Assembly (NCBI RefSeq): GCF_014697475.1
Contig: NZ_JACJRV010000006.1
Coordinates: 62,001 to 126,000 of the forward strand
From: Nostoc sp. FACHB-152
GTDB taxonomy: Bacteria > Cyanobacteriota > Cyanobacteriia > Cyanobacteriales > Nostocaceae
Direction: 5' to 3'
DNA length: 64,000 nt
Shown: piece after piece, positions 1-64,000 of the stretch
Layout of the letters: every line of letters begins with the position of its first letter
Numbering within the stretch: the stretch's first letter is position 1
Translations under genes and position numbers: made by a program
Notes under the pieces: model-generated
Database searches by the model: none
Told to the model about the DNA's origin: nothing
The model's input: only the letters and a program-made list of their open reading frames with translations

Positions 1-2
1 AC

Positions 3-968
3 TTACTCGAAAATCCCTCTGGCTTAAAAATAGGTGGCGATCGCCGCAAAGTCACGCTGCTATTTTCTGACTTACGCGGATTCTCGGCCATGTCTGAACA
101 ATTGCCACCTGAACAAGTAGTAGCAGTTCTCAATTATTACCTAGAAGCCATGACAGATGTGATTAATCAGTACAAAGGTACGATTAATGAGTTTATGGGT
201 GACGGTATCTTTGTGATGTTCGGTGCGCCAATTAATCGTCCTGATGATTCCCAAAGAGCGATCGCTTGTGCTGTGGCGATGCAATTAGCAATGCAGCAGG
301 TAAATGAATACAATCGCCAAAGGAATCACCCGATTCTGGAAATGGGGATTGGAATTAATACCGGTGAGGTTGTTGCTGGTAATATCGGTTCCCAAAAACG
401 TGCCAAATATACAGTTGTCGGTAGTCATGTGAATTTGGCTTCGCGTGTCGAAACTTATACCGTAGGCGGACAAGTTTTAATTTCTGAAAGTACTCGCCAA
501 GATGCCAACATCGAACTGCAAATTACCGGACAAATGCAAATTGAGCCTAAAGGCATCAAAGAACTAGTAACTATTTACGAAATACGCGGCATTGGTGGTC
601 AATATAACCTGTTTCTGCCCAACGACGATGAAGGGATGGTCAATCTCAATCAGTCAGTGCCTATAGAGTATACAGTTTTACAAGGCAAACACGCAGTTGG
701 GACTGTATTTGAAGGGGAGTTAATTAGCCTTTCCGAAAAGTATGCACAACTGCGATCGCTCAATTCCTTAGAACTCTTAAATAACCTCAAACTTAAATTA
801 CTAGACTCCCAACTCCCCACAGACGAATTTATTTACGCTAAGGTGATGAAAAAATCTGATGTTGACGAACATACTGTGACGATTCGGTTTACATCTGTGC
901 CACCAAAGGCGATCGCATTTCTGGAGGCAGAAGGCAGAAGGCAGGAGGCAGGAGGTAAAAACATCTAA
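3..968 (+). CDS. Class III adenylate/guanylate cyclase, C-terminal part
   Basis: The reading frame is open from base 3, so the gene starts before the window; the ATG at 90 lies inside the catalytic domain. The visible part begins with the typical start of a class III cyclase domain (KVTLLFSDLRGFS, metal-binding Asp), then FMGDGIF (second metal site) and YTVVGSHVNLASR (transition-state Asn and Arg). It would make cAMP or cGMP from ATP or GTP. The residue before FMGDG, normally the substrate-selecting Lys, is Glu (bases 189-191), and the partner position is Thr, so nucleotide preference is uncertain. After the catalytic domain (to about base 590) comes a ~110-residue domain of unclear family, perhaps PilZ-like, then a Gly/Arg-rich tail encoded by a GGCAGAAGGCAGGAGG-type repeat. 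Confidence 0.9.
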   Translation, partial: LLENPSGLKIGGDRRKVTLLFSDLRGFSAMSEQLPPEQVVAVLNYYLEAMTDVINQYKGTINEFMGDGIFVMFGAPINRPDDSQRAIACAVAMQLAMQQVNEYNRQRNHPILEMGIGINTGEVVAGNIGSQKRAKYTVVGSHVNLASRVETYTVGGQVLISESTRQDANIELQITGQMQIEPKGIKELVTIYEIRGIGGQYNLFLPNDDEGMVNLNQSVPIEYTVLQGKHAVGTVFEGELISLSEKYAQLRSLNSLELLNNLKLKLLDSQLPTDEFIYAKVMKKSDVDEHTVTIRFTSVPPKAIAFLEAEGRRQEAGGKNI

Positions 969-1070
969 TTTCATACTTTATACTTCAGACTTCAGACTTT
1001 CATCCGCTTCACACTTCAGACTTTCCCGATATTATAGAAAAGTAGACAAAACTTAAAAAATATTTATCAA

Positions 1071-2495
1071 ATGTTCATTGACTCGTCTGGCTTGTCCAAG
1101 GTCAAAGACTCGATAACAGAAAAAATCTTCTTCGGCCATGAACCCAGTGCCGAGTTAATTGCTATTCTTAGCGTCTACTTTGTCCAAGGAATCTTAGGGT
1201 TGGCGCGTTTAGCTGTTAGCTTTTTCCTCAAGGATGAATTATTGCTGAGTCCGGCTGAGGTATCAGCAATGTTAGGAGTTGTGGCCTTACCTTGGATGAT
1301 TAAGCCACTATTTGGCTTTATGTCTGATGGCTTACCCATTTTTGGCTATCGTCGCCGTCCCTACTTGATATTGTCAGGGATACTAGGAGCTATTGCCTGG
1401 GTGAGTATGGCCACAGTAGTTCATAGTAGCTGGGCAGCAACAGCAGCGATCGCCCTCAGTTCACTAGCTATAGCTGTTAGCGATGTCATAGTTGACTCAC
1501 TGGTCGTAGAAAGAGCCAGAGCCGAATCCCAAGCAGATGCAGGCTCACTACAATCCCTATGCTGGGGCGCGACTGCATTTGGCGGATTGGTTACAGCATA
1601 CCTGAGCGGAATGCTACTCGAACATTTCACTACCCGCACAATATTTTTAATTACCGCATCTTTTCCGTTAATAGTTTCCGGGGTAGCTTGGTTAATTGCT
1701 GAGTCTCCTGTTAGCAAAGACACTCACGATACTAATAACGCTAACTCTCTGAGTGTTCCACATCAACTCAAACAGTTACGCCATGCCATCAGTCAAAAAA
1801 CAATTTGGCTACCAGCCGCCTTTGTCTTCATTCTGCAAGCCACCCCAACCGCCGATTCTGCATTTTTCTACTTCAGTACTAACGAACTCCACTTTGAACC
1901 AGAATTTTTAGGGCGAGTCCGCTTAGTAACCAGTCTGGCATCTTTATGCGGCATCTGGATTTTTCAACGTTTTTTGAAAAGCGTGCCATTCCGCGTCATT
2001 TTTGCGTGGAGTACGGTTATTTCAGCAGTTTTAGGTATGACAATGCTGCTGTTGGTAACTCACACCAACCGGGCTTTAGGTATAGATGACCGTTGGTTTA
2101 GTTTAGGAGACAGCCTCATACTCACCGTGATGGGACAAATCGCTTATATGCCAGTTTTGGTATTAGCTGCGAGACTTTGCCCACCAGGAGTAGAAGCAAC
2201 TTTATTCGCCTTGTTAATGTCAATCTTCAACCTAGCAGGTATGGTTTCCTATGAAGTTGGAGCCATCATCATGCACTTGCTAGGTATAACTGAAAGCAAT
2301 TTTAACTCTCTGTGGATTTTGGTAATTATTACAAATCTCAGCACCTTATTACCACTAGCATTTCTTCACTGGCTACCAAAAGAAGACCAAAAAATTGAAA
2401 CACAGTCATTGCAATCAGCTTTACCAAATACCAGTGAACAAACATTCTTACCAAATTTAATAATTCAAGAAACAGAATCAAAAGTAGTTGAATAA
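1071..2495 (+). CDS. Folate/biopterin transporter family (BT1/MFS) protein
   Basis: A 474-residue polytopic membrane protein with about 12 hydrophobic segments. The stretch PWMIKPLFGFMSDG followed by GYRRRPYL is the characteristic first-half signature of the folate-biopterin transporter (FBT/BT1) family, a branch of the major facilitator superfamily. Cyanobacterial and plastid members move folates across the plasma membrane or envelope; the substrate here is inferred from family only. The ATG at 1071 gives a normal N-terminus; the Shine-Dalgarno sequence is weak. The acidic C-terminal tail after the last membrane segment is variable in this family. It stands alone on the plus strand, about 100 bp after the cyclase gene. 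Confidence 0.88.
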   Translation: MFIDSSGLSKVKDSITEKIFFGHEPSAELIAILSVYFVQGILGLARLAVSFFLKDELLLSPAEVSAMLGVVALPWMIKPLFGFMSDGLPIFGYRRRPYLILSGILGAIAWVSMATVVHSSWAATAAIALSSLAIAVSDVIVDSLVVERARAESQADAGSLQSLCWGATAFGGLVTAYLSGMLLEHFTTRTIFLITASFPLIVSGVAWLIAESPVSKDTHDTNNANSLSVPHQLKQLRHAISQKTIWLPAAFVFILQATPTADSAFFYFSTNELHFEPEFLGRVRLVTSLASLCGIWIFQRFLKSVPFRVIFAWSTVISAVLGMTMLLLVTHTNRALGIDDRWFSLGDSLILTVMGQIAYMPVLVLAARLCPPGVEATLFALLMSIFNLAGMVSYEVGAIIMHLLGITESNFNSLWILVIITNLSTLLPLAFLHWLPKEDQKIETQSLQSALPNTSEQTFLPNLIIQETESKVVE

Positions 2496-2765
2496 TGTGA
2501 TTTTAATCAAACCTATAAAGACATAAATAATCTTTTTGTGTCTTTACAGTTTGTTCAATAAATGTTTCCTGGTATTTTAAACACTTATTATTAATATCCC
2601 CTAAATCTGACTTATTTAAAAGTAGAAAAAAGAGAATGAAACTCTTCCTTTTGAAAGTGGATTTAAGGGCATATAAAATGTTTTGATACTCAGGGAGGAA
2701 TTTTAAAATATCCTCTAAAATTTGAGCGTTTCTATGTCTTTGTGCGAAATCAATCAAAACTACCT

Positions 2766-4265
2766 ATGCATAATTTAAAAAACCAACAAACACAAACTTT
2801 AGAAAAATCCTATAATCGTGAAGATTGGCAAGGAGGATATCAATCCCTCACCCAAGAATATGATTATTGGATTGATGAGATAGAAGGACAAATCCCTACA
2901 GAACTGCAAGGTACATTATTTAGAAATGGCCCTGGTTTATTAGATATTAATGGTCAACGCATTCATCATCCTTTTGATGGTGATGGGATGATTAGCCGCA
3001 TAACTTTTACTAATGGTCGCGCACATTTCTGCAACCGCTTCATCCGCACAGAGGGGTACTTAGCAGAACAGAAAGCCGGAAAAATTCTTTATCGGGGTGT
3101 ATTTGGTACACAAAAACCCGGCGGTTGGCTGGCTAATATTTTCGACTTCAAGATTAAACATATTGCCAACACCAATGTTATTTATTTAGGTGATAAACTC
3201 CTCGCTTTATGGGAAGCGGCTGAACCTTATCGCCTTGACCCCAACACTTTAGAAACATTGGGTAAAGAGTATCTCAACGCTACTTTATCAGAAGGTGAAG
3301 CCTTTGGCGCACATCCTCGGCTTGACCCCAGTTGCGAACAAGACGGTGGTCAACCTTGCTTAGTCAACTTCTCAATTAAACCGGGGCTATCCACCACAAT
3401 TACTATTTTTGAGTTAAACTTAGCCGGAGAAGTTGTCAGAAAACACGCTCATAGCGTTCCGGGGTTCTGTTTCATTCATGATTTTGTCATTACTCCTAAT
3501 TACTGCATCTTCTTTCAAAATCCTGTTGCTTTTAATCCCATACCCTTCGCTTTGGGAATGCGTGGTGCAGGGGAATGTATAAAAGTACAGCCAAATCAAG
3601 CAACTCGAATTATTGTCATTTCCCGTTTTCCTCAACCAGGACAAACTGAGGTCAAAATTTTAGAAACCACATCAGGATTTATTTTCCATCATGTAAATGC
3701 CTTTGGGATGGGCGATGAAATTTTTATTGACTCGATTTGCTATGACTCATTACCTGAGGTAGAACCAGAAAGTGATTTTCGCCAAGTTAATTTTGAAGCA
3801 CTAAAACCAGGGCAACTTTGGCGATTTTACCTCAACCTCAACGATGGAACAGTAGAACAAAAATTAATTGAAGAACGCTGTTGTGAATTCCCCACTATTC
3901 ACCCGGCGAATGTAGGACGTGCCTATCGATACCTATATACAGGTGCGGCTCATGCACCCATAGGAAATGCACCTCTACAAGCTATCTTAAAAATAGACTT
4001 GGAAACAGGAGAAAGACAACTTTGGAGTGCTGCACCTCGTGGTTTTATGGGTGAACCTATTTTTGTTCCCCGTCCAGGTGCAGAACAAGAAGACGATGGT
4101 TGGCTGTTAGCTTTAGTTTATGATGCTACGTATCACCGTACAGACGCAGTAATTTTAGATGCTAGTGATTTGGAAAAAGGAGCGATCGCCCGTCTCCATC
4201 TCAAGCATCATATTCCTTATGGATTGCATGGTAGCTTCACTTCTAACGTGTTTTTGCCAAATTGA
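2766..4265 (+). CDS. Carotenoid cleavage oxygenase (RPE65/apocarotenoid oxygenase family)
   Basis: About 499 residues from the ATG at 2766 (an in-frame GTG at 2742 would add 8). The four iron-binding His of the seven-bladed carotenoid oxygenase fold are recognisable in GAHPRLDP, FIHDFVIT, FHHVNAF and the C-terminal LHGSF. The N-terminal LFRNGPG and FDGDGM blocks are also family hallmarks. Such enzymes use Fe(II) and O2 to cleave carotenoids or apocarotenals into aldehydes or ketones such as retinal; the bond cleaved cannot be told from sequence alone. The gene is probably monocistronic: 270 bp separate it from the transporter, and a clear intrinsic terminator follows at 4306. Confidence 0.93.
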   Translation: MHNLKNQQTQTLEKSYNREDWQGGYQSLTQEYDYWIDEIEGQIPTELQGTLFRNGPGLLDINGQRIHHPFDGDGMISRITFTNGRAHFCNRFIRTEGYLAEQKAGKILYRGVFGTQKPGGWLANIFDFKIKHIANTNVIYLGDKLLALWEAAEPYRLDPNTLETLGKEYLNATLSEGEAFGAHPRLDPSCEQDGGQPCLVNFSIKPGLSTTITIFELNLAGEVVRKHAHSVPGFCFIHDFVITPNYCIFFQNPVAFNPIPFALGMRGAGECIKVQPNQATRIIVISRFPQPGQTEVKILETTSGFIFHHVNAFGMGDEIFIDSICYDSLPEVEPESDFRQVNFEALKPGQLWRFYLNLNDGTVEQKLIEERCCEFPTIHPANVGRAYRYLYTGAAHAPIGNAPLQAILKIDLETGERQLWSAAPRGFMGEPIFVPRPGAEQEDDGWLLALVYDATYHRTDAVILDASDLEKGAIARLHLKHHIPYGLHGSFTSNVFLPN

Positions 4266-4305
4266 TCCCTAATAAATAAATATTGATCCTCAACCATTTA
4301 TAAAC

Positions 4306-4343
4306 CACAGTTCAAAGTTTTCATCTGGAACTGTGATTTTTTT
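4306..4343 (+). terminator. Rho-independent terminator after the carotenoid oxygenase gene
   Basis: A perfect 8-bp stem, CACAGTTC (4306-4313) with GAACTGTG (4328-4335), is followed by A and a run of seven T. It lies 40 bp after the stop codon at 4265. Confidence 0.8.
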
Positions 4344-4460
4344 AACAAAACATTAAATTGTAACAAAAACTACAGAAATTTCTCATTTTTTAGATATAGA
4401 GGATAAGCTAGGCATATATGTATCCGGTTCGCAAAGATACCGCGATTAGGAGAAACTTTT

Positions 4461-5750
4461 ATGATTGCAACACCTACATTAATCCTGGAAACTGCTACGC
4501 CAGGACATATATGCCCATTCGATCAAGCTTGTAGTTACTTAGAAGCTGCTGCTAAAGAATTAAGGTTAGATCAAGGTGTACTGGAAATTCTCAGCCACCC
4601 ACGCAAAGTTGTCACAGTTTCCATCCCTGTAAAACTAGATAGTGGTGAGATACGCGTACTTGCAGGGCATCGGGTACAACACTCTGATATTTTAGGCCCC
4701 TACAAGGGCGGAATTCGTTATCATCCGGCAGTGACATTACGAGAAGTCTCAGCACTAGCAATGTTGATGACTTGGAAATGTGCGTTGTTGGGTATTCCCT
4801 ATGGTGGTGCTAAGGGAGGAATTGCGATCGACCCACAACATTATAGTGTCGGAGAACTAGAACGAATTACTCGTCGTTATACCAGCGAATTAATTAAAGA
4901 TATCGGCCCTTCCTTAGATATCCCTGCACCAGACATGGGTACTTCTGCCCGTGAAATGGCTTGGATGATGGATACTTATTCAGTTAATGTTGGTCATGCT
5001 GTACCAGGGGTTGTGACTGGTAAACCGCTTTCTGTTGGTGGTTCCCTCGGCCGGGAAAAAGCAACCGGACGCGGCACTATGATTATTGTGCGTGAAGCAT
5101 TGGCAGACGAAGGTAGAACTTTAGAAGGAGTACAAGTAGTTATTCAAGGTTTTGGTAATGTTGGCGGTGCAGCAGCCGAGTTACTATACCAAGCAGGAGC
5201 GAAAGTGATAGCTGTTTCCACAGCTACAGGTGGAGTATATTCTGCTGATGGGTTGAATATTCCAGCTTTAAAAGCTTACGCCGCCGAAAATCATCACAAT
5301 CTTGCTGGTTTCCCCAACGCTACAGAAATTAGCAATGCCGAGTTACTCACTTTACCTTGCGATGTCTTAATTCCAGCCGCTTTAGAAAACCAAATTAATG
5401 AAGATAATGTCCATCAAGTACAGGCACAAATAATTGCCGAAGCAGCTAACGGCCCTGTAACTCTCGAAGCCAACCGAGTTTTAGAAGCGCGGGGTGTGAC
5501 TGTGCTACCAGACATTTTGGCCAATGCTGGGGGTGTAGTAGTGAGTTATCTGGAATGGGTGCAAGGTCTATCTTACCTATTCTGGGATGAGGAAAGAGTT
5601 AACCGCGAAATGGAACATTTGATGGTGCAAGCTTACCGTCAAGTAATTCAGCAGTCTAAGGTGCGGCAAGTTCCGTTACGGTTAGCTGCTTACACTTTAG
5701 GTGTAGGACGAGTAGCACAGGCACTCCATGATAGGGGTCTGTATCCTTAA
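4461..5750 (+). CDS. gdhA: Glutamate dehydrogenase (Glu/Leu/Phe/Val family)
   Basis: A 429-residue protein, the length of short hexameric glutamate dehydrogenases. It interconverts glutamate with 2-oxoglutarate and ammonium. The substrate domain shows GPYKGGIRYHP, PYGGAKGGI with the catalytic Lys, and DIPAPDMGT with the catalytic Asp. The Rossmann motif GFGNVG near residue 230 binds NAD(P). Family assignment is firm; glutamate rather than Leu/Phe/Val specificity is the usual call for cyanobacterial members. The start at 4461 has a good AGGAG upstream. No canonical NtcA box (GTA-N8-TAC) was found directly upstream. A terminator-like hairpin follows at 5866. Confidence 0.92.
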   Translation: MIATPTLILETATPGHICPFDQACSYLEAAAKELRLDQGVLEILSHPRKVVTVSIPVKLDSGEIRVLAGHRVQHSDILGPYKGGIRYHPAVTLREVSALAMLMTWKCALLGIPYGGAKGGIAIDPQHYSVGELERITRRYTSELIKDIGPSLDIPAPDMGTSAREMAWMMDTYSVNVGHAVPGVVTGKPLSVGGSLGREKATGRGTMIIVREALADEGRTLEGVQVVIQGFGNVGGAAAELLYQAGAKVIAVSTATGGVYSADGLNIPALKAYAAENHHNLAGFPNATEISNAELLTLPCDVLIPAALENQINEDNVHQVQAQIIAEAANGPVTLEANRVLEARGVTVLPDILANAGGVVVSYLEWVQGLSYLFWDEERVNREMEHLMVQAYRQVIQQSKVRQVPLRLAAYTLGVGRVAQALHDRGLYP

Positions 5751-5865
5751 ATAGTTTTGTAAATAAAGCCTAAATAATTTGGCTAAATAAAGTTTGTCTG
5801 TTTAGTCAAAGAGAGGAGGTAAAGATAGCAAAGGGAAAAACGATTGCTGAACTGGATTGATTAAG

Positions 5866-5896
5866 GCCTCAGATTTAAAGTCTGGGGCTATATTTT
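5866..5896 (+). terminator. Probable terminator between gdhA and the SirB1-like gene
   Basis: The stem GCCTCAGA (5866-5873) / TCTGGGGC (5881-5888), with one G-T pair and a 7-nt loop, is followed by TATATTTTT. It lies between convergent genes and best fits termination of the plus-strand gene. Confidence 0.6.
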
Positions 5897-5978
5897 TACA
5901 GCGTTTTTCGGTTGAGTGCAGTACAAGTAGATAGAGGTTAGAAAAATATACCTCATTGGGATGAAAACTGCTGTATAT

Positions 5979-6800
5979 TTAGAGCTTGTTTAATTCAGCA
6001 AGTAACCGCATAATCATTGCTGCATCTTCAGCATCAGGAACGTTGGAGAGATAATTTTGTAGGTCTTCAACAGCTTGCGAACGATAACCAAGTTGATAGA
6101 ACAGCAAACCGCGATCGCGTATTTCTAACATCGCACTCGGAAATAGTAGTAAAATTCGTTCAACCGCAGCCAAAGTTCTCTCTAAATCTTGCTGCTTGAG
6201 GTAGATATATTTTAGGTTAGTGAGTATCCGTGCCAAAACTTGCCGCTTGCTGACAGTTGCTAAATATTCTGGTTTTAAGCTCACAGGCTGCTGAAACATT
6301 TGAGTCAGTCTTTCTTGGCAGTCTTCTGCAAACATAACCTCACCACGATTGAAAGCATCAACAAAAATTTCCATATCTGGAATATCAGGACGGATGAGAA
6401 AGTGTCCTGGCATCCCTACACCTACCATTGGGAAATCAATCCTCTGGGCAATTTCTAAGTAAACCAGAGCTAAAGTAATAGGAATTCCTGTGCGACGGTC
6501 AATCACTTCATTTAAAAAGCTGTTGCATGGGTCATAGTAATTGGAGTGATTACCAGTAAATCCCAAGTCATCATAAAGATACTGATTAAGGCTTTGAATC
6601 AACCGCAGAGGATAACGTGAAGTAGGTAAACGTTCTTTAACTTCTTGTGCCATTGTATCGAGGGCATTGAGATATTCCTCTGGCTCAAGCTTCGGATATT
6701 CTTCTTGAGCAATATACAAAGCTGTCTTAGCCAAGTTTATCTCCTCGTCAGGTTGCTGAATCTCTTGGTAAAAATATTGTCGTGCTGACGAGAAATTCAT
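5979..6800 (-). CDS. SirB1-like protein (transglutaminase-like core plus TPR)
   Basis: A 273-residue cytosolic protein matching the SirB1 family found in most cyanobacteria and proteobacteria. The N-terminal two thirds are a transglutaminase-like fold, with the conserved blocks GFTGNHSNYYDP, NSFLNEVIDRRTGIPITL and GMPGHFL. The C-terminal ~90 residues form helical pairs of TPR type (LTNLKYIYLKQQDLERTLAAV). The family function is unsettled: the papain-like Cys is usually absent, so a structural or regulatory role is likely. No operon partner; it converges on gdhA. Confidence 0.85.
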   Translation of the reverse strand: MNFSSARQYFYQEIQQPDEEINLAKTALYIAQEEYPKLEPEEYLNALDTMAQEVKERLPTSRYPLRLIQSLNQYLYDDLGFTGNHSNYYDPCNSFLNEVIDRRTGIPITLALVYLEIAQRIDFPMVGVGMPGHFLIRPDIPDMEIFVDAFNRGEVMFAEDCQERLTQMFQQPVSLKPEYLATVSKRQVLARILTNLKYIYLKQQDLERTLAAVERILLLFPSAMLEIRDRGLLFYQLGYRSQAVEDLQNYLSNVPDAEDAAMIMRLLAELNKL

Positions 6801-7629
6801 AAGCCAACTCTGGTGTATATAGATAGATGAAGATAGAGCAAAGAAGGTATGAGCTATTTTTGCACCTACCTCTATCTTAAGTTAAGACAATTAAACAAAA
6901 ATGCAGAATTCAGCAATTACGTAAGTATATAAGCTCTTTTCTCATTCGCAATTAATCAAAGGATCATCAAACTTAACCTGCTAACACAAACACAATTATT
7001 TGAAGACAGATATAGTTATGCAAAATTAAATATTTTACTTGTATACAATATTTAATTGATTTTAATAACAAATTTTTTATAAAAATATTTTTCCAAATAT
7101 CAGTATACGTGATGTTGCCAAATGTTTATTAACTAGACATTTTTAAAGTTTTAATTTTAAAGGCTATTTGCAAAGTTTGTGTTGAGTCAAAACTTTATAA
7201 AATCATTAATTTTAATTAATAAAAGTAATTGATAAATATATATAAATTTCAATTAAATTATTTGATTGAGTTCATAAAATCTTGTTGGATTTTGTTTGGT
7301 TTTTTTAGCTCAAAAGCTTACCGTTACTTATTTTGAAATATATGTAAAAACAAACAAAAATTTAATTGTTTTGTAAACTACAGTATTTACACTATCTAAG
7401 AAATTGTTTAGCCAGTAATCTAGTTAAATATACGAGCGAGAAAAACATATTTCGTTGACCCGCAAATATTGGAAATACAGAAGTAAATTCTAGCAGTGTA
7501 GTTATTACATAGATATTCATCATCTACACCCCTAGAAACTTAAGTAAGTTTGTAACCATAGCACTTAAGCTGTTATGGCAAAAATTTTGCTGATTTTTTT
7601 TTGATGTGGCTTTTAATTGATTTAAAAAT
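6801..7629. other. AT-rich intergenic region (829 bp)
   Basis: A long, strongly AT-rich stretch between the divergent SirB1-like gene and the PEP-CTERM gene. It has no plausible coding sequence, tRNA or clear hairpin. It most likely holds the promoter and a long 5' leader of the secreted-protein gene, but no element could be assigned. Confidence 0.5.
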
Positions 7630-8532
7630 ATGAAATCTCTGAAGAATGTTCTAAAAAATAGTGCTTTGTCTTTATTAGGGTTAGGGTTATTAACTGCACC
7701 TGCTCATGCTGTGAATATTACTACAAGCAGTGACGCTAATGTTTTAGTTAATCAAATTGTAGGTTCAGGTATTACAGTCTATAATGCCAAATATCACGGC
7801 GCACCACTCGCTTCTGGAATATTCAAAGGTGGAATAGCTTCAGGTCTTGGCATAGATACTGGTATTATTTTAACTACGGGTGATGCTAACTTGGCAGTAG
7901 GGCCAAATGATAAAGATAACGCAACAAAAGAAAATGGATTACTAGGAGATACTAATTTAAATAGTTTGATTCCTCCTGGCTCAAAAACTTTAGATGCTAG
8001 CATTCTTGAGTTTGACTTTACATCAAGCACTGACGAGATATCCTTCAATTATGTCTTTGCTTCAGAAGAGTATAATGAATATGTAAACTCCAGCTATAAC
8101 GATGTATTCGGATTTTTTTTGAATGGTAAAAACATTGCATTAATCCCTGGAACCACAAAGCCAGTTTCTATTAATAATGTCAATGGTGGGAAACCCTTGA
8201 ATACCAACGCTACTAATCCGCAGTTTTTTAATAATAATGACTTATCTGATGGTGGGCCGTTCTACAATATTCAATATGATGGGTTTACCAAAGTTTTCAC
8301 TGCTAAAGCTAAGGGATTGACGGTAGGTGAACTATATCACCTTAAACTAGCAATTGCAGATGTGGAAGATTTTGGTTGGGACTCGGCTGTATTTATTCAA
8401 GCAGGCACTTTTTCTAGTAAACTCTCAAAAACTGTTCCTGAACCTACTTCTGTTTTAGGCATATTAGCATTTGGTGCTGTTGGTGCTAGTTCATACTTCA
8501 AACGCAAACAAAAAGCATCAACTAAAGCCTAA
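7630..8532 (+). CDS. Choice-of-anchor L domain, PEP-CTERM sorted exoprotein
   Basis: A 300-residue secreted protein. It has a Sec signal peptide (residues 1-27, cleavage after AHA), a choice-of-anchor L domain (about 35-260; GLGIDTGIILTTGDA, SFNYVFASEEYNEYV, DVFGFFLNG), and a C-terminal sorting tail: VPEPTS, a short hydrophobic helix, then FKRKQK. PEP-CTERM proteins are processed by exosortase and displayed in the outer envelope or exopolysaccharide. The fold suggests an adhesive or matrix role; no enzymatic motif is seen. It is monocistronic, with a very long AT-rich leader and a hairpin plus T-run after it. Confidence 0.88.
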   Translation: MKSLKNVLKNSALSLLGLGLLTAPAHAVNITTSSDANVLVNQIVGSGITVYNAKYHGAPLASGIFKGGIASGLGIDTGIILTTGDANLAVGPNDKDNATKENGLLGDTNLNSLIPPGSKTLDASILEFDFTSSTDEISFNYVFASEEYNEYVNSSYNDVFGFFLNGKNIALIPGTTKPVSINNVNGGKPLNTNATNPQFFNNNDLSDGGPFYNIQYDGFTKVFTAKAKGLTVGELYHLKLAIADVEDFGWDSAVFIQAGTFSSKLSKTVPEPTSVLGILAFGAVGASSYFKRKQKASTKA

Positions 8533-8580
8533 ATAATTAATATTTTGCCATAAGTGGCTGAAAGTCTCTGCTACACAGAC

Positions 8581-8621
8581 AAAACCCCTTCGCGTTTTCC
8601 AGTTGCCTGCGCGGTTTTTTT
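8581..8621 (+). terminator. Probable terminator after the PEP-CTERM gene
   Basis: An imperfect GC-rich hairpin (AACCCCTTCGCG paired with TGCGCGGTT) is followed directly by a T-run ending at 8621, about 50 bp after the stop codon. Confidence 0.6.
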
Positions 8622-8655
8622 GATAACCTTGGCACATCTCATAATAATACTGGAT

Positions 8656-8691
8656 GCGATCGCAACTACTCTTTAACACAGTTGCGATCGC
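8656..8691. repeat. Inverted pair of HIP1 octamers forming a hairpin
   Basis: GCGATCGCAACT (8656-8667) and AGTTGCGATCGC (8680-8691) form a perfect 12-bp stem with a 12-nt loop. Each arm contains a HIP1 octamer. The rest of the 8533-8955 gap is AT-rich and holds the promoter region of the porin gene. Confidence 0.7.
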
Positions 8692-8955
8692 TTATTAGTA
8701 TTAATTGTATCAATATCTTTCTCTTTTTTATACAGCTATCAACTTGATTATTACTGGGATAATTAAGAAAATTTTGTTGCTGAGTAAATCAACAAAAACC
8801 CACAAAAAGCAGAGTTTACACTTACGTAAATAGCCTTTTTTAGCTTTTCCGGTACATAAAGATTTAAAAATAAAAAATAAAAAACCGTATTAAAATATAC
8901 AATTCGCCAGAAGCGATCGCGTCATTCTTACAACATAGTGTGAGGAAAAAATAAT

Positions 8956-10596
8956 ATGTCTAATTTATTCTGGAAAACACTCATGTTATCCCCTGTATGC
9001 TTGGGACTGAGTGTTTTATTTTCCGCTAAAGTAGTAGCTGCTGAGATTGAAACATCACCAACAACTAAACAGCAGTTACTTACTCAAGCCAAGACTGACG
9101 CAGATCAAGTTTTAGAACAAGTCAATCGATACAGCCGTGAAGGCAACAGTCAAAATTCCCTATCTCAAGTCACATCTGTTTCCCAGTTTTCGGATGTCCA
9201 GCCAACTGACTGGGCATTTCAAGCATTGCAATCTTTAGTTGAACGCTATGGATGTATTGCTGGGTATCCCAATGGAACCTTCCGAGGCAATCGGGCTATG
9301 ACTCGTTATGAGTTTGCCGCCGGTTTGAATGCTTGTTTAGAAAGAGTTAATGAATTAATTACTACAGCAACTACTGACTTAGCCAGAAAAGAAGACTTGG
9401 CAACCATCCAGCGTTTGCAAGAAGAATTCCAAGCAGAACTAGCAACTCTACGCGGTCGAGTCGATACTCTAGAAACACGCACTGCCGAGTTGGAAGCCAA
9501 TCAATTTTCTACAACTACCAAACTGGTTGGTGAAGCAATTTTTGCGGTTACTGATAGCTTTGGCGACAACGACAACAATAATACCGTCTTTCAAGACAGG
9601 GTGCGTTTAGACTTCCAAAGCAGTTTCACTGGTCAAGATGTGTTACATACCCGGATTGCAGCTGGTAATGCATCAACATTACCATTGCCAAATGGCACTT
9701 TTGAGGGTACGCAAACATTTAACTTAAACCCCGGTAACAACAATAGTGCCTTTATCGACTGGTTAGCTTATTACTTTCCGTTAGGCGGTACCCAAGTTTA
9801 CGTTGCCGCAACTGGTGGTATTCAAAGTGATTACGTTCCTACCGTCAATCCCTACTTTGAAGATTTTGATGGTGGTAACGGTGCTTTATCTACCTTTGCT
9901 TCTGAAAGCCCAATTTATCGGATTGGTGGCGGTGCTGGAGTAGGAGTTACAGTACCTTTTGGCAGTGGTAGCTTTAAACCTTCGTTAACCTTGGGCTACT
10001 TAGGATCTGAAGCCAGTAACCCTAATCAAGGTTCAGGTTTATTTGATGGTAACTATGCGGCCTTAGGACAGTTGACCTTGAACTTAGGCGATCGCTTTAC
10101 ATTAGCAGCAACATACGTTCATGGGTATCATGCTGGTGGCACCGTTTTATTTGACGCAGGCTCAGGCTCAACAACTACTGGTGTCGTAGGTACTTCACAA
10201 GCTAACCTTGTTGGTGGCGGCAACCCATACGTCAGTAACTCTTATGGTTTTGAAGCAGCTTTCAAACCTAGCGATAAATTATCAGTTAGTGGTTTTGTGC
10301 TTTACAGTGACATCACAGGCTTTGGTGTTGCTGATGACAATGAAGTTTGGAGTTATGGTTTAGGCGTTGCTTTGCCTGACTTCGGTAAGCCAGGTAATCT
10401 TTTAGGAATTTTTGCAGGCGCTCAACCTTATGCGGGTAATGCTACTGGCGATACACCCTACCACATTGAAGGTTTCTATAGATACCGAGTCAGCGATAAT
10501 ATTTCTATTACACCAGGTGTAATTTGGCTCACCAATCCTGGTCAAACTGACAACAATGCGGTGATTGGTACTTTAAGAACCACCTTTACTTTTTAA
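8956..10596 (+). CDS. Iron-uptake porin: SLH domain plus OprB-type barrel
   Basis: A 546-residue outer-membrane protein with a signal peptide (residues 1-29), a linker, one SLH domain (about 72-115: FSDVQPTDWAFQAL, AGYPNGTFRGNRAMTRYEFA), a short coiled coil (about 130-165) and an OprB-like 16-strand barrel to the C-terminus, ending TTFTF as outer-membrane proteins do. In cyanobacteria this architecture forms the major porins; the SLH domain binds pyruvylated cell-wall polymer and the barrel admits ions, including inorganic iron, and small solutes. The ATG has a good upstream GAGGAAA. The transported species is inferred from family annotation only. Confidence 0.93.
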   Translation: MSNLFWKTLMLSPVCLGLSVLFSAKVVAAEIETSPTTKQQLLTQAKTDADQVLEQVNRYSREGNSQNSLSQVTSVSQFSDVQPTDWAFQALQSLVERYGCIAGYPNGTFRGNRAMTRYEFAAGLNACLERVNELITTATTDLARKEDLATIQRLQEEFQAELATLRGRVDTLETRTAELEANQFSTTTKLVGEAIFAVTDSFGDNDNNNTVFQDRVRLDFQSSFTGQDVLHTRIAAGNASTLPLPNGTFEGTQTFNLNPGNNNSAFIDWLAYYFPLGGTQVYVAATGGIQSDYVPTVNPYFEDFDGGNGALSTFASESPIYRIGGGAGVGVTVPFGSGSFKPSLTLGYLGSEASNPNQGSGLFDGNYAALGQLTLNLGDRFTLAATYVHGYHAGGTVLFDAGSGSTTTGVVGTSQANLVGGGNPYVSNSYGFEAAFKPSDKLSVSGFVLYSDITGFGVADDNEVWSYGLGVALPDFGKPGNLLGIFAGAQPYAGNATGDTPYHIEGFYRYRVSDNISITPGVIWLTNPGQTDNNAVIGTLRTTFTF

Positions 10597-10618
10597 GGTT
10601 GTACAAACATTAAATTTT

Positions 10619-10691
10619 GGGTGCGTTATGCCGTAGGCTAACACACCCAATCATCACAAAATGGTGGGTTGCGCTGCACGACAACGCACCC
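10619..10691. repeat. Palindromic dispersed repeat (GGGTGCGTTA type)
   Basis: Two adjacent hairpins: GGGTGCGTTA (10619-10628) with TAACACACCC (10639-10648), then GGGTTGCG with CAACGCACCC up to 10691. The same TGCGTTA/TAACGCA arms recur near 24611-24671 and 54042-54100. It lies between convergent genes and could also help end transcription. Confidence 0.6.
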
Positions 10692-10700
10692 TACTATTTC

Positions 10701-11207
10701 TTAAGGACAAAACAAAGTATCACGGGTGTCTCTTCCGGTTGTGGGATTAGTACCCTTAGCCGTCTTGCACAATTTGTTTTGTTCATCAGGACGCAACAGT
10801 ACATCTGTAAAATCTGCCCCATCAACAATTGCGCCATCAAACTTGGCGTTAGCAGCAAACGCACCTTCTAAAATGGCATTTGTCAAGTCTGCTTTAATTA
10901 AACGCGCTGAATCTAATGTGGCATTTGTGAGATCGGCTCCTTCAAAATTTGTTGACTCTAAATTAGCGGCAAAGAAACTCACACCGCGTAAGTTACTATG
11001 GCTAAAGTTACTCTGACGAAGATTAGCTTTTGTAAAACTGGAGTCTGATAAATCACGTCCTGAAAAATCAGCCTCGATCAATATTTCTTTGTTGTAATCA
11101 AGCGCGAAAGCAGTTGGAGCGTAACCAAAAGCTATTGTAATGCTAAATATCCACAGTAAGAAACTGAGTATGGTTGCCCAAATCCGATTGCTTAACCTAG
11201 AATTCAT
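10701..11207 (-). CDS. Secreted pentapeptide-repeat protein, probably thylakoid-lumenal
   Basis: 168 residues from the ATG at 11207, which puts a hydrophobic signal sequence (ATILSFLLWIFSITIAFG, then AFA-LDY) at the N-terminus. The open frame extends further upstream, but that would overlap the divergent YraN gene. About 13 pentapeptide repeats follow (ADFSG, ANLRQ, SNFSH, SNLRG, ADLTN) and form a right-handed quadrilateral beta-helix. The tail holds two Cys (KLCKTAK, FCP) that could form a disulfide. This layout resembles small lumenal pentapeptide proteins of cyanobacteria and chloroplasts, whose function is unknown. Confidence 0.85.
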   Translation of the reverse strand: MNSRLSNRIWATILSFLLWIFSITIAFGYAPTAFALDYNKEILIEADFSGRDLSDSSFTKANLRQSNFSHSNLRGVSFFAANLESTNFEGADLTNATLDSARLIKADLTNAILEGAFAANAKFDGAIVDGADFTDVLLRPDEQNKLCKTAKGTNPTTGRDTRDTLFCP

Positions 11208-11221
11208 GGTATTTTTAACCA

Positions 11222-11740
11222 ATGGCGAATCATCCTCCATCTCATTATCCCGATATTGGTCAACTTGGTGAAGACCTAGTTGCACAATGGTTAGAGTCTA
11301 CAGGTTGGTTGATTCTGCATCGGCGTTTTTGTTGCCGTTGGGGAGAGATTGATATTATTGCTGAATATCTAGGAGCAACTGCCGTCGAGCAGGGGGGGAG
11401 GGGAGCAGAGGCGCAGAGGGGAAATATATTACTTCAAACACTTGCTTTTGTTGAGGTGAAAACCCGCAGTCCAGGTAATTGGGATGCAGGGGGAAGATGT
11501 GCCATTACCCCACAAAAGCAGGCGAAACTGTGGCGCACAGCCGAGATCTATCTAACTAAATATCCTGAGAAAGTAGATTATTTTTGTCGCTTTGATGTGG
11601 CGATTGTGTGTTGTCAGCAAATATCAAAATTACAAGCCGAGCTAATATCAGCCCAAGATGCTTTATTCAGTTTATCGCTGGCTGGATACAAATTTTATTT
11701 GCAAGAGTATATTCCCGCAGCTTTTGATTCTTCAATATGA
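11222..11740 (+). CDS. YraN/UPF0102 family endonuclease-like protein
   Basis: A 172-residue protein of the YraN family, with a restriction-endonuclease-like (Holliday-resolvase type) fold. Conserved parts are GEDLVAQWL, GWLILHRRF, WGEIDIIA (catalytic Asp) and FVEVKTRS (catalytic Glu/Lys). Its cellular role is poorly known; DNA processing is inferred. Between IDIIA and FVEVK is an extra ~20-residue stretch rich in Gly/Glu/Gln/Arg (VEQGGRGAEAQRG) encoded by a purine-rich GGGGAGCAGAGGCGCAGAGG sequence, typical of cyanobacterial intergenic repeats. The start lies 14 bp from the divergent pentapeptide gene, so the two share a tight promoter region. Confidence 0.88.
   Translation: MANHPPSHYPDIGQLGEDLVAQWLESTGWLILHRRFCCRWGEIDIIAEYLGATAVEQGGRGAEAQRGNILLQTLAFVEVKTRSPGNWDAGGRCAITPQKQAKLWRTAEIYLTKYPEKVDYFCRFDVAIVCCQQISKLQAELISAQDALFSLSLAGYKFYLQEYIPAAFDSSI
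11385..11425 (+). repeat. Purine-rich repeat inserted in the YraN coding sequence
   Basis: A G/A-rich run (GAGCAGGGGGGGAGGGGAGC and onwards) resembles the GGGAGCAGGGGAG-type intergenic repeat seen also near 58034. It keeps the frame and adds residues between the two catalytic motifs. Confidence 0.55.
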
Positions 11741-11839
11741 TTAATTGAAATGAGGGCGAATCATAATTGGTCATGCCGCAAATCTCTGAGTCAGCAATTA
11801 CCAATTAGACATTCTGAGCCGCCCTCACAGGCAACAGTT

Positions 11840-12253
11840 TCATGCCAGAGTTTCTGGACAGTAACCTAATCCTCGGACAAACTGTTGTCGGAATGCTTCA
11901 ATTTCTTCTCGCTCTGGGCTACCATGAGAGACGATCGCTACTTGATAGCGGCGCATTACATCTACAGGACACTGCCCTGCTTCCAAACTCCAAAGAGCCA
12001 TTTGTACCCGCATTGGTGGTTCGTAGCTAATTCCTAATTCGTTAAGAAAAGCCCGAAAATCTCCATCTTGTTGGGCAGGAACTTGACCTTTGAGTTTGAT
12101 CCTAACCACCCAGCCATCAATCTGATGAATCACAGTAACGAAAGAGACAGGTAACTGAGGTCTAGCGTGCAAATGTTGAACAGCCCGCAAGGTTAGACTG
12201 GCATTTGCCAGGTAATACAAATATTCCATGTTGGTGCTTGGGATCAAAGCCAA
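11840..12253 (-). CDS. Conserved cyanobacterial protein of unknown function
   Basis: 137 residues (or 129 from the internal Met at 12229, MEYLYYLANASLTL). Soluble, with no signal peptide or membrane segment. It has a mixed alpha/beta pattern with a conserved-looking core (SFVTVIHQIDGWVVRIKLKG, then GISYEPPMRVQMALWSLEAGQ). I do not recognise a named domain. Coding character (HIP1 use, balanced composition, long frame) supports a real gene. It converges on the YraN gene and diverges from queA. Confidence 0.7.
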   Translation of the reverse strand: MALIPSTNMEYLYYLANASLTLRAVQHLHARPQLPVSFVTVIHQIDGWVVRIKLKGQVPAQQDGDFRAFLNELGISYEPPMRVQMALWSLEAGQCPVDVMRRYQVAIVSHGSPEREEIEAFRQQFVRGLGYCPETLA

Positions 12254-12445
12254 TCCTACACTTCTATATTCCTAAATAGATCATGTTTCCGGTAGGGTAG
12301 AAGCCCCCGTTTTCGTATGGGGAGTTTTACCCATTATTCATGGTTACGTATTACCGAATGATACTAATTGTAAAATTTTATGAACGAAATTGGATTTTTC
12401 CTTAGAAAATATCAAATAAACCTGTAAAAGCTAACATAACTTTCA

Positions 12446-13609
12446 ATGGAGCCACAAATAACAACAGAAATTTTTAATAATGTTGCTGCCTCAGAGTTAG
12501 AGGACTCACAGCTAGATTGTTCATTATCTGGTTATGATTACTTTTTGCCTCCAGAACTGATTGCTCAAAATCCTGTAGTTCCTAGAGACAGTTCTCGGTT
12601 ATTAGTAGTAAATTCCCCTACTATAGGTAACGAAACAGCACCACTACATCAGATTTTTCGTGATTTACCCGAATTTCTCCGCCCTGGAGATTTGCTGGTA
12701 ATGAACAATACAAAAGTCATTCCAGCGCGACTTTATGGTTATAAGTCTACTGGTGCAGAAGTTGAGGTATTGCTTTTAGAAGAACGCCAATATAACTGTT
12801 GGTTAGCCTTGGTTAAGCCAGGAAAGCGTTTTAAACTCGGTTCAAAAATTATTTTTCCTGATAAAGGATTGCCGCAATTAGAGAATGATTCCGTAACTCC
12901 TGTCTTAACTGCTACAGTTATAGACAACGATGCACCGACTGGGGGACGTTTATTGCAGTTTGATGTGCCAGGAGGAAAATCACTGGTAGAAGTACTAGAG
13001 ACTTTCGGTGAAATTCCTTTACCGCCTTATATCACGACAACCCAAGCTGCTGATGAACAGTATCAGACTGTATATGCTCAACAACCAGGAGCGATCGCAG
13101 CACCAACAGCTGGGTTACACTTTACCCCAGAACTATTAGAAAAATTGCGCGATCGCGGCATTAATCAAGCTTTTGTCACCCTTCATGTTGGTGTCGGCAC
13201 ATTTCGACCTGTGGAGGTGGAAGATGTTACTAGCCACGAAATGCACGAAGAATGGATTGAAGTTCCTGCGGCGACTGTAGAACAAATTCGTGCTACTCAA
13301 GCGGCTGGTGGTCGCATTATTGCCGTCGGTACAACCGTTGTACGCACCTTAGAAGGTGCAGCGCAATCAGGAGAGTTACAACCATTTTGCGGCAAAACCA
13401 ACTTATTTATCTATCCTGGCTATCAATGGCAAGTTGTAGATGGGTTGATTACTAATTTTCACTTGCCGCGTTCTAGTTTGTTGATGCTGGTAAGTGCTTT
13501 GATTGGCAGACAAAGGTTATTGAAAATATACCAAGAAGCGATCGCACAACAATATCGTTTTTATTCCTTCGGTGATGCCATGCTAATCTTGCCAGAAGGG
13601 AAGAATTAG
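12446..13609 (+). CDS. queA: tRNA preQ1(34) S-adenosylmethionine ribosyltransferase-isomerase
   Basis: 387 residues. QueA transfers and isomerises the ribosyl group of S-adenosylmethionine onto preQ1 at position 34 of GUN-anticodon tRNAs, giving epoxyqueuosine. Hallmarks: [14 protein letters not shown] near the start, [31 protein letters not shown]-like TLHVGVGTF, and [17 protein letters not shown] near the end. An N-terminal extension of about 28 residues precedes the usual start of the family; no Met nearer the core was apparent, so the ATG at 12446 is kept. It seems to be a single-gene unit. Confidence 0.95.
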
Positions 13610-13744
13610 GCAAGGGGCAGGGGGAGAAAAAATAATACCTGAATTTTACTAGCCCTTAGCCTCTAACCTCTAGCCTCTTTAATTTTTTAGGTTGTAGTGG
13701 GTACTCTGACTTATAAGACTCACTACAATCACAAGCTGCCATTT

Positions 13745-14842
13745 ATGTATAAACAGCATCAAATTCGTCAGTGGTATTGCTGCTTCTCTAATATGGTGTT
13801 TCACCAAGGGATTAATTGGCGAAAGTCGCATCTGAAAATTATCTGGGCTGCCTCGGCGTTTTTGGTGTTGACTGCACCAACAGTTATAGATTTACCAGGA
13901 AGTAGATTACTGGCAGAAGATGTGGTTTCTCAGGATTTGGAAGCAGCTATTTTATACCAGCAAGGTGTGACGCGCTATAACCGCACAGACTTAGACGGTG
14001 CAGAATCTGCTTTTCGCCAAGCATTGGAACATGACCCAAATATCGGGATGGCACGGAATTACTTAGGAAATATTCTCTTAAGACAAAATCGCCTAGATGC
14101 GGCAATTCAAGAATTTGGCGAGGCTATTAAAATCAACCCGAATCAGAGTGAAGTTTATTACAATCTAGGGTTGGCATTACAACAACAAGGGGAAAAAGAA
14201 GCAGCTGTTACTGCTTACCGCCAAGCCCTAGTTATAGATCCCAAAATGGCAGCAGCCCAGTATAACTTGGGTGTAGCACTGCATGAACTAGGACAATCGC
14301 AGGAAGCGATCGCAGCTTATCAGCAAGCAGCGATTCTCGATACAGGCAATGTCAGTACCTACTTTAATCTAGCGATCGCTCTCCAAGAACAAGGTAAATC
14401 AGAAGAGGCGATCGCCGCTTATCGTCAAGTTATCAAACTAGATCCGAAAAATACCGCAGCCTACAATAATATGGCTGGTTTGATGGTAGCTCAAGGACAA
14501 ACTACTGAGGCGATAACAGCTTATCGGCAAGCAATTCGCCTAAATCCCAAAGATGCGGCAGCTAACTATAATCTGGGCGTAACTTTATACAATCAAGGCG
14601 ACATCAAAAAAGCCAATGAAGCCTTAAAACGCGCTCAAAAATATTACCTGGAACAAGGCAACACCGAGCAAACTGCCAAAGCTGAACAGCTAATGCAGCA
14701 AATTACCCAGCAAATCGCCCAACAAAAATTACAACAGCAAACTCAAGTTGGTAAGACTGCTACACCAGAACAACCAGCTACTCCCAGCACAACACCTAGC
14801 AATCCTGGTGATCTACCTGTTTCTTTAGAGCAAACAAAATAA
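13745..14842 (+). CDS. Membrane-anchored or secreted TPR protein
   Basis: About 365 residues from the ATG at 13745; a GTG at 13697 and an ATG at 13793 are also possible. A hydrophobic segment (IIWAASAFLVLTAPTV) acts as signal or anchor. Six to seven consecutive TPR units follow, each of the type AxYNLGxALxxxGxxEEAIAAYRQAIxLDP, then a Gln-rich helical tail and a Pro/Thr-rich low-complexity end. TPR arrays are protein-interaction scaffolds; no partner can be named. The downstream gap carries dispersed repeats and a perfect palindrome. Confidence 0.85.
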   Translation: MYKQHQIRQWYCCFSNMVFHQGINWRKSHLKIIWAASAFLVLTAPTVIDLPGSRLLAEDVVSQDLEAAILYQQGVTRYNRTDLDGAESAFRQALEHDPNIGMARNYLGNILLRQNRLDAAIQEFGEAIKINPNQSEVYYNLGLALQQQGEKEAAVTAYRQALVIDPKMAAAQYNLGVALHELGQSQEAIAAYQQAAILDTGNVSTYFNLAIALQEQGKSEEAIAAYRQVIKLDPKNTAAYNNMAGLMVAQGQTTEAITAYRQAIRLNPKDAAANYNLGVTLYNQGDIKKANEALKRAQKYYLEQGNTEQTAKAEQLMQQITQQIAQQKLQQQTQVGKTATPEQPATPSTTPSNPGDLPVSLEQTK

Positions 14843-14993
14843 AAAGTATGTAGACGCTTTTAGCGGTGTTAGCGAAGCGGTAGCGACGTAGGAGCGTCAG
14901 CAGTGCGTTGGGCGGGTTCCCCGACTTGAAGCAACTGCTGAACCCGTTAGCGCAGCGTTAGCGACATAGGAGCGTCAGGGCTTGCCGCAGGCT
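14843..14993. repeat. Small dispersed repeat cluster
   Basis: Two related blocks: TTAGCGAAGCGGTAGCGACG followed by TAGGAGCGTCAG, and about 75 bp on GTTAGCGCAGCGTTAGCGAC followed by ATAGGAGCGTCAG. They are separated by a hairpin-prone segment (AGTGCGTTGGGCGGGTTCCC). Related sequence, partly inverted, occurs at 19540-19690, 40340-40415 and 49365-49395. Such GC-rich repeats are common between genes in Nostocales. Confidence 0.65.
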
Positions 14994-15031
14994 AGGATGA
15001 AGAATGAAATTTAAATTTCATTCTTCATCCT
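14994..15031. repeat. Perfect 38-bp palindrome
   Basis: AGGATGAAGAATGAAATTT (14994-15012) is directly followed by its exact reverse complement (15013-15031), with no spacer. It lies between the convergent TPR and COG3146 genes. The transcript would fold to a near-loopless hairpin; there is no T-run after it. Confidence 0.8.
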
Positions 15032-15183
15032 CATAACAAGTTGCGTTCAAAAATATTAGTTTTGGCAGGCAGAGGGAGAAATACTACGTATGATTGCAAT
15101 TTAGTATCAAGATTTCCACGCCATAAGAGGTATTTCCCTATTGCGTATTGCCTTCTTGCCTATTGCCTTTTAGGACTTATACT

Positions 15184-16374
15184 TCATCCTTCAATACTTC
15201 CTTTTTGACTAAACGGTATCTCCTCATTCATGCGCTCAATTTCCTGCTGTTCTAGTTGATTTACTTCTTTTATATAAGGAAGTAAAATTTGCCCTAAACG
15301 TTGATTATAAAAGCGATGCAGGCTGTAATTAGGTTTAGCAGGAAAACCACGACGTTTTTTATGTCGTCCGCCAGCACCAGGATCGAAAATTTGGATATTA
15401 TGAGCGATCGCCCACTCAATTGGTGTGTAATAGCAAGCATCAAAATGTAGGCAGTCTATTTCTTGAAAGCTACCCCAATAACGCCCGTATAATCTATCGT
15501 CTTTATAAAGGCAAAAAGACATCCCCACAGGATGGCGTTGATCATGTTCGCTATACGCGGCAAAAAATACAACCCGATGGCGATAATCTGCGTGTAGCTG
15601 CTCAAAAAATTGCTTTGTTAGGTACTTACTTCCCCACCAGCCGAACTTATCACAAGTATCAGCATAAAACTGATACATCAACGGAAATAGGGATTTAGGA
15701 ATTTCATCACCAGTCAGTGGTTGTAGTTTTAAGCCTACCTTCTCTACAGCTTTGCGTTCACGTTTAATATTGCGTCGCTGGTTGGCGTTGAAAATTGCTA
15801 AGTAATCATCAAAAGTGTTAAACCCAAGATTCTCCCAGATGTAGCTGTGGTGCAACCAAGGGCTAAAGCCTTGCCGTTGTAAAACTGGTTGCCATTGGGG
15901 ATCAACATAGAGAAAGTGACAGCCAGAAATTCGATATTTAGAGCAGAAAGAGTCAATTTCATGCACCATCATGGCAGTGATTTCTTCTTCATCTTCTCCA
16001 GGCGCAATTAAGAAGCGATAACCTTCAGCTGGGGTAAATGGTGCCATACCCAATAGTTTGGGATAATATTGCACACCGATGCGATCGGCTAATTCTGCCC
16101 ACTGATGATCGAAGACAAATTCGCCATAACTATGTCCTTTTAAATATAGAGGAGCAGCTGCAATTAGGGTTCTGTCTCGCCACAGTGTCAAGTGATTGGG
16201 CAACCAGCCTGTTTTGTCTGTAGCACTATGAGAGGTTTCTAAATTTTTTAACCACTGCCACTCCAGAAACGGAGTTTTCAGTGGTAATGCTAAAGCATCC
16301 CACGCATCTTGAGGCACTTCGGCGATTTTGTTAATCCAAGCAACAGAATAGCGAGGCTTAAGTTGTTCCACCAT
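15184..16374 (-). CDS. COG3146 (DUF482) GNAT-fold N-acetyltransferase-like protein
   Basis: A 396-residue soluble protein of the COG3146 family, which has a tandem GNAT (FemX/peptidyltransferase-like) fold. Characteristic blocks are TPFLEWQWLKNLE, LPNHLTLW, LYLKGHSYGEFVFD, ANQRRNIKRERKAV, GRYWGS and FDPGAGGRHKKRRGF. The family is often labelled a peptidoglycan-biosynthesis or peptidogalycan protein, but no reaction has been firmly shown to my knowledge. It lies 40 bp downstream of the RibD-like gene on the same strand and may be co-transcribed with it. Confidence 0.88.
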   Translation of the reverse strand: MVEQLKPRYSVAWINKIAEVPQDAWDALALPLKTPFLEWQWLKNLETSHSATDKTGWLPNHLTLWRDRTLIAAAPLYLKGHSYGEFVFDHQWAELADRIGVQYYPKLLGMAPFTPAEGYRFLIAPGEDEEEITAMMVHEIDSFCSKYRISGCHFLYVDPQWQPVLQRQGFSPWLHHSYIWENLGFNTFDDYLAIFNANQRRNIKRERKAVEKVGLKLQPLTGDEIPKSLFPLMYQFYADTCDKFGWWGSKYLTKQFFEQLHADYRHRVVFFAAYSEHDQRHPVGMSFCLYKDDRLYGRYWGSFQEIDCLHFDACYYTPIEWAIAHNIQIFDPGAGGRHKKRRGFPAKPNYSLHRFYNQRLGQILLPYIKEVNQLEQQEIERMNEEIPFSQKGSIEG

Positions 16375-16414
16375 CTTTTCCGCAGATTAGGGGCTTTGAA
16401 GTACTTTCCTTAGT

Positions 16415-17101
16415 TTAATGTCGTTGCACCTGATAGTGGAGAAAGACTTCTTGCTCGACTGTCGAAACCTCTAGAAGATTCAACCGAGGAGCTAACTGAG
16501 ATAAAAATCCTTGTCCTTCTACTGGTGTAGGTGCTGTAGCACCGCCTAAAATCAGGGGACAGATAGTTAGCCAAAATTCATCTATTAAATCTAAGCTGAT
16601 CATAGAAGCTACTAATTGACCACCACCTAAGACTGCTAGGCGTGTTATATCTATAGATGCTAAGTAGCTTAAGGCAGCAGCAGTATCAGTTTTTCCTGTT
16701 TGTGTTTCAAAAACGAGAATTTTGTCAAATTCTGAACGTCCTTGCCAAAAACTTGCTCCTGCTGTTGTGGTTAGTAACCAGCGTTTAATTGGTTGTTGAA
16801 AAAACTTGATTTCCGGATTGAGGTTGCCAGAATGTGTAATCACTATATGAACCGGCTGAACAGGCTTTCTGTCCTTGACTCGATTTTCCAGCAGTGCTGG
16901 ATGTGATACCGTAAGTGTTGTACCGTAAGCACGGAGAGTGCCAGCAGCTATTAAGACGGCATCAGAGGCAGCGATTTGTTTTTCTAGGTGCGCTTTATCT
17001 GCCCCTGAGCCAAATCGAGCAGGCGATCGCCTAAAATCTGTGATCTTGCCATCTGCACTCATGGCCAAAACTACTGTGGTATGAGGACGAGGTTGCGCCA
17101 T
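16415..17101 (-). CDS. RibD C-terminal-type reductase (dihydrofolate reductase fold)
   Basis: A 228-residue, single-domain protein of the RibD_C family: VVLAMSADGKITD, the GSGADKAHLEKQIAASDAVLIAAGTLRAYG block, LAVLGGGQLVASM (NADPH-binding Gly-rich loop) and LGGATAPTP. In riboflavin synthesis such domains reduce the ribosyl group of the pyrimidine intermediate with NADPH. It lacks a deaminase domain, so it could be a stand-alone pathway reductase or a paralogue with another substrate. Upstream gene of a probable two-gene unit with the COG3146 gene. Confidence 0.85.
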   Translation of the reverse strand: MAQPRPHTTVVLAMSADGKITDFRRSPARFGSGADKAHLEKQIAASDAVLIAAGTLRAYGTTLTVSHPALLENRVKDRKPVQPVHIVITHSGNLNPEIKFFQQPIKRWLLTTTAGASFWQGRSEFDKILVFETQTGKTDTAAALSYLASIDITRLAVLGGGQLVASMISLDLIDEFWLTICPLILGGATAPTPVEGQGFLSQLAPRLNLLEVSTVEQEVFLHYQVQRH

Positions 17102-17395
17102 TGGGTTGGTTTGATAGTCTTGATTTTCCTTGCTAGTGTGTTGATTGTAAAAAAATCTGTCCTGTGCAAGCTACTGTTTACCAATTTCGTCAGTGTAATT
17201 TTATGCAACACCAATCCCAACTACATCTACCTCATCAAAGTTTTGGTATAGCCCACTCCTTTTTATGTGTTGAATATTTGATACTGTTAGGGGTTGTTAA
17301 TAAAAATCGCATAACATGACAAAGTTTCTCATTTAGCTCAACTAATTGCAGATTATTTGGTGTTGTGGTTTGCAGAAGTGAAGTGAGACAATTAG

Positions 17396-19402
17396 ATGGA
17401 CAAACCCCGTCAATCGTCCTTTAGACGTATTTTAGTAACTAGAATTTTGCTACTTTTTGTCCCAGTTTTATTACTGGGGGAAGTTGTAGCTTTAAATAAG
17501 GCACGCTCAAGCTTGCTAAGTACTGCACGTCAAAACCTCACAGAAAGCGCGGTACAGAAAGGAGAGAAGATTGTTAATGCGATCGCTACCCTGAAAACCA
17601 GTCTGTTGATTGCTAGTCAAACGGCTGTGCTGCGATCGGGTTCGCCAAGCCAAATGCAAGATTTTATCAATCAATTAGCACCACAACTGCCAAACTACGT
17701 TAAATGTATACAATTAATTAATCTGCAAGATAACAGCATCACGGCTAGTAGTTGTGGTGACAAAGCAATTGCAGAATCAAAATTAGCCTTTGCTAGTAAA
17801 GACGGCATTGAAATCAAGAAAATACTACCGCCAAAGGTAGGCACAACAGGTCAAAGAAACCTAGAAAATCAAATACAATTAGTTCTATCTGCCCCTGTTT
17901 ACAGTCAAAATGGGCAATTAACTTATGCCTTAAGTATTGAGTCATCATTATATAAGCAGACTTCAACTGGCCCAGGTTCGCTAACAGGTTCAACCCTAGT
18001 AATTACAGAAGACGGAACAATACTGGCACACCCTTTGTCAGAGCGTGTAGGCACTAATATTCAACAAGACCCAGACGCGAAAGGGTTACAAAAGATTCTT
18101 AAAAATGCAATGACAGGGCAAAGTAATTCACTCAACTTGTCTTTTAAGCAAGGCGAAGAATTAGTAGCAGGCTATAGTGTCATTGCCAATCCCATCGCCC
18201 AAAAACCGCAACAATGGATCGTTCTAGCTGTTACTAGTGTAAATAATGCACTGTTGGGTTTAGAAGAAATCAAACTGATTTTAATTGTGTTGACAGTTGG
18301 TTTAATCTGTGCAAGTTTGGTTGCCTCGCTCTACCTAGCTCCTTATTTGGCAGGCCCCGTAGAAGAATTGCGAGACTATGTGCTAAATATCCATAGTCAT
18401 CATGTAGCCCAAACAGTACCGCAGAACTTTAAAATTCGGGAATTTAACCAACTGGCACAAGCTATTGACCAAATGTTTGAAAGACTCAAAGCTTGGTCGG
18501 AAGAACTAGAACTTGCTTGGAAAGAGGCGAAAAGTGCCAACCAAATCAAAAGCCAGTTTTTGGCTACGACTTCTCACGAACTGCGTAACCCACTCAATAT
18601 CATCATTAACTGTGTGCGCTTAGTTAGAGATGATATGTGCGATAGCCGCGAAGAAGAATTAGAGTTTCTCAAACGTGCTGATGAAACAGCCATTCACTTA
18701 CTAGGTATTATTAACGATTTACTTGATATTTCTAAAATTGAAGCAGGCAAACTCTCAGTCGTAGCAGTCCCTATGGATTTACGGCAAGCACTATTAGAAG
18801 TGATTAATTTACAATCGCTGAGTGTTCAACAAAAAGGCTTACAGTTAAAAACTGTATTGGGAAATGAACCGATTCCAGTTAAGGCAGATGCAGCAAAATT
18901 GCGGCAAGTCTTAATTAATGTGATTAGCAACGCCACTAAGTTTACTGACGAAGGTAGCATCACGATCGCTACCATAATTCAAATAAACAATGGCCAATCG
19001 CAAGCAATTGTTTCTGTGACAGATACAGGTTTAGGTATTGAACCTGCTCAACAGCACAAACTATTTCGCCCCTTTGTGCGAGTGGATGCTGGCACTACAC
19101 GTAAGTTTGATGGTACAGGATTGGGACTAGCAATTTCTCGCAATTTAATTGAACTCATGGGTGGTACTATTACCTTAGAAAGTGCTGGCTTGCATCAAGG
19201 AACCACGGTAAAGATTACTTTGCCAATCCTTAATCCTTCAGACGCAAGCACTTCTAGTGGAAATCATGGAGAGGGTGTAATAGTTCCTTCTAATAAAGAG
19301 AAAATCACAGATGTGAACTCTTACCCCAACAGTGGAGATTCACCCAAGTCTCAGGAAGATAATTACCAACTTCCACTAGTTAAGAACATATCTAAAAGTT
19401 AA
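17396..19402 (+). CDS. Membrane-bound sensor histidine kinase (Cache-HAMP-HisKA-HATPase)
   Basis: A 668-residue kinase. Membrane segment 1 is near residues 15-32, followed by a ~260-residue periplasmic double-Cache-like sensor (VITEDGTILAHPLSERVG is typical), membrane segment 2 (about 296-318), a HAMP linker and a short coiled coil. The HisKA dimerisation helix carries the phospho-acceptor His at about residue 394 (TSHELRNPLN). The ATPase domain has N (RQVLINVISNATKFT), G1 (DTGLGIEP) and G2 (GTGLGLAIS) boxes. The Ser/Asn-rich tail of ~50 residues has no receiver domain. No response regulator is adjacent, so it is an orphan. The ligand is unknown; extracellular small molecules are usual for Cache domains. 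Confidence 0.92.
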   Translation: MDKPRQSSFRRILVTRILLLFVPVLLLGEVVALNKARSSLLSTARQNLTESAVQKGEKIVNAIATLKTSLLIASQTAVLRSGSPSQMQDFINQLAPQLPNYVKCIQLINLQDNSITASSCGDKAIAESKLAFASKDGIEIKKILPPKVGTTGQRNLENQIQLVLSAPVYSQNGQLTYALSIESSLYKQTSTGPGSLTGSTLVITEDGTILAHPLSERVGTNIQQDPDAKGLQKILKNAMTGQSNSLNLSFKQGEELVAGYSVIANPIAQKPQQWIVLAVTSVNNALLGLEEIKLILIVLTVGLICASLVASLYLAPYLAGPVEELRDYVLNIHSHHVAQTVPQNFKIREFNQLAQAIDQMFERLKAWSEELELAWKEAKSANQIKSQFLATTSHELRNPLNIIINCVRLVRDDMCDSREEELEFLKRADETAIHLLGIINDLLDISKIEAGKLSVVAVPMDLRQALLEVINLQSLSVQQKGLQLKTVLGNEPIPVKADAAKLRQVLINVISNATKFTDEGSITIATIIQINNGQSQAIVSVTDTGLGIEPAQQHKLFRPFVRVDAGTTRKFDGTGLGLAISRNLIELMGGTITLESAGLHQGTTVKITLPILNPSDASTSSGNHGEGVIVPSNKEKITDVNSYPNSGDSPKSQEDNYQLPLVKNISKS

Positions 19403-19896
19403 ATTAAAATTTTTGCAGTTATGTTAACTTATTGAGCGATCTCTATCTTAAACCAGCCAAAATTTAGCTACAAATATCCAATAATTTTTACTTTTCTCAA
19501 ATATTAAGGCGCGATTAATAGTGTCGGGAGTCCCTTCATCATCTCTTCATCGTACTACTGACGCTCCTGGTCGCTACCGCTACGCTAACAACGCGCGTGT
19601 CTATAAGCCGAAAAACACATAATAGGACAGTGGCTCCCCTGCGGGGCTGGCTTGGCTGCGTCCTTGATGCACAGCATCGCTTGGGCAAATGGGTATGTTG
19701 CCTCAGTATTTATTATTTATGCAAATAATATTAATATGTGTGAAATACTGAGTTTAAATCAACTGAATAAAGCTATTACAGAGGCACAGATAGGGGCTTA
19801 ATCAATCGATAATATTTGGCTATTTCTTTTTTGTTATCTTAATTAAGACCCATCCTTAAGTAGTAGATAATACAAATAAATTATTAAATTTACAGC
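19403..19896. other. Intergenic region with dispersed repeats (494 bp)
   Basis: No gene. Bases about 19540-19690 carry GC-rich dispersed repeat sequence (GACGCTCCTGGTCGCTACCG, GCTCCCCTGCGGGGC) related in inverted orientation to that at 14843-14993. The remainder, AT-rich, is presumably the promoter of the secretion genes. Confidence 0.55.
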
Positions 19897-22890
19897 ATGA
19901 CATATATTAAAAGTGCTTTTCAAGAATTTATTTCTAAACTTGAGGGATTTGACAAACTGCCCTCACAAGTAATTGCCGGTATTTCTGAAAAGCTAGAGGC
20001 TTGGCGCTATCGCATAGGTCAGAAAATTATTGGCAAAGAAAGCATACCCAATAAAATTATCTTTCTTTATGAAGGACAAGTCCGCCTGTTAGGATACGAA
20101 CCGCAAACACAAGTAGCAACTACCTTAAGTTTGTTACGACCAGGTGCAATTATTGGGGAAATTAGTTGTTTACGCCAAGTAGCTTGTGAGATTGCGATCG
20201 CTTCTACTGAGGTAATATGTTTGGCATTGAATGTCGAAGAATATTTACACCTCATAGCTAATTACCCAGAATTTGCTGATAGCCGCCGCAACCTCAGCAA
20301 TATCTCAGAAGTTTTTGATGTCTTGGGTGTGCAAGTAGCCAACCAAGCTAATGCCGTAGCCAACTTCAAAGAAGTAACAGAACAAGCTTTGTCAGGTGTT
20401 AAGATATGTTACCTTCCCCCTGGCAAAACACCATATAGCCAGCTAGATAGCAGCAGTGTTTGGTTTGTGAGTGGCAGTACTGTCAAAAATTTAGAACCAG
20501 GTTCGCGTCTAGAATTGAGCGATGGCTTAATTGAAGTTTCTGGTAGCAGTCCCGCACGTCTAATTGGTTTTGCTCCCCAAGATTTATTATTTTTAGACAG
20601 CTACACTCAAACAGAGGAAATATCTGTAAATGACATTCAACCAGCTGTTACAGCAGAGTTAGATATTCCCTACGCACCTGAAGACGCTACTCCACAAGAA
20701 TATCAACCACAAATTAACAAAAAATTAAAATATCCCTTTGTCGGCGGTAAAGGCGAATTAAATGCAGCATTTGCTTGTTTTCAAATGCTTTCTAAGCATT
20801 TACAAGTTCCCTTGCGCCGGGAAGTAGTACGTCGCATTTTAACTGAGCAAATCAAACGCCAAGGTAGTATATCTTTACCTGCTTGCGCGTATTTAGCAGA
20901 GTTAATTGGCTTGAAAGCACAGTTAGTAGGTTTACCGACAGCTGCTATTGCACGTATTCCTACACCAGCACTAATTCGCTATCGTGAAAATTACGCCGTG
21001 TTATATGCGGCTGATGCACATCATGTGGTTGTGGGTGTACCATCTCAAGGCATAGTACGCTGCAAACCAGGAGAACTGGTGGCAAATTTAGAAGTTGATG
21101 AAAGCAATTATCCGCCACAAATGCAGGTGTTACTGCTGAGTGCAACTAAAGAAACACCCAAAGAAAGATTTGGCATCAGCTGGTTTATACCTTATTTATC
21201 GCGCTACCGTCGAGTACTAATAGAAGTTTTTATTGCTTCCTTCTTTGTACAATTGGCAGCACTGGCTAACCCTTTGGTTATTCAGCTAATTATCGACAAA
21301 GTTATTGTCCAAAATAGTATTAGCACGTTAAATGTTTTAGGGGTATTGCTATTAGTTGTCGGGCTATTTGAAGCTGTCATCACTACCCTCCGGACTTACT
21401 TGTTTGTAGATACTACCAACCGCATTGATATGGGGTTGGGTTCGCAGATTATTGACCATTTACTACGGCTACCACTGCGTTATTTTGAAAAGCGACCAGT
21501 GGGTGAATTGTCAACTCGAATTAATGAGTTAGAAAATATCCGGCAGTTTCTCACAGGTACAGCCTTAACTATAGGGTTAGATGCCGTATTTTCGTTAGTT
21601 TATATTGTTGTCATGCTGTTTTACAGTTGGCAACTGACATTAGTAGGTTTAGGTACGATTCCGATATTTATTTTAGTTACCTTAATTGCTTCTCCAACAG
21701 TCAGTAGACAGTTACGTTCTAAAGCCGAACGTAATGCCGAAACTCAATCTTATTTGGTTGAGGTGATGTCAGGTATTCAAACAGTCAAAGCGCAAAATAT
21801 CGAATTGCGATCGCGCTTTTCTTGGCAAGAACGTTATGCTCGGTATGTCGGGGCTGGTTTTAAAACTGTTGTGACTTCCACTTTGGCTAATTCTACTAGT
21901 AACTTCCTCAATAAACTGAGTAGCTTACTAGTTTTATGGGTTGGGTCTTATCTGGTATTAAAAGGAGAATTAACCTTAGGAGAATTGATTGCTTTTCGGA
22001 TTATTTCTGGTTACGTTACTAGCCCAATTTTACGGTTAGCACAAGTTTGGCAAAGCTTCCAAGAAACAGCATTATCTCTAGAACGGTTGAGTGATATTGT
22101 CGATACACCTGAAGAAGGCGAAGCAGACCGAGGCAATATTCCCTTACCTGCAATTAACGGCGCAGTTAAATTTGAAAACGTTTCCTTCCGTTTTGCACCT
22201 AGCGGCCCCCTACAACTGACTAACATTAATATCGAATTTACACCCGGACAATTTGTGGGCATTGTCGGGCAAAGTGGCTCCGGTAAAAGTACGATGATGA
22301 AATTATTGCTCAGACTTTATGATGTCGAGTCGGGCAGAATTTTAATTGATGGTTATGATATTGCCAAAGTCGAACTCTACTCCTTAAGAAGACAGGTAGG
22401 CGTAGTCCCTCAAGAAACCTTGTTATTTGACGGGACAGTGCAAGATAATATTGCTTTAACTAACCCCGAAGCTACTACCGAAGAAATTATTGAAGCTGCA
22501 CGTGTTGCCTGCGCCCATGAGTTTATTATGGGTTTACCCAATGGTTACAATACACGCGTCGGTGAAAGAGGCGCGGGACTTTCAGGGGGACAAAGACAAA
22601 GAATTGCGATCGCTCGTTCTGTACTCCAACGACCAAAACTGTTAGTCTTAGATGAAGCTACCAGTGCCTTAGATTACCCCACAGAACGCCAAGTTTGCCT
22701 CAACTTAGCCAAAGCATTCCAAGGTAGTACAGTATTTTTCATTACCCACCGCCTGAACACAGTCAGTCATGCAGACACTATCGTTGTTATGGATGCTAGC
22801 AGAGTCATCGAACAAGGAAGCCATCAAGAATTAATGGCAGCAAAAGGCCATTACTCTTACCTATACCAACAGCAAGAAGTTAATGTGTGA
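19897..22890 (+). CDS. HlyB-type ABC exporter: cNMP-binding-like, degenerate C39, TMD, NBD
   Basis: 997 residues. Residues ~10-140 look like a cyclic-nucleotide-binding fold (LYEGQVRLLGYEP, RPGAIIGEIS, LALNVEEYLHLIA). Residues ~280-415 are a C39 peptidase-like domain, but the catalytic Cys is replaced (NAAFACFQM against the usual DCGAACL), the His position reads ENYAVL and the Asp is lost, so it should bind rather than cut substrates, as in HlyB. Six membrane helices (~425-715) and an ATPase domain follow, with Walker A GQSGSGKS (~790), signature LSGGQRQR (~897) and Walker B LLVLDEAT. It exports proteins across both membranes together with the downstream HlyD and a TolC-like channel not found here. 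Confidence 0.93.
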   Translation: MTYIKSAFQEFISKLEGFDKLPSQVIAGISEKLEAWRYRIGQKIIGKESIPNKIIFLYEGQVRLLGYEPQTQVATTLSLLRPGAIIGEISCLRQVACEIAIASTEVICLALNVEEYLHLIANYPEFADSRRNLSNISEVFDVLGVQVANQANAVANFKEVTEQALSGVKICYLPPGKTPYSQLDSSSVWFVSGSTVKNLEPGSRLELSDGLIEVSGSSPARLIGFAPQDLLFLDSYTQTEEISVNDIQPAVTAELDIPYAPEDATPQEYQPQINKKLKYPFVGGKGELNAAFACFQMLSKHLQVPLRREVVRRILTEQIKRQGSISLPACAYLAELIGLKAQLVGLPTAAIARIPTPALIRYRENYAVLYAADAHHVVVGVPSQGIVRCKPGELVANLEVDESNYPPQMQVLLLSATKETPKERFGISWFIPYLSRYRRVLIEVFIASFFVQLAALANPLVIQLIIDKVIVQNSISTLNVLGVLLLVVGLFEAVITTLRTYLFVDTTNRIDMGLGSQIIDHLLRLPLRYFEKRPVGELSTRINELENIRQFLTGTALTIGLDAVFSLVYIVVMLFYSWQLTLVGLGTIPIFILVTLIASPTVSRQLRSKAERNAETQSYLVEVMSGIQTVKAQNIELRSRFSWQERYARYVGAGFKTVVTSTLANSTSNFLNKLSSLLVLWVGSYLVLKGELTLGELIAFRIISGYVTSPILRLAQVWQSFQETALSLERLSDIVDTPEEGEADRGNIPLPAINGAVKFENVSFRFAPSGPLQLTNINIEFTPGQFVGIVGQSGSGKSTMMKLLLRLYDVESGRILIDGYDIAKVELYSLRRQVGVVPQETLLFDGTVQDNIALTNPEATTEEIIEAARVACAHEFIMGLPNGYNTRVGERGAGLSGGQRQRIAIARSVLQRPKLLVLDEATSALDYPTERQVCLNLAKAFQGSTVFFITHRLNTVSHADTIVVMDASRVIEQGSHQELMAAKGHYSYLYQQQEVNV

Positions 22891-22962
22891 TTAGTCATTT
22901 GTCATTCTTTTCACTCTTGCTTCGCTCCTAACTTCTACTTATAAACCACGGGTAAAAATACC

Positions 22963-24543
22963 ATGACTCAAATTAATGGCAGCCGTTTAAATGGCAACAA
23001 TGGTAACGGTAAACATGATCCAAAAACTAAAACAGATTCAATAGTTTTGTCATCGGCAGCTAAGTCTCAACAGCCTTTAATTCATCAAAAATTTGATAAA
23101 TTTGAGCAGTCGGTTGTATTGCGTCAATCTCCAGTTTGGTCAAGGACAATTATGCTGACCTTAATGGCTTTAGCTTGTTTTGGGGTGATTTGGGCTTCTG
23201 TTGCTAAAATCGAACAAGTTGTACCCGCCACAGGTCAATTAAAACCAAAAGGAACCGTAAAAGATGTTCAAGCTCCTGTTAATGGAGTAGTAAAAGAAGT
23301 TTTTGTTAAGGATGGGCAAATTGTCAAGAAAGGAGACTTGTTGCTGACTTTTGATACTGTGACGACCGTAGCAGAATTAAATTCATTAACTAATATTCGT
23401 AATAGCTTAATTAGAGAGAATCAAATTTATCGCCGCTTGATGGGTTCAAGCTATGCTGTACTTTCGGAAATAGAATTTTTACAAAGTAAGTTACCAACAG
23501 ACGCAGCTTTTTTATTAAAAAGTCGAGCAGCATTAGTTAGTGAAAATGAATTGTTGCGAAAAGAATTAAGAAATTCTACCACTGCTCAAGGGCTGGGCCT
23601 AGATGAGCAACAACGCCTGCAAGTTTCTAAATTAGAATTAGTAAGTCGAGCAAATGCAGCACAGCTAGAAGTTGAGAAAATTAAAAAGCAACTCACACAA
23701 AATCAAGTCAAAATTCTTGATACCCAATCTAGTTTAGCTATTCAGCAAAAGATTCTCGGTAAGATAAAAATTCTGGCAGAAGAGGGTGGAATTTCTCAGC
23801 TACAATATCTGAATCAGCAACAACAAGTACAAAATCTCCAAGCAGAAGTAGAGCAATTACAAGAAGAAGAGAAACGCCTCCTGTTTGACATTGAAAAAGG
23901 ACGGCAACAGTTAAGGAATACTGTAGCTGTTTCCGGTAAAGATGTTTTAGAAAAAATATCCCAAAACAAACAGCGCATTGCCGATATCGATAGCCAGTTT
24001 ATGAAAAATATTCTGGAGAATGAACAACGTTTGGCAGATATCAATAGTAAAATTTCTCAATCTCAACAGAATTTGAGATATCAAGAATTGCGCGCACCTG
24101 TAAATGGGGTAGTTTTTGATTTACAAGCAAAAAATTCTGGATTTGTAGCTAACGCCACACAAAAACTACTGCAAATTGTACCTAATGAAAGCTATATTGC
24201 CGATGTTTTCATTACTAATCAAGATATTGGTTTTGTACAAAAAGGTATGAAAGCTGATGTCAGAATTGATTCTTTTCCTTTCAGCGAATTTGGCGATATT
24301 AAAGGTGAACTAACTGATATTGGTTCTGATGCTTTACCACCAGATGAAAATCATAAATTCTATCGCTTCCCTGCCCGAATTTCGTTAGATAAGCAATCAC
24401 TAAATGTCAGTGGTAAACAACTATCTTTACAATCAGGAATGTCGATTACCGCTAATATTAAAGTGCGTGAAGAAAGAACTGTGATGAGTCTGTTTACTGA
24501 GATGTTTACCAAACAAATTGATAGTTTGAAAGAAGTACGGTAA
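22963..24543 (+). CDS. HlyD-family membrane fusion (periplasmic adaptor) protein
   Basis: A 526-residue adaptor of type I secretion. It has a low-complexity Asn/Gly/Lys cytosolic N-terminus (~55 residues), one membrane helix (~58-78, TIMLTLMALACFGVIWASV), the first lipoyl half-motif (VQAPVNGVVKEVFVKDGQIVKKGD), a long alpha-helical coiled-coil hairpin (~140-375), the second lipoyl half (LRAPVNGVVFDL) and a beta-barrel end (GMSITANIKV). It starts 72 bp after the exporter gene, so the two form an operon. It bridges the inner-membrane exporter and the outer-membrane channel. Confidence 0.94.
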   Translation: MTQINGSRLNGNNGNGKHDPKTKTDSIVLSSAAKSQQPLIHQKFDKFEQSVVLRQSPVWSRTIMLTLMALACFGVIWASVAKIEQVVPATGQLKPKGTVKDVQAPVNGVVKEVFVKDGQIVKKGDLLLTFDTVTTVAELNSLTNIRNSLIRENQIYRRLMGSSYAVLSEIEFLQSKLPTDAAFLLKSRAALVSENELLRKELRNSTTAQGLGLDEQQRLQVSKLELVSRANAAQLEVEKIKKQLTQNQVKILDTQSSLAIQQKILGKIKILAEEGGISQLQYLNQQQQVQNLQAEVEQLQEEEKRLLFDIEKGRQQLRNTVAVSGKDVLEKISQNKQRIADIDSQFMKNILENEQRLADINSKISQSQQNLRYQELRAPVNGVVFDLQAKNSGFVANATQKLLQIVPNESYIADVFITNQDIGFVQKGMKADVRIDSFPFSEFGDIKGELTDIGSDALPPDENHKFYRFPARISLDKQSLNVSGKQLSLQSGMSITANIKVREERTVMSLFTEMFTKQIDSLKEVR

Positions 24544-24594
24544 ATCTGCACTTTTTAAGCTTAATATTTACTCTACCTCAGTCAATCTTAGGTG

Positions 24595-24671
24595 GTAAAT
24601 ATTAAGTAGGGTGTGTTACGGCTATGTAAGGATTTGGGAGTTTAAGAAATTCAGGATGAGCCGTAACGCAC
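24595..24671. repeat. Dispersed hairpin element, copy A
   Basis: About 77 bp beginning GTAAATATTAAGT. It contains inverted arms GTGTGTTACGGCT (24611-24623) and AGCCGTAACGCAC (24659-24671) around a ~35-bp core (GCTATGTAAGGATTTGGGAG). A near-identical copy lies at 53978-54054. No open frame: it looks like a non-autonomous palindromic element. Confidence 0.75.
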
Positions 24672-24784
24672 CATATCTATCTACTAAATGAAATTCAAAA
24701 TATAGCAATTTCCAGCTACATAAAATACACCCCACCCGCGCTACTCGCATCCTTCCCTTGGTCAGAGACGGGTTGCTATATAAA

Positions 24785-25255
24785 TCAACGAGAAATTAAA
24801 AACTTCTCCATTGCATAATTAATAAAAGTTTCTCCTCTACGTTCTACCTGTTGTTCTCGGATGATAGAGAATCCTTTGTGCAAGAAAAATGGCTTGGCGG
24901 TAATACTCGCTTCAGTATATAAGCGGTTAAGCCCTAATTCCTGAGCTTTCGCCTCAATTGCATCATAAATTTGACTACCAACGCCCATGCGCTGATAATT
25001 TTTATGGCAGTAGAAGCAGTCTATATGTCCGTTTAACTCTAACTCGCCAAAGCCTGCTATTACACCTTTGTCATCAGCAACATAAGTAAATCGTTCTGAA
25101 CAAATTTTTGCCCAGTTTCTAAAATGAATATCATCTGGGGCCCAGGCTGCGACTTGATTGTTTGAGTAGTCGTGGATATTCACTTGACGTACTGTTTCAT
25201 GGAATAATTGGGCGATTTGTTCTGCATCTTGCTGATCAAACAATCGTATTTCCAT
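24785..25255 (-). CDS. GNAT family N-acetyltransferase
   Basis: A 156-residue single-domain acetyltransferase. The acetyl-CoA-binding motif A is HKNYQRMGVGSQIYDAIEAKA (Q/RxxGxG/A form RMGVGS), followed by a typical beta-bulge strand (LYTEASITAKPFFLHKGF). It resembles YafP/ElaA-like small GNATs that acetylate amines or amino groups; the substrate cannot be inferred. It is divergent from the DUF427 gene across an 81-bp gap that contains a strong HIP1 hairpin. Confidence 0.9.
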   Translation of the reverse strand: MEIRLFDQQDAEQIAQLFHETVRQVNIHDYSNNQVAAWAPDDIHFRNWAKICSERFTYVADDKGVIAGFGELELNGHIDCFYCHKNYQRMGVGSQIYDAIEAKAQELGLNRLYTEASITAKPFFLHKGFSIIREQQVERRGETFINYAMEKFLISR

Positions 25256-25274
25256 AGAAGTATTTAAAGGAATA

Positions 25275-25320
25275 AAATATGCGATCGCCTTTACGTTAAA
25301 GTAGAGGCGATCGCATATTT
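25275..25320. repeat. HIP1 hairpin between divergent genes
   Basis: AAATATGCGATCGCCT (25275-25290) and AGGCGATCGCATATTT (25305-25320) form a perfect 16-bp stem with a 14-nt loop, each arm carrying a HIP1 octamer. It occupies most of the promoter region between the GNAT and DUF427 genes, so a terminator role is unlikely. Confidence 0.75.
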
Positions 25321-25336
25321 ATTTTTACCTATTTGT

Positions 25337-25834
25337 ATGGTTTTTCCTCAGCGCATCGAACCTGCACCCGGACAAGAATCAGTATGGGATTATCCCCGTC
25401 CCCCTCGCTTAGAACCTACCAACAAACATATACAGATTATTTTTAATGGCGTAACTATTGCAGACACCCACAACGCCAAACGTGTTTTAGAAACTAGCCA
25501 TCCGCCTTCTTACTACATCCCCCCAGCAGATATTAAAATGGAATATTTGATTTTATTACCGCAATCTAGTTTTTGCGAATGGAAAGGTCGTGCGGGTTAT
25601 TACACCATCCGGGTTGAAGATAAAGAGGCCCAAAACGCTGCTTGGTTTTACCCTAGTCCTACAGACAATTTTGCATCAATTAAAGATCATGTAGCTTTTT
25701 ATGCTCATCTTATGGATGCTTGTTATGTAGATGGAGAAAAAGTACAACCACAACCAGGAAATTTTTATGGTGGTTGGATTACTAGTGATATTGTCGGGCC
25801 ATTTAAAGGTGGGCCTGGAACTTGGGGATGGTAA
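25337..25834 (+). CDS. DUF427 domain protein
   Basis: A 165-residue soluble protein with a full DUF427 beta-rich domain: ESVWDYPRPPRLEPT, HIQIIFNGVTIADT, PSYYIPPADIKMEYL, CEWKGRAGYYTI, NAAWFYPSP, then FYGGWITSDIVGPFKGGPGT. The family is widespread and uncharacterised; a small-molecule-binding or modifying role is often supposed from the conserved aromatic and charged residues. The ATG at 25337 follows directly on a hairpin, with little room for a promoter. Single gene. Confidence 0.88.
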   Translation: MVFPQRIEPAPGQESVWDYPRPPRLEPTNKHIQIIFNGVTIADTHNAKRVLETSHPPSYYIPPADIKMEYLILLPQSSFCEWKGRAGYYTIRVEDKEAQNAAWFYPSPTDNFASIKDHVAFYAHLMDACYVDGEKVQPQPGNFYGGWITSDIVGPFKGGPGTWGW

Positions 25835-26652
25835 AGTAATTTTGTTTTGAGTAATCAAAACTATATCGCCTGTTCTCTTTTGCCTGCTGTAAATACTTAA
25901 AACAACAACACCCAAGCTTCTACTAACTTAGAGACTTCCTCACATTCATTAATCACTTTAGGCTTGTACTGATTTAAATATATTCAAAAATCAGTTATCA
26001 TGCCTCAGTTACCAATAAGAGGAAATATTAGTGTTCGAGTTGGGTGTTGTTGTTAAAACGAGACAGATTGAAATTAAACAGCGTTTTTACCTCTTAACTA
26101 AATTGAACATTGGCTGTTAATCTGCCAGGGAAGCTTTTCAGCTTCAATTACTAAGTTATCACAACTAAATTTTAAGGATGGGCTTTGATACTAAACTTTA
26201 CTTTTGCCTTTTGAAGACTTAGTATCAATTACAGTTTCTCAAGCAGGAATAAGATACACCAGGAAACAGGGTTACAAGGCTTTTGCTATATTGTTCTGTT
26301 CTGACAATTGGCACTTGCGCTAGCTAAAATCTGCTGTATATCCCTAATTTAGTTAACAATTGGAAGCTATAAAAATGAGCTATGCTCTCAAAATTATGAT
26401 CAATTGTAACGGTATTAGACAGGCGATCGCTGTTGAGGCATAAACTTTCTCTACAAAAGCAACTAATTGAAGAAGACAAGCCTGTTGAAACCAGTTTCAT
26501 CACCAAGGATAAAAATGCCTTCCTAGATCGACTGCGGTTTTAATATGCTTTAACGCCTTAGTGTATGGCATGGCGTAAATAGAGCAACCGTTTAAAATTC
26601 CGAAAAAGCCTATTCAATAATACTTTTGACTTTTGACTTCCGCCCTGCGGTA
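25835..26652. other. Gene-poor region with hairpin and possible coding relic (818 bp)
   Basis: No convincing gene. An inverted repeat TTGATACTAA (26185-26194) / TTAGTATCAA (26219-26228) forms a 10-bp stem. A 48-codon plus-strand frame without a start codon runs to the TAA at about 26541 and ends with amphipathic, charged sequence (LIEEDKPVETSFITKDKNAF); it may be the tail of a decayed gene. Confidence 0.4.
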
Positions 26653-27048
26653 CTAGTCTCTTTGCTTAAAAAACTGTTTTCCTGTCAATTTCTCGTTTTT
26701 GGGCGAGTATTCAGAGCAATTCTTGGCTTCATCCGTCATCACAATCGACGGCTGAACCGCACATTTAAGATAATGGTTATTAGAATAAAAGCGGCAGTTT
26801 TTACAGGGAACTTGATGCACAGTCTTGACTGTAAAAACCATTTTATTATCTAAAAATGTGCGAACTTTGCGTAATACTAGGAAAAAAATTATCCAGCTAC
26901 TAAGAAGAGCGATTGGGCTTAAGTTTAGGGCTATTTCGTGAGTATTTAAGCCTTGCGGTTGTGTTTTCTCTTGCTTGATTTCGCTACGGCTTACATAATA
27001 AATATTATTTATTTCTTGTATTTTTTTTTGGTTGGCGTTACTTAACAT
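26653..27048 (-). CDS. Small membrane protein with a four-Cys C-terminal motif
   Basis: 131 residues: a charged N-terminus, one membrane helix (about 43-61, SPIALLSSWIIFFLVLRKV), then a soluble tail with Cys82-x2-Cys85-x10-Cys96-x14-Cys111 (PCKNCRFYSN, LKCAVQP, KNCSEYSP). From memory this tail recurs in short cyanobacterial hypothetical proteins; the Cys spacing suggests binding of zinc or an iron-sulfur cluster. The function is unknown. It stands alone on the minus strand; the 5' side has an AT-rich gap. Confidence 0.65.
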   Translation of the reverse strand: MLSNANQKKIQEINNIYYVSRSEIKQEKTQPQGLNTHEIALNLSPIALLSSWIIFFLVLRKVRTFLDNKMVFTVKTVHQVPCKNCRFYSNNHYLKCAVQPSIVMTDEAKNCSEYSPKNEKLTGKQFFKQRD

Positions 27049-27716
27049 AATAATAATTTACCTGTAAAAATATATCTATAGCTGCTTGATTCTGAAAGCG
27101 TTTAATGATTAACTCAAAGTCTTAAATAACTTACAAAAAATATGCGATTTAGCAATACACTGTATAATATTTTACTACCAAGTATATGCTTAACCAGCCT
27201 GAAATATTAAATACAAATAATATATAATTACTGCATTTTAGTAAGGTTAATATTAATAGTTTGTTTTATATCCCTAATTATATGTTTAGCAGAAGACAAT
27301 TTCTCACATCTCTGCCGATAGTTTTGATTATATCTAATGGATATATATCTAAAGAAATAGTCTGAAAGTTGAGCTTGTAAAGTAGATAAAATCATGCTAA
27401 TGTCTGTCAATATAATAGTAGTAACTATTTTTCGACAACGGCATTGATAGCAAAAGCATTATAACTGAACTGTTCAATTAATTGACCTTTGAAATAAATA
27501 TACCTTTTTTATAACCTCTATAAACTTAGCTTGTAAATAAAAGCAACAGCGATCAAAGTATATTTTTTTTACAATTTTCAAAAGAATTGAAATGTATATT
27601 AAATTTTCTTAAGCAGGTAGTTGCAAAATATTAATTACTTTTTGCAGAAATTGCAATCGTCTATTTTAATTAGAATTAAAAATCATAATCTTACAATTAT
27701 TACCAGCCGAGAAAAA
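27049..27716. other. AT-rich intergenic region (668 bp)
   Basis: Very AT-rich, without a credible gene, tRNA or strong hairpin. Short open frames here have no recognisable protein character. It presumably holds the promoters of the two divergent membrane-protein genes. Confidence 0.45.
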
Positions 27717-28145
27717 ATGAATGCAGAATTTTTCACTGGGATTCCCGTGATGCCGCTTGTATTACTGTGGTTAGCTTATGCTTTATTAGGCTGGTATCTG
27801 GCTGTGCATCACATTATTTGGTTAGTAGGAGCTTTCATTGCGGCTGTTGCGATCGCTGTTGTCCGCAAAAGTAATTCTTGGCTAAATAGTTTGGTGGCGT
27901 TTGGTTCAAAAACTTTAGTTGTGATCTTATTTTTAAGTGGCTCAATTGCTTTAATTGCAACTTGGACACTATTGTGTAGTTTATTCGTGATCCCAATAGC
28001 AACTACGTTGTTAGCTGATTTAGAAATGCGTTTTGCTGGCTTTAACAAACGAGATTCTTTTTGGGCGTTAACATTGTTAGCAGGATCAGGTTTAATAATT
28101 GGCGAAATCATAGACTTGTTACTTTTGCCCAGTAACAGGTTGTAA
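27717..28145 (+). CDS. Small polytopic membrane protein, function unknown
   Basis: 142 residues from the ATG at 27717; the frame extends upstream to 27621, but that part is AT-rich and lacks membrane-protein character. It has four hydrophobic segments (PLVLLWLAYALLGWYLAV, IIWLVGAFIAAVAIAVV, TLVVILFLSGSIALIATW, FWALTLLAGSGLIIGEIID) and short polar loops. I do not recognise the family. A strong hairpin plus T-run at 28244 ends the unit. Confidence 0.7.
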   Translation: MNAEFFTGIPVMPLVLLWLAYALLGWYLAVHHIIWLVGAFIAAVAIAVVRKSNSWLNSLVAFGSKTLVVILFLSGSIALIATWTLLCSLFVIPIATTLLADLEMRFAGFNKRDSFWALTLLAGSGLIIGEIIDLLLLPSNRL

Positions 28146-28243
28146 AGTCAGAGATCAAGTATAAGACTTACGCTTTGACAGAATAGTAAAATAATGTATC
28201 AAAATGCAAAACCCTTATTTTTTCTTAAAATTTATACCTTGTT

Positions 28244-28291
28244 CACCTGCAATCTAATGTAAATTTATAGTTATGCTTGCAGGTGATTTTT
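28244..28291 (+). terminator. Terminator-like hairpin after the membrane-protein gene
   Basis: A 9-bp perfect stem, CACCTGCAA (28244-28252) / TTGCAGGTG (28277-28285), is followed by ATTTTT. It is about 100 bp after the stop at 28145 and lies before the 3' end of the convergent Hsp70-like gene. Confidence 0.6.
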
Positions 28292-28318
28292 CAAATAAGC
28301 AGAATAATGTTTTATTGA

Positions 28319-29917
28319 TTAACTTAACTGTGCCACAAGCTGATTTTCTAGCAAAATATTATTCGTCAGCAAATCCTCAACGGAGATTCGCAAAAAGCGT
28401 TGGTCATCAACTTGAAGCAAAATTCTCACGCGATCGCTCCCCGGATATCCTGGTGGGGTAAGTTGAGCAATAGTTCTCGCACCTGCGCTATCATTTAAAG
28501 GTTTGACTGTGGTTTCACCGCTATCTAAACGGCGGGTAATCAAGCGATCGCCATCAAAATAAACTTCGGTATTACCTGTGTCTGCGCCTAATTCCCCAAT
28601 AATTAATTCAATGCTGGGTTGATTCTCCATAGATGCGCCTAAGAATAATTCCACAGGTTGATTCATCGGATAAGCTTGCCCTGATTTAATAACCGGATGC
28701 CAACTGTGACGTTGGTTGCGTCGATCCCAGTAACGTATCCCATAACTGTGGTAAAGAAAATCTTTGATTTCTAAGCCTTGAGATAACTGTAACGCACCTT
28801 GAGCGATCGCTTCAAAAGGCCTTTCACACCGGATTTTCTCTGGCTCAAAATACTGTTTTATCCATGTCTGCACTGCTGGTAGTTGTACAGTTCCACCAAC
28901 TAACAACACTGCATTAATATCTGCTAATTCGATTCCCTGACGGCGTGCTTGTTGCAATAGATTTGTCATTGACTCATCTAGCCGCTCAAAAAATGCGTGT
29001 TCTTTGAGAATATTTTCTAAATTATCGCGGTCTAAATTTAACTCATAACTTTCAAATGTTTCATCATCAAAATAAACTTCACTCGCTTGGTTTTGAGTTG
29101 ATAGCTGAATTTTGACTTTTTCTGCCAATCTCGTTGTCAAAGGACTCACGGCTAATTCTTGAGTTTTGGCGAAATAATCAACTATCCAATTATCAATATC
29201 AGTACCACCTAAATTTTGCCCAGCTTTCGCCAAGACACGCGCAGTTTTGACTTTTTGCTTTGAATTCTCTGCTAAGGATTTATTACCAAATTTGAGCAAA
29301 AACCCTAGAGGTTTAGTGTTTCCTTGTGCGCCTTTATCTAACCCCACTAGAGATAAATCTAAAGTACCGCCACCAAAATCAATTACCAAGAGATTTTCTT
29401 GATCTGCCAAGCCATAACCCAAGGCGGCGGCTGTCGGTTCATCTAACATCCGCACCTGTTCAACAGGAAGGCTTTGACAAACTTTGCCTAACCAATGGCG
29501 ATAAGCTTCAAAACTATCTACTGGGACGGTTAATACTAAAGAATCTAAGCCGCCTTCTAAGGGTGCTAGTTGTTCAATTACTTGCGAGAGAAACCATTGT
29601 CCAACTTGCTCAAAGGTAACGATTTGTCCGTCTAATTCTGGTAAAAAGCCTTGAATTTCTGCGCCGATACCGCGCTTGAAGCTGCGAAAAAATCGCGCTT
29701 CGCCTTTGAGATCCAAACCGCGATCGCGTACTTGTTGCCCTACTAAAACTTTACCCTGTGCTGCGTCTTCCACATACACCAAGCTGGGTATGAGTGGAGG
29801 ATTGAGACTTTGTTGAATTGATAAACCAGGTAAACTCAGAGTTTCTGCTTGTTGGGTAACAGGATTCCAACGAGCAATGACTGTGTTGCTAGTCCCAAAA
29901 TCGATTGCGATCGCCAT
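28319..29917 (-). CDS. Hsp70-family ATPase (DnaK-like, atypical)
   Basis: 532 residues with the full actin-like ATPase core: phosphate-1 AIDFGTSNTVIA at the N-terminus, LDEPTAAALGYG, phosphate-2 VIDFGGGTLDLSLV, and the adenosine loop LLVGGTVQLPAV. A shortened beta-sandwich-like region follows (about 385-532), without the usual long helical lid or EEVD-type tail. Such cyanobacterial Hsp70 relatives are distinct from true DnaK and have no defined clients. It lies about 50 bp downstream of uvsE on the same strand, a probable two-gene transcription unit. Confidence 0.92.
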   Translation of the reverse strand: MAIAIDFGTSNTVIARWNPVTQQAETLSLPGLSIQQSLNPPLIPSLVYVEDAAQGKVLVGQQVRDRGLDLKGEARFFRSFKRGIGAEIQGFLPELDGQIVTFEQVGQWFLSQVIEQLAPLEGGLDSLVLTVPVDSFEAYRHWLGKVCQSLPVEQVRMLDEPTAAALGYGLADQENLLVIDFGGGTLDLSLVGLDKGAQGNTKPLGFLLKFGNKSLAENSKQKVKTARVLAKAGQNLGGTDIDNWIVDYFAKTQELAVSPLTTRLAEKVKIQLSTQNQASEVYFDDETFESYELNLDRDNLENILKEHAFFERLDESMTNLLQQARRQGIELADINAVLLVGGTVQLPAVQTWIKQYFEPEKIRCERPFEAIAQGALQLSQGLEIKDFLYHSYGIRYWDRRNQRHSWHPVIKSGQAYPMNQPVELFLGASMENQPSIELIIGELGADTGNTEVYFDGDRLITRRLDSGETTVKPLNDSAGARTIAQLTPPGYPGSDRVRILLQVDDQRFLRISVEDLLTNNILLENQLVAQLS

Positions 29918-29964
29918 AGTCTTTTAATTATTCCATGCAGCGCAAAATTTTCTCAACAAAAATA

Positions 29965-30912
29965 TTATTGTCCCATAAGCCACCAATCACGCAAATAGGC
30001 GATCGCTTCTTCTTTGCGTTTGGCTTCGACTTCTATCCACGGTGCTTGCCTATAAATACTAGGCATATCGGTAATTAAATCGCTGTGCTTCCTATCTTTA
30101 AACGCTGTCTCACCGTTAGAAATATGAACTAATTGCCAATCGGGATTTGTCCAAGTTGTTCGCGCCGCTTCAAACATAGACACTACACTCGGTTCATCAT
30201 AGCTATCTAAGTTTTCGTGACAAATATGGTGATGGGCATCAAATACTAACGGGATTCCAGCTTGCTGACAGACTGCTAAAATTTCACTGGAACTATAGGC
30301 GTATTCGTCGTTTTCTAAGGTTAAGCGATTTTTGATGGCTGGTGGCAGTTGTAAAATCACCTTCACCAACTGTTCGGCGCGTTGAGATTTACCGCCATGA
30401 ATATTCATCAATGACCAAGGTGAACGAGGTAAACCTAGTAAATCTAAGCTGCGGGCGTGGTCTGCTAAGATTTTGATACTATTCTGCACAACTTCGGGTG
30501 AATCGGAACTCAGCACCACAAATTGATCGGGATGCAGTACCATTCTGATACCTAAAGCTTCTGCCCGTTGACCGATTTTTTCTAAATCAGCACTCATTTG
30601 TTCTAAGATATTCGCGCCGATTTTGTCTTCTATATCGCTCATCGGAAACAAACCCGAAGGCATTCGGTACAAGCGAATCTGGTTTGCTTGACAAAATGAC
30701 AAGGCATCATGTAATTTTTGTAAATTATTTTGATAAAGTAATCGCAGAGTGCTTTCCCGTTCCTGGAGGGAGAGTTTCAAGTAGCGTGTGCGTGTAATTG
30801 TTTTAAAGCGTACTTGTTGAGAGGCTGTGATACAAACCAATCCTAAGTTTGGCACAGTAGTGTTAAGCGATCGCTCTTGATTTTGGAGATTTGGCAACGG
30901 GCTGATGGTCAT
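29965..30912 (-). CDS. uvsE: UV damage endonuclease UvsE/UVDE
   Basis: A 315-residue TIM-barrel nuclease that nicks DNA 5' of UV photoproducts (cyclobutane dimers and 6-4 products), starting an alternative excision repair. Signature segments: NLGLVCIT, LYRMPSGLFPMSD, RMVLHPDQFVVLSS, MNIHGGKSQRAE, TLENDEYAYS, PLVFDAHHHICH and the closing PWIEVEAKRKEEAI. The His, Glu and Asp residues in these blocks hold the metal cluster. Its presence fits a light-exposed organism. Upstream of the Hsp70-like gene on the same strand. Confidence 0.95.
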   Translation of the reverse strand: MTISPLPNLQNQERSLNTTVPNLGLVCITASQQVRFKTITRTRYLKLSLQERESTLRLLYQNNLQKLHDALSFCQANQIRLYRMPSGLFPMSDIEDKIGANILEQMSADLEKIGQRAEALGIRMVLHPDQFVVLSSDSPEVVQNSIKILADHARSLDLLGLPRSPWSLMNIHGGKSQRAEQLVKVILQLPPAIKNRLTLENDEYAYSSSEILAVCQQAGIPLVFDAHHHICHENLDSYDEPSVVSMFEAARTTWTNPDWQLVHISNGETAFKDRKHSDLITDMPSIYRQAPWIEVEAKRKEEAIAYLRDWWLMGQ

Positions 30913-31002
30913 TTTCTCAATTGCTGGAGTGTACCATTCTTTGATTGAACTAATTTATGGTACTAACTGCTAAGTTCCTTGAGGATGAATTCTCAAAGTT
31001 TA

Positions 31003-31113
31003 TCTATATAGTAGGTTACAGGTGATAGGTTACAGGTGACAGAGTTAAAAGTATTTTAGGGTTTAGGGTTGATCATCTATTGATGTCCTTCCTAATTACT
31101 TTGGCTATTTATA
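31003..31113. repeat. Dispersed element family R3, copy 1, with AGGTKAY heptamers
   Basis: Contains four tandem heptamers AGGTTAC/AGGTGAT/AGGTTAC/AGGTGAC (31013-31040), then AAAAGTATTTTAGGGTTTAG, ATCATCTATTGATGTCCT and TTGGCTATTTATA. The same order of blocks is found at 44761-44854 and 56495-56606. Confidence 0.6.
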
Positions 31114-31146
31114 TTTTGAGAGACGCGACTAGGCGCGTCTGGAATG

Positions 31147-32568
31147 TTAAATCAATTTTTTAATATCGCCGTAAGCACGGTAAAAGCCACCCCTAGCTGA
31201 TTCTCTTACTTCTTGGACGAGATAGCGATCGCCTGCTTGGCGAATATCTTGCGGAAACTGCACGTTCCATTTGGAGTTGTACCCTGGGGAAATAACTCTC
31301 ACTCTCAATTTACTCCCGTCCTGAAAACACTCAACAATTACACCACCAGTAGTATTAGTTGTAGTTTCGAGAACTTCTGAAGGTGTGGCTCCCTCGGTTT
31401 TTGGTGCTTTGATCACAGTAGCTTCGGGAATTGTACCTGCTTGAGCAGATGCGATCGCACTTTCACTCGCATCGATACAAGCTAGAAAACCATCGGTACT
31501 CACAATATAAATGCGATCGTCGAAAAATTGCATCGATAAAGCCGAACCGCAACCAGTCCCCAACTTCCACAAGCGTTCCCCAGCTTGATTAAAGCAGTAA
31601 ATTGAAGAATTATTGTCACCAGCAAATACATATTTACCATCTTGTGCAGTAGCGCAAGAATAAACGCCTGCATCACATTTATATATAGAAAGTGGTTCAC
31701 CTTTCTTGCTAAAACTGTAAACTTTCCTGTCGCTAGTACCTGCATAAACTGCCGATTTTTCTTGCCAACCGAATAGCACACTACCGCCAGTCTTTTGATG
31801 CCAAACCATCCGGCCTGCTTGGTTATCGTACATCGTCACGCCTCCGCTATGACCATGATAAATACCAGCTTCATCACAGCGTACCATCCAGCCAGAATCA
31901 CCTTGACTCAAACGCGTCCACTGTGATTCATCATTATGATCTATGGTTGTGACACCACCGTTGGCATCGGAAACTCCCAGTAAACCATCTTTAATATCTA
32001 GCCAAAAAATATCGACATTTTCATCAATTTTGTAGGCGACGCGGGGTAACTTGCCAGTCAAGTCATAGACATTACCATCATCACAGCCAGCATAAATCCA
32101 AATATCGTCAGCAACTAAACATTTCACACCATCCGGTAATTTAAATTGATTACTCACTTTACCTTCATGGTTCACCGCAAAAACTTGACCGGCTTGATTT
32201 CCTACCCAGCAACGATTAGCATCAACGAAAATCCCAAAAGCGGCTGAATTAGAAGCAAATTTCCATAAAATTGGGGCTTTTTTGGCTGTCGAAACTGTAC
32301 TAGTGACTTGGCGGCGGGTGACAGGACGCTTTTGACGCACACCGATAACAGCAGGTTCATAGCCTTTTTTTAGTTTTTCGTTAATTTTTTTCGCAGCTTC
32401 AGCTTTTGCTTTATCTGGTGTCGGGTAAGTTTTCGTCTGCGTTTGTCCTGCATCACCGATGCGACCGTAGCGGATGCTAACTTGGGTATCCTCGACGATG
32501 ACCTCATAAAACTTGTGGGAACTTCCGTTAACTTCTGATAACTCTAAGTATGTCGTTTCTTTAGCCAT
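31147..32568 (-). CDS. WGR domain fused to a beta-propeller
   Basis: 473 residues. The N-terminal ~80 residues are a WGR-type domain (YLELSEVNGSSHKFYEVIVEDTQVSIRYGRIGDAGQTQTKTY), which in PARPs and MolR-like proteins binds nucleic acids. A basic linker follows (RQKRPVTRRQ), then ~280 residues of PQQ/quinoprotein-like propeller repeats (CWVGNQAGQVFAV, IYAGCDDGNVYDL, VYAGTSDRKVYSF, VFAGDNNSSIYCF, IYIVSTDGFLACI). The ~75-residue C-terminal beta-rich domain (ECFQDGSKLRVRVISPGYN) resembles nothing I can name. No signal peptide, so cytosolic. Role unknown. Alone on its strand, 230 bp from uvsE. Confidence 0.87.
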   Translation of the reverse strand: MAKETTYLELSEVNGSSHKFYEVIVEDTQVSIRYGRIGDAGQTQTKTYPTPDKAKAEAAKKINEKLKKGYEPAVIGVRQKRPVTRRQVTSTVSTAKKAPILWKFASNSAAFGIFVDANRCWVGNQAGQVFAVNHEGKVSNQFKLPDGVKCLVADDIWIYAGCDDGNVYDLTGKLPRVAYKIDENVDIFWLDIKDGLLGVSDANGGVTTIDHNDESQWTRLSQGDSGWMVRCDEAGIYHGHSGGVTMYDNQAGRMVWHQKTGGSVLFGWQEKSAVYAGTSDRKVYSFSKKGEPLSIYKCDAGVYSCATAQDGKYVFAGDNNSSIYCFNQAGERLWKLGTGCGSALSMQFFDDRIYIVSTDGFLACIDASESAIASAQAGTIPEATVIKAPKTEGATPSEVLETTTNTTGGVIVECFQDGSKLRVRVISPGYNSKWNVQFPQDIRQAGDRYLVQEVRESARGGFYRAYGDIKKLI

Positions 32569-32778
32569 GACCTTTCCTGCTGAGATGTCTATTTAAGAAG
32601 TCAGGAGGATCAAGGACAAGAAAACAGCAATTGTATTCTGAGGTTTAAGCGATCGCCTTCATATTACCTTGATCATCCTTCATCGGTTTTAACTATTACC
32701 AAGGTGATGTGTCGATAACTTTGCTTTTATCCCAGCATCAAATTCTAGAATCAACATATAGTTACCCACGTTGGTCAA

Positions 32779-33579
32779 ATGCCCTCGCCATTCCCTGGGA
32801 TGAACCCGTATCTTGAAGGCTATTTGTGGAGTGATGTACACAATGCCCTTGCTAGTAAAATCCGTGCTTTTCTTGTCCCTCAAATTCGACCAAAATATGC
32901 TGCAAGGCTTGAGGTGTATGTGGTTGAAGATGTATCGCCATCCAGTGAAATCGGCATTTTATACCCAGATGTTGAGGTATTACAGTTAAGACAACGCCGC
33001 GATATTGAACCGCAAAATCAATCATCTGGTGTGGCAACCACTCCCGCACCTTTGACGCTGCCAGTCGTTCAACCTGTGGAAGTCAGAATTCCGACTGTAG
33101 AAATTAGAGATACAGCCAATAACATACTAGTAAGCTGTATCGAAATTCTCTCCCCGGTTAACAAGCGCGAACCAGGGATTAGTGATTATCGAAAAAAACG
33201 CCAGCGTTTGTATAATGCCAACGTACATTTAATCGAAATAGATTTGCTGCGTCGGGGAAGTAGACCCTTTAACCATCCCCGTATCCCAGATGTTCCTTAC
33301 TTGATAACTTTAACGCGATCGCAATCAGGATTAGTTGATGTCTGGCCTGTAACTTTACAGGAGACTTTACCAATAATTCCTGTTCCCCTACGGGAAGATG
33401 ACCCCGATGCAGTCCTAAATTTACAAGCTGCGCTTAATGCTATCTATGATGAGGCGGGTTATGAATTATCTATTGACTACAGCCAAAATCCACCTCCACC
33501 TGCATTAAGTGAGGCTGATACTAACTGGATGCGATCGCAGTTAGACAGTGATCAAAAAAAACCAGGGGTTGAGGGATGA
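32779..33579 (+). CDS. DUF4058 family protein
   Basis: A 266-residue protein that begins with the family signature MPSPFPGMNPYLE and continues with WSDVHNALASKIRAFLVPQIRPKY, VEIRDTANNILVSCIEILSPVNK, YRKKRQRLYNANVHLIEIDLLRRG and YLITLTRSQSG. The DUF4058 core is thought to be a PD-(D/E)xK-like fold (IEILSPVNK / IEIDLLR), which hints at a nuclease ancestry; activity is unproven. The family is strongly expanded in filamentous cyanobacteria. Single gene. Confidence 0.88.
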   Translation: MPSPFPGMNPYLEGYLWSDVHNALASKIRAFLVPQIRPKYAARLEVYVVEDVSPSSEIGILYPDVEVLQLRQRRDIEPQNQSSGVATTPAPLTLPVVQPVEVRIPTVEIRDTANNILVSCIEILSPVNKREPGISDYRKKRQRLYNANVHLIEIDLLRRGSRPFNHPRIPDVPYLITLTRSQSGLVDVWPVTLQETLPIIPVPLREDDPDAVLNLQAALNAIYDEAGYELSIDYSQNPPPPALSEADTNWMRSQLDSDQKKPGVEG

Positions 33580-33614
33580 GCAAAACCCTTACCCCATTCC
33601 CGACTCCCTACTCC

Positions 33615-34586
33615 CTAATTTCCCCCTTTACACTCAAACATATGTAAACATAACTGCCGAGACAGTTCTTTACATACTTCAACCCCCCGCACGCTGTTAC
33701 CACGCACATCTAATAATGGCGAAAATACACCAATACCCATTTGATTAGGCACAACAGCAAAAATTCCGCCACAAACACCACTTTTGGCGGGAATTCCTAT
33801 TGTATACGCCCATTCGCCTGCAAAATTGTACATTCCGCAGGTGTACATGACACTCAGCATATCCTTTATATATTGATGGTCTACAGCGCGTTCGCCTGTA
33901 ATGGGGTTAATACCTCTGTTCGCTAATGTCGCCCCCATCACTGCTAAATCATGGCAATTCACTATCACGGCGCACTGCTGAAAATAAAGGTCTAATGCTT
34001 CTTCGATATTGTGGTCTATCATGCCAAAGTTCAGCATTAGGTGCGCCATTGCTCGGTTGCGATGTCCGGTACTGCGTTCAGAAGTAAATACGGAAATATC
34101 CACAAATACGTCATGGCCTGTGTAGCGACGAAACATATCTAGCACGCGGTTGAGGCGTTCGGTTGCACCCGCACCTTTAATTAAGCTAGTGGTAGCGATC
34201 GCCCCAGCGTTTACCATTGGGTTATATGGTCGCTTCGATTGCTCATCCAAAATAATCGAGTTGAATGCATCTCCTGTCGGTTCTACACCAACTCTGGTCA
34301 ACACATAATCTCGTCCATGATCTTCTAGTGCCAGTCCATAAGCAAAAACTTTTGACATTGACTGGATAGTAAATAGTTGTTGAGAATCTCCAACTTCGTA
34401 AACTTGACCATCCACTGTCACTATACAAATGCTGAATAAATCCGGGTTTACCTTGGCTAATTCTGGAATATAGTTTGCGACTGCACCCTCCCGCAGAGAC
34501 TTGTACTTAGAATGCAAGTCTTTGAGAACAGATAACAATGGTGAAGTAATTATTTCTAAATCTTCTGAATTTGCTTGTTTTGCCAT
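33615..34586 (-). CDS. glsA: Glutaminase A
   Basis: A 323-residue enzyme hydrolysing glutamine to glutamate and ammonia. It has the serine beta-lactamase-like fold: the SxxK nucleophile motif in [21 protein letters not shown], the Tyr of [16 protein letters not shown], and [10 protein letters not shown] near the end. The length matches bacterial GlsA. It converges on the DUF4058 gene and is preceded by a long AT-rich gap. With gdhA it is one of two glutamate-metabolism genes in the window, but they are far apart and not linked as an operon. Confidence 0.95.
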
Positions 34587-35407
34587 GAAGCTAATAGTTT
34601 GCTCTAGGAAATATTGCTTGATTAAATGTTTTGAGCGAACAAATTTTGATGTAGCATTTGCTACAATCCAAAATTCCTTGATGTACGCTCGTCAGAGTTT
34701 TTTAATTTTCTCATTATTATTTTTCTTTTAATTGTCAAAATTATTAGTTACTACTACCCCTGGTTTTATTGCTGATTACCGAACATATATATAGTGCTTT
34801 ATATTACGTTTTTAATTATAAAAAGTAGTATATTTCCATGTAGTGTAATAATACAAACGTTCTGTTTAAATATAAAATATTTTTATGAAATAAATAATAT
34901 ATTTAGCTCAAAGCCTTTATTAATAAAGCTTGTAGCACAAAATATAAATTACACAAAATGATTTTATTTGATATTTGTAATTGATTTAATACTAAATATA
35001 TTTATAAATTATAACTACTATTAAAAATTTATATATGTTATGCAACATACACTTTATCTAATACTATTAGCCAGCTATTTGCATGATTTTTTGGATATTT
35101 TTTTATGAGAGTTATGTAAACTATTATTAAGAGTCTCGTTATTACTCGAAAAAAACGCTACATCCTTGAAATCCGCATTTCAACAAGGTTCTGCCTATAT
35201 AATTGTCATTTGAATTGGAGAAAATTATGCTTATTTACGGTAAAACCCTGATCCCCAAGTCCAAAAGTTCGTGTTAGTCTGTTGCAGTTATGAACAACAA
35301 AGTGAAAGCGGAACGAGTTCGATTTTGAGGAAATCTTTGCTCTTTGTGGCATCAAAAATCCGTGAATCAAACAACTGCTGTTCTACAGTCGCTTTAAAAT
35401 TGGACGC
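34587..35407. other. AT-rich intergenic region (821 bp)
   Basis: Between the divergent glutaminase and RlpA-like genes. Very AT-rich, with no credible coding frame, tRNA or strong inverted repeat. It must contain two promoters, but none could be placed with confidence. Confidence 0.45.
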
Positions 35408-36508
35408 ATGAACCAAAGACATTTGTGGACTATTGTCGCCCTATTCGTGACTCTTACGGGGATTCCCTCTGTGGGTCGAACTGAAACTACCAAGGAAACT
35501 CATCAAGTTTCTCAACAGTTACCCGATGGTGACGTGGTTAAGGTAGGAGAGTTCCAATCCCCAGCAGAGAAACAAACATCCGATGCTGTGATTACAAGTA
35601 TTTATTCTCACAGCGTAGAAGGTCGTCAGGCGGCAACCCTGTATATCCGGAATATTCCAGTACTCACCTTTGTGGGTTCTCAGCCAGTTGCGAGTAGTGA
35701 AACCAAACAAGGTGTAATAGGAGAAAAAGAGGGCGTGCAGTCGTACGCCCTTATTGCTAGCAACTCAACGAAGGTGGCAAGCACTGGAAATTTAGCCGAT
35801 GCTGGCAACAAAGTCGCTACTTTAGAAAACGATCCCGTTCACAAAGCTGGGGTATTAGCAGCTAAAATCAACCAGCTGATTCAAGACAACGTGGATGCGA
35901 AGCAGATTACTGTCAGTTGGAAGGCAGATAACAAAACTGCTAATCAAACCCAAGATAAAAATTCTTCCGTTAAGCAAAAGCCGAGCGATCGCTATACAAT
36001 CAAACTCAAAGATCAAGAATTGGTGGAAATCAACGAAAGTACTCGTTTAGCAGACACCACCGATAATTTGGCACAAGACGCATTACAAGCAACCAACCGC
36101 TTACGCAGACTAATTGGTAACGCATCCCCTATCGAGGAAATAGCTAATTTACCAAAGCGTTCACCATTTTCATTACCAAAACTGCCACAACAAATTGCCG
36201 TTGGTAACATCAGACTTACCTTTAGAGGCATGGCATCCTTTTACGGCTATGATGGCTCAGGCAGTAGAACTGCTAGCGGTGAAAGATTTAATCCCGAAGC
36301 TATGACGGCTGCTCACCGCAGCTTGCCCCTTGGCACAAAAGTCAGAGTGACCAATACTCGCAATGGTCGGTCTGTCGTATTACGTATCAATGACCGCGGC
36401 CCGTATATCCGGGGTCGAGTAATTGACGTGTCTGCTGGTGCGGCTCGCATTTTAGGAATGGTCAGCAGTGGTGTTGCACCAGTCCATATCGAAGTTTTGG
36501 GACGATAA
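35408..36508 (+). CDS. RlpA-like septal ring lytic transglycosylase family protein
   Basis: A 366-residue secreted protein. It has a short signal peptide (residues 1-25, [20 protein letters not shown]), a long low-complexity, probably periplasmic region (about 26-270; Gln/Lys/Asn-rich linkers), and a C-terminal RlpA double-psi beta-barrel (~278-366): [59 protein letters not shown]. The catalytic-type Asp/His pattern of RlpA is present. These enzymes or binders act on glycan strands at septa. There is no SPOR domain, so it may localise differently from the E. coli protein. Confidence 0.9.
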
Positions 36509-36792
36509 GCTTTGGGTAGTTTGAAGGATGTTCGGCATAAACAATTTTAAATTTTAGATTTGAGATTGGTAATTTAACAATCCAAAATCCAAAATTCTCT
36601 TAGCTGTTCGGCGTAGTGTTTTCCCTAGACGCGCTTGGCGCGAATTAATGACAAAGGCTCAATCTCAATATCAAATTCCTATACTTTATCCTTCAAACTT
36701 ACCTAATTTCTAATTCCCCTGGTTCTCACATCTTTTCCCCCAAATTCAGATATAAACTAACGGGGGAGGGTTAGAAGAACTAGGGGAATTTT

Positions 36793-38397
36793 GTGCGCCT
36801 GCTGACAACAGTCGCAGCTTTACGCTGCTATTTAAATAAACTTCGCTCGCAAAGCCAGCTGACAGTTTCAGAGGCTCTGGTTGCAGATGAAATGAGCAGT
36901 TGGGATCGGACAGCAGTCGGTTTAGTGCCGACAATGGGGGGTTTGCATAAAGGCCATTTAAGCTTAATTCAACGGGCTAAACAAGACAATTCGACTGTAA
37001 TTGTCAGTATTTTTGTTAATCCCTTGCAATTTGGCCCCAACGAAGATTATGCACGCTATCCTCGAACTTTAGAGCAAGACCGAAAACTTTGCGAAGATGC
37101 TGGGGTGGATGCGATTTTTGCTCCTACTCCGGAGGCGATGGGAGTACCTCAGAAAAATATACAAGAATCTACGGTAACACAAGTAATCCCGCCATCTGCT
37201 ATGATATCAGGTTTGTGTGGTCGTACTCGGTTAGGTCACTTTCAGGGTGTAGCGACGATTGTGACTAAGCTTTTGAACTTGGTGCAGCCTGATCGAGCCT
37301 ACTTTGGTCAAAAGGATGGTCAGCAACTAGCGATTATTCAAAGACTAGTGGCTGATTTAAATTTGCCGGTAGAAATTGTGGCTTGTCCTACAGTCCGAGA
37401 AGCGTCGGGTCTGGCTTTGAGTTCGCGCAATCAATACTTGAGTGTGACCCAAAAAGAGCAAGCGGCGGTTTTATATCGCGGCTTAAGAAAAGCTGAAGCT
37501 GCATTTAAATCTGGTGTGCGTCAAAGCAGCCAACTGATAGCAGTCGTACAGCAAGAGTTGGCTAAGGTGAGTACTGTGTTAGTGGAATATATTGAATTGG
37601 TTGAACCGTCTACTTTAATGTCATTAGAAACAATTGAGGAGGAAGGAATGCTCGCGATCGCAGCTCGTCTTGGTGCAACACGTTTGATTGATAATACCAT
37701 CTTGCGCGATCGCCAACCCGTCATTGCTATTGATGGGCCTGCTGGAGCCGGAAAATCTACAGTAGCTCGTCAAGTGGCGGCAGAATTAGGACTAGTGTAT
37801 TTAGATACTGGTGCTATGTACAGAGCAATTACTTGGCTAGTAGTACAACAAGGCATTGCCCTAGACGATGAGTGTGCGATCGCAGAATTAGCCCATACTT
37901 GCAAAATTCAACTAACTCCTAGCCAAGATTTGAAATCGCCTGTGCGCGTGTGGATTGATGAGGTCGATGTGACCCAAGAAATTCGCAGCGTTGAAGTAAC
38001 ATCTAAAGTATCAGCGATCGCCGCCCAAAGTGCAGTGCGTCAAGCATTAGTTCAACAACAACAAGACTGGGGTAAAAAAGGTGGTTTAGTCGCCGAAGGT
38101 CGGGACATTGGTAGCCACGTTTTTCCCGATGCCGAAGTGAAAATCTTTTTAACCGCTTCTGTCAGTGAACGCGCCCGCCGCCGTCAGCAAGACTTTAAAA
38201 AACAAGGTCAACCCGAAGTTAATTTAGAACAACTAGAACGGGACATAGCAGAACGTGACTGGAAAGACAGCACTCGCAAAGTTTCGCCTTTACAAAAAGC
38301 CGCAGATGCAATGGAAATTCAAACCGATGGCATGAATGCCTCAGAAGTTGCAGCGCAAATTATTAGTTACTACCACCAACGCCTATCTCAATGGTAA
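36793..38397 (+). CDS. panC/cmk: Bifunctional pantoate-beta-alanine ligase / cytidylate kinase
   Basis: 534 residues beginning with GTG. Residues ~1-290 are PanC, which makes pantothenate from pantoate, beta-alanine and ATP: PTMGGLHKGHLSLI (nucleotide motif), VSIFVNPLQFGPNEDY, YFGQKDGQQLAII and SSRNQYLS. Residues ~308-534 are CMP kinase: P-loop AIDGPAGAGKSTVARQ, LDTGAMYRAITW, EGRDIGSHVFPDAEVKIFLTAS. The fusion of these two enzymes is a known cyanobacterial feature; the two reactions belong to different pathways (CoA and pyrimidine nucleotides). Confidence 0.96.
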   Translation: MRLLTTVAALRCYLNKLRSQSQLTVSEALVADEMSSWDRTAVGLVPTMGGLHKGHLSLIQRAKQDNSTVIVSIFVNPLQFGPNEDYARYPRTLEQDRKLCEDAGVDAIFAPTPEAMGVPQKNIQESTVTQVIPPSAMISGLCGRTRLGHFQGVATIVTKLLNLVQPDRAYFGQKDGQQLAIIQRLVADLNLPVEIVACPTVREASGLALSSRNQYLSVTQKEQAAVLYRGLRKAEAAFKSGVRQSSQLIAVVQQELAKVSTVLVEYIELVEPSTLMSLETIEEEGMLAIAARLGATRLIDNTILRDRQPVIAIDGPAGAGKSTVARQVAAELGLVYLDTGAMYRAITWLVVQQGIALDDECAIAELAHTCKIQLTPSQDLKSPVRVWIDEVDVTQEIRSVEVTSKVSAIAAQSAVRQALVQQQQDWGKKGGLVAEGRDIGSHVFPDAEVKIFLTASVSERARRRQQDFKKQGQPEVNLEQLERDIAERDWKDSTRKVSPLQKAADAMEIQTDGMNASEVAAQIISYYHQRLSQW

Positions 38398-39211
38398 TCA
38401 AAGGCAACAGGGAACAGGCAATAGGGTAACTTTGTGGCTTGCGCTATCTCGTTGCAAATATTTTGATTTTTCAGAAATAAATTTAGGGGTTTGTGACCTG
38501 AGATTCGGGGCTAGTACTGTTTCTGTTCCTTATTGCCTATTACTTCCGTGTTGAAGGGCTTGCTCATAGAGGTTTGCATTCAGTTTTTTATTGCTAATGT
38601 GGTGAGTAAAATAGTGCTTACCCACCACTTGCAAACCTAAAATTGATATGATTTACAATCATCTATATTTCGTTGTAATTAAGCATTGTAGATAAGAGTA
38701 CACAAACTTTTAAAACTAATTTATCTAGCTTAAGACAGACTAATTATCATAAAATTGTACTTCTAAAGATAGAGAAACAAAGGTTAAAAATTAGCTAAAC
38801 AGAATTGTAGATAAATAATTGCCGCATTTAGGCTCTGGTAGACTTGGAATGTAAAATAAAGATAATTGCTAAAGTCTTACTTGTTTTTATCTCCACTAAC
38901 TTAGGGGGGTATATTTTTAATATGGTATGCAGGATATTAGAAGTTAAGGGCGGTAATCTGGTAATTTTTAATCACCCAAATAGCTCTGCTATCAAATATT
39001 AGTTGTTTTTATTTATAAATCAAATTGACTAGAGATTTAACTTATAAATTAACTACTTTGTTTTCATCATCACTTTGGTAGTAGAATGACCTTGTTAAGT
39101 TTTATGTTCCACTACTGAAGGACATCAAAACTACTAAACACAAAACTTGTAATTTTCCTAGCTTCAGCAATAGCTTTAGTCCGAAAAACAGTAAAGAGAG
39201 GATTTCACACA
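38398..39211. other. Intergenic region upstream of sodB (814 bp)
   Basis: No gene. It starts with short repeat debris (CAATAGG, TATTGCCTATTAC) near 38410 and 38530, then the nested hairpin at 38570-38638, then an AT-rich stretch likely to carry the sodB promoter. A GAGAGGA Shine-Dalgarno precedes the sodB ATG. Confidence 0.5.
38570..38638. repeat. Nested two-stem hairpin
   Basis: Outer 9-bp stem AGGTTTGCA (38570-38578) / TGCAAACCT (38630-38638) encloses an 11-bp inner stem GTGGTGAGTAA (38599-38609) / TTACCCACCAC (38618-38628), with one G-T pair in one orientation, an 8-nt loop and a 20-nt bulge on one side. A dispersed element or a structured RNA. Confidence 0.55.
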
Positions 39212-39814
39212 ATGGCATTTACACAGCCCCCCTTACCCTTTGCAAAAGATGCTCTAGAGCCATACGGCATGAAAGCTGAGACCTTCGAGTATCACTATGG
39301 CAAGCATCACAAAGCTTATGTGGATAACCTCAACAAGCTCACCGAAGGTACAGAACTCGCTGATAAGTCCCTGGAAGAAGTAATCAAAATCTCCTTTCAA
39401 GATTCCTCTAAAGCAGGTATCTTCAACAACGCGGCTCAAGTTTGGAACCACACCTTCTTTTGGAACAGCTTGAAGCCAAGCGGTGGTGGCGCACCCACTG
39501 GTGATCTCGCAGCTAAAATTGACAAAGACTTTGGTAGCTTCGACAAATTTAAAGAAGAGTTCTCTCAGGCTGCTGCTACTCAGTTTGGTAGTGGTTGGGC
39601 TTGGTTAATTGATGATGGTGGTACTCTTAAGGTCATTAAAACCCCCAACGCCGAAAACCCCCTAGCCCACGGCAAAAAAGCATTGCTGACCCTTGACGTT
39701 TGGGAACACGCTTATTACATCGATTTCAAAAATGCTCGTCCAGCATTCATTCAAAATTTCTTAGATAAGTTAGTCAACTGGGACTTCGTGGCTGAAAATC
39801 TAGCTAAAGCTTAA
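39212..39814 (+). CDS. sodB: Superoxide dismutase [Fe/Mn type]
   Basis: A 200-residue cytosolic enzyme that dismutates superoxide. Metal ligands are visible: His in YHYGKHHKAYV (first), His in VWNHTFFW, and Asp/His in LDVWEHAYYIDF. The FNNAAQVWNHTFFWNSL and SGWAWL blocks with AATQFGSGWAW favour the iron form, usual for cytosolic cyanobacterial SodB; metal choice cannot be proven from sequence. Clear RBS, own promoter region and an intrinsic terminator at 39891: a monocistronic stress gene. Confidence 0.95.
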   Translation: MAFTQPPLPFAKDALEPYGMKAETFEYHYGKHHKAYVDNLNKLTEGTELADKSLEEVIKISFQDSSKAGIFNNAAQVWNHTFFWNSLKPSGGGAPTGDLAAKIDKDFGSFDKFKEEFSQAAATQFGSGWAWLIDDGGTLKVIKTPNAENPLAHGKKALLTLDVWEHAYYIDFKNARPAFIQNFLDKLVNWDFVAENLAKA

Positions 39815-39890
39815 TTTGAGCAAGGCTGTAATCAGCTTGAGCCAAATTTATACAACGAAGGCTATCAGTTTAATCTGTACAATATTACTA

Positions 39891-39921
39891 ACAGTCACGA
39901 CTCATATTCGTGGCTGTTTTT
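39891..39921 (+). terminator. Rho-independent terminator after sodB
   Basis: ACAGTCACGA (39891-39900) pairs with TCGTGGCTGT (39908-39917; one G-T pair) around a 7-nt loop and runs into TTTT. Confidence 0.78.
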
Positions 39922-40059
39922 GCTTCAATAAAATATTTTGCCAACACGGTAGTAGCGATCGCCGCTCTGAACTACCCTAAAAATAGGGAAGTGAAGTTTT
40001 CAAAGCGATCGCTTGCTTAATTTTTTGCAGAGAAAAAACATGAAAATCACAACAAAAAT

Positions 40060-40266
40060 ATGGATAGCAAAGAATTAGCCCAATACCTAGAAGCAACTAA
40101 TAGCATTGCCAAACCTTGGTTATTAGTACAACTGCGTCTGAAAAAATTACAAGAACGCCGAAACCTAATTTCTGAAGATACCTACGCCAATGAATTAGCA
40201 GACATCCACCAGGACTTAATGAATTTAGGAGAATGGTGGCAAGGAATGGAAGATGATGTCTTTTAA
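40060..40266 (+). CDS. Small conserved cyanobacterial protein (68 aa)
   Basis: 68 residues, mostly helical and charged (KPWLLVQLRLKKLQERRNLISEDTYANELADIHQDLMNLGEWWQGMEDDVF). No Cys and no membrane segment. Good coding character and an ATG at 40060 support a real gene. The pattern suggests a two- or three-helix bundle. I recall similar short proteins in cyanobacteria without a function. Located between sodB and purM. Confidence 0.65.
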   Translation: MDSKELAQYLEATNSIAKPWLLVQLRLKKLQERRNLISEDTYANELADIHQDLMNLGEWWQGMEDDVF

Positions 40267-40269
40267 TGA

Positions 40270-40440
40270 GGTAATATCAATAGTCCATAGTCATTAGTCA
40301 ATAGTTTATCATCCATTGACTAATGACCATTGACTAATGAACGCCAGTTGCTTCTCCTTATCGGAGACGCTACGCGAACAAGTCGGCAGAGCCGCCCAAC
40401 GCACTGGCTCCTAATGACCAATGACTATTGACTAACTCTT
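40270..40440. repeat. Nested dispersed repeats upstream of purM
   Basis: Short direct and inverted repeats of the type CATTGACTAATGACCATTGA flank a GC-rich small dispersed repeat (about 40340-40415; GGAGACGCTACGCGAACAAG, GCCGCCCAACGCACTGGC). The arrangement looks like one repeat inserted into another. The purM start codon follows immediately. Confidence 0.6.
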
Positions 40441-41469
40441 ATGGATTATCGGGATGCAGGGGTTGATGTTGAGGCTGGTAGAGCCTTTGTAGATCAAATT
40501 CGCAATTTGGTTCACAGCACCTTTAGGCCAGAAGTACTCGGTGGATTAGGTGGTTTTGGTGGTTGCTTTCAACTACCAACAGGATATAAAGAACCTGTTT
40601 TAGTTTCAGGAACAGATGGCGTAGGTACAAAGCTAAAAATCGCCCAAATTCTCAACCGTCACGACACCGTTGGGATTGATTTAGTCGCCATGTGTGTAAA
40701 CGATGTACTGACTTCAGGTGCGGAACCCCTGTTTTTTTTAGATTATGTAGCAACAGGCAAGTTAGATAAAGAGCAACTGACACAAGTTGTGGCAGGGATA
40801 GCTTCTGGCTGTAAACTGGCAGGTTGTGCCTTGTTAGGGGGAGAAACAGCAGAAATGCCGGGTTTCTACCAAGTAGGTGAGTATGACTTGGCTGGGTTTT
40901 GTGTCGGAATTGTTGAAAAAAGCCAGATGCTAGATGGTTCCCAAGTGCAAATTGGGGATGTAGCGATCGCTCTAGCTAGTGCTGGTGTACACAGTAATGG
41001 TTTAAGCTTAGTACGGAAAATTGTCAGTGATGGTGGTTTTGGGTGGACTGACACCCCAGAGTTGTTAGGCGGAGAAACTATTGGTGAAGCTTTTCTCAAA
41101 CCCACGCGCATTTATGTCAAACCAGTGCTTGCAGCGCGTCAAGCTGGAATAGAAATTCATGGGATGGCACATATTACAGGTGGTGGCTTGCCAGAAAACT
41201 TACCTCGATGTTTAGGCAAAGGTCAAGCCATTAAAATTAACCCCAACAGTTGGGATATTCCTCCCGCATTTCGATGGTTAGCTGAAGCTGGCGCAGTTAG
41301 CAATGAAGCCATGTTTAATACCTTTAATATGGGCGTTGGTTTTGTTTTATTACTACCATCTCACCAAGTAGAACAGGCAATTACCTTTTTTACATCACAA
41401 AATATTTCCGCTTTTGCAATTGGTGAGGTGGTTTCTGGCGAAGGCACATTAGAGGGTTTATTTACGTAA
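40441..41469 (+). CDS. purM: Phosphoribosylformylglycinamidine cyclo-ligase (AIR synthetase)
   Basis: A 342-residue enzyme of purine synthesis, closing the imidazole ring of FGAM with ATP to give AIR. Hallmarks: [13 protein letters not shown] at the start, [56 protein letters not shown] and [17 protein letters not shown]. Full length and intact. The upstream 170 bp are repeat DNA, so its promoter may lie within repeat sequence. No neighbouring purine genes. Confidence 0.96.
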
Positions 41470-41854
41470 AAATAGGGAGTAGAGAGTTGGGATTTGGGAG
41501 TTGGTAAAAGATATTTTTTGGCTAGATTTTAAAGTAAGTAAAAATGCTTATTTTTGATTTTTGCTTGGTTTTACTAGTTCCTAGCTCCTAGCCTCTAATC
41601 TCTAAAATTACTACGCTCAGTATTCAAATTATTATTTAAGAAATATTTTTTACTTCAGCTTATAAAAGCCATCGAAAATACTCATGTTCATTATCATTGA
41701 GATTTGCTAACGTAGTCTTAACATATTGAAAAATTTTGCTGAGTAAGGCTATTGAAATAGTTACACAAGCTATTTACAAGTGCTGATGCTTTCTTATCTA
41801 TAGGTTAGGTTTTCTGGTGTGTAAATAACTGCGTATATTTGTGCAGAGGGTATT
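41470..41854. other. Intergenic region (385 bp)
   Basis: Between purM and the PHP gene. It starts with short purine-rich direct repeats (GGAGTTGGTAAAAG, GAGAGTTGGGATTTGGGAG) and pyrimidine-rich copies (CTAGCTCCTAGCCTCTAA), then AT-rich sequence. No gene seen. Confidence 0.45.
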
Positions 41855-42541
41855 ATGGTTGTAAATTGTGCGCGGACATCTACTTCTTGCGAACTTTTAA
41901 AACAAGTGTTCCAGAGGATTGATGCTCAAAGCTGTCCGAAGTTATTTAATTTCCATATGCATACTGTCCATTCGGACGGTAAGTTACAGCCGAGTGCATT
42001 AATGGAACAAGCGATCGCGATCGGCTTAGAAGGGTTGGCAATTACCGATCATCATAATATTGGCGGCTATTTAGTAGCCAAAGATTGGTTAGAAGACTGG
42101 AAATGGAACAATCCAGATGCTAGTACTCCTTACCTGTGGAGTGGTACAGAAATCAACGCCAACCTGTTGGATACTGAAGTTCATATTTTGGCTTACGCTT
42201 TTGAGCCACAACACTCTAGCATAAAACCTTACTTGCAAAGAAAAGCAGTAACAGGTTGGGAATATGAGGCGATTAACGTTATTTCTGCAATTCATGAAGC
42301 TGGGGGATTAGCAGTTTTAGCGCACCCCGCACGTTACAAGCGATCGCACTTTGATTTAATTGCGGCGGCGGCTGAAAACGGTATTGATGGTGTGGAAACC
42401 TTCTATGCTTATAACAACCCCAACCCTTGGAAACCAAGTGCAAAAGAAACAGAACAGGTACAAAAGTTGGCTAATGAGTACAGTCTTTTTAATACCTGCG
42501 GTACCGACACTCATGGTTTGAACTTGCTACAACGCTTGTAA
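41855..42541 (+). CDS. PHP-domain phosphoesterase
   Basis: A 228-residue metal-dependent phosphoesterase of the polymerase/histidinol-phosphatase (PHP) family. The N-terminal metal motif is FNFHMHTVHSDG (HxH plus Asp), then AITDHHNIGGY; the later ligands are in EINAN, VLAHPARY and TCGTDTHGLNLL. It resembles YciV/RnaseAM-type PHP proteins, which hydrolyse small nucleotides or 3',5'-bisphosphates; the substrate is unproven. Single domain, cytosolic, single gene. Confidence 0.88.
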   Translation: MVVNCARTSTSCELLKQVFQRIDAQSCPKLFNFHMHTVHSDGKLQPSALMEQAIAIGLEGLAITDHHNIGGYLVAKDWLEDWKWNNPDASTPYLWSGTEINANLLDTEVHILAYAFEPQHSSIKPYLQRKAVTGWEYEAINVISAIHEAGGLAVLAHPARYKRSHFDLIAAAAENGIDGVETFYAYNNPNPWKPSAKETEQVQKLANEYSLFNTCGTDTHGLNLLQRL

Positions 42542-42932
42542 ATGTATATTGAATTTTGCTCAACACTCCTGGTTGCACTAGCCAGGGGGTTATCTTATCA
42601 ACAAATTTTAAAAGCTGTTTTTTTATATCTGCATCGAATGAGAAGCTGACTCTGCTTGTAAAGGTGAGGAAGATATTTAAAATTAGAATATATAGCTCAC
42701 AGTAAAAAATTATGATTAATTTCAGTTCTTTAGCAAGCCTGCGAGCGTCCGCCGCGAATTGGTATAAGTTCTAATTCTGTTCCTGGGTAAGCTGGCAAAT
42801 TACATAGTTAAGATTTGTAAAGAAATAGAATTGCAAATACCCTTCTTGGCACGGTAGAAAATTAATGCTGGTTAAAAATCATCAAGCTTGGGAACTCTAA
42901 CAAGAGCAATATCACTAGCTCTGAGGCCACAG
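42542..42932. other. Intergenic region upstream of the MASE1 kinase (391 bp)
   Basis: An imperfect hairpin ACTCCTGG / CCAGGGGGT at about 42565-42592 may end the PHP transcript, though it lacks a T-run. A GC-rich block near 42735-42765 (AAGCCTGCGAGCGTCCGCCG) looks like dispersed-repeat debris. No gene seen. Confidence 0.4.
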
Positions 42933-44747
42933 ATGTTCCCAACACTAGCTTTTCCAAAAGTCCGTTTTTGCTGCGATCGCACTTTATTAATTGGGTTTTT
43001 CATCCTACTACCGATTCACTTTGCTTTAGCCAAATTATCAACAGTATTTACATTTTCAGATGGTTCGGCTGCAATTTGGCCTTCATCGGGAGTGTTTTTA
43101 GCAACTATACTTTTGTTTGGGCGACGGTTTTGGATTGTCTTGTTGCTTTGTGATTTTATTATTAACCGGGTGCTTTTTTTCAATACACCAGCTTCTTTTG
43201 TAGTTGCATCGCTGAACACAATCGACTCAGTAATTATTACAACCTTAGTTATTCGCTTCATTCCGTCACATTATCCATTTAATCGCGCACAAGACGCTAT
43301 CAAGTTTATTGCTTCGATTATCCCCTTTACACCCTTAACTGCCTTAGTAGGGGCAACAACTCAGTGTGTTGTGGGCATTTCAAATTGGGACAACTTCAGG
43401 TTTGTTTGGTTGGGATGGTATGTCAGCACAGATGTGAGTATGTTAATTATTGCTCCGGTAATATTAACGTTGTTCCAACATTTCCGTACTCGCCAGCGAT
43501 TAAAAATAGGTTTGCTTGCCGAATTTTTTGTAGTCACATTACTGTTAGCTGGTATTGGGTGTGCAGCCTTTTGGAGTAACAATCCAGTGGAGTATATGAT
43601 GGTGCTACCGTTGCTGTGGGCCGCTTTTCGCTTACAACAATGGCAAACTACACTTTTAATAATTGTGATGGCCATCATTGCAATTGTTGGTACAGCTAAA
43701 GGGTTTGGATCATTTTCTAAAGACACTATTGGTGCTTCTTTGTTACTGTTGCAATCTTTTATGAGTGCATTGACGATTGCAACATTAATTTTGTCAGCCG
43801 CTACCCAAGAAAATCGCACCTCGGCCAGCCAACTAGAAAAAGCCAACAATGAACTAGAACACCGTGTTGAACAGCGTACTGCTGAACTTAAACAAACTCT
43901 ACAAGAACTACAAACTATGCAGGCGCGGCTAGTTCAAAAAGAAAAAATGTCAAGTTTAGGACAGTTGGTAGCTGGTGTAGCCCACGAGATTAATAATCCA
44001 GTTAACTTTATTCATGGCAACCTTGCCCATGTGCAAGAATACATTCAAAATTTATTAGCTTTTGTAGAGTTACAACAACAGTATAATCCTGACCCAGCCC
44101 CGGAAATTATCACAGCTGCCGAGGATATCGATTTAGAGTTTTTGCAAGAAGATTTACCAAAAATATTATCTTCAATGAAGTTAGGTACTGATCGCATTCG
44201 TCACATTGTATTGTCATTAAGAAACTTCTCGCGCATGGACGAAGCTGAATTTAAAGCCGTTGATATTCATGCAGGTATAGACAGTACTTTGATGATTTTG
44301 CAACATCGCCTGAAAGCTACATCAGAACGACCAGAAATAGAAGTAATTAAAGATTACGGGAATTTACCTTTAGTAGAATGTTACGCCGGACAATTGAACC
44401 AGGTGTTTATGAATATTCTAGTCAACGCAATTGATGCCTTAGAAGAGCGCAGTGCCGAGGAAATTAAAGATAATCCTCATCGAATTACAATTCGCACAAA
44501 TGTTGTGAATGCAAATTGGTTAGAAGTAGCGATCGCTGATAATGGAATTGGGATGCCAGGCTATATTCAACAGCAAATATTTGATCCCTTCTTTACCACC
44601 AAACCAATTGGTAAAGGCACCGGAATGGGGATGTCTATCTGTTATCAAATTGTCACAGAAAACCATAACGGTAAATTAGAGTTTCGCTCAAGTCATAACG
44701 TAGGAACCCAGTTTATTATTCAGATTCCTCTTTGCCAAAAAACTTAA
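42933..44747 (+). CDS. MASE1-type membrane sensor histidine kinase
   Basis: 604 residues from the ATG at 42933, chosen because GAGG precedes it at a proper distance; a TTG at 42888 is also in frame. Residues ~10-285 form an eight- to nine-helix membrane sensor of MASE1 type (GSAAIWPSSGVFLATILLF, VWLGWYVSTDVSMLIIAPVI). A coiled coil follows (ASQLEKANNELEHRVEQRTAEL). The phospho-acceptor is His ~351 in GVAHEINNPVNFI, and the ATPase boxes are LNQVFMNILVNAIDAL, DNGIGMP and GTGMGMSI. No receiver domain and no response regulator nearby. The signal is unknown. Confidence 0.9.
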   Translation: MFPTLAFPKVRFCCDRTLLIGFFILLPIHFALAKLSTVFTFSDGSAAIWPSSGVFLATILLFGRRFWIVLLLCDFIINRVLFFNTPASFVVASLNTIDSVIITTLVIRFIPSHYPFNRAQDAIKFIASIIPFTPLTALVGATTQCVVGISNWDNFRFVWLGWYVSTDVSMLIIAPVILTLFQHFRTRQRLKIGLLAEFFVVTLLLAGIGCAAFWSNNPVEYMMVLPLLWAAFRLQQWQTTLLIIVMAIIAIVGTAKGFGSFSKDTIGASLLLLQSFMSALTIATLILSAATQENRTSASQLEKANNELEHRVEQRTAELKQTLQELQTMQARLVQKEKMSSLGQLVAGVAHEINNPVNFIHGNLAHVQEYIQNLLAFVELQQQYNPDPAPEIITAAEDIDLEFLQEDLPKILSSMKLGTDRIRHIVLSLRNFSRMDEAEFKAVDIHAGIDSTLMILQHRLKATSERPEIEVIKDYGNLPLVECYAGQLNQVFMNILVNAIDALEERSAEEIKDNPHRITIRTNVVNANWLEVAIADNGIGMPGYIQQQIFDPFFTTKPIGKGTGMGMSICYQIVTENHNGKLEFRSSHNVGTQFIIQIPLCQKT

Positions 44748-44760
44748 CAACCAAGTTTAT

Positions 44761-44854
44761 AGATATAGCAGGGGACAGGTAACAGGCTTGAATTATTTGG
44801 GTGTCTAAGTTTTTCCATCTACTGATTGTCCTAACCCTACTGGCTATCGCTATA
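44761..44854. repeat. Dispersed element family R3, copy 2
   Basis: Starts AGATATAGCAGGGGACAGGT and ends TGGCTATCGCTATA, with inverted outer ends (TATAGC / GCTATA). The inner order of motifs (GGTAACAGG, CCATCTACTGATTGTCCT) matches the elements at 31003-31113 and 56495-56606. Confidence 0.65.
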
Positions 44855-44996
44855 AATGCTATTGATATAAAAAGCTGTTTTTACATCTAAAGAAATTCAA
44901 TGTATTTAGGTACATACTTATAGTAATTTTTCTGACTCTTTTTTAGCGAAAAATATTTACACTAAATTAATTAAATAATGGAGAAAATTATTAATC

Positions 44997-45461
44997 ATGC
45001 TCATGTTTCGCATATGTCTAGCCTCTATTTTTATAGGTGTAAGTACATTGATTACTTTACCTAAAGTCCAGGCAAAAGATGTTGAGGTTGAATTTAGTGG
45101 AATTGTTGAATCATCAGCATCGGTTGAACCTATTCCGGATTCACCAGTTAATTTGAGTCCTAGTGGCAATAGCCTAAATATTATAGAAGTAATAGATCCA
45201 ATAATGGTCAGGGTTAATACGAATTCTCCACTTAATGTTAAAGTTTCTGCCCCATCTCCTGTTGACTTTGTTGATCCACCAGAAACCCAGTATACCGGCT
45301 TTTTAAGCTATAACGGAACCGAAGTACAACAAGAATCAATTGTGAATATTACTCAAAGAGGAAATGTAGATCTGGGAGTCAGGATCAAAGTTGTTCGACC
45401 TCAAGCTTTTCCTGCGGGAAATTACACATACAGATTACAGCTAACAATGATTCCACAATAA
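44997..45461 (+). CDS. Small secreted protein, function unknown
   Basis: 154 residues with a Sec signal peptide (1-26; cleavage after VQA, mature start KDVEVEF). The mature part is beta-rich with no Cys and has the pattern of a single immunoglobulin-like or pilin-like sandwich (EVEFSGIVESSA, VRVNTNSPLNVKVSAP, PAGNYTYRLQLTMIPQ). The C-terminal PAGNYTYRLQLT resembles the last strand of spore-coat-U/DUF4402-like secreted domains, but this is tentative. Good RBS (GGAGAAAA). It follows the MASE1 kinase by 250 bp of repeat DNA. Confidence 0.7.
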   Translation: MLMFRICLASIFIGVSTLITLPKVQAKDVEVEFSGIVESSASVEPIPDSPVNLSPSGNSLNIIEVIDPIMVRVNTNSPLNVKVSAPSPVDFVDPPETQYTGFLSYNGTEVQQESIVNITQRGNVDLGVRIKVVRPQAFPAGNYTYRLQLTMIPQ

Positions 45462-45563
45462 AAATTATCTAGTAAGCGGAATCATGACAAAAAACTAGGT
45501 TTTGTTGTCATGTGTATAACCTAAAATCTAGCTATAGGACTCATATTTGATTGCCTTCTTTGC

Positions 45564-45598
45564 TATTGCCTATTGCCTATTGCCTATTGCCTATTGCC
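45564..45598 (+). repeat. Five tandem TATTGCC heptamers (STRR)
   Basis: Exactly five copies of TATTGCC in a row, upstream of glyS. Short tandemly repeated repetitive (STRR) heptamers are a known trait of heterocystous cyanobacteria. Single or double units recur near 15150, 38530, 50315 and 58165. Confidence 0.85.
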
Positions 45599-45724
45599 TC
45601 CCTACACAAGTATGTTCAGTAATAGAACCGGATTCCTGGTAAAACTGTTGTGCATGGCATACTTCAACATGACGGCAAGGTAAACTGGTGGAATTGACTG
45701 ATGTGAAAAGCTAAACAGTGTCCT

Positions 45725-47875
45725 ATGCCTGCATTTTTATTGGAAGTTGGTACAGAAGAACTACCTGCAAATTTTCTCAGTGATGCCATAGTACAATGGC
45801 GATCGCGCATTCCCCAAACTCTGGTAGCTAATAGCCTCAACAGTGAAGCTGTAGAAGTTTATGGTACTCCCCGACGCTTGGCGGTACTCATCAAAGGTTT
45901 ACCAGCCCAACAACCAGACCGCGAAGAAGAAATTAAAGGCCCTCCTGCCCAAGCTGCTTTTAAAGATGGTCAGCCAACCCCAGCCGCCGTAGGCTTTGCT
46001 AAAAAGCAAGGTGTGGAACTAGACGCGCTACAAATTCGCCCCACAGACAAAGGAGATTTTGTCTTTGTTAACAAGAAAACTCCTGGTCGTCCTGTAGCTG
46101 ACATTTTGACAGAACTAGTTCCCCAATGGATTTTAAATTTAGAAGGTAAGCGGTTGATGCGTTGGGGTGATGGCGATGTGCGATTTTCTCGCCCGGTGCG
46201 TTGGCTGGTGGCTTTGTTGGATGATGCAGTTTTGCCGATAGAATTAGTTAACGGTTCTGATAAAATTACAAGCGATCGCATTTCCTATGGTCATCGGGTA
46301 TTACATCCCGAACCTGTCACTATTAATCAGGCAAACCATTACGTTAACACCCTGCGTTCTGCCTATGTAGTAGTTGATGACAAGGAACGTACAACTACAA
46401 TTAAAGAACAAGTTTACGCAGCAGTTAATAATGTCAATGGTTCTACAGAAATCTATCCTGACTTGTTAGCAGAAGTAACTAACTTAGTAGAATGGCCTTC
46501 GCCAGTTGTTGGTAAATTTGAATCAGAATTTCTCCACTTACCAACAGAAGTGATTACAACTGTGATGGTAAGTCATCAAAGATATTTCCCTGTATTTAAA
46601 ACAGAAAATCATCAAGAATTATTACCTCACTTCATTACCGTTTCTAATGGCGACCCGACAAAATCAGATATCATCGCCAAGGGTAATGAAAGAGTCATCC
46701 GCGCTCGATTAGCTGATGGACAGTTTTTCTATAACGCCGATATAGCTAAACCTTTAGAAAGCTTTTTACCGCAGTTAGAAAAAGTAACTTTCCAGGAAGA
46801 TTTAGGTTCGCTGCGTGCTAAGGTGAATCGCATAGTTAATATTGCCGAGCAAATTGGTACACAACTTCAACTAGCTGACATAGACCACCAAAATATTCAA
46901 CGGGCTGCATTGTTATGTAAAGCTGATTTAGTCAGCCAAATGGTTTATGAATTCCCAGAATTGCAAGGCATTATGGGACAAAAATATGCCTTAGCAAGTG
47001 GGGAACCGGAAGCAGTGGCAACGGCAATTTTTGAACATTATTTACCCAGGGGAGCCGATGATATTTTACCGGAAACTTTAACAGGTCAAGTTGTCGGTAT
47101 AGCTGATAGATTAGATACCTTAGTCAGCATTTTTGGCTTAGGGATGATTCCTTCAGGTTCTTCTGACCCCTTTGCTTTGCGTCGGGCGGCAAATGCGATA
47201 GTTAATATTACTTGGGCAGCAAATTTAGCAATTAATTTAGATAATTTATTGCAGCAAACAGCCGCTAATTTTGCTAAAGAATATAACAAAGAAGCAGGGC
47301 AATTAGTTACAACCTTGCAAGAATTTTTCTTGCAAAGAATTCGGACATTACTGCAAGAAGAAAAGCAAATTGATTACGATTTGGTGAATGCAGTTTTAGG
47401 AGAAAATGACCCAGAATATACAGAAAGGGCATTACAAGATTTATTAGATGTACGCGATCGCGCCTTATATCTGCAACAAATCCGCAACGATGGTACTCTC
47501 GATAAAATCTACGAAACCGTCAACCGTTCTACCCGCCTCGCAGCCCAAGGCGATTTAGATACTAAACAGCTAGAACCAGCAGGTTTAATTAATCCCGAAC
47601 TGTTCCAAAAGTCATCAGAGAAAGCATTTTATGATGCCATTGTGGCATTAGTACCGCAAACGCAAACCGCCCAGCAGTCAAGGAATTATCAATTGTTGGT
47701 TGCAGAGTTAGAAAAAATCGCGCCTACTGTCAGTAATTTCTTTGATGGGCCAGAAAGCGTGTTGGTTATGGATACAAATCCAGAAATCAAGCGCAATCGG
47801 CTGAATTTGCTAGGATTACTGCGAAATCACGCACGAGTGTTATCTGACTTTGGTGCGATTGTGAAAAATCTGTAG
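45725..47875 (+). CDS. glyS: Glycyl-tRNA synthetase beta subunit
   Basis: A 716-residue subunit of the alpha2beta2 bacterial glycyl-tRNA synthetase; the beta chain binds tRNA(Gly). It begins with the family mark [16 protein letters not shown] and has [50 protein letters not shown] and a C-terminal anticodon-binding helical region ([18 protein letters not shown]). Full length. The alpha subunit gene is not in this window, as is usual in cyanobacteria, where the two genes are separate. murD follows 84 bp on and may be co-transcribed. Confidence 0.96.
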
Positions 47876-47958
47876 CGTAGATCAACAAAAGGTGGTGTAA
47901 ATGATGCCAATAAACGCTAGTATAAGGAGTGCTTAACCAGGGATCTCTGCTACAGTCT

Positions 47959-49338
47959 ATGTCCAAAGCTCATGTAATTGGATTAGGTAAGTCCGGTGTT
48001 GCTGCGGCGAGATTGTTGAAACGGGAAGGCTGGGAGGTGGAGCTAGGAGAGCGAAACACCTCTGAAACCTTCCTGCAACAACAACAAGAACTTGCTGCCG
48101 AACAAATCACCGTTAAACTAGGATATTCATTAGATTTAAACGGTACTGATTTACCCCAATTAATTGTTGTTAGTCCTGGCGTACCTTGGGATATTCCCCT
48201 GTTAGTCAAAGCAAGAGAACTAGGCATTGAGACTATTGGTGAAATGGAACTCGCTTGGCGACATTTAAAGTCGCAGCCTTGGGTAGCCATCACTGGCACA
48301 AACGGCAAAACCACCACCACAGCCTTAATTGCCGCCATTTTTCAAGCAGCCGGATTTGATGCTCCCGCCTGCGGTAACATTGGCTATGCAGCTTGTGAAG
48401 TTGCCCTTTCACCAAAGCTTCCCGATTGGGTAATAGGCGAAATTAGCAGCTATCAAATCGAATCATCCTCCTCGTTGGCACCCCGCATCGGCGTTTGGAC
48501 AACATTTACACCCGACCACCTCGCCCGCCACAAAACTTTAGAAAATTACTACGACATCAAAGCCAAGCTGTTACAGCACTCCCAATTGCAAGTATTTAAC
48601 GGCGATGATGCTTATTTAAATAAAGTAGGTCTAAGTCATTGGCCTGAAGCTTATTGGACAAGTGTTAAAGGCAAAGATTTTTTAATTGGCGAAAAAGGTT
48701 TTTATATCGAAGATGGCTGGGTAGTTGAAAAATTAAACGCCACCTCAACCTCAACACCAGCCAAAATTATTGAAGCCTCTGCATTGCGAATGGTAGGAGA
48801 ACACAACCTGCAAAATCTCCTCATGGCTGTAGCCGCCGCCAGATTAGCAGATATTCAACCCGATGCAATTACTAAAGCAATTAGAGAATTCCCTGGTGTA
48901 CCCCACCGCTTAGAACATATCTGCACTTGGGAAGGCATTGACTTTATCAACGACAGCAAAGCCACCAACTATGATGCAGCCGAAGTAGGTTTAGCATCAG
49001 TGAAGAGTCCGACAATTTTGATTGCTGGGGGAGAAGCCAAGCCCGGTGATGATACAGGTTGGTTAGCAAAAATCCAAGCCAAAGCAGCCGCAGTGTTACT
49101 CATTGGTGCAGCAGCACCAGCCTTTGCCCAACGCTTACAAGAAGTGGGTTACACCAACTACGAAATTGTCGAAACGATGGAAAAAGCTTTGCCTCGGTCA
49201 GCCGAATTAGCCAAACAGCATCACGCACCTGTAGTATTGCTGTCTCCTGCTTGTGCTAGTTTCGACCAGTACCCCAACTTTGAAGTGCGCGGTGACGACT
49301 TCCGCAACTTGTGTTTAGCTTGGGCAAGTAAAGTATAA
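47959..49338 (+). CDS. murD: UDP-N-acetylmuramoyl-L-alanine:D-glutamate ligase
   Basis: 459 residues from the ATG at 47959 ([16 protein letters not shown], the usual start; an in-frame GTG at 47929 adds ten). It adds D-glutamate to UDP-MurNAc-L-Ala in peptidoglycan synthesis. Motifs: N-terminal dinucleotide-like fold GLGKSG, P-loop [59 protein letters not shown], and C-terminal [23 protein letters not shown]. Full length. Only 84 bp from glyS. Confidence 0.96.
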
Positions 49339-49339
49339 A

Positions 49340-49400
49340 ACCAATTCGCAATTCGCAATGACGCTCGCAGGCTCGCTACTGCTTCGCTAACGCAATTCGC
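49340..49400. repeat. Dispersed repeat inserted in an AATTCGCA repeat
   Basis: AATTCGCAATTCGCAATGA is interrupted by a GC-rich block (GACGCTCGCAGGCTCGCTAC, TGCTTCGCTAACG) and then resumes as CAATTCGCAATGAATT. It looks like a small dispersed repeat that landed in another repeat. Confidence 0.55.
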
Positions 49401-49428
49401 AATGAATTCAGCCACCCTTATGGGGCAA

Positions 49429-49547
49429 TACGGTTCAGTTAAGCGTTTCTTTCTTCTCTTCGCCTCCTTCTCTAACGAGACGTTACGCGATAGTGGTTTG
49501 TCAAGAAAATTACCTTGGCAAAAAGTTTTAGCCCTAACTGAACTGTA
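49429..49547. repeat. MITE-like element of 119 bp
   Basis: Terminal inverted repeats of 15 bp, TACGGTTCAGTTAAG (49429-49443) and CCTAACTGAACTGTA (49533-49547), match at 13 of 15 positions. The inside is pyrimidine-rich and non-coding. It lies between the convergent murD and secreted-protein genes. Confidence 0.6.
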
Positions 49548-49585
49548 TTTGCGTATAACCCAATAAAGTTTCTTTAAGGGCTTGC

Positions 49586-50032
49586 TTAATAAGCGGCTAT
49601 CTCAGCACCAGGATCAATGTAAGGTGCCGGCCCAGTATTATCATGGGTACAGGTAAGAACCATTGTGGTTGGCTCACTTAAAACAACGACTGTAACCCCA
49701 CTGATTGTAGATACAAACGATGCACCAGGTTGTACTCCAGCCGTGGTTGCGTGTCCAGAAATAATCGCACCTGTTTCTTTGGCGCGGACAAAGCATCGCA
49801 CGATGTCGTTGGCAGTATTATTTACAGGTGACGCTGAATAATTAATTATCCACTTACCAGGAGGAAGAGAAATTTGCGTTAGTCTAAGTTCTGCACCTCC
49901 AATAGTAGGCAAATTAAGAGGTTGTGTTGTGTCGGAAAAGTATACTACGTTAATTGCTGTTGCAGGCAGTGTTAAGCTGACTACCGATCCAACAATAGCT
50001 ACCAAGGAACTACCCAATGCTAATGGTTTCAT
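49586..50032 (-). CDS. Small secreted beta-rich protein, function unknown
   Basis: 148 residues with a clear signal peptide (1-26, MKPLALGSSLVAIVGSVVSLT, cleavage after ATA). The mature part is beta-rich (LRLTQISLPPGKWIINYSASPVN, GVTVVVLSEPTTMVLTCTHD) and has two Cys (RCFVRA, LTCTHD) that could pair. It looks like a jelly-roll or C1q/TNF-like secreted sandwich, but no family can be named with confidence. Divergent from the caspase gene with a 385-bp gap. Confidence 0.7.
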   Translation of the reverse strand: MKPLALGSSLVAIVGSVVSLTLPATAINVVYFSDTTQPLNLPTIGGAELRLTQISLPPGKWIINYSASPVNNTANDIVRCFVRAKETGAIISGHATTAGVQPGASFVSTISGVTVVVLSEPTTMVLTCTHDNTGPAPYIDPGAEIAAY

Positions 50033-50417
50033 ATTTTAATGAATTGTTGGTTAATTACATCAAGCCAATAACCTTTATCAATATTGCAATATAGTGTTAC
50101 TAGCTACTTCATCTACAATTTCTTAGAAAATCTACATAAACCATATCTATAGCAATCCTAAATCAGTTGCAAACAAATCTATTGCCGTAATAATTCAGAA
50201 CTCAGAAGTCATAATTTAAAAGCAATAAGCGTATAATTCGACTATTAATTGAAAAGAATTCGACTAAATTTTCCAACATTCTGGCTCCTGGATTCTGACT
50301 CCTGAATTCTTACCTATTGCCTCTTCCCTATTGCCTGCCCCCATAAGCAGTTTATAAATCAAATAGGATTGCTATAGAAATCAATATGACTCCTTAACTG
50401 AGGAGAATCTTTAATAA
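50033..50417. other. Intergenic region between secreted-protein and caspase genes (385 bp)
   Basis: It contains short repeat debris (GGCTCCTGGATTCTGACTCC, CTATTGCCTCTTCCCTATTG) near 50281-50336. No gene. The last 30 bases hold a small hairpin covering the Shine-Dalgarno of the caspase gene. Confidence 0.45.
50390..50417 (+). promoter_or_regulatory. Possible RBS-sequestering hairpin before the caspase gene
   Basis: CTCCT (50390-50394) can pair with AGGAG (50401-50405), the only Shine-Dalgarno-like sequence upstream of the ATG at 50418, around a 6-nt loop. The stem is short (5 bp), so an effect on translation is only a possibility. Confidence 0.3.
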
Positions 50418-52601
50418 ATGTGTCCAATCGGTGTTCGTACTAGTAAATCAACTCACGCACTGGAAACAGGTGTAGCCAAGCTTTGGCTGATATTGGTAGG
50501 AGTAAATCAATACCAGGATGAGCAAATACCCTGTTTGCGTTACTCTGCAAAAGATTGTCAGGGATTAGCAGCCGCATTAAACGCTGCAACAGGCGGATTT
50601 CCGCAAAAAGAGTTAAGGATTTACTGCGATTACGCCGAGATACCTTTATTAGAAAATATCCGCGCCAGTCTGCAAGAAATTGCAGCTGCAACTAAACCAA
50701 TAGATACGGTTCTATTTTATTTTTCTGGACACGGAATGTTGGAACCATCAACTCAACAGGTGGTGTTGTGTCTACAAGATACTCAAAAAGATAAATTAAT
50801 ACAAACTGGTTTTCCATTACAAGAATTATTACAATTATTAGAAAATTGTGCAGCCCAACAGCAATTAGTTTGGTTAGATGCTTGTCATAGTGGTGATTTA
50901 ACATTGTTGGGGGCAAAGGGAGAAGCAGATCCACAACTTAACCCGACACAAGAATTAGTAGAAATTTTGCGACAAAGAGCCGCCAAACGCAAGGGATTTT
51001 ATGCTTTTTTGTCTTGCGATCGCGGTCAGCGTTCTTGGGAATTTCCTCAACTAAAACATGGAGTTTTCACCTATTACTTAATTCGCGGTCTGCGGGGAGA
51101 AGCCGCAGACTCACAAGGTATCATCGAAGCTGATGGCTTATACAGATATGTTTATCATCAAACATTGGCATATATAGATAAAGCAAATCAGCAATTACGA
51201 GTAATTAATCAGTTAAAAAAAGGCAGAGGAGACAGTCAAATTCATTCAGAATATCCTTTACAAACTCCTAAGCGTATTGTCGAGGGTGTTGGCGAAGTAA
51301 TTTTAGGACTCAAACCAAACGCCAAAGGGTTGTTACAATATCCAAGACAAGCATTGATTGTTGAGGGAAATCCTAAATTTAAAAGTGCTTCAGCTTTAAT
51401 TAAAATCCTCAGTACCTCTGGTAGTTTTGAAACTAATTCTTGGACAATCAGAGGTAATAACGCCACTGCTGATGTACATAAAGCTATTCAAAAATGCTTA
51501 CTATCGGCATCATTTTCTGAGTCAGCAAACAATTCCTCTCTAGAAGAAACTGCAACTACATTTTTATATCTCCGAGGACAAATTCAAGAAAAAGCCGGCG
51601 AAGTAGTATTAGCTATATCTGATAATATAGTCATTACTCGTACTTGGTTAAGAAAACAATTACGTTTGTGTAAATCTCAACAAATTATCGTTGTAGATTG
51701 CATTGGAGAACAAGAACAGAAGCTTTTACGTGATTGGTTTGAAGATTTACATTTAGGCATAGAAACAGGACAATGTTTAATTATTAGTTCTGCGCCCCTA
51801 GATAAAAATGAAAAATTTGTTGCTACTTTATTAGAAATTTTGGGGAAAAATCAAACATCTGGACTCACTGCTGCAAGTTTAATTACTCAGTTACAAATAG
51901 AGTTGAATTCAAGTGATATTCAACTTTATTTCTGGCTATCTGGTTCTCAGGGAATCATTGAAGTGTTTCCAGAAAAGCATTTATTTACTAGCGAAAATTT
52001 TAACCAAGAAACCGAAGATATTGATAATTTAAGTTCAGATGTAGGAGTAGATTACACTCAATTACGTGATTTACTCCAAGCGGGTAGATGGTTGGAAGCA
52101 AATGAAGCAACCACCAGTCTCATGCTAAAAGTAGCTGATAGAGAACAACAGCGTCATCTTAATTTGCAGAGTTTAGAAAACTTTCCTTGTGCTGATTTGC
52201 AAACTATCGATTATCTCTGGGTGAAATACAGTCGGGGACGCTTTGGTTTTAGTGTTCAACAACGTATTTGGCAAAATATTCAAGGTAGTGCAACTGACCC
52301 GGTTTTGTCGTTCATGATTGGGAGTGATAGAGTTGCTGCTGCTGAAACTTGCATTGATTTTGGTAATCGTGTTGGGTGGCGGTTAAAAGATACTTGGGTA
52401 AATTATGATGATTTGATTTGGCATGAAGATGCACCCATTGGACATTTACCATTTTTCGGTTTTTTTGATCAGGTTTGGCGAGTCAAAGTCTTAGGCGTTT
52501 GGGAATGGCATAGTGCGATCGCTACAGCTAGTTGGTGGCAATTGTGTGTTAATTTATTCTCTCGTTTAACACATTGCCAAACTATAGCAAAAGGCAAATG
52601 A
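50418..52601 (+). CDS. Caspase-like protease with pseudo-caspase module and GUN4 domain
   Basis: 727 residues, no signal peptide. Residues ~20-245 are a C14 caspase-like (metacaspase/orthocaspase type) domain with catalytic His105 in YFSGHG and Cys156 in LDACHSGD. Residues ~310-520 repeat the same strand order (VVLAISDN, QQIIVVDCIGEQE, CLIISSAPLDKNEKF) but lack His and Cys, so I read them as a degenerate second caspase fold. Residues ~544-700 are a GUN4 domain (DYTQLRDLLQAGRWLEA, LWVKYSRGRFGFSVQ, FGNRVGWR, APIGHLPFF), known in true GUN4 to bind porphyrins or bilins and stimulate Mg-chelatase. A tetrapyrrole-sensing protease is the inference. The next gene starts 57 bp on. Confidence 0.88.
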   Translation: MCPIGVRTSKSTHALETGVAKLWLILVGVNQYQDEQIPCLRYSAKDCQGLAAALNAATGGFPQKELRIYCDYAEIPLLENIRASLQEIAAATKPIDTVLFYFSGHGMLEPSTQQVVLCLQDTQKDKLIQTGFPLQELLQLLENCAAQQQLVWLDACHSGDLTLLGAKGEADPQLNPTQELVEILRQRAAKRKGFYAFLSCDRGQRSWEFPQLKHGVFTYYLIRGLRGEAADSQGIIEADGLYRYVYHQTLAYIDKANQQLRVINQLKKGRGDSQIHSEYPLQTPKRIVEGVGEVILGLKPNAKGLLQYPRQALIVEGNPKFKSASALIKILSTSGSFETNSWTIRGNNATADVHKAIQKCLLSASFSESANNSSLEETATTFLYLRGQIQEKAGEVVLAISDNIVITRTWLRKQLRLCKSQQIIVVDCIGEQEQKLLRDWFEDLHLGIETGQCLIISSAPLDKNEKFVATLLEILGKNQTSGLTAASLITQLQIELNSSDIQLYFWLSGSQGIIEVFPEKHLFTSENFNQETEDIDNLSSDVGVDYTQLRDLLQAGRWLEANEATTSLMLKVADREQQRHLNLQSLENFPCADLQTIDYLWVKYSRGRFGFSVQQRIWQNIQGSATDPVLSFMIGSDRVAAAETCIDFGNRVGWRLKDTWVNYDDLIWHEDAPIGHLPFFGFFDQVWRVKVLGVWEWHSAIATASWWQLCVNLFSRLTHCQTIAKGK

Positions 52602-52658
52602 GCATATATAAATTTAGAGCTTAGTCTGGGAATACTAAACCCAGCACTAAATTCTTAT

Positions 52659-53957
52659 ATGTCTTTTTTACACAAAATAACCAGGATATTTTTAAGTAAT
52701 AACTCTGGGGTGGCATCATCGGCTACTACCCAACAACCTGTGGGATTGCAACAGCCAGCAAAACCAGCAAAATCAAAAACTATGGCTGAAATAGAACAGG
52801 AAATAGCCGCAAAACAGATGAATATCCCGCCTCAAAAGCCACGTAGCAAATCCAAAGGGGGTATAGGTACTAAGTTAATTTGGCTCACAATATTGCTCGG
52901 ACTTCCCGCAGGTGTAGTTTGGGGTGCTAATCAGCCTTACCCAGTAATTCGTCGTGCTGTGGTGCAGAAAGCACCTGTCTTATTGATACCAAGCTACATG
53001 AGTATGGATCAACATTATCGGCAAGCATTGGCATCAATGCAGCAAGCTGAATACTTGATTGAAAAACCTACAAGTGCCGCAGACTTGGCTTTAGGAGAAC
53101 AACAGCTACAAAAAACAAAAACGCATTTAGATAACTTACCAACTGGGTTGGTTCAAGATTTGCCAGAATACAGATATTGGTGGTATGAATGGCGGTTAAG
53201 CGTTTACGGGTTAAATGCAGCACGTAGTAAAGTAGGGCAGCTAGAAGCTAAAGTTTTTCAAGAAAAAAATGCTCAAACTTTGCTGACTGAGAATAGCCAA
53301 GCATTATTAAATGCCAAACAGCAATATCAACAGGCTACAACAGTAACCGATAAAAAAACTGCGATCGCAACTTGGCGTACAGCACTTGATAAACTAGAAC
53401 AAATTCCTGGTGAAACCCTTGCCGGAAAAACGGCTCAAAATCAACTAGAAGGCTACCAACGAGACTTTAAAGAAATAGTGGGATTAGCAGCTGGTAATGA
53501 ACGCGTCAGTACATTAATTACCGCCGCCCAGCAATTTTCTTGGCAAGCGGCTAAAGCTGGCCAAAATCCACCCCACACCGTCGCTGAATGGCAACAGATA
53601 GAAAATTTATGGCAAGAAGCCATTGAAAGATTAAAACAAATTTCATCCGACGATGTGGTGGGTTATGCAGAGGCGCAAAAGTTGTTAGCAATTTATGAAA
53701 CTAACTTAGGTCAAGTGAAGATCCGCCGAGAAGCTGAGGCTGATTCTGTACAGGCTTTAGCAACAGCGCAACGAGAAATCGAAAACTCACTAGCTTCAAT
53801 TCCTAACGATCCCCAAAATATAGAACGTAATCGGATAATTAGCCAATTGCACAGCATTATTAACCAATTAGAAAATGTAGACAAAGGCACAACTGTTTAT
53901 TTAAAAGCCCAAGAGTTGCTACTATCGGCAAATAATAAATTAAAGCAACTACAGTAG
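52659..53957 (+). CDS. Membrane-anchored helical-repeat protein, partner of the caspase gene
   Basis: 432 residues: a cytosolic, Pro/Lys/Gln-rich N-terminus (1-70), one membrane helix (~75-92, LIWLTILLGLPAGVVWGA), then ~330 residues of almost pure alpha-helix with heptad-like and TPR-like spacing (HYRQALASMQQAEYLI, ALLNAKQQYQQATTVTDKKTAIATWRTALDKLEQIPGETL, NLWQEAIERLKQI, AQKLLAIYETNLGQVKIR). No enzymatic motif. The tail would be outside the cytosol if the helix acts as an uncleaved signal anchor. The 57-bp distance from the caspase gene suggests an operon and a shared process. Family not recognised beyond a cyanobacterial hypothetical. Confidence 0.75.
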   Translation: MSFLHKITRIFLSNNSGVASSATTQQPVGLQQPAKPAKSKTMAEIEQEIAAKQMNIPPQKPRSKSKGGIGTKLIWLTILLGLPAGVVWGANQPYPVIRRAVVQKAPVLLIPSYMSMDQHYRQALASMQQAEYLIEKPTSAADLALGEQQLQKTKTHLDNLPTGLVQDLPEYRYWWYEWRLSVYGLNAARSKVGQLEAKVFQEKNAQTLLTENSQALLNAKQQYQQATTVTDKKTAIATWRTALDKLEQIPGETLAGKTAQNQLEGYQRDFKEIVGLAAGNERVSTLITAAQQFSWQAAKAGQNPPHTVAEWQQIENLWQEAIERLKQISSDDVVGYAEAQKLLAIYETNLGQVKIRREAEADSVQALATAQREIENSLASIPNDPQNIERNRIISQLHSIINQLENVDKGTTVYLKAQELLLSANNKLKQLQ

Positions 53958-53977
53958 GGAAGAGGTGACAGGTGACA

Positions 53978-54054
53978 GTAAATATTAAGTCGGGTGTTTT
54001 ACTGCTATGTAAGGATTTGGGAGTTTCAGAAAATCAGGATTAGCCGTAACGCAC
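53978..54054. repeat. Dispersed hairpin element, copy B
   Basis: Near-identical to 24595-24671: GTAAATATTAAGT, then GCTATGTAAGGATTTGGGAG, then AGCCGTAACGCAC (54042-54054). The left arm has drifted (GTGTTTTACTGCT). A further TGCGTTACGG...TATAACGCACCC hairpin follows to about 54100. Confidence 0.75.
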
Positions 54055-54162
54055 TCCTTCTCTCAGTGCGTTACGGTTTGCTATAACGCACCCTACTGGC
54101 TATACCCCTACACCCTGGTCTAAACCCTTGATTTTTCGTTTCCGGAGTTAGTCCTAACTCTG

Positions 54163-54197
54163 TCACCTATCACCTGTCACCTGTTACCTGTCACCTG
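54163..54197 (+). repeat. Five tandem TCACCTG heptamers (STRR)
   Basis: Five consecutive units: TCACCTA, TCACCTG, TCACCTG, TTACCTG, TCACCTG. The reverse complement (CAGGTGA) appears at 53966-53978, in the array at 31013-31040 and in the element at 56495. Confidence 0.8.
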
Positions 54198-54212
54198 CGT
54201 AACACCTAAAAA

Positions 54213-54989
54213 TCAGTGAGTTAATACACGCTTTTGTAATGGCAACTGGAAGCGATCGCCTGGTTTAGGTTCCATCACCTGTGTGATCAGATTATTCTCC
54301 CGAAGTGCAGCACGCAACTCCTCAGCACTACCTATATCCTTCAACAATTGTGACAATAATCCTTCATAGCTTGTCTCTGCTGTGGCTGCGGTTGGTAGTA
54401 TAAATTGTGGTTGCAACCATTTAGCCACTTCTAAAGTGCTATTTGTACCTCTAATAATTGCCCCGACTAACGGCAATGCCAAATCAACTGTTGGCGTGAT
54501 AATTACATCAACAGGCGCAACTTGTTTCAGTTGTGGAGAGTGATATCCATGTGGTTCGTAATAGAGCGTTATGCCAGTATCTAATTCTTTGAGGAAATAA
54601 CTATTTTCTACTAAAGTAGGGCCAATAGGCGAACCCGGAAAAGCCTTAATTTCTATTTGATTATTTAACTTAAAGCTTTCACCATGTGCTAAGGATGTTA
54701 CAGAGATATAACCCAACTCTTGGACAATTTTAGCCGCATTCGGCGAAGCCACAACCGGAATATGAGGGTCAAGCTGCTTCAGTGTTGGTATGTGACTATG
54801 ATCTGCCAAACCTTGAGACAGCAATATCAAATCAATCTTTTCTGTAATTAATCTTTCTTGTTTTAGAGAACCTTTAAACAGCCAATCTAAGTTAAAACTT
54901 AACGAACCAACTAGCCAAGGGTCAATAAGTATTTTTTGACCACCCATTTCAATTAGCCAACTATTGTTGTCTAACCAAGTTATGTACAT
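54213..54989 (-). CDS. MBL-fold metallo-hydrolase-like protein with an altered metal motif
   Basis: 258 residues from the Met at 54989 (MYITWLDNNSWLIEMGGQKILIDPWLVG); an upstream Met at 55025 would add 12. It belongs to the UlaG/COG2220-like branch of metallo-beta-lactamase folds (ILIDPWL, IPVVASPNAA, YYEPHGYHSP, VIITPTVDLALP). The usual THxHxDH metal loop reads LLSQGLADHSHI, keeping only the DH pair; this form is known in a cyanobacterial/plastid subgroup, so metal binding may be changed or lost. Substrate unknown. Downstream of modA on the same strand, separated by 137 bp. Confidence 0.85.
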   Translation of the reverse strand: MYITWLDNNSWLIEMGGQKILIDPWLVGSLSFNLDWLFKGSLKQERLITEKIDLILLSQGLADHSHIPTLKQLDPHIPVVASPNAAKIVQELGYISVTSLAHGESFKLNNQIEIKAFPGSPIGPTLVENSYFLKELDTGITLYYEPHGYHSPQLKQVAPVDVIITPTVDLALPLVGAIIRGTNSTLEVAKWLQPQFILPTAATAETSYEGLLSQLLKDIGSAEELRAALRENNLITQVMEPKPGDRFQLPLQKRVLTH

Positions 54990-55162
54990 AAATAAACCGA
55001 AGATAACGCCTGTTTTTATTATCAATCAGTTGATAGGGTTAGGGGCTGGGGGCTAGAGACTAGATACTAGAGAATAGTATTTTTTTCTTTGTACTCAGCA
55101 CTTAGAACTTGTTCAAATATGAAAAACTTTCTTCTCTAACCCCTAACCTCTAGCCCCTATTC

Positions 55163-55957
55163 TCAAGACACTATAAAGCCATACTTTTTCAGTACAGCCT
55201 TAGCTTGAGGGCTAGATAAAAATTGGGCGAACTCCTTGGCAGCATTGGCATTCTTACTGCTTTTAAGCACAGCCATTGGATAAGTAATTGGGGAGTGATA
55301 TTTCTCATCAGCAACCACAACCACTTTTACCTTGTCAGAGATTTTGGCATCAGTGGCATAAACTAAACCTGCATCAGCATTGCCACTTTCCACCGCCGCC
55401 AAGACTTGGCGCACGTTGTTGGCATAAACTAGTTTTCCAGTCACTTGCTGCCAAATCTTGAGCTTTTCTAGAACTTGTTGAGCGTATTGACCTGCTGGAA
55501 CACTTCTTGGTTCACCAATAGCTATACGCTTGATTTTCGCTTCTCTCAGGTTGTAAAGGCTGGTGATGCCAGTGCTATTTTTAGGTACGACTAAAACAAG
55601 GCGGTTCTTGGCAAGAACAGAGCGAGTCCCAGGAACTAAAAGTCCTTTTTGCTCTAAAGCATCTACTTGCTTTTTACCAGCAGAAATAAAGATATCGGCT
55701 GGTGCGCCTTGCTCAATCTGCTGTTGTAATGCTCCTGAAGCACCGAAGTTATAATTTATGTTGACATTGGGTTTACTCTTTTGATGTAGAGGTTTAATTT
55801 CTTCTAATGCGTCTTTCAAACTAGCCGCAGCAGAAACAAGCAAGCTAACGTTTGACTGTGCTGTGACAGCAGAAGGTAAAATTAATGGGGAGCAAACAGC
55901 TAGCAACAAACTAGCAAGTGCGCTACCAAAAAAGGCAATAATTTGTCTTCTTTTCAT
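55163..55957 (-). CDS. modA: Molybdate ABC transporter substrate-binding protein
   Basis: A 264-residue periplasmic binding protein for molybdate/tungstate. Signal peptide 1-33 (ALASLLLAVCSPLI, cleavage near VTAQS). Family motifs: VSLLVSAAASLKDALEEI, NYNFGASGALQQQIEQGAPADIFISAG, NRLVLVVPKNS, RIAIGEPRSVPAGQYAQQVLEKL, ADAGLVYATDA and FAQFLSSPQAKAVLKKYGF. No permease/ATPase gene (modBC) lies next to it, so the rest of the transporter must be elsewhere. It is divergent from an RHH-Mop regulator gene across ~99 bp with two palindromes, which suggests molybdate-dependent control. Confidence 0.93.
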   Translation of the reverse strand: MKRRQIIAFFGSALASLLLAVCSPLILPSAVTAQSNVSLLVSAAASLKDALEEIKPLHQKSKPNVNINYNFGASGALQQQIEQGAPADIFISAGKKQVDALEQKGLLVPGTRSVLAKNRLVLVVPKNSTGITSLYNLREAKIKRIAIGEPRSVPAGQYAQQVLEKLKIWQQVTGKLVYANNVRQVLAAVESGNADAGLVYATDAKISDKVKVVVVADEKYHSPITYPMAVLKSSKNANAAKEFAQFLSSPQAKAVLKKYGFIVS

Positions 55958-55997
55958 AGAGAAAGGTTTAGCGATAGATTCTTCTGCAATTTGATGG

Positions 55998-56021
55998 CGC
56001 TTGGTAAGATTGTACCGAGCG
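55998..56021. promoter_or_regulatory. Candidate operator 1 (modA / RHH-Mop divergent promoter)
   Basis: Inverted repeat CGCTTGGTA (55998-56006) and TACCGAGCG (56013-56021): 9-bp arms with one mismatch and a 6-bp spacer, 40 bp upstream of modA. It shares the TTGGTA core with operator 2. It does not match the E. coli ModE site. Confidence 0.5.
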
Positions 56022-56033
56022 TCATTACATTAT

Positions 56034-56052
56034 TTACCAACGTAATTGGTAA
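56034..56052. promoter_or_regulatory. Candidate operator 2 overlapping the regulator start
   Basis: Perfect inverted repeat TTACCAA (56034-56040) / TTGGTAA (56046-56052) with a 5-bp spacer, ending 4 bp before the regulator ATG at 56057. Binding here would block translation initiation or transcription of the regulator itself, consistent with autoregulation. Confidence 0.5.
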
Positions 56053-56056
56053 CATT

Positions 56057-56494
56057 ATGCCAAGAAAAGAACAAGGATGGATCACATTTCAAACATCGGA
56101 AGAGGAGCGTAAAATTTTAGAAGAGTTCTGTCAGGACTCTCAGCGAACCAAAACCGAGATTCTTCGGGAACTGGTACGTGGTTTAAACAAGCAAACAACA
56201 GCACAAGTATCTATACCAACTAAAAAGGCTGACAAAGCAGTGGCTCAAGCACCTGAGTTGGAAATTCCTACGCAAAAGAAGCCTTTAAAAGTTAGTTCGC
56301 GCAATATTTTGAAGGGTGTTATTAAAAAAGTTGTGACTGGAGCAGTTAATTGTGAGGTAACACTAGAAATTGTTCATAAAGTTGAGCTAACTTCAATGAT
56401 TACTAAAACCTCGGCAGAAGAATTGGGATTAGCTGAAGGAGAAGAAGCCTATGCAGTAATTAAATCTAATGATATTGTGATTGCTAAAGAATAG
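56057..56494 (+). CDS. Ribbon-helix-helix / Mop (TOBE) domain regulator
   Basis: 145 residues from the ATG at 56057; a longer frame from a TTG at 55943 would overlap modA and the palindromes and is rejected. Residues 1-45 look like a ribbon-helix-helix DNA-binding domain (GWITFQTSEEERKILEEFCQDSQRTKTEILRELV). A Lys/Gln linker follows, then a Mop/TOBE domain (~78-144: SSRNILKGVIKKVVTGAVNCEVTLEIVHKVELTSMITKTSAEELGL, GEEAYAVIKSNDIVIA), which binds molybdate in ModE, ModC and molbindins. The fusion fits a molybdate-responsive repressor for modA, replacing ModE (winged-helix plus Mop). Function inferred from domains and location. Confidence 0.85.
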   Translation: MPRKEQGWITFQTSEEERKILEEFCQDSQRTKTEILRELVRGLNKQTTAQVSIPTKKADKAVAQAPELEIPTQKKPLKVSSRNILKGVIKKVVTGAVNCEVTLEIVHKVELTSMITKTSAEELGLAEGEEAYAVIKSNDIVIAKE

Positions 56495-56606
56495 AGATAT
56501 AGCAGGGGACAGGTGATAGGTAACAAACAGGTGACAGAATGAAAAGTCTTATAGTATCTAAATTTTATTATCTGTTGATGTTCTCAATACCTTGGCGATT
56601 GCTATA
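56495..56606. repeat. Dispersed element family R3, copy 3
   Basis: Starts AGATATAGCAGGGGACAGGT and ends TTGGCGATTGCTATA. It contains CAGGTGACAGAATGAAAAGT and ATCTGTTGATGTTCTC. It matches the elements at 31003-31113 and 44761-44854 block by block, and its ends are inverted repeats (TATAGC / GCTATA). Confidence 0.65.
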
Positions 56607-56698
56607 AGTAATTTCTTTGCTATTGAATTTTTGCTTTATAAAGTGGGATAAGCTCTCTAGCCTAGGGTGCAGGTGTGAGGATACTTATCCCATAAAGC

Positions 56699-57322
56699 TT
56701 AGGATCTTCTTCTGTTGGTTGACTCTTGTCTATCTACAGGAAAAACTTCAAAATCAAATGTTGCAATTAGACGGTCATCAACATATACCTGTATTTTATG
56801 CTTACCTGGAGGATCACCAGCTGCGATCGTCCAAAAGTTTTCAATCATGCCATCGTTAGCTACGGCTTTGCGCCTCATCACCGACTCTGTACCGTCGGCA
56901 GAGACTGTAAAGTTTTCACCATCATCTGTAGCCCAAGTTTCTGGCGGTTTTGGTAAGCGCAAAACTTCTCGCCATGTAACTTCACCTTTGTAGTCTTTAA
57001 GTTGAATCCGCCACCCATATTTACTGCCTTCTTGTAGCGGTACTCTGAATGTCGGGATGAAGTTAACTTTACCTCTAGCATCAACTCTCGCCACCCCAAA
57101 CTCAGCTTTATCGACGTTTATCGATTGTTTTGTATTGCTTGCTTGAGAAATTGACTTAGAAGATGTTACGGTATTTTCGGCGATCGCTACAGTAGCATTG
57201 ATTGGCTTAGAAGCTATCAACCCAGAGACTAGCCAAGAAGAAGTTAGTACAACTATTGCAGCCCAAATTCTCATTAGCAAAATTTTTTGGTCATTTACTG
57301 GTACATATTCCAATCTTCTCAT
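56699..57322 (-). CDS. Membrane-anchored or secreted beta-rich protein, unknown function
   Basis: 207 residues; the first ~16 precede a hydrophobic segment (ILLMRIWAAIVVLTSSWLVSGLIA) that acts as signal or anchor, and a start at the Met inside it is possible. Then a Ser/Asn-rich linker and a ~120-residue beta-rich domain (GVARVDARGKVNFIPTFRVPLQEGSKYGWRIQLKDYKG, WREVLRLPKPPETW, NFWTIAAGDPPGKHKIQVYVDDRLIATFDFEV). The last part, a conserved-looking PPGKHKIQVYVDDRLIATFDFEV, is typical of an Ig-like fold closing strand. Family not recognised. It lies about 65 bp downstream of the YdcF-like gene on the same strand. Confidence 0.68.
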   Translation of the reverse strand: MRRLEYVPVNDQKILLMRIWAAIVVLTSSWLVSGLIASKPINATVAIAENTVTSSKSISQASNTKQSINVDKAEFGVARVDARGKVNFIPTFRVPLQEGSKYGWRIQLKDYKGEVTWREVLRLPKPPETWATDDGENFTVSADGTESVMRRKAVANDGMIENFWTIAAGDPPGKHKIQVYVDDRLIATFDFEVFPVDRQESTNRRRS

Positions 57323-57388
57323 CTATTCTCCGGGTTTAGATAAGATGAAGACCTATGTTTAAATTATCAAGATAAAGTATGTTTGTAG

Positions 57389-57994
57389 TTAAATTTTGAA
57401 CACAAGAAAGACAAAATAAAAGTAAGTTTCTCGCAGCAAAAACTCTATCTGACTACGAAAAGTGCGATATCTTGTTGTCGGTGTCGGTGATGGATATGCA
57501 TCCATTCCTAAATGTTTTGCCATCAATACGGAACGTTTCATATGTAAGGGATCGCTGACAATCAGAAACTTGGTTAAATTATGCCCAGATATTACTTCTA
57601 AAGCATTTTTCAAGTTCTGGTATGTTGTGCGCGATCGCGTTTCAGTTAAAATCTCAGCTGCTTTTACTCCGTTTGCTACAGCATAGTTTTTACCAACTAT
57701 CGCCTCAGCAAGTTCATCACTTTCACCAACCCCACCAGTAAAAATTATTTTAGATACATTTGCGTTTTTATACAGATTAATTCCATGATTAATTCGTTCT
57801 CGAAACACAGGTGATGGTTCATTTCCCCATACTGCTGCTCCCAAAACAATTGCCGCATCTGCTTTAATATTACTACTATTATTTCCGTACCAATAAATAT
57901 TTAAGGCAGTAGTGACAAACACTACAATTAATGTAGAAATTGCAGTGATAAATATCATCATTAGCCATTTTCGGTAAATCTTTTTAGCAGGCAT
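57389..57994 (-). CDS. YdcF/SanA-like DUF218 membrane protein
   Basis: A 201-residue protein with an N-terminal membrane helix (~10-31, LMMIFITAISTLIVVFVTTAL) and a periplasmic DUF218 domain: AAIVLGAAVWGNEPSPVFRERINHGINLYKN, IIFTGGVGESDELAEA, ETRSRTTYQNLKNA and FLIVSDPLHMKRSVLMAKHLGMDA. DUF218 proteins (YdcF, SanA, ElyC) affect envelope integrity and lipid-carrier metabolism; the reaction is not established. Upstream neighbour of the secreted protein at 56699 and possibly co-transcribed with it. Confidence 0.88.
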   Translation of the reverse strand: MPAKKIYRKWLMMIFITAISTLIVVFVTTALNIYWYGNNSSNIKADAAIVLGAAVWGNEPSPVFRERINHGINLYKNANVSKIIFTGGVGESDELAEAIVGKNYAVANGVKAAEILTETRSRTTYQNLKNALEVISGHNLTKFLIVSDPLHMKRSVLMAKHLGMDAYPSPTPTTRYRTFRSQIEFLLRETYFYFVFLVFKI

Positions 57995-58198
57995 AAGCTA
58001 ATAATCACTTAATTTGCTTGTTGAGACCGCAAGGGAGCAGGGGAGAGGGATTACAGTTTTTACCCAAAATTTCAATTGTGCAACTTGTAAGCACAAAAGC
58101 TTAAAAGATAACTATAAAACTCATTCTTGATGTTTACGAAACTAAGTACACCTATACCTTCCCTATTTCCTATTGCCTATTGCCTTAAATCTATATAA

Positions 58199-59227
58199 CT
58201 ACCCTTCTACCAGATTCCAAAAATAGCCATCCGGTGCAGTGAAAGAGAAACTTTGTTCCCGAAACTCATTTTCGATAATATTGGTAAAATTTAGCACTGA
58301 ACTGCTCTTGATGCGATCGCAATATTCTCGAATTCCCCGCACGCGGTAAGTATAGAGTGACATTCCTAAACTTCCTGGTTGTGCTGCTTCAAACCGCGAT
58401 TCTAAATTCATCGCCTCTGGAAAGCGAATCACATAAAGTCTGCCACTCCGCGCCGCCATCAAGTCTGTCTGGGAAGAACGAGGATCATCAAAAGTAGTGA
58501 CAATAAATTTTTCCCCAGGCTTCAGGTCAAACAAATCTCGACCTGCTGGCGAAGACTCATAGCTAGTTTCCACATCATCCCGCACCCGCAACAAACCCAA
58601 AACATCCTCATAAAATTTCAGGCTGGTTTTACTGTCATCTTGAACAATAATTCCTATGTGGGTAAACTGGCTAGTTTTAAAAGCCGATGCTTCGTTGATT
58701 TGCCCGTAATGTGGTATGGTATAGCCAAATCTTTGAAATAAAACTTGACGCGTCAAGGGTTGCAATAGCAACATTTCTCGCACCCCCGCCGCCGTGTCAA
58801 TAAAAGGACGGCTTTTGCGTTCTTTATTGTAAATAACTTCCCAATAAGGATAGCTATATCTCACAGCAAAACCAGCCGCTTTCGCTTCTTCCGCATGATT
58901 CAGGAGAGTTAAAATATCTGATGTTAAGGTAGTCGCCCAACGGTTTCCCTTAATTTTCATTGATGCCAACCCCAACCCTTGATTAGTGGGATTTTGCCAA
59001 ACCATCAACCGAATCAAACCATGATCGGCATTTTGGTGGTAAAGGCGAATTGATCGCAACCCAGAATTCACACCATATAATTGATAGGCTGTAGCCGCAG
59101 GTAATTGGCCTACTTGTCCAATGCGATAGCCAAATTGTTCCCAATATTGAATAGCAAAAATTGGGTCTGGAACACCAATACATACTTCATAGATGCCTGC
59201 AATTGTAGTTTCTTGTCCCAGAGTCAT
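58199..59227 (-). CDS. VOC (glyoxalase/dioxygenase superfamily) protein, two modules
   Basis: 342 residues. Two vicinal-oxygen-chelate modules: the first (about 8-150) starts GIYEVCIGVPDPIFAIQYWEQFGYRIG, the second (about 190-340) starts FTHIGIIVQDDSKTSLKFYEDVLGLLRVRDDVE and ends FTAPDGYFWNLVEG. The His of FTHIGI and the Glu of FWNLVEG are in the usual metal-ligand positions of the second module; the first module has Glu in the His position (YEVCIG). A small-molecule lyase, isomerase or dioxygenase is possible; the substrate is unknown. Single gene. Confidence 0.85.
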   Translation of the reverse strand: MTLGQETTIAGIYEVCIGVPDPIFAIQYWEQFGYRIGQVGQLPAATAYQLYGVNSGLRSIRLYHQNADHGLIRLMVWQNPTNQGLGLASMKIKGNRWATTLTSDILTLLNHAEEAKAAGFAVRYSYPYWEVIYNKERKSRPFIDTAAGVREMLLLQPLTRQVLFQRFGYTIPHYGQINEASAFKTSQFTHIGIIVQDDSKTSLKFYEDVLGLLRVRDDVETSYESSPAGRDLFDLKPGEKFIVTTFDDPRSSQTDLMAARSGRLYVIRFPEAMNLESRFEAAQPGSLGMSLYTYRVRGIREYCDRIKSSSVLNFTNIIENEFREQSFSFTAPDGYFWNLVEG

Positions 59228-59330
59228 ACTAAATTGTGATTTTGAGATATTTTACCAACCAAACAATAATAATTCGTAATTGGTAAGTCGTAATTAATAT
59301 AGCAGTCATAAATCATTTGTGAATAACAAA

Positions 59331-59359
59331 ATACCCGACTTCTTAAAGAAGCCAGGTAT
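59331..59359 (-). terminator. Hairpin terminator after the large surface-protein gene
   Basis: ATACCCGACTTCTT (59331-59344) pairs with AGAAGCCAGGTAT (to 59359) with two mismatches and a short loop; on the minus strand it is followed by TTTTGTT. It lies about 35 bp downstream of the stop codon at 59396. Confidence 0.55.
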
Positions 59360-59395
59360 CGTAAAATGAATAGCGATCGCTTCCAACGTACAAAA

Positions 59396-61426
59396 CTAAG
59401 CTTGACTCAAATCAACCTTGACAATCATGTCATTGTAATCTTTATCACCAAGCCCAGTTAAATCCTCAAAACCAAAAACATTATTACCTAACAAGCGAAT
59501 ATGGTCATTTTTGTCTGAATTAGCACCCAATAAAGGGAAATAAACCGTCGGATCATTATTGGGATTATTATCTAACACAGCTTCAGGTCTACCATTGACA
59601 ATAATAAATGGCACAAAAATCTCACCGCCAGCAAACGAACCAGTATAGGTGGCACTACCTTGATTATTCACAGTTAAACTTATCCCTGCAACACTTTGAT
59701 TCACAGCCGCTTGAAGATAACCAGCTTGTCCAACTAAGACATCAGCCACACCATCATTATTAGTATCAATACCACCATTGGCATCAGTTACGCGATAAAA
59801 ACCCACAAAACTGTCATAGCTGGCTTCTCGATTCACGGTAAATTTTGCAGTCACAGCACCATTAAAATCTCGTAAATCAATCACCTCACCTTGGGAATTG
59901 TTTTGTAGTGTTGTACCCAGGGGTAAAGCATCATCTGTAGCTTGAACATTTACTACCAAGTCATTAAATTCAGTCACATTGTTATTAGAACCATCACACC
60001 AACCTAGAGAAAAGATATTATTTCCCAAATCTGTAATCTTTTGGCTAGAGGCATCAGAGAAAATGATATCTGCGGAACTAGTAGCACCAGCTTTAACAGC
60101 ATCAAAAGTATTATTCCTGATTAAAGCAAACCTGAATTTATCATTGGTAGTGAATTCTAGAGTACGAGTCTGATTGTGACTATCAAACCCATTAGAAATC
60201 TTGGCAATAGCAGAGAAAATGACTGAACTTCTGGCTATAGCTGCCTCAACATAACCAGCCGTACCTGAAGCAATACCGTTGATTGTGCCATTGTTATCAT
60301 CAACAGTAAAGACTGCCAATTCATTGACTAATTCAGAGTTGTGTCCTTTCAGGGAAACTTGCAATTTAGTAGTTGTCTGGGAACTACGGATTTGGAATAT
60401 ATCATTAGCACTATTGATTAACTGTGTAACTACTGTGTTGACTGGCGGAATCAACACATCATTCATAGAAGCGTTTCCCTGATCTTTGACAGTGACTTTA
60501 GAAAGAGGAATGTTGACATCAAAAGCTTGAGTAGTCGTCAAATTACCATCGCTGACGGTAAAGGTGAAATCATCTGAGTCATCTGTAATCAGTCCATTAA
60601 TGGCAGTCGCATTTGGGGTATAGGTGTATTCTCCAGTTTGGGTGTTGAGTGTGAGAGTGCCATATTTACCCTCTTTGGTAACGGTGTTATTAGCGACATT
60701 GATACTGCCATCTGTGATGCCAAAAACAGGTTTTGTGTCGATGTTAGAGTCGGCATCACCTAGGGTGCCTGTAATGTTGGTGGTGGTGTCTGTCAGGTTC
60801 GCCGAAATGACTGGTTGTACATTTGTTGTGTCATTAGTCGCCGGAATGTTGACCTCAAAAGCTTGGGGAGAAATCGAACTACCATCGCTGACGGTGAAGG
60901 TGAAATCATCTAAAGCGTCTGTAGTCAGTCCATTGATGGCAGTCGCATTTGGGGTATAGGTGTATTCTCCAGTTTGGGTGTTGAGTGTGAGAGTGCCATA
61001 TTTACCCTCTTTGGTAACAGTGTTATTCGTGACATCGACACTGCCATCTGTAATGCCATAGACAAGGTTTGTGCCGATGTCTGGGTCTGTACCAACTAAG
61101 GTGCCTGTAATGTTGGCGGTAGTGTCGGTCAGGTTAGCAGGCGTGAGTGGTTGTAAGATTGGTGTGTCGTTGACCCCCGGAATGTTAACCTCAAAAGTTT
61201 GGGTCGTCGTCAAATTACCATCGCTGACGCTGAAGGTGAAGTCATCTAAAGCATCGCTAGTCAGGGCATTGATGGCAGTTACATTGGGAGTGTAAATGTA
61301 TTCTCCAGTTTGGGTGTTGAGTATGAGAGTGCCATATTTCCCTTCTTTGGTAACGATGTTATTAGCGATATCGACAATACCGTCACTGATGCCATAAACC
61401 GTGCCGTCTGGGTTTGCCCCAGCCAA
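59396..61426 (-). CDS. Large repeat surface protein, C-terminal segment (after frameshift)
   Basis: 676 codons in one frame, continuous with the gene upstream once a single base is restored at 61500/61501; the apparent Met at 61426 is not a real start. It holds three VCBS-type repeats of ~110 residues (NDT...LTDTTTNITGTL, VTKEGKYGTLTLNTQTGEYTYTPNAT, DDFTFTVSDG), then two DUF4114-like domains (about 365-500 and 510-676), the second ending GFEDLTGLGDKDYNDMIV. Acidic Asp/Gly/Asn-rich, almost Cys-free, Ca-binding style. Such C-termini are typical of type I secreted surface proteins. Confidence 0.85.
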   Translation of the reverse strand: MAGANPDGTVYGISDGIVDIANNIVTKEGKYGTLILNTQTGEYIYTPNVTAINALTSDALDDFTFSVSDGNLTTTQTFEVNIPGVNDTPILQPLTPANLTDTTANITGTLVGTDPDIGTNLVYGITDGSVDVTNNTVTKEGKYGTLTLNTQTGEYTYTPNATAINGLTTDALDDFTFTVSDGSSISPQAFEVNIPATNDTTNVQPVISANLTDTTTNITGTLGDADSNIDTKPVFGITDGSINVANNTVTKEGKYGTLTLNTQTGEYTYTPNATAINGLITDDSDDFTFTVSDGNLTTTQAFDVNIPLSKVTVKDQGNASMNDVLIPPVNTVVTQLINSANDIFQIRSSQTTTKLQVSLKGHNSELVNELAVFTVDDNNGTINGIASGTAGYVEAAIARSSVIFSAIAKISNGFDSHNQTRTLEFTTNDKFRFALIRNNTFDAVKAGATSSADIIFSDASSQKITDLGNNIFSLGWCDGSNNNVTEFNDLVVNVQATDDALPLGTTLQNNSQGEVIDLRDFNGAVTAKFTVNREASYDSFVGFYRVTDANGGIDTNNDGVADVLVGQAGYLQAAVNQSVAGISLTVNNQGSATYTGSFAGGEIFVPFIIVNGRPEAVLDNNPNNDPTVYFPLLGANSDKNDHIRLLGNNVFGFEDLTGLGDKDYNDMIVKVDLSQA

Positions 61427-62180
61427 GGTGCCGGTAATGTTGGTGGTGGTGTCTGTCAGGTTCGCCGAAATGACTGGTTGTACAGTTGTTGTATCATTAG
61501 CGCCGGAATATTGACATCAAAAGCTTGGGGAGAAATCGAACTACCATCGCTGACGGTGAAGGTGAAATCATCTAAAGCATCGCTAGTCAGGTCATTGATG
61601 GCAGTCGCATTGGGAGTATAGGTGTATTCTCCAGTTTGGGTGTTGAGTGTGAGAGTGCCATATTTACCCTCTTTGGTAACAGTGTTATTCGTGACATCGA
61701 CAATACCGTCGCTGATGCCATAGACAGTACCATCAGGGTTTGTCCCCGCCAAGGTGCCGGTAATGTCGGTGCTGCTGTCTGTTAGGTTTGCCGAAATGGA
61801 TGGTTCTAAGCTTGGTGTGTCTTTAGTCGTCGTAATGTTAATCGTTAAGGCCTGACTAGCACTTGAACTACCATCGCTGACGGTGAAGGTAAAATCATCT
61901 AAAGTATCGCTAGTCAGGCTATTGATAGCAGTCGCATTGGGAGTATAGGTGTATTCTCCAGTTTGGGTGTTGAGTGTGAGAGTGCCATATTTACCCTCTT
62001 TAGTAACGGTGTTATTCATGACATTGACAATACCGTCACTGATGCCATAGACAAGGGTTGTGCCGATGTCTGGGTCTGTACCAACTAAGGTGCCTATAAT
62101 GCTGGCGAAGGTGTCTTTCGCGCTGGTATTGACTAGGTTTACAGGGGTGAGTGCTTGTAAGGTTAATGTGTCGTTAACAT
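60494..62180 (-). repeat. Five tandem VCBS-type repeats of about 330 bp
   Basis: Units at about 61836-62180, 61501-61835, 61173-61500, 60837-61172 and 60494-60836 (gene order). They share long near-identical DNA, for example the block encoding KEGKYGTLTLNTQTGEYTYT, so recombination or replication slippage between units is likely. The frameshift falls exactly at a unit border. Confidence 0.8.
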
Positions 62181-64000
62181 TAGAGATGTTGATGGTGAAA
62201 GCTTTTTCGTAGGATGAATTAGTTTGATCTGTGGTGCGGATACGGATGCTGTAACTAGACTTAGCTTCAAAGTTTGGGGAAGTATTAAATTGTAGTTGAT
62301 TGCCGTTAATAGTAAACAAATTATTATCAGTGCTGCCAGTACCAGAGACTAAGCTGTAGGTAAAGGTGTCGCCTGTGTTGGGGTCAATGCTGCTGAGAGT
62401 GCCGATGACAGTATTAGTTGGACTATTTTCTGCAACGATGAGTCCAATGGGGTCAAAGGGAGAGGAAATATTGACTATTCCAGAGGCCAGTTGGGTAGTG
62501 ACATTACTGCTATCTCCGCCAAAGCTATCATCGCCCCAAGTAACGACAGAACCATCAGATTTCAACGCGGCAAAGGCACCAAATGAGGAAAAGATATTGA
62601 TGACACCAGAGGTCAGTTGGCTAGTGACGTTACTGCTATCTCCTCCACTACTGCCCCAAGTGACAACAGAACCATCAGCTTTCAACGCGGCAAAAGCAGA
62701 ACCTGTAGCATATATATTTATGACACCAGAGGCTATTTGGGTCGTAACACTACTACTATCTCCGCCAAAGCTATTATCACCCCAAGTGACGACAGAACCA
62801 TCAGCTTTCAACGCGGCAAAAGCAGAACCTGTAGCATATATATTTATGACACCGGAGGCCAGTTGAGGTTTGACTTTACTGCTATCTCCGCCATCAGAAT
62901 TAAAGCCCCAAGTAACGACAGAACCATCAGATTTCAACGCGGCAAAGGCAGAACCTGTAGAAAAGATATTCGTGACACCAGAGGCTATTTGGGTCGTGAC
63001 TTTACTGCTATCTCCGCCATAGTAACTACTACCCCAAGTGACAACAGAACCATCGGATTTTAGCGCGGCAAAGGCATTTGCTGTCGAAAAGATATTCGTA
63101 ACACCAGAGGCCAGTTTGGTCGTGACACTACTGCTATTTCCACCAAAGCTACTATCGCCCCAAGTGACGACAGAACCATCAGCTTTCAACGCGGCAAAGG
63201 CATTTGCTGTCGAAAAGATATTCGTGACACCAGAGGCCAGTTGGGTTGTGACACTACTGCTATCTCCGCCATTACTGCCCCAAGTGACGACAGAACCATC
63301 GGATTTTAATGCGGCAAAGGCATTCGTTGTAGAAAAGATATCCGTGACACCAGAGGCCAGTTGGGTTGTGACTTTACTGCTATCTCCGCCATTACTGCCC
63401 CAGGTGACAACAGAACCATCGGCTTTCAACGCGGCAAAGGCAGTACTTGTAGAAAAGATATCCGTGACACCAGAGGCCAGTTGGGTCGTGACTTTACTGC
63501 TATCTCCTCCATCATAATCAAAGCCCCAAGTGGCAACAGAACCATCAGCTTTCAACGCGGCAAAGGCAGTACCTGTAGCATATACATTGGTGACACCAGA
63601 GGCCAGTTGAGTAGCGACTTTACTGCTATCTCCTCCATAGGAACTATCACCCCAAGTAACTACAGAACCATCGGATTTTAGCGCGGCAAAGGCAAAATAA
63701 TTCCTATAAGTTTGACCGTCTGTTTCACCACCTCTTTGTGCAGTCGATTGTTGTAATAAAAGCGTGTTGCTGATGGGGTTGAGATTAATGGCTGTTGGTG
63801 CTGCTAATAAACCGGGATAGTCTATTAACGCTTTTTCTGCAAAGGGCGCATTTATTTTCTCTACACCGGATTGAATATCTAGTTCCCATGTGCCGCCTTG
63901 AGTGGGTGCGCCAACTTTACCAGTAGCCGCAAATATTTCTGCGCCTGTCAACCATGCCAATTCTCTGATGAACTGGGCATCTTTTCCGACTTCGCAACTG
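61456..64000 (-). CDS. Large repeat surface protein, N-proximal segment (5' end outside window)
   Basis: The frame is open through the right edge of the window; a TTG at 63960 and an ATG at 63955 lie inside a conserved domain, so neither is the start. In translation order: the end of a DUF4347 domain (SCEVGKDAQFIRELAWLTGA, GAPTQGGTWELDI); ten RCC1-like repeats of ~37-40 residues (AFAALKSDGSVVTWG, GGDSSKVTTQLASGVTNIF); a cadherin-like domain (IGTLSSIDPNTGDTFTYSLVSG, FEAKSSYSIRIRTTD); and two VCBS-type repeats. After base 61501 the frame changes, giving 15 aberrant residues and a stop at 61456. A surface adhesin or matrix protein exported by type I secretion is the likely role. Confidence 0.85.
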   Translation of the reverse strand, partial: SCEVGKDAQFIRELAWLTGAEIFAATGKVGAPTQGGTWELDIQSGVEKINAPFAEKALIDYPGLLAAPTAINLNPISNTLLLQQSTAQRGGETDGQTYRNYFAFAALKSDGSVVTWGDSSYGGDSSKVATQLASGVTNVYATGTAFAALKADGSVATWGFDYDGGDSSKVTTQLASGVTDIFSTSTAFAALKADGSVVTWGSNGGDSSKVTTQLASGVTDIFSTTNAFAALKSDGSVVTWGSNGGDSSSVTTQLASGVTNIFSTANAFAALKADGSVVTWGDSSFGGNSSSVTTKLASGVTNIFSTANAFAALKSDGSVVTWGSSYYGGDSSKVTTQIASGVTNIFSTGSAFAALKSDGSVVTWGFNSDGGDSSKVKPQLASGVINIYATGSAFAALKADGSVVTWGDNSFGGDSSSVTTQIASGVINIYATGSAFAALKADGSVVTWGSSGGDSSNVTSQLTSGVINIFSSFGAFAALKSDGSVVTWGDDSFGGDSSNVTTQLASGIVNISSPFDPIGLIVAENSPTNTVIGTLSSIDPNTGDTFTYSLVSGTGSTDNNLFTINGNQLQFNTSPNFEAKSSYSIRIRTTDQTNSSYEKAFTINISNVNDTLTLQALTPVNLVNTSAKDTFASIIGTLVGTDPDIGTTLVYGISDGIVNVMNNTVTKEGKYGTLTLNTQTGEYTYTPNATAINSLTSDTLDDFTFTVSDGSSSASQALTINITTTKDTPSLEPSISANLTDSSTDITGTLAGTNPDGTVYGISDGIVDVTNNTVTKEGKYGTLTLNTQTGEYTYTPNATAINDLTSDALDDFTFTVSDGSSISPQAFDVNIPALMIQQLYNQSFRRT
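61496..61505 (-). other. Single-base deletion (frameshift) site
   Basis: Plus-strand bases read CATTAG|CGCCGGAAT here, whereas the corresponding place in the next repeat (60834-60845) reads CATTAGTCGCCGGAAT. Restoring the T rejoins the two frames with the usual PATNDTTTVQP sequence. It may be a sequencing error or a true mutation. Confidence 0.85.
62470..63700 (-). repeat. Ten RCC1-like repeats of about 110-120 bp
   Basis: Each unit encodes AFAALK(S/A)DGSVVTWG followed by a variable 3-7-residue loop, GGDSS, and TTQLASGV-NIF/IYAT. Units alternate between SDG and ADG, and loop lengths differ by three codons (SNGGD against DSSFGGD). DNA identity is high, which creates long antisense open frames that are not genes. 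Confidence 0.85.

Follow-up and report, generated by a model that had tools for sequence, protein, structure and literature searches.

An inactive caspase-like domain works beside an active one in separase and CHAT proteases, in gingipains and in the caspase-8/cFLIP pair. Inactive caspases of other systems have been described as regulators or binders (PMC7159879), and a pseudo-orthocaspase of Synechocystis affects survival of oxidative stress (PMC6426788, PMC7889975). Fusions of caspase with GUN4 have also been published (PMC2853523, PMC8283722, PMC5756287); an earlier note on the DNA studied here had suspected that such fusions might be in domain databases. In Table 1 of one orthocaspase survey, GUN4 was present in 29 of 473 orthocaspases, of which 27 had the catalytic dyad and 2 did not; caspase domains were assigned by Pfam in that survey (PMC8283722).

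The window analyzed in this study is a stretch of 64,000 nucleotides from the genome of Nostoc sp. FACHB-152. An ORF at positions 50418-52601 of its forward strand (+), on which all features of the protein described below also lie, starts with ATG and encodes 727 amino acid residues. In addition to the already known fusion of caspase with GUN4, this protein has a pseudo-caspase behind the active-type caspase. In a literature search of main texts, mostly from open-access papers, this arrangement of an active caspase with the dead copy behind it was not found described.

The active-type caspase domain and the second caspase-like module

Residues 25-230 (50490-51107) matched the active-type C14 caspase family (Pfam PF00656, E 2.7e-17). 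The EACC1-type caspase model NF047832 of NCBIfam covered residues 25-248 with 128.5 bits, which is below its cut-off of 140. The conserved caspase unit reaches past the Pfam end at residue 230 to about residue 298 (residues 16-298). The motifs T-V-L-F-Y-F-S-G-H-G and L-V-W-L-D-A-C place His105 (50730-50732) and Cys156 (50883-50885) at the expected positions of the dyad, and both residues were found in 108/108 aligned relatives. These 108 rows were derived from 123 ORFs with the second module, 122 of which also possessed the caspase by phmmer, whereas the remaining one is a fragmentary ORF close to the start of its contig; 13 identical copies and one sequence of fewer than 430 residues were then dropped. 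A strict regular-expression count of the dyad, 94/122, was too strict and is superseded by the 108-row alignment. Residues 16-298 are assigned to peptidase family C14 as an orthocaspase, with a p20 fold and a His-Cys dyad, in agreement with the active-looking domain of the earlier note, and are predicted to be active.

The last part of this unit, residues 265-298 (51210-51311), is a linker found to be conserved by column counts. It contains basic KK-G-R-G and TPKRIVEG segments in the window protein. The pattern K-R-G-R-G / TPKRIVEG is conserved, with G271, Q282, P284, K285, I287 and G292 present in 42/42 of the proteins collected from genomes of the host's class. Given that a preference for Arg is stated for orthocaspases from docking and from earlier work cited in the same paper (PMC8283722), this linker is a candidate self-cleavage region.

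Within residues 231-539 of the 727-residue protein, Pfam gave chance-level matches only. Residues 305-520 (51330-51977), however, aligned with caspases when a profile of 93 such modules was compared by hhalign with 17 other caspase domains. The score was 79.0 (97.1%), whereas the best of 60 column shuffles reached 22.9. The 17 domains included 15 from outside the window's caspase subfamily as cut and two at its edge (L187 and L188). The score against the subfamily's own caspase profile was 46.7 (shuffle maximum 25.9), and those against nSTAND1 and GUN4 were 17.8 and 11.0, respectively. An earlier run with 42 proteins gave 44.1, against 21.5 for the best shuffle and 16.1 for the reversed profile. 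Moreover, the HMM of the module found the caspase domains of L173 and L174 (i-E 6e-4) and, in a small database searched with --max, that of 3 of the 10 caspase-GUN4 fusions without the module (i-E <= 1.2e-6, best 7.2e-10). NF047832 weakly matched 59 of the 93 single modules (best E 1.6e-6); it did not match the module of the window protein. Pfam C14 was not among the 25 families listed of the 31 that were matched by the 93 modules, and a profile search of PDB sequences with the module gave 0 matches. The module is conserved, yet it is unnamed as a caspase by the domain libraries searched.

The AlphaFold2 model of the module, built from 93 sequences, had a pLDDT of 87.4 and a pTM of 0.87, and strands and helices follow one another in the predicted models as in the caspase domain of the same protein. 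In the Foldseek search with this model, ranks 1-22 among PDB structures all belonged to the caspase clan, with TM-scores by query of 0.46-0.61. The best match was AtMCA9 (metacaspase 9, 7.3e-7), and the others included MALT1, caspases 6, 1, 7 and 3, Dronc, legumain and SAVED-CHAT (rank 18). The first non-caspase match was at rank 23 (E 6.6e-3). These matches were clear in rank and moderate in fit, with rmsd of 5-9 A. Together, profile comparison and predicted fold show residues 305-520 to be a caspase homologue of the alpha/beta sandwich type that is predicted to be catalytically dead; the earlier note had proposed this pseudo-caspase from strand order, and its proposal is borne out by both approaches.

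The motifs of the second domain that correspond to those of the first are T-T-F-L-Y-L-R-G-Q and I-V-V-D-C-I, in which the dyad positions are occupied by Gln388 and Ile429. Both catalytic residues noted earlier as missing are indeed lost: Arg386-Gly387-Gln388 (51573-51581) is found in place of Ser-Gly-His, and Asp427-Cys428-Ile429 (51696-51704) in place of Asp-Ala-Cys, with Cys428 one residue away from the lost catalytic position. Most relatives have R/Q/K at position 388 and P at 429. His was found at 388 in 4/108 sequences, Cys at 429 in 0/108 and the two together in 0/108. The YS/YN signature was not found: among the 108 sequences, position 388 was never Tyr, and position 429 was never Ser or Asn. 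The pseudo-caspase of L060:6261-6986 (strand -) is interrupted just after D-C-P, at the loop of the dead active site, by a collagen-like repeat of G-K-Q-G-E-Q.

Other residues of the pseudo-site are nearly invariant: Arg386 is kept in 105/108, Asp427 in 108/108 and Cys428 in 105/108 sequences. Because of this conservation, we infer that the pocket has been re-purposed and is not decaying. If so, the dead copy might itself be the sensor or a substrate-docking domain, its empty pocket binding a peptide or another ligand. For peptidase domains that are inactive and occupy the effector position, roles as dominant-negative regulators or peptide binders have been suggested (PMC7159879). However, the exchangeable C-termini described below already look sensor-like, and a sensing or docking role of the dead copy is considered unlikely here.

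Distribution, selection and exchangeable C-termini

The host genome of 8.6 Mb had 12 C14 and 8 GUN4 matches, and the middle module (query of 231 aa, residues 301-531) was present in a single copy. Among 291 genomes of the host's class, the module was identified in 62 proteins from 46 genomes, whose ORFs ranged from 558 to 1,880 aa. All 62 modules were in an ORF of the window's caspase subfamily, which was cut at E <= 1.6e-44, before a gap to 2.3e-31. This subfamily included at least 80 ORFs in the 291 genomes, 62 with the module and at least 18 without it; the numbers 80 and 18 are lower bounds, as scoring was limited to 8 candidates per genome. The module HMM found 0/20 matches behind the caspase in the 18 module-free ORFs and two weaker caspases, and at least 2 of these 20 ORFs end at a contig end. 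Several of the 20 possess WD40-like repeats or long low-complexity stretches by eye. In L176-L185, which are of the same subfamily and about 1,000-1,260 aa long, long repetitive, charged or low-complexity stretches replace the pseudo-caspase. Given that at least 18 of the 80 subfamily ORFs are without the module, the active domain is able to do without it. Thus, the module seems to depend on the caspase and not the other way round.

A GTDB scan with one motif (QQIIILDCP-like) identified 120 stretches and 107 relatives. Of these 107, 80 loci were kept, and all 80 had cyanobacterial titles, ranging from Gloeobacterales to Nostocales. The 81 module ORFs of the 80 loci included 49 with caspase and nSTAND1, 25 with caspase and GUN4, six with neither nSTAND1 nor GUN4 and one fragment. 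No relative of the module was found in viral contig and phage collections. Relatives that align with query residues up to about 520 are located on plasmids of Rippkaea orientalis (NC_011721.1:2889-4451, 49% identity) and Stanieria cyanosphaera (NC_019749.1 and NC_019765.1, 35-36%).

The median dN/dS of 71 pairs, limited to dS of 0.02-1.2, was 0.095 for the caspase, 0.215 for the module (range 0.039-0.473) and 0.183 for GUN4. The module is under purifying selection, and it is the least constrained and fastest evolving of the three domains. This rate, the lost dyad and the absence of the module from at least 18/80 subfamily ORFs could be taken as signs of a functionless relic of a duplication. 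Purifying selection argues against such a relic, as does the retention of near-invariant motifs across the 62 proteins of 46/291 genomes, which makes this reading very improbable. Because the module is the least constrained domain, it could serve as a binding platform instead of a dimer partner.

Behind the caspase and the module, three types of C-termini were found in the 108 rows, as labelled by phmmer with a single query each for nSTAND1 and GUN4: nSTAND1 in 71, GUN4 in 26 and a 'GPIA' repeat in 11. Of the 62 proteins, 42 were collected and aligned over up to their first 1,000 residues, and Pfam identified C14 in 41, nSTAND1 in 33 and GUN4 in two of these 42. WD40 repeats follow nSTAND1 in L073, the only such protein scanned. 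No NTPase or STAND domain was found by Pfam in the window protein. On visual inspection, the third type (L044:6482-7387, L072:5442-6005, L165:6598-7260 and relatives) has a helical repeat with L-x-GPIAP in two or three copies; the three C-termini scanned had no Pfam match above threshold.

When caspase plus module of the 108 rows were placed in a quick maximum-likelihood tree with midpoint root, the GUN4 rows formed one branch with an SH-aLRT support of 96 and the 11 others formed one branch with a support of 81. The neighbors of the GUN4 branch were nSTAND1-bearing rows (supports 91 and 89), and most of the tree was nSTAND1-bearing. The named GUN4 rows were from Nostocales-type organisms. The simplest account is probably a single replacement of nSTAND1 by GUN4, in Nostocales. 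Caspase-GUN4 proteins also occur without the module. In 39 genomes, at least 11 ORFs paired caspase with GUN4, a lower bound since pairing was done by eye, and 10 of these 11 were without the module, the only one with it being that of the window. Thus, the reading that all caspase-GUN4 proteins are alike was rejected.

Among the window's own genes, no partner gene shared by the module loci was seen; glyS and murD were named by NCBIfam, and the short ORFs inside them were not counted separately. Over 25 loci, the histidine kinase gene at 42888 recurred in 3, which was the maximum, glyS and murD in 2 each, and the remaining window genes in 1 or 0. On the 5' side of the caspase ORF, the nearest ORF (49586-50032) is on the opposite strand, without a Pfam or NCBIfam match, and the next one on that side is murD. 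The downstream neighbor (52659-53957) encodes 432 aa and, as judged by eye, probably has a membrane segment; it had no Pfam match, and a relative with 37% identity was found in 1/25 loci.

The GUN4 domain and pigment binding

Residues 540-690 (52035-52487) matched GUN4 (Pfam PF05419, E 3.1e-42) with 144.5 bits against a threshold of 29.2, and phmmer aligned them to 1z3x, 4ykb and 1y6i. The PDB entries 1z3x and 1z3y are labelled as putative cytidylyltransferase, yet align with GUN4 in sequence. The match extends over positions 2-135 of the 141 of the profile. The C-terminal GUN4 domain, called complete in the earlier note, is thus nearly complete by profile; the segment of the bilin motif LxNxLR, however, is different. 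In the alignment with Synechocystis GUN4 (1y6i), the Asn of LxNxLR corresponds to Gly681 of the window protein. The alignment reaches up to this position, and a reading without gaps after GHLP places F679-F-G681-F-F683-D684 (52452-52469) where LxNxLR is expected. The MAFFT alternative has an 8-residue gap after the Asn/Gly position and aligns K-V-L with Q-L-R. The position of the motif Arg is therefore occupied by Asp in the ungapped and by Leu in the MAFFT reading. In either reading, LxNxLR was absent from 26/26 proteins with caspase, pseudo-caspase and GUN4, whereas the best GUN4 match of the host genome keeps the motif as LSNQLR. The segment is followed by an aromatic tail, Q685-K727 (52470-52598), that contains WRVKVLGVWEWHSAIATASWW. 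By alignment, this tail is largely conserved in GUN4-bearing proteins, the mean pairwise identity of residues 691-720 being 0.76 and the minimum 0.40.

These differences bear on the tetrapyrrole or light switch that the earlier note had proposed, in which GUN4 would bind Mg-porphyrin or bilin and switch the caspase with the photosynthetic or light-damage state. The GUN4 fold is clear by sequence, and in multidomain proteins GUN4 has been proposed to act as a tetrapyrrole sensor that regulates the enzymes attached to it (Kaur et al., 2020; PMC7159879). LxNxLR has been tied to bilin binding, members of the paralog clade are without the motif Asn, and loss of the motif has been proposed to accompany loss of bilin binding (PMC10156173). 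As judged from its sequence, the window GUN4 does not match GUN4 orthologs that act as Mg-chelatase cofactor, since LxNxLR is missing, and for the same reason bilin sensing by it is unlikely. The Asn to Gly difference is the same as in the N219G variant of Chlamydomonas GUN4, which lost bilin binding and kept porphyrin binding (PMC10156173), so the window domain may still bind porphyrin. However, changes of R211 in Arabidopsis GUN4 lowered the affinity for Mg-porphyrin 7.5- and 12.2-fold (PMC8967248), and R211 is probably the last residue of LxNxLR by our own mapping. Hence the proposed switch is weakened, and gating of the protease by tetrapyrrole is regarded as doubtful. More likely than bilin as the signal for the window GUN4 is a ligand similar to porphyrin, or a partner protein.

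The PD-T4-6 model of PADLOC also matched residues 525-720 (E 2.8e-43). As this match covers the GUN4 part, it was not accepted as evidence for defense. Cyanobacterial GUN4 proteins may be mislabelled as the PD-T4-6 defense system.

Proposed mechanism and comparison with known systems

The full-length model had a pTM of 0.69, although 206 of the 727 residues, including about 172 beyond residue 521, had pLDDT values below 50. Since GUN4 was represented in 2 of the 42 aligned sequences, its part of the model was poor. By our arithmetic, a pTM of 0.69 in spite of these residues would require a confident relative placement of both caspase domains in the model. This argument and the pairing of the module with the caspase favor an internal pseudo-dimer under C-terminal control. 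We infer that the window protein is a signaling orthocaspase, in which a constant core of active caspase and pseudo-caspase (residues 16-298 and 305-520) would be placed under an exchangeable sensor, and give this reading a probability of about 0.5. According to this mechanism, the active and dead domains would pack as an internal pseudo-dimer, and a surface of the dead copy would either keep the active domain inactive or stabilize its active site. Signals received by the C-terminal part would alter the packing and switch on Arg/Lys-directed cleavage, which might begin in the conserved basic linker. Most relatives have the nSTAND1 NTPase at this end, in an apoptosome-like layout; in the window protein, this sensor was probably replaced once by a derived GUN4 without the bilin motif.

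Somewhat more tentatively, these proteins may be regarded as a one-polypeptide, apoptosome-like machine of cyanobacteria. By analogy with caspase-8/cFLIP, the dead twin would be an in-cis dimer partner, driven by one of three sensor types (nSTAND1, GUN4 or the GPIA repeat), all of which would be wired to the twin in the same way.

If the dead copy regulates the active one, it offers direct access to the way in which bacterial caspases are held inactive and switched on. Moreover, the swap of sensors within one family lets the same core be tested under three inputs. As the pigment-binding motif is missing here, it should not be assumed that all GUN4 domains sense tetrapyrrole. Finally, as Pfam is blind to the module, a second, dead caspase can go unnoticed in proteins that are classified as caspase-STAND or caspase-GUN4.

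Among known systems, cyanobacterial caspase-nSTAND1 proteins share with the window protein the caspase subfamily, the location of the pseudo-caspase and a single tree. Different from the window protein, they possess the nSTAND1 NTPase, with WD40 repeats in L073, where the window protein has GUN4. In separase, the order of active and inactive domains is opposite to that of the window protein. Similar to the window protein, published orthocaspase-GUN4 proteins possess a C14 p20 domain and a C-terminal GUN4; however, the available text of these papers describes no second caspase fold (PMC2853523, PMC8283722, PMC5756287). EACC1-associated caspases also combine a constant caspase with a highly variable C-terminus (NF047832; PMC7159879). 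Different from this two-gene system, the window protein scored below the NF047832 cut-off, and no adjacent 5' EACC1 membrane-helix gene was found by Pfam and NCBIfam in the upstream ORFs. Similar to the module, the YS/YN pseudo-orthocaspases are cyanobacterial caspase folds whose dyad is lost (PMC6426788, PMC7889975). They are, however, described as p20 domains with their own dyad changed (PMC6426788), whereas the dead domain of the window protein is unmatched by Pfam C14, carries Q and I in place of the dyad and follows an active-type domain in the same chain.
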